A DNA stretch of 8,882 nt from an uncultured Bacteroidales bacterium (GTDB lineage Bacteria > Bacteroidota > Bacteroidia > Bacteroidales > F082), in contig CAMKAR010000074.1 of NCBI GenBank assembly GCA_946410535.1, positions 1 to 8,882 on the forward strand. Direction: 5' to 3'. Below are positions 1 to 8,882 of this stretch, one piece after another (the stretch's first letter is position 1; the number at the start of each line of letters is the position of its first letter). A model generated the notes under the pieces. It was not told where the DNA came from. It was given only the letters and a program-made list of their open reading frames with translations, and ran no database searches. Made by a program: the position numbers and the translations under genes.

Positions 1-109
1 GATCTATTACATCCCGTCCAACTTCCTCTTCGACCAAAACAGCACCATGGTGGCCAAAGGCTTGCGCGGTGAGGATTTGGCGGCCAAACTTGCCGAAATC
101 CTGCAATGA
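1..109 (+). CDS. C-terminal end of a thioredoxin-like (TlpA/AhpC-TSA family) protein, 5' truncated
   Basis: The reading frame is open from base 2 to a TGA at 107-109 and gives the last 35 residues of a protein that begins outside the window. It contains IPSNFLFDQ, followed by a short strand and the helix GEDLAAKLAEIL. This is the usual end of a thioredoxin fold: the cis-proline loop (the P of IPSN), the last beta strands and the C-terminal helix. It aligns with the end of the next gene (IPQNALIKDG, then the helix GAELMEEIERQL), so the two are probably tandem paralogues. Its stop overlaps the next start as ATGA, so the two genes are probably co-transcribed and translationally coupled. The catalytic CxxC and any signal peptide lie outside the window, so redox activity cannot be judged. 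Confidence 0.75.
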   Translation, partial: IYYIPSNFLFDQNSTMVAKGLRGEDLAAKLAEILQ

Positions 110-1155
110 TGAAAACGAAAACCTTACTGATAGCAACAGCATCGTTGCTCCTGATTGGCTGCACCTCGAAGCCAAAGAACGAGACTTTCAAAGTCAACGT
201 GAATTTAGCCAACGCCGATGGCAAGACGGTTTATTTGCAAAAAGACGGACAAGTGCTTGATTCGGCTGTGATTGCCAACTGGGATGCCGTGTTTGAGACA
301 CCAAAATGTGCCGACAACGAGATGTATGGCCTCATGCTGAAAGGCTGGCGCCGTCCGTTCCCGTTCTTCACCGACAACATGGACATCACCCTTGAAGGCG
401 ACGCGCAGAATCCCAACGCCATAGTGGTGAAAGGCTCCGAAACCCAAGCCCGACTTGACGCTTTCACGCAAAGCTACAACGAGTTGGAAGAAAAGCTCGA
501 AGCCGACAGCACGATGGCCCAGGCCGACAAGGATGAAATCCTGAAGATGCACTGCTTCGACTTCGTTTGGGACAACCCGACCGACCCAGTGGCACATTAT
601 GTGCTTTACCGCTACAAGTGGGCCTTCGGGCCCTGCGAGATGCGCACCATGATCGACAACATTCACCATGCCGACAATGCCGTCACCTCCTACAACCTTA
701 CCCTAGCTGAAGAATATGTGGCGAAAATCGAGCGCGTGCAAGCCGGCCAGCCCATTATTGACTTCACCCAAAACGATGTTGATGGCACCCCCGTGACGCT
801 CAGCCAAATCGCTGAAGGCAAGCTGCTTTTGGTCGACTTCTGGGCCTCGTGGTGCCCCGATTGCCGCAAGGCCAATCCGGGCGTGGTGGCCGCTTACCAG
901 AAATTCCACGACCAAGGCTTCGACATCCTTGGTGTGTCGTTCGACACGAACAAGGAAGCTTGGCTTGCCGCCATCGAGAAGGACAGCTTGACATGGACCC
1001 ATGTCAGCGACCTGCAAGGCTGGGGCAATGCCGCTGGAGCCTTATACAGCATCGCCTTCATCCCGCAAAATGCCCTCATCAAGGACGGCATGATCGTGGC
1101 CCGCAACCTTGAAGGCGCGGAACTGATGGAGGAGATTGAGCGGCAGTTGAAGTAA
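106..1155 (+). CDS. TlpA-like thiol:disulfide oxidoreductase lipoprotein with N-terminal DUF4369-like domain
   Basis: This 349-aa protein is probably a periplasm-facing lipoprotein that exchanges thiols and disulfides. Residues 1-18 form a signal peptide ending in lipobox LIGC, with Cys19 as the lipidated residue. Residues about 26-112 look like the beta-rich DUF4369 domain often found before thioredoxin domains in Bacteroidota. A helical linker runs from about 113 to 210. The thioredoxin/TlpA domain covers about 213-349, with the redox motif FWASWCPDC (Cys250 and Cys253) and a cis-proline in FIPQN (Pro320). The active-site dipeptide is PD rather than the common GP of CGPC, which may shift redox potential or partner choice. 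The ATG at 106 overlaps the upstream stop; a second ATG at 109 would also work and shortens the protein by one residue. Substrates cannot be told from the sequence. Similar lipoproteins serve cytochrome maturation or general envelope disulfide chemistry. Confidence 0.9.
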   Translation: MMKTKTLLIATASLLLIGCTSKPKNETFKVNVNLANADGKTVYLQKDGQVLDSAVIANWDAVFETPKCADNEMYGLMLKGWRRPFPFFTDNMDITLEGDAQNPNAIVVKGSETQARLDAFTQSYNELEEKLEADSTMAQADKDEILKMHCFDFVWDNPTDPVAHYVLYRYKWAFGPCEMRTMIDNIHHADNAVTSYNLTLAEEYVAKIERVQAGQPIIDFTQNDVDGTPVTLSQIAEGKLLLVDFWASWCPDCRKANPGVVAAYQKFHDQGFDILGVSFDTNKEAWLAAIEKDSLTWTHVSDLQGWGNAAGALYSIAFIPQNALIKDGMIVARNLEGAELMEEIERQLK

Positions 1156-1188
1156 GGGATTCCTCTCGTCGTTTTGCACAGGGGACAA
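1156..1188. other. Convergent gene junction, no visible terminator
   Basis: Only 33 bp separate the stop of the plus-strand oxidoreductase gene from the stop of the minus-strand GLUG protein gene. I see no GC-rich stem followed by a T-run on either strand. Transcripts from the two sides may therefore overlap at their 3' ends, or end by a mechanism not visible here. Confidence 0.5.
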
Positions 1189-2589
1189 CTATTCCTTTAT
1201 GATTTTCTCCAAAAAGGAGTTCCCTTCACTGTCGGCAATGCGCAGCAGATACACGCCTTTTGGCATGTCTTCCACGTTGATTCTATTGGTATTCGTGAAG
1301 GATTTAACCTTTGCGCCAAGAATATCGTAAACCACTATCTCGGCGACATTCCTTCCTTCGATACTCACCATATCCTTGACGGGATTGGGGAAAACCATCA
1401 GTTGCTGTTCTTCGTTGCTTTCAACAGAGAGGTCGGTACTGACCAAAATCGGGAATCCGTCGTTGACGTTGTTTGCGTCAAATCCCCAAACGCCACTGCC
1501 TTGGTTGAGTATGTCCACAAAAACCTCCTCACGCATTTCTTCTGCGCTTTTCGGGATACCATACTCGTCGCCTGAACAAACATTGAGGTAGTAACAATTC
1601 TCGAAGGTCGTGTTCTCGGGTTGACTGGCGAATCCAAGCAAACATCCAACATGATGGCTCCCTGTGATTTCTCCAACACTATAACTGTTTTTGGCCTCAC
1701 TGCGAATAGCAACAATGCCCAACAAACCACCAGCGGCAGGATAATAGGTTGACGTGTCGCCAATTGCGGATACATTGCCTATGTTGTAACAATTGTCGAT
1801 CATTGACCTGTTAGAATTGGAAAGAATGCCGCCACCGAGCCTGCTTGCCTCAACGTCGCCTTCGTTGAAACACTCGGAGATTTCAGCCGCCGACATCATG
1901 CCCGCAATCCCACCTACACTGACACCTTTAAGACGGCCAATATTAGAGCAATTACTGACCATTTTGCCTCCACCCCCCATAATGCCTCCAACGCTATTAC
2001 CCTCAATATCAGCACCATTTCTGCAACGAGAGACAATAACTATTCCGCCATGGCCGACAATGCCTCCGCTTTCATCTCCTTTAATATAGCCATTGGTAAC
2101 GAAAACATTCTCTATCACCACAGTGTCTCCAGCAACCCAGGAGTCGGCATAACCGAACAAGCCCGCATAACCTCCTTCGTTATCGACGTAAATGTTGGAA
2201 ATACGATGGCCGCCGCCGTCAAAACAGCCTCTAAACATTGTGCGAGGAGCATAATAGCTTGCGTTATTTGCAACTCCCCTGTCGCAACCGTCCTCATCGA
2301 ACCCCCTGTTGTACAAGCCGATCGGTATCCATGGTTGGTCTTCGCTGCCGTTCAGGTCGATGTCGGTTGTAAGGCGGAAATACAAACCTTGCGTATCGTA
2401 ATCCTTATTGACCATATAGGAAAGAAACGCCAATTGAGCTGCCGTCTCAATCAGATAGGGGTCGGCTTCAGTACCGCTACCTCTTGTCCATAGTTTTCTG
2501 CTGCCGTCCCAAACGCTGGTCTGGGCCTCGGCCATGATGCCCACCAAAAGAAGCATCATTATAATATAAAACTTTTTCATCTTGTTCAT
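1189..2589 (-). CDS. Secreted GLUG-repeat protein with T9SS type A sorting domain
   Basis: This 466-aa protein is probably exported through Sec and then attached to or released from the surface by the type IX system. The N-terminus has a basic start, a hydrophobic core and a cleavage site AEA|Q near residue 22. Next comes GSGTEADPYLIETAAQLAFL (about 37-56), the usual lead-in to GLUG-type beta-solenoid repeats. About residues 128-334 hold repeats with recurring VGGIxG/GGLLG and NCYNIGNV-like units (SNCSNIGRL, SECFNEGDV, DNCYNIGNV). Residues about 396-466 are a Por secretion tail: VFPNPVKD, VVYDILGAKV, LPKGVY-like MPKGVYLLRI, and a basic end EKIIKE. I chose the ATG at 2589, which leaves a 22-bp gap to the upstream gene; ATG 2580 is also possible. 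Such repeats are common in adhesins and surface proteins, but the ligand is unknown. Confidence 0.88.
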   Translation of the reverse strand: MNKMKKFYIIMMLLLVGIMAEAQTSVWDGSRKLWTRGSGTEADPYLIETAAQLAFLSYMVNKDYDTQGLYFRLTTDIDLNGSEDQPWIPIGLYNRGFDEDGCDRGVANNASYYAPRTMFRGCFDGGGHRISNIYVDNEGGYAGLFGYADSWVAGDTVVIENVFVTNGYIKGDESGGIVGHGGIVIVSRCRNGADIEGNSVGGIMGGGGKMVSNCSNIGRLKGVSVGGIAGMMSAAEISECFNEGDVEASRLGGGILSNSNRSMIDNCYNIGNVSAIGDTSTYYPAAGGLLGIVAIRSEAKNSYSVGEITGSHHVGCLLGFASQPENTTFENCYYLNVCSGDEYGIPKSAEEMREEVFVDILNQGSGVWGFDANNVNDGFPILVSTDLSVESNEEQQLMVFPNPVKDMVSIEGRNVAEIVVYDILGAKVKSFTNTNRINVEDMPKGVYLLRIADSEGNSFLEKIIKE

Positions 2590-2611
2590 TGTTAAATGGT
2601 TAGACATTCTG

Positions 2612-4156
2612 TTATTTTCCAAAGTTGCTGTTGAACAAATCCCTTACATGGTCGATGATGGCACCTTTGCGCTCAAGGGCAGTCTGGCTGTCGTTTTTCC
2701 AAACAGTAATCATCGCATAGTCCAGTTCTTGCACGCTCCCGCTGGCGAAACTGAAAGGTCCAACGGTTGCCAGACCTCTTCTGTCATAAGGTTGGCTTTC
2801 GCATTGTTCTTCCGTCCAATATTTGTCTTGGGTATTGTATCCATCGTTGGGTGCGATGCCATTGGTGCCGAAATTGCATGGGTCGCTGTCGGCAGGATAG
2901 GCGAAATTGCAATCAGGACCAGACACCCCTGCTCCAGCGTATCCATTACCGCCATACTGCATGTGATTGCCGTTTTTCCACTTGCAACGCAAATAATTGT
3001 ACCAATCAGGAGGATAACTTGGAACGCCAGAAGGATTATAATTGTTGCCAAACATGAACCCACACAGCCCCAACCGCTCGTCATCAACAACACCATTGCC
3101 GAAGTTGAACCCATTATAGGCGTATTTGTCCAAAGGATGTGTAGCGTCAAACAAGGCTTCGCAATCGCCATCGAAAGCGGGATTGTCGCGCCCGTCGGCA
3201 TCCATATAAGGACCTGCCAACACCGTGCAGACTTGCACGGGCGGGTTATCGCCGTAGGCCCAAGGTTGTCCATTGCCGTCGACAGGCGTTCCGTTGTAGG
3301 CAAAGCATGAGCCACGCCGCACATCACTGCCAACATAGTCGTCCCAACCATAACCGATGTCCCAATCGTTCCAAATTCCCAAATACACTTCATGGTAGTC
3401 CGATGAAGAACGGTTGTAGATTTTGTAATTGAAGAAAACTGTATTGTTGAGAGCTTCGTCATTGGAGGCGTCAAAGGTATAAACCATGGCATGTATTTCA
3501 AGGCCAAATGGTGCACCACCCGATTCGGAATGCCTGGCATAGTTGTCATTGAAGATGAAAAACAGGCATTGGTCACCTTTGATGTCGGGATAGTCGCCGT
3601 CGGCAGGGTTGTAACGTCCGTCAGCATTGACGTCGACAAAAGGTGCCAGGTTTTCGGCATAGCCTTCCTCGCCATGCGCCGGCCACGTCAGGATGTCGTC
3701 AGGAACCTGATAATTCTCGTTTCCGTGATGGGTTATGAATTGCTCTATTTCGGCACGAGTGAGGTTCCAAACATGGTGAAATTTCAAGGAAGTCATCATA
3801 TCCGTCGTTGCCTCCATCGGTTTGAGCGGCCCCGACCAATAGTCCCATCCATTCTGTCCAGACCGGTTTGCGGCAAAATGAAGGCTGTCGTCCGCATCCA
3901 AGCCACCAACCCAAAGGCAATGTTGGAAAACCGTTTCTTTTCCACTGCCTTTTGGAACCTCCCAGGTAGGACAATCGCCATGGTCTTCTTGCCACTCTTC
4001 GTAATAGGTGCCTCGTTGAGGAACCAAACAAGTGCCATTCCCCAAGATGGTTGCCCTGACATTGTGGGTCTCGACATGTGAGATTGGGGGATATTGTGCC
4101 TTAGAGACCAAACACGTCGCGCACAATACAAATAACAGAAACATTTTCTTCTTCAT
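2612..4156 (-). CDS. Secreted cysteine-rich Bacteroidota protein of unknown function, no sorting tail
   Basis: This 514-aa protein starts with a clear signal peptide (MKKKMFLLFVLC, cleavage SKA|Q at 20/21), which fixes the ATG at 4156; the frame is open further upstream, but only through the promoter region. It resembles a widespread but uncharacterised family of Bacteroidota extracellular proteins. Visible traits are NVRATI near 33, a WEVPKGSGK segment (65-73), LWVGGLD (81-87), a calcium-loop-like DVNADGRYNPADGDYP (175-190), IKGDQ, a GLEIHAMVYTF strand, and WNDWDIGYGWDDYVGSDVRRG (262-282). The mature part has 12 cysteines, an even number compatible with disulfides. In my recollection, family members usually continue into a T9SS C-terminal domain. 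This one stops at DLFNSNFGK with none. The GLUG protein that follows 22 bp downstream does have such a tail, and the pair is probably one operon. The biochemical function is unknown. Confidence 0.85.
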   Translation of the reverse strand: MKKKMFLLFVLCATCLVSKAQYPPISHVETHNVRATILGNGTCLVPQRGTYYEEWQEDHGDCPTWEVPKGSGKETVFQHCLWVGGLDADDSLHFAANRSGQNGWDYWSGPLKPMEATTDMMTSLKFHHVWNLTRAEIEQFITHHGNENYQVPDDILTWPAHGEEGYAENLAPFVDVNADGRYNPADGDYPDIKGDQCLFFIFNDNYARHSESGGAPFGLEIHAMVYTFDASNDEALNNTVFFNYKIYNRSSSDYHEVYLGIWNDWDIGYGWDDYVGSDVRRGSCFAYNGTPVDGNGQPWAYGDNPPVQVCTVLAGPYMDADGRDNPAFDGDCEALFDATHPLDKYAYNGFNFGNGVVDDERLGLCGFMFGNNYNPSGVPSYPPDWYNYLRCKWKNGNHMQYGGNGYAGAGVSGPDCNFAYPADSDPCNFGTNGIAPNDGYNTQDKYWTEEQCESQPYDRRGLATVGPFSFASGSVQELDYAMITVWKNDSQTALERKGAIIDHVRDLFNSNFGK

Positions 4157-4203
4157 AGCAGTTGAGTTTTTTAAATGAATACTATTTGTCGTTTTACGAT
4201 GGG

Positions 4204-4234
4204 CAAAACTACCAACAATATCTGCCGCTGTCAA
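4204..4234 (-). promoter_or_regulatory. Bacteroides-type promoter of the 514-aa secreted protein gene
   Basis: Read on the minus strand, a -33 element TTGACA (4234-4229) is followed after 17 bp by TAGTTTTG (4211-4204), a full match to TAnnTTTG. Transcription would begin near 4199, giving a leader of roughly 40 nt before the ATG at 4156. A direct-repeat element ends 9 bp upstream of the -33 box. Confidence 0.65.
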
Positions 4235-4243
4235 GAAAACGAT

Positions 4244-4262
4244 GGTGCGGATGGGTGCGGAT
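4244..4262 (-). promoter_or_regulatory. Candidate operator: GGTGCGGAT direct repeat, 10-bp period (copy 1)
   Basis: Two perfect GGTGCGGAT copies (plus-strand orientation) lie at 4244-4252 and 4254-4262, exactly 10 bp apart, one turn of B-DNA. The same double repeat occurs at 6078-6096 with the same flanks: AT before, and a T-run then CC after. This copy is 9 bp upstream of the -33 box of the secreted-protein gene, where an activator would be expected to bind. The binding protein is unknown. The regulator encoded just upstream is one candidate. Confidence 0.55.
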
Positions 4263-4281
4263 TTCCCTATCGAAATAAAAA

Positions 4282-6021
4282 TCAATGCTTTGCGTTTGAT
4301 TTTGCAAAGTCGCGCAAAGTAGCCGACAAAGGTTCGTCGCTGCCGAAAACGCCTTTCAACTTGCGGCTGCGCTCGCACACGGTGTTGAAGGCGCGTTGCA
4401 TCAGGGCGGCCATGTCGGCCTCCTCCACACCCAAGAGATAGAGGCAGCAGTAGTCGATGTCGCCCTTGGTGAGCGACGGGAAAGCTTGTTTAAGGCGCGT
4501 GGTAAACTGCCCGAAGTGGGCATCGGCGGCCTCGCGCAAAGCCATCAGCTGTTCTTTGGTGAGGGCAAAATCCTTGTAAACAAGGTAGTCCACCTTCGAC
4601 TTGAACTGTCCCGTGTTCACGCGTTCGATAATCAGGCGGCAAACCGGCTCCTCGGCAAACGAGGCGGCCTCCACTCGCTTTTTCATCGCCGTAAGAGCCT
4701 TGCCTTGCTCCTGCAATCGTCCCGTAAGGGCTCGATTCTCGGCCTTCGCACGCTGGTGCCGCCTCCGATTGAGCAACAGCGAAATCGTCAAAACCATAAG
4801 CACAACCAACAATGGCAAGATGATCGTCACGATTCGTTCACGGTTTTGCTCTGCCTCTTTTTGCCTGACGGCTTCTTGCTTTTGCTGCAAATAGTCCTGA
4901 AACAGGCTCGTGAAACGCCATTCGTCGGCCTTGGTGCCAAATTCGGGCGGCGTGTTTTGGGTCACGAAACGGGCATATTCGCCAGCCTTGTCTGACTCGC
5001 CACCATCTTCGTAAATCTCGCGCAGATAATCGGCACTTTGGGTTTTCAGGAAAAGGCTGGGCGCATCCTCGTAGACTTGATTCAGATAAACAATAGCAGA
5101 ATCATACTGGTTATCAAGTTTGTAAATATAGCCAATACCCAAATAACGGTCATATTTTTCAAACTCATTACCGATAGAGGCAATATGCTTCAGTGCAACC
5201 ACTGATGCCGAGGCATCATATCCAACGTGATAAGATGAAAGCGCCTTCCTATTGATAATATTCCTGTAAAGTATCCCAGTCGTATCCTTGATGCAGGCCA
5301 GCGATTGGTCATAATAATACAAGGCACTATCATACTGTTCCGACTTCTCATATTCGTAACCCAAGAAAAATAAGGTGTTGGCTAGACTTGACGGTGGATT
5401 GTGGGCTTTCCGTTTGTAATTCAGTACGTTATTGTAGAAATAAATAGTCGGTTCAATGAGGAATTTGTCGGAATAGATGTTGGCCAATCGGGCAAAGATC
5501 AAGGCCATGAAATTAGCCTTGTGTCCAACCATCTGCTCCTCGCTGAAATGCCGTTCCATGACTCCCAGCGCTTTATAGTATTCCTTGCAAGCCATCATCG
5601 TGAGGGAATCGTCGGAAAAAATGATGCCGTTGTTGAGGCAGATGGCATTCATGTAATGGGCGCGGGAGGAAAGGAAGGCCATGTCCTTGTCGTTGGGATA
5701 AGCGGAGGATACGCTGTCGAAATAAGCCAAGGCGGCCCCCACCTGATCGCAATAGGCCACCTCGCGACGCACCTTGAAACAGGCCTCCGAAAGCATCAGG
5801 CCTGAGTATTCGAAACTGGGCGATGGAACAGATTGGTCATTTTCGAAAAAACGTTCAAGGTACCGCAAGGCACTGTCAGGGTTGCGTTGCAAAAGACTGT
5901 CAACCGCTACCACACGGGGAACGCTGTTCTCCTGCCAATTGATTTCTGATTCCAAGGTTCTCGAACACGAAGCTCCGAGACCCATCAGCAACAAGCCTGC
6001 TATTATGTGTGTCAGTTTCAT
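4282..6021 (-). CDS. TPR / transmembrane / HTH regulator with lipoprotein-like signal
   Basis: This 579-aa protein looks like a membrane-bound signal-responsive regulator of a type common in Bacteroidales. Residues 1-18 are a hydrophobic signal ending GAS|C (Cys19), a relaxed lipobox. Residues about 35-385 are helical tetratricopeptide-like repeats (for example LFFLGYEYEKSEQYDSALYY, 217-236, and YKLDNQYDSAIVYLNQVY, 300-317). One transmembrane helix lies at about 397-417, followed by RRRHQR and a coiled coil to about 452. The C-terminal part has a LuxR-like but divergent helix-turn-helix: LTKGDIDYCCLYLLGVEEADMAALMQRAFNTVCERSRKLK (517-556). The expected layout is TPRs outside the inner membrane and the HTH inside. 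Start ATG 6021 is fixed by the signal peptide. The next minus-strand genes encode secreted proteins, and this gene and the first of them share an upstream repeat, so it may control them and itself. That is inference. Confidence 0.85.
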   Translation of the reverse strand: MKLTHIIAGLLLMGLGASCSRTLESEINWQENSVPRVVAVDSLLQRNPDSALRYLERFFENDQSVPSPSFEYSGLMLSEACFKVRREVAYCDQVGAALAYFDSVSSAYPNDKDMAFLSSRAHYMNAICLNNGIIFSDDSLTMMACKEYYKALGVMERHFSEEQMVGHKANFMALIFARLANIYSDKFLIEPTIYFYNNVLNYKRKAHNPPSSLANTLFFLGYEYEKSEQYDSALYYYDQSLACIKDTTGILYRNIINRKALSSYHVGYDASASVVALKHIASIGNEFEKYDRYLGIGYIYKLDNQYDSAIVYLNQVYEDAPSLFLKTQSADYLREIYEDGGESDKAGEYARFVTQNTPPEFGTKADEWRFTSLFQDYLQQKQEAVRQKEAEQNRERIVTIILPLLVVLMVLTISLLLNRRRHQRAKAENRALTGRLQEQGKALTAMKKRVEAASFAEEPVCRLIIERVNTGQFKSKVDYLVYKDFALTKEQLMALREAADAHFGQFTTRLKQAFPSLTKGDIDYCCLYLLGVEEADMAALMQRAFNTVCERSRKLKGVFGSDEPLSATLRDFAKSNAKH

Positions 6022-6026
6022 AGGAA

Positions 6027-6058
6027 CAAAAGTATGGAATTATTCCCCATAAAGGCAA
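6027..6058 (-). promoter_or_regulatory. Bacteroides-type promoter of the TPR/HTH regulator gene
   Basis: On the minus strand, TACTTTTG (6034-6027) fully matches the TAnnTTTG -7 box, with a TTG (6058-6056) 21 bp upstream as a -33 element. Only 5 bp separate the -7 box from the ATG at 6021. Transcription would therefore begin at or within a few bases of the start codon, predicting a leaderless or almost leaderless mRNA. Confidence 0.6.
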
Positions 6059-6077
6059 TAACCTTCAAAAAAAGCAT

Positions 6078-6096
6078 GGTGCGGATTGGTGCGGAT
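6078..6096 (-). promoter_or_regulatory. Candidate operator: GGTGCGGAT direct repeat, 10-bp period (copy 2)
   Basis: Perfect GGTGCGGAT copies lie at 6078-6086 and 6088-6096, again 10 bp apart, matching the element at 4244-4262 except for the single base between the units and one extra T in the flank. It sits 19 bp upstream of the -33 box of the regulator gene, against 9 bp for copy 1, so both would face the polymerase from a similar side of the helix. It also lies 28 bp beyond the cysQ stop, so a role in cysQ 3'-end formation cannot be excluded. Confidence 0.55.
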
Positions 6097-6124
6097 TTTC
6101 CATATATAATTATTAATCAACAAG

Positions 6125-6892
6125 TTACAATATGCTTTGATTGGCAGCCCAAGCCACAAACGGCGGGTTGGGATATTCTTTTTTGCTGTATTCCAACGGC
6201 TTGCCATCGCTGATACGGAGCACTCGGCCTCCGGCGGCGCGCAGGATGGCATCGGCGGCGGCGGTGTCCCATTCCTTGGTCTTGCTGTAGCAGACATAGA
6301 CATCGGCTGAGCCTTCGGCCAAACGCGCGAACTTGAGGCTGCTGCCTTGCGTGTCGATGACGAGGTCGGGATGGGCGGGGCGCAATACCTTATTAATATA
6401 TGCGTCCACCTCGGGCGTGCGGTGCGAACGGGAGACCAGAACCGTGTAGGGACGCACCGCGTGCGTCCGATGCACCGCGTGCGTCCGCGTGGTTACAGGT
6501 GGACACACGCAGTGTGTCCCTACGGCGTACCACAATTGGTCGATCACCGGTGCATAAATCACGCCCAAAACGGGTTGCTTGTCGTCAATCAACGCGATGT
6601 TGACCGTGAACTCGCCGTTGCGTTTCACGAATTCGGCTGTGCCATCCAGCGGGTCGACGAGCCAATAGCGCTTGTATTGCGAACGGTCTTTGGGCAAGTC
6701 CTCTTCGCTAACAAACGGAATGTCAGATGGTTTCAAGATTTCCTTAATGATATTGCTGGCACGCAAATCGGCTTGGGTAACGGGCGAGTCGTCGGTTTTG
6801 GTATAGACTTCAAACTGCGTGGCATACACCTCCATGATGGCATTTGCTGCTGATAATGCGGCTTCTATGGCTATTGACAAGAGTTTTTCCAT
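6125..6892 (-). CDS. cysQ: CysQ, 3'(2'),5'-bisphosphate nucleotidase (inositol monophosphatase family)
   Basis: This 255-aa cytoplasmic enzyme removes the 3' phosphate from PAP (and PAPS), recycling the by-product of sulfate assimilation and sulfotransferase reactions. It uses magnesium. Family hallmarks are present: KTDDSPVTQAD near residue 32, metal-binding FVSEED (Glu63, Glu64), the DPLDGT motif (80-85) followed by EFVKRNGEFTVNIALI, SRSH (154-157), GSSLKFARLAEG, and WDTAAADAI with Asp209. Its length is close to E. coli CysQ (246 aa). Residues 124-149 do not look like CysQ; they are encoded by a 78-bp palindromic repeat element and replace or extend a surface loop before the VLVSRSH strand. 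An upstream in-frame ATG at 6907 precedes the predicted promoter -7 box, so I prefer ATG 6892. No other cys genes are adjacent. The gene diverges from topA. Confidence 0.93.
   Translation of the reverse strand: MEKLLSIAIEAALSAANAIMEVYATQFEVYTKTDDSPVTQADLRASNIIKEILKPSDIPFVSEEDLPKDRSQYKRYWLVDPLDGTAEFVKRNGEFTVNIALIDDKQPVLGVIYAPVIDQLWYAVGTHCVCPPVTTRTHAVHRTHAVRPYTVLVSRSHRTPEVDAYINKVLRPAHPDLVIDTQGSSLKFARLAEGSADVYVCYSKTKEWDTAAADAILRAAGGRVLRISDGKPLEYSKKEYPNPPFVAWAANQSIL
6446..6523 (-). repeat. 78-bp palindromic repeat element inserted in frame within cysQ
   Basis: The element begins with GTAGGGACGCAC (6446-6457) and ends with GTGTGTCCCTAC (6512-6523); these are inverted copies with one mismatch. Inside are two strong palindromes with 8-bp arms and 3-nt centres: GGACGCAC/GTGCGTCC at 6450-6468 and GGACACAC/GTGTGTCC at 6501-6519. 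A weaker one lies at 6470-6484. Its length is 26 codons and its ends fall on codon boundaries of cysQ, where it reads VGTHCVCP then two RTHAV units and RPY. The opposite strand is also open and starts with the related VGTHRVRP. This has the form of a dispersed palindromic element tolerated inside a gene, comparable in principle to Rickettsia palindromic elements. No second copy is in this window. Confidence 0.7.
6452..6487 (-). repeat. Two tandem 18-bp units within the palindromic element
   Basis: Bases 6452-6469 and 6470-6487 are direct repeats differing at one position (ACGCACC versus ATGCACC at their starts). On the minus strand they encode RTHAVR and RTHAVH in tandem within CysQ. The tandem unit suggests the element can grow or shrink in multiples of 18 bp without breaking the cysQ frame. 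Confidence 0.7.
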
Positions 6893-6896
6893 ACCG

Positions 6897-6925
6897 CAAA
6901 AATACATAATTTATCATTCTGACAA
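6897..6925 (-). promoter_or_regulatory. cysQ: Bacteroides-type promoter of cysQ
   Basis: On the minus strand TATTTTTG (6904-6897) matches TAnnTTTG, with TTG at 6925-6923 (18 bp away) or 6929-6927 (22 bp away) as possible -33 elements. The -7 box ends 4 bp before the ATG at 6892, so the mRNA would be essentially leaderless. It lies in the 147-bp AT-rich gap shared with the divergent topA promoter. Confidence 0.55.
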
Positions 6926-6955
6926 TCAATAAAATAAGATTTTTTTCGTAAAAAA

Positions 6956-6989
6956 GTTTCTTTCATACGCTTTTATTCCACTAATTTTG
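6956..6989 (+). promoter_or_regulatory. topA: Bacteroides-type promoter of topA
   Basis: TAATTTTG (6982-6989) is a full match to the TAnnTTTG -7 box. The -33 region is weak, with GTTTC at 6956-6960, 21 bp upstream. Transcription would begin near 6993, leaving a leader of about 47 nt that contains a small GGGG/CCCC inverted repeat (7002-7005 and 7013-7016). No Shine-Dalgarno sequence precedes the ATG at 7040. Confidence 0.55.
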
Positions 6990-7039
6990 CACGCGAAAAT
7001 CGGGGCTTTTGTCCCCTCCAAAATTGAAAAACTGAGACT

Positions 7040-8882
7040 ATGGCAAAGAATTTAGTGATTGTGGAGTCACCGACCAAAGCCAAGACCATCGAGGGTTTCC
7101 TGGGCAAGGATTTTACGGTGAAAGCAAGTCAAGGACACGTGCGCGACCTGAGCAAGAACACTTTGAGTGTCGACATCGAAAAGAACTTTGAACCCGAATA
7201 CGAGATACCGGACGACAAGAAAAACCTTGTGGCCGAGTTGCGGAAACTCTCGAAGGCAGCCGACACGGTGTGGCTCGCATCCGATGAGGACCGCGAGGGA
7301 GAGTCCATCTCGTGGCATCTCTATGAAGTGCTCGACCTGAAGAAGAAAGACACGAAGCGCATCGTCTTCCACGAAATCACCAAAACGGCCATCACCAATG
7401 CCATCGAGAACCCGCGCGACATCAACATGGGCCTCGTCAACGCACAGCAAGCCCGCCGTGTGCTCGACCGCTTGGTGGGTTATGAGCTGTCGCCATTGCT
7501 TTGGAAGAAAGTGAAACCCGCACTTTCGGCTGGTCGCGTGCAGAGCGTGGCCGTGCGCCTCATCGTCGAACGCGAGGAAGAAATCAAGAACTTCGTGCAA
7601 AGCAGTGCCTATCGCGTGACGGCACAATTCACTTTCGCCAAGGACGGGCAGGAATACACCCTTGCAGCCGAACTGCCGCATCGCTTCGAAAACGAGAAGG
7701 AAACGATGAAGTTCTTGGAGTCGTGCATCAACGCCACCTACAAAGTGGACGACATCGAAAAGAAGCCCGCCGTGCGCTATCCCGCCCCACCGTTCACCAC
7801 CTCGACGTTGCAACAGGAGGCAGCCCGCAAGTTGGGGTTCTCGGTAGCCAACACGATGCGCATCGCGCAACAGCTTTACGAATCAGGTAAGATCACCTAT
7901 ATGCGTACCGACTCGGTCAACCTCAGCAGCCTCGCTTTGGGTATGGCCAAGAAGGAAATCGAGAAAAACTATGGCGCAGAATACGTGAAGACGCGCCAAT
8001 ACCACACCAAGAGCAAAGGCGCACAAGAGGCCCACGAAGCCATCCGTCCGACCTATCTCGACCAACACACCATCAAAGGCACCGCCGACGAGCGACGACT
8101 CTACGAACTCATTTGGAAGCGCACCATCGCCTCGCAAATGGCTGACGCCCAGATGGAACGCACCAACGTGAACATCGGCATCTCGACCAACGACAAACAG
8201 TTTGTGGCCACAGGCGAAGCCATCCTTTTCGACGGTTTCCTGAAAGTCTATCGCGAGAGCTTCGACGACGTCGCAAACGAAGAAGACACCCCCATCCTGC
8301 CGCCCATCGAGGTGAACACACCACTCGACATAGAAAAGATGGAAGCCCAGCAACGCTATACGCGCCCGCCGTTCCGCTACAACGAAGCCAGCCTCGTAAA
8401 AAAGATGGAGGAATTGGGCATCGGACGTCCTTCGACCTACGCGCCCACCATCTCCACTATCCAAAAGCGCGAGTATGTGACCAAGGGCGACATAAAAGGC
8501 ACTTCACAGGAGTTCCAAATCATCTCGTTGAAAGGCAATAAGATAAGCGAAAAGAAAGGCAAGGAAACCATCGGGACCGAAAAAGGCAAGCTCATGCCTA
8601 CCGACATTGGTGTGCTGGTCAACAAATTCCTGCTCCAGTATTTTGAGAGCATCATCGACTACAACTTCACGGCCAACGTGGAGAAAGAGTTCGACCAAAT
8701 CGAGGAAGGCCAGCGTCAATGGAACGCCATGATCAAGGACTTCTACAAAGGCTTCCACCAGCAAATCATCAGCACGACAGAAAACTCCGGAAAGTTCAGC
8801 GGCGAGAAGCTATTGGGCGTCGACCCGGCCACGGGCAAGAACGTGTATGTGAAAGTCGGACGCTTTGGTCCGGTGGCACAGA
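7040..8882 (+). CDS. topA: DNA topoisomerase I (type IA), 3' truncated by the window
   Basis: The frame is open from ATG 7040 to the window end: 614 codons without a stop. TopA relaxes negative supercoils by cutting one DNA strand through a 5'-phosphotyrosine link. The Toprim domain starts at once with NLVIVESPTKAKTIEGFLG (catalytic Glu9) and contains LASDEDREGE, with the metal-binding Asp82, Asp84 and Glu86. Further family signatures are FHEITK, NAQQARRVLDRLVGYELSP, PALSAGRVQSVA, the active-site tyrosine in KITYMRTDS (Tyr287), KGAQEAHEAIRPT and RYNEASLVKKMEELGIGRPS. From about residue 592, GEKLLGVDPATGKNVYVKVG and RFGPV start the repeat type found at the C-terminus of Bacteroidota and related TopA proteins. 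No zinc-finger cysteines occur in the visible part. The start is fixed by the conserved N-terminus MAKNLVIVES. It diverges from cysQ. Confidence 0.97.
   Translation, partial: MAKNLVIVESPTKAKTIEGFLGKDFTVKASQGHVRDLSKNTLSVDIEKNFEPEYEIPDDKKNLVAELRKLSKAADTVWLASDEDREGESISWHLYEVLDLKKKDTKRIVFHEITKTAITNAIENPRDINMGLVNAQQARRVLDRLVGYELSPLLWKKVKPALSAGRVQSVAVRLIVEREEEIKNFVQSSAYRVTAQFTFAKDGQEYTLAAELPHRFENEKETMKFLESCINATYKVDDIEKKPAVRYPAPPFTTSTLQQEAARKLGFSVANTMRIAQQLYESGKITYMRTDSVNLSSLALGMAKKEIEKNYGAEYVKTRQYHTKSKGAQEAHEAIRPTYLDQHTIKGTADERRLYELIWKRTIASQMADAQMERTNVNIGISTNDKQFVATGEAILFDGFLKVYRESFDDVANEEDTPILPPIEVNTPLDIEKMEAQQRYTRPPFRYNEASLVKKMEELGIGRPSTYAPTISTIQKREYVTKGDIKGTSQEFQIISLKGNKISEKKGKETIGTEKGKLMPTDIGVLVNKFLLQYFESIIDYNFTANVEKEFDQIEEGQRQWNAMIKDFYKGFHQQIISTTENSGKFSGEKLLGVDPATGKNVYVKVGRFGPVAQ

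Follow-up and report, generated by a model that had tools for sequence, protein, structure and literature searches.

A GTAG-tagged REP dimer read in frame through cysQ of a Bacteroidales bacterium, in an enzyme loop probably overwritten repeatedly by dispersed repeat families

In the window, as we call the whole analysed stretch of 8,882 nucleotides, the cysQ gene of an uncultured Bacteroidales bacterium is read in frame through a palindromic element of 78 bp. This raises the question of what the element is and how it came to lie within the coding sequence of an enzyme. The results are probably best explained by a REP dimer in a CysQ loop that has repeatedly been overwritten by dispersed repeat families. 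The features concerned are the following.

6125..6892, minus strand: cysQ, encoding a 3'(2'),5'-bisphosphate nucleotidase of 255 amino acids plus stop (TIGR01331; open frame from 6907)
6446..6523, minus strand: inverted dimer of GTAG-tagged REP units, in frame, CysQ residues 124-149
6446..6468, plus strand: REP unit 1, with GTAG tag, 8-bp stem and 3-nt loop
6469..6486, plus strand: 18-bp tandem copy of the unit 1 stem-loop, missing in the 60-bp form of locus L039
6487..6500, unstranded: 14-nt inter-unit spacer
6501..6523, minus strand: REP unit 2, inverted, its minus-strand GTAG tag being 6520-6523
7040..8882, plus strand: gene divergent from cysQ and cut by the window end, which we take to be topA-like from its motifs

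The element is a GTAG-tagged REP dimer of the BIME-like kind, read in frame. Its unit sequence, GTAGGGACRCACNNNGTGYGTCC, has stem arms of 8 bp (GGACGCAC/GTGCGTCC) and a 3-nt loop next to the GTAG tag. GTAG-tagged REPs are defined in Table 1 of PMC3733652 by GTAG at one end, a stem of 5-13 bp and a loop of 2-20 nt, and the window element belongs to them by its GTAG beside the stem. The architecture described in the original prediction was confirmed. It comprises the inverted terminal 12-mers GTAGGGACGCAC (6446-6457, plus strand) and GTAGGGACACAC (6512-6523, minus strand), two perfect palindromes with 8-bp arms (6450-6468 and 6501-6519) and a tandem 18-bp unit (6451-6468 and 6469-6486, 94% identity between the copies). 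Translation likewise bore out that the element measures exactly 26 codons and ends on codon boundaries (codon offset 0, residues counted from the ATG at 6892), and that both strands are open in the frame of their own first base, with the similar peptides VGTHRVRP... and VGTHCVCP.... Of its three frames, the unit in GTAG orientation has one closed by a stop (TAG); all three are open in the inverted unit. A 60-bp form of the element is present in L039, the nearest relative; the simplest view is therefore that the 18-bp unit was duplicated later, a length of 26 codons being peculiar to the window allele.

The terminal 12-mer alone is unremarkable in the window, at least two matches being found in 43 of 200 shuffles when two mismatches are allowed, and neither is it extreme for cysQ to contain one inverted 12-mer pair, as shuffled sequences average 0.19 and reach 3. 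What lies beyond chance is the RNA fold of the 78 bases (-51 kcal/mol, z = -6.37, equalled in 0 of 200 shuffles) and the recurrence of the core pattern across the genus genomes. The notion that the stretch is ordinary protein sequence and palindromic by accident would agree with a region that varies in length in the family anyway; it is refuted by this fold, by copies elsewhere with other flanks and by relatives without the element. An Rfam scan of the window gave no matches at gathering scores, and among the features named, the plasmid search matched cysQ alone. Near two gene ends, at 6077-6097 and 4244-4262 of the window, short tandem repeats (TGGTGCGGAT / GGTGCGGATG) were seen.

The window CysQ passes the curated cut-off of the TIGR01331 profile (247.3 bits against 228.8), and its best solved-structure match is 3b8b. 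A first structure model was poor (pLDDT 64.8) and was superseded by a second one, which places the element in a disordered loop between the strands 119-124 and 150-154. Residues 124-149 had been expected to form a variable loop, and the length variation in the family and the second model both support this. It had further been suggested that the element replaced native sequence rather than merely adding to it. Replacement is the likelier of the two, since the loops of L073, L079, L080 and L088 differ in length and carry no recognised repeat. The topA-like neighbour was found by tblastn in most other cysQ loci as well.

Of 99 genomes of the genus, 46 contain exact matches to the core GGGACRCACNNNGTGYGTCC, at up to 35 sites in one of them (G082), and none contains the reversed control pattern. 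The family is centred on one rumen and hindgut genus of Bacteroidales, the Candidatus Alcium / F082 group. The relatives are Bacteroidales MAGs from such sources as rumen, reticulum, abomasum and horse faeces; bacterium F082 (Candidatus Alcium sp. F082 at NCBI) is one of them. Each genome mentioned in this work is either a MAG or made up of metagenome contigs. When 395 genomes were sampled phylum-wide, the core with its GTAG tag was found in one, G001, which is the genome nearest the window (36% of sampled 31-mers). The range is not strictly one genus, because parts of the element match G027, from another family of the order.

The surroundings of the copies were read in 60 stretches from six genomes, covering all sites of G022, G053 and G056, seven of the eight of G014, part of G082 and one site of G060. 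They hold 60 element clusters. According to a strict codon score, 10 of these are read through in frame inside a gene; the codon score together with recognised flanks places 21 in recognisable genes and leaves 39 without gene assignment. GTAG-tagged REPs in general lie mostly outside genes. The 21 genic clusters belong to cysQ (3), a RAYT gene (1), TPR proteins (7), type IX secretion tail domains (6), Dus (2), a U32 peptidase (1) and an EamA transporter (1). A Pfam check, applied outside the three cysQ cases and L239, gave weak TPR matches and no match for L192, and the match in both Dus proteins does not extend to the element. Within the C-terminal sorting domains of type IX secretion (L185, L196, L227, L236, L243 and L239, the last outside the Pfam run), the units are read as ADARGASL / GRTRCVP. 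In other genomes, TPR-type genes of the kind found in the window at 4282-6021 (minus strand) bear the element, placed between YFDS and FLAARAHY-like motifs; in the window copy no unit was seen there. Copies lie apparently outside genes, in RAYT genes and in frame in other genes. Among the fetched loci they include 36 distinct inverted dimers, formed by pairing in opposite orientation. These findings agree with the earlier claim of a dispersed palindromic family: copies with other flanks exist elsewhere in the genus genomes, and relatives without the element at the cysQ site were found. The idea that the family supplies new peptide segments also holds up, several proteins carrying in-frame units. 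We infer that the family has moved and that repeats have entered the loop and been swapped there.

The same survey speaks against a further claim, that the family is selected to be frame-neutral. Among the 36 inverted dimers, 14 are in cysQ (60 bp, and 78 bp in the window) and two in RAYT genes (90 and 75 bp), and all of these are multiples of three. The 20 dimers without gene assignment leave the remainders 0, 1 and 2 in 4, 12 and 4 cases. Frame neutrality as an intrinsic trait of the element was rejected, as only 4 of the 20 are divisible by three; these dimers are not independent, three coming from one L159 array and others having common flanks, and 4 of 20 does not differ significantly from one third in either direction (probability of at most 4, 0.15). 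Dimers of 60 bp also occur outside cysQ, in L186 and L205, and one of 61 bp in L038. Since the cysQ and RAYT dimers are 3n long and the others mixed, frame neutrality looks like a filter on genic copies.

A candidate for the mobilizing enzyme is encoded in G011 (L026/L155). This RAYT-like gene is flanked by units of the window's GTAG family and holds an imperfect in-frame unit directly after MPNHVHLIVV. Its protein is RAYT-like by profile, because it scores below the cut-off of NF047646 (REP_Tyr_transpos; 57.5 bits, E = 1.3e-15, cut-off 80) and above that of Y1_Tnp (26.2 bits, E 9e-6, cut-off 23); the name RAYT is applied on account of the flanking REPs. Relatives of the protein are present in 71 of the 99 genomes. 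An automatic search detected a GTAG stem-loop within the protein match in 18 of 30 RAYT loci, L155 being added by eye, and in 11 of those 18 the same palindrome type also lies less than 400 bases outside the match. The full GTAGGGACRCA unit is found in none of the 30 best Y1_Tnp profile loci (L122-L151), which in our reading are IS200-type genes, and RAYTs bearing the window's family were recovered only with the L026 protein as query. It was presumably a RAYT that moved the cysQ element. At L122:1300-2060, a Y1_Tnp gene lies amid CCCCTACGGGGTA / CCCGTAGGGG-type repeats, a separate small palindromic family.

Comparison of the window with 53 named cysQ loci, 54 in total, shows a conserved core and a loop that is one of ten repeat classes, assigned by eye, in 48 of them. 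The classes are GTAG GGGACRCAC (14 loci), GGAATGC (10), CTCAACT (9), CACCTTT (3), GGAGACAG (3), GTAG GGGCTGTC (2), GGAGGAC (2), GACACGGG (2), CGTC (2) and GTGGA (1). Four loops are without visible repeat (L073, L079, L080 and L089), and that of L088 has no recognised one. The sole broken case of the 54 is the cysQ of L091 (2501-3207), with a frameshift within a CACC-type loop that could be genuine or an assembly error. Further copies in the same genome were found for eight classes. For CGTC, GGAATGC, GTGGA, GACACGGG (one copy), CACCTTT, CTCAACT and GGAGGAC they are among the matches listed in joined-loop searches, which scored part of the candidates and whose counts are matches listed; for GTAG GGGACRCAC they come from the core-pattern search. 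Among the matches listed, GTAG GGGCTGTC has copies in other genomes only, besides those in RAYT flanks, and the GGAGACAG class has no further copies and is a candidate repeat only. Of 120 CysQ proteins listed, 116 have readable loops; 109 of these fit the same classes by peptide pattern and 7 are left over. In L083, the 14-nt spacer matches the reverse complement of the other species' spacer at 12 of 14 positions and its direct form at 8 of 14, as if it had been inverted between the arms.

Diversity of this kind might be an artefact of assembly or binning, repeats making short-read assemblies chimeric at the loop. The sources are indeed metagenome assemblies, and one repeat loop, that of L091, is frameshifted. 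However, none of the 67 readable loops contains a stop, the loop protein clusters are populous (291 member sequences in P0007 and 22 in the window-like P0002), and the cysQ sequence on either side is colinear and has the same neighbouring gene, so that we consider an artefact very improbable.

The loop class turns over fast, since the nearest core neighbour has a different class in 35 of the 52 cysQ loci that align gap-free over 639 bases outside the loop (L088 and L091 were excluded). The cysQ-core tree requires at least 26 class changes, a tree of topA alone (44 rows) 27 and one of the two combined 29, where 10 would be the minimum and shuffles average 34. The class is also partly inherited, because only 0 or 1 of 200 shuffles gave values as low. 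Different loops are found even in supported sister pairs with 29 (L050/L057), 40 (L061/L072) and 57 (L047/L070) differences in the 639 bases. L041 is a supported sister of L063, L064 and L068, with 58 and 61 differences to L063 and L064. In the 120 bases round its loop it is nearest the window clade (4 differences to L039 and L049, 12 to L064), and outside that stretch it is nearest the L063 clade. L041 thus carries a short recombined tract and provides the one clear case of allele transfer between species.

The L041 tract would also be expected if a few loop alleles had each formed once long ago and had since been shuffled by homologous recombination, with no present acquisition. L047 and L040 point in the same direction: by a small margin, the 120 bases round their loops have their nearest counterparts in other GTAG-class species and not in their sisters. 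Because loops of one class share a spacer or other non-repeat parts, many of the class changes may have come about by species trading alleles that already existed. Across 13 GTAG loci, parts of the element diverge at silent sites by 0.15-0.20 and the core by 0.34-0.60 (few sites), which also favours old alleles. By contrast, L050/L057 and L061/L072 are mutual nearest neighbours right up to the loop, the GGAATGC loops span 25-49 residues and vary in build, and the 18-bp duplication of the window relative to L039 is a change within an allele. We therefore regard old alleles without present acquisition as unlikely, and favour repeated overwriting of the loop by dispersed repeat families.

Repeats of other classes were also found in frame in MurE (L290), SufS (L292), Asd (L287) and TilS (L274, L261), with profiles or domains matching on either side. 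For Asd and TilS the 30 best-scoring loci each, which are not a random draw, were inspected. In Asd, 25 of the 30 are readable: nine have CTCAACT (three of them also CGTC-like), four GTAG-tagged repeats, 11 one common loop lacking a recognised repeat, and one is unassigned. Among the four, L394 has units of the window-family kind, one of them degenerate. In TilS, 27 of 30 are readable and, assigned by eye from the peptides, contain mainly CGTC-like and PEPVEG-type peptides, the others being GGAATGC-, CTCAACT- or CACC-like. A CGTC-type repeat occupies the same TilS loop in L261:196-1623 and L274:985-2310 (both minus strand), apparently in opposite orientations.

A fold z below -2 was obtained for 28 of 53 cysQ loops compared with 4 of 159 control stretches (p = 2e-9). 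This excess would be explained if a hairpin in the mRNA or DNA were itself selected, for translation pacing or mRNA tuning, so that any strong palindrome would suffice; the arms of the GTAG class, moreover, vary little at silent sites. The CTCAACT, CACCTTT and GGAGACAG loops (15 of 52), however, have z of -1.7 to 2.3, which is not beyond chance, showing that not every cysQ loop is palindromic. The loops of Asd and TilS fold no better than control (p = 0.13 and p = 0.52, respectively), and these two enzymes are for this reason weaker cases than cysQ. In the 13 GTAG loci, dN/dS is near 0.22 in the arms and 1.6 in the spacer (few sites), and the value of the arms is also explained by selection on the peptide. 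Selection for the hairpin thus seems rather improbable to us. Folding as a common trait of repeat loops was rejected: it is true for cysQ overall and fails for Asd and TilS.

For the overwriting of the CysQ loop we propose the following route. A RAYT of the kind with REPs in its own gene would have spread the family, and coding copies would persist only if they are free of stops, 3n long and placed in a tolerant loop. The CysQ loop would serve as a sink where dispersed repeat families of unrelated sequence successively displaced each other. A new allele probably originates when a repeat inserts or when a dispersed copy serves as template, short base matches at the loop ends perhaps guiding the copying, and alleles also cross between species by short-tract recombination. 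In all 52 aligned loops the last residue, ahead of the conserved VLVSRSH stretch, is aromatic, with R-P before it in 35 of the 52 by our own count; such ends fit guidance by matching bases and selection at the protein level alike. A broader reading, to which we give slightly less than an even chance, is that of a standing cassette site: one surface loop is overwritten in frame by whichever repeat family is active and is then traded between species. CysQ would be its clear case, Asd and TilS likely ones, and MurE, SufS, Dus and the U32 peptidase single ones. If this is true, genomic repeats are a steady source of new peptide segments in core metabolism. The original prediction was thus supported as to a dispersed palindromic family and not supported as to selection for frame neutrality, and the other families in the loops of sister species lay beyond its view.

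The element itself is of a known kind, since in-frame REPs and REPs in RAYT genes have been published (PMC3733652, PMC6006769). As far as our searches of the open-licence PMC literature reach, it is a new form of this known kind that many repeat families exchange at a single enzyme loop throughout a genus. Descriptions of genic REPs and RPEs have mostly dealt with scattered insertions that are tolerated; in CysQ, a single loop can be traced over about fifty species, including sister pairs that differ little outside it. Such pairs make it possible to measure the rate of repeat entry, the level at which selection acts (peptide, RNA or frame) and any use gained. In the sections of PMC6006769 drawn on here, in-frame REPs inside RAYT genes are reported for RAYT/TnpA-REP subclass 2.4, Bacteroidetes included, which is the likeness to the RAYT genes described above; on host enzymes that paper cites PMC3733652. 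Rickettsia palindromic elements are similar in being palindromic repeats in frame in genes that probably work, and those of R. conorii end in CGTC, according to the part of PMC3733652 used here. They differ in belonging to another phylum and are set beside the window element by description only. The closest likeness is to the GTAG REPs and BIMEs, for which the corresponding sections describe the tag, a short stem-loop, inverted dimers, dispersal, RAYT association and some in-frame genic units (Di Nocera et al. 2013, PMC3733652). The paper also notes that recB of two Xanthomonas species carries different REPs at roughly one position. GTAG repeats are listed there for Proteobacteria, Cyanobacteria, Chloroflexi and the PVC group, and for Bacteroidetes CGTC only. 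Compared with the GTAG REPs as presented in those sections, the host here is a member of the Bacteroidales, and many unrelated repeat families occupy a single enzyme loop in about fifty species.
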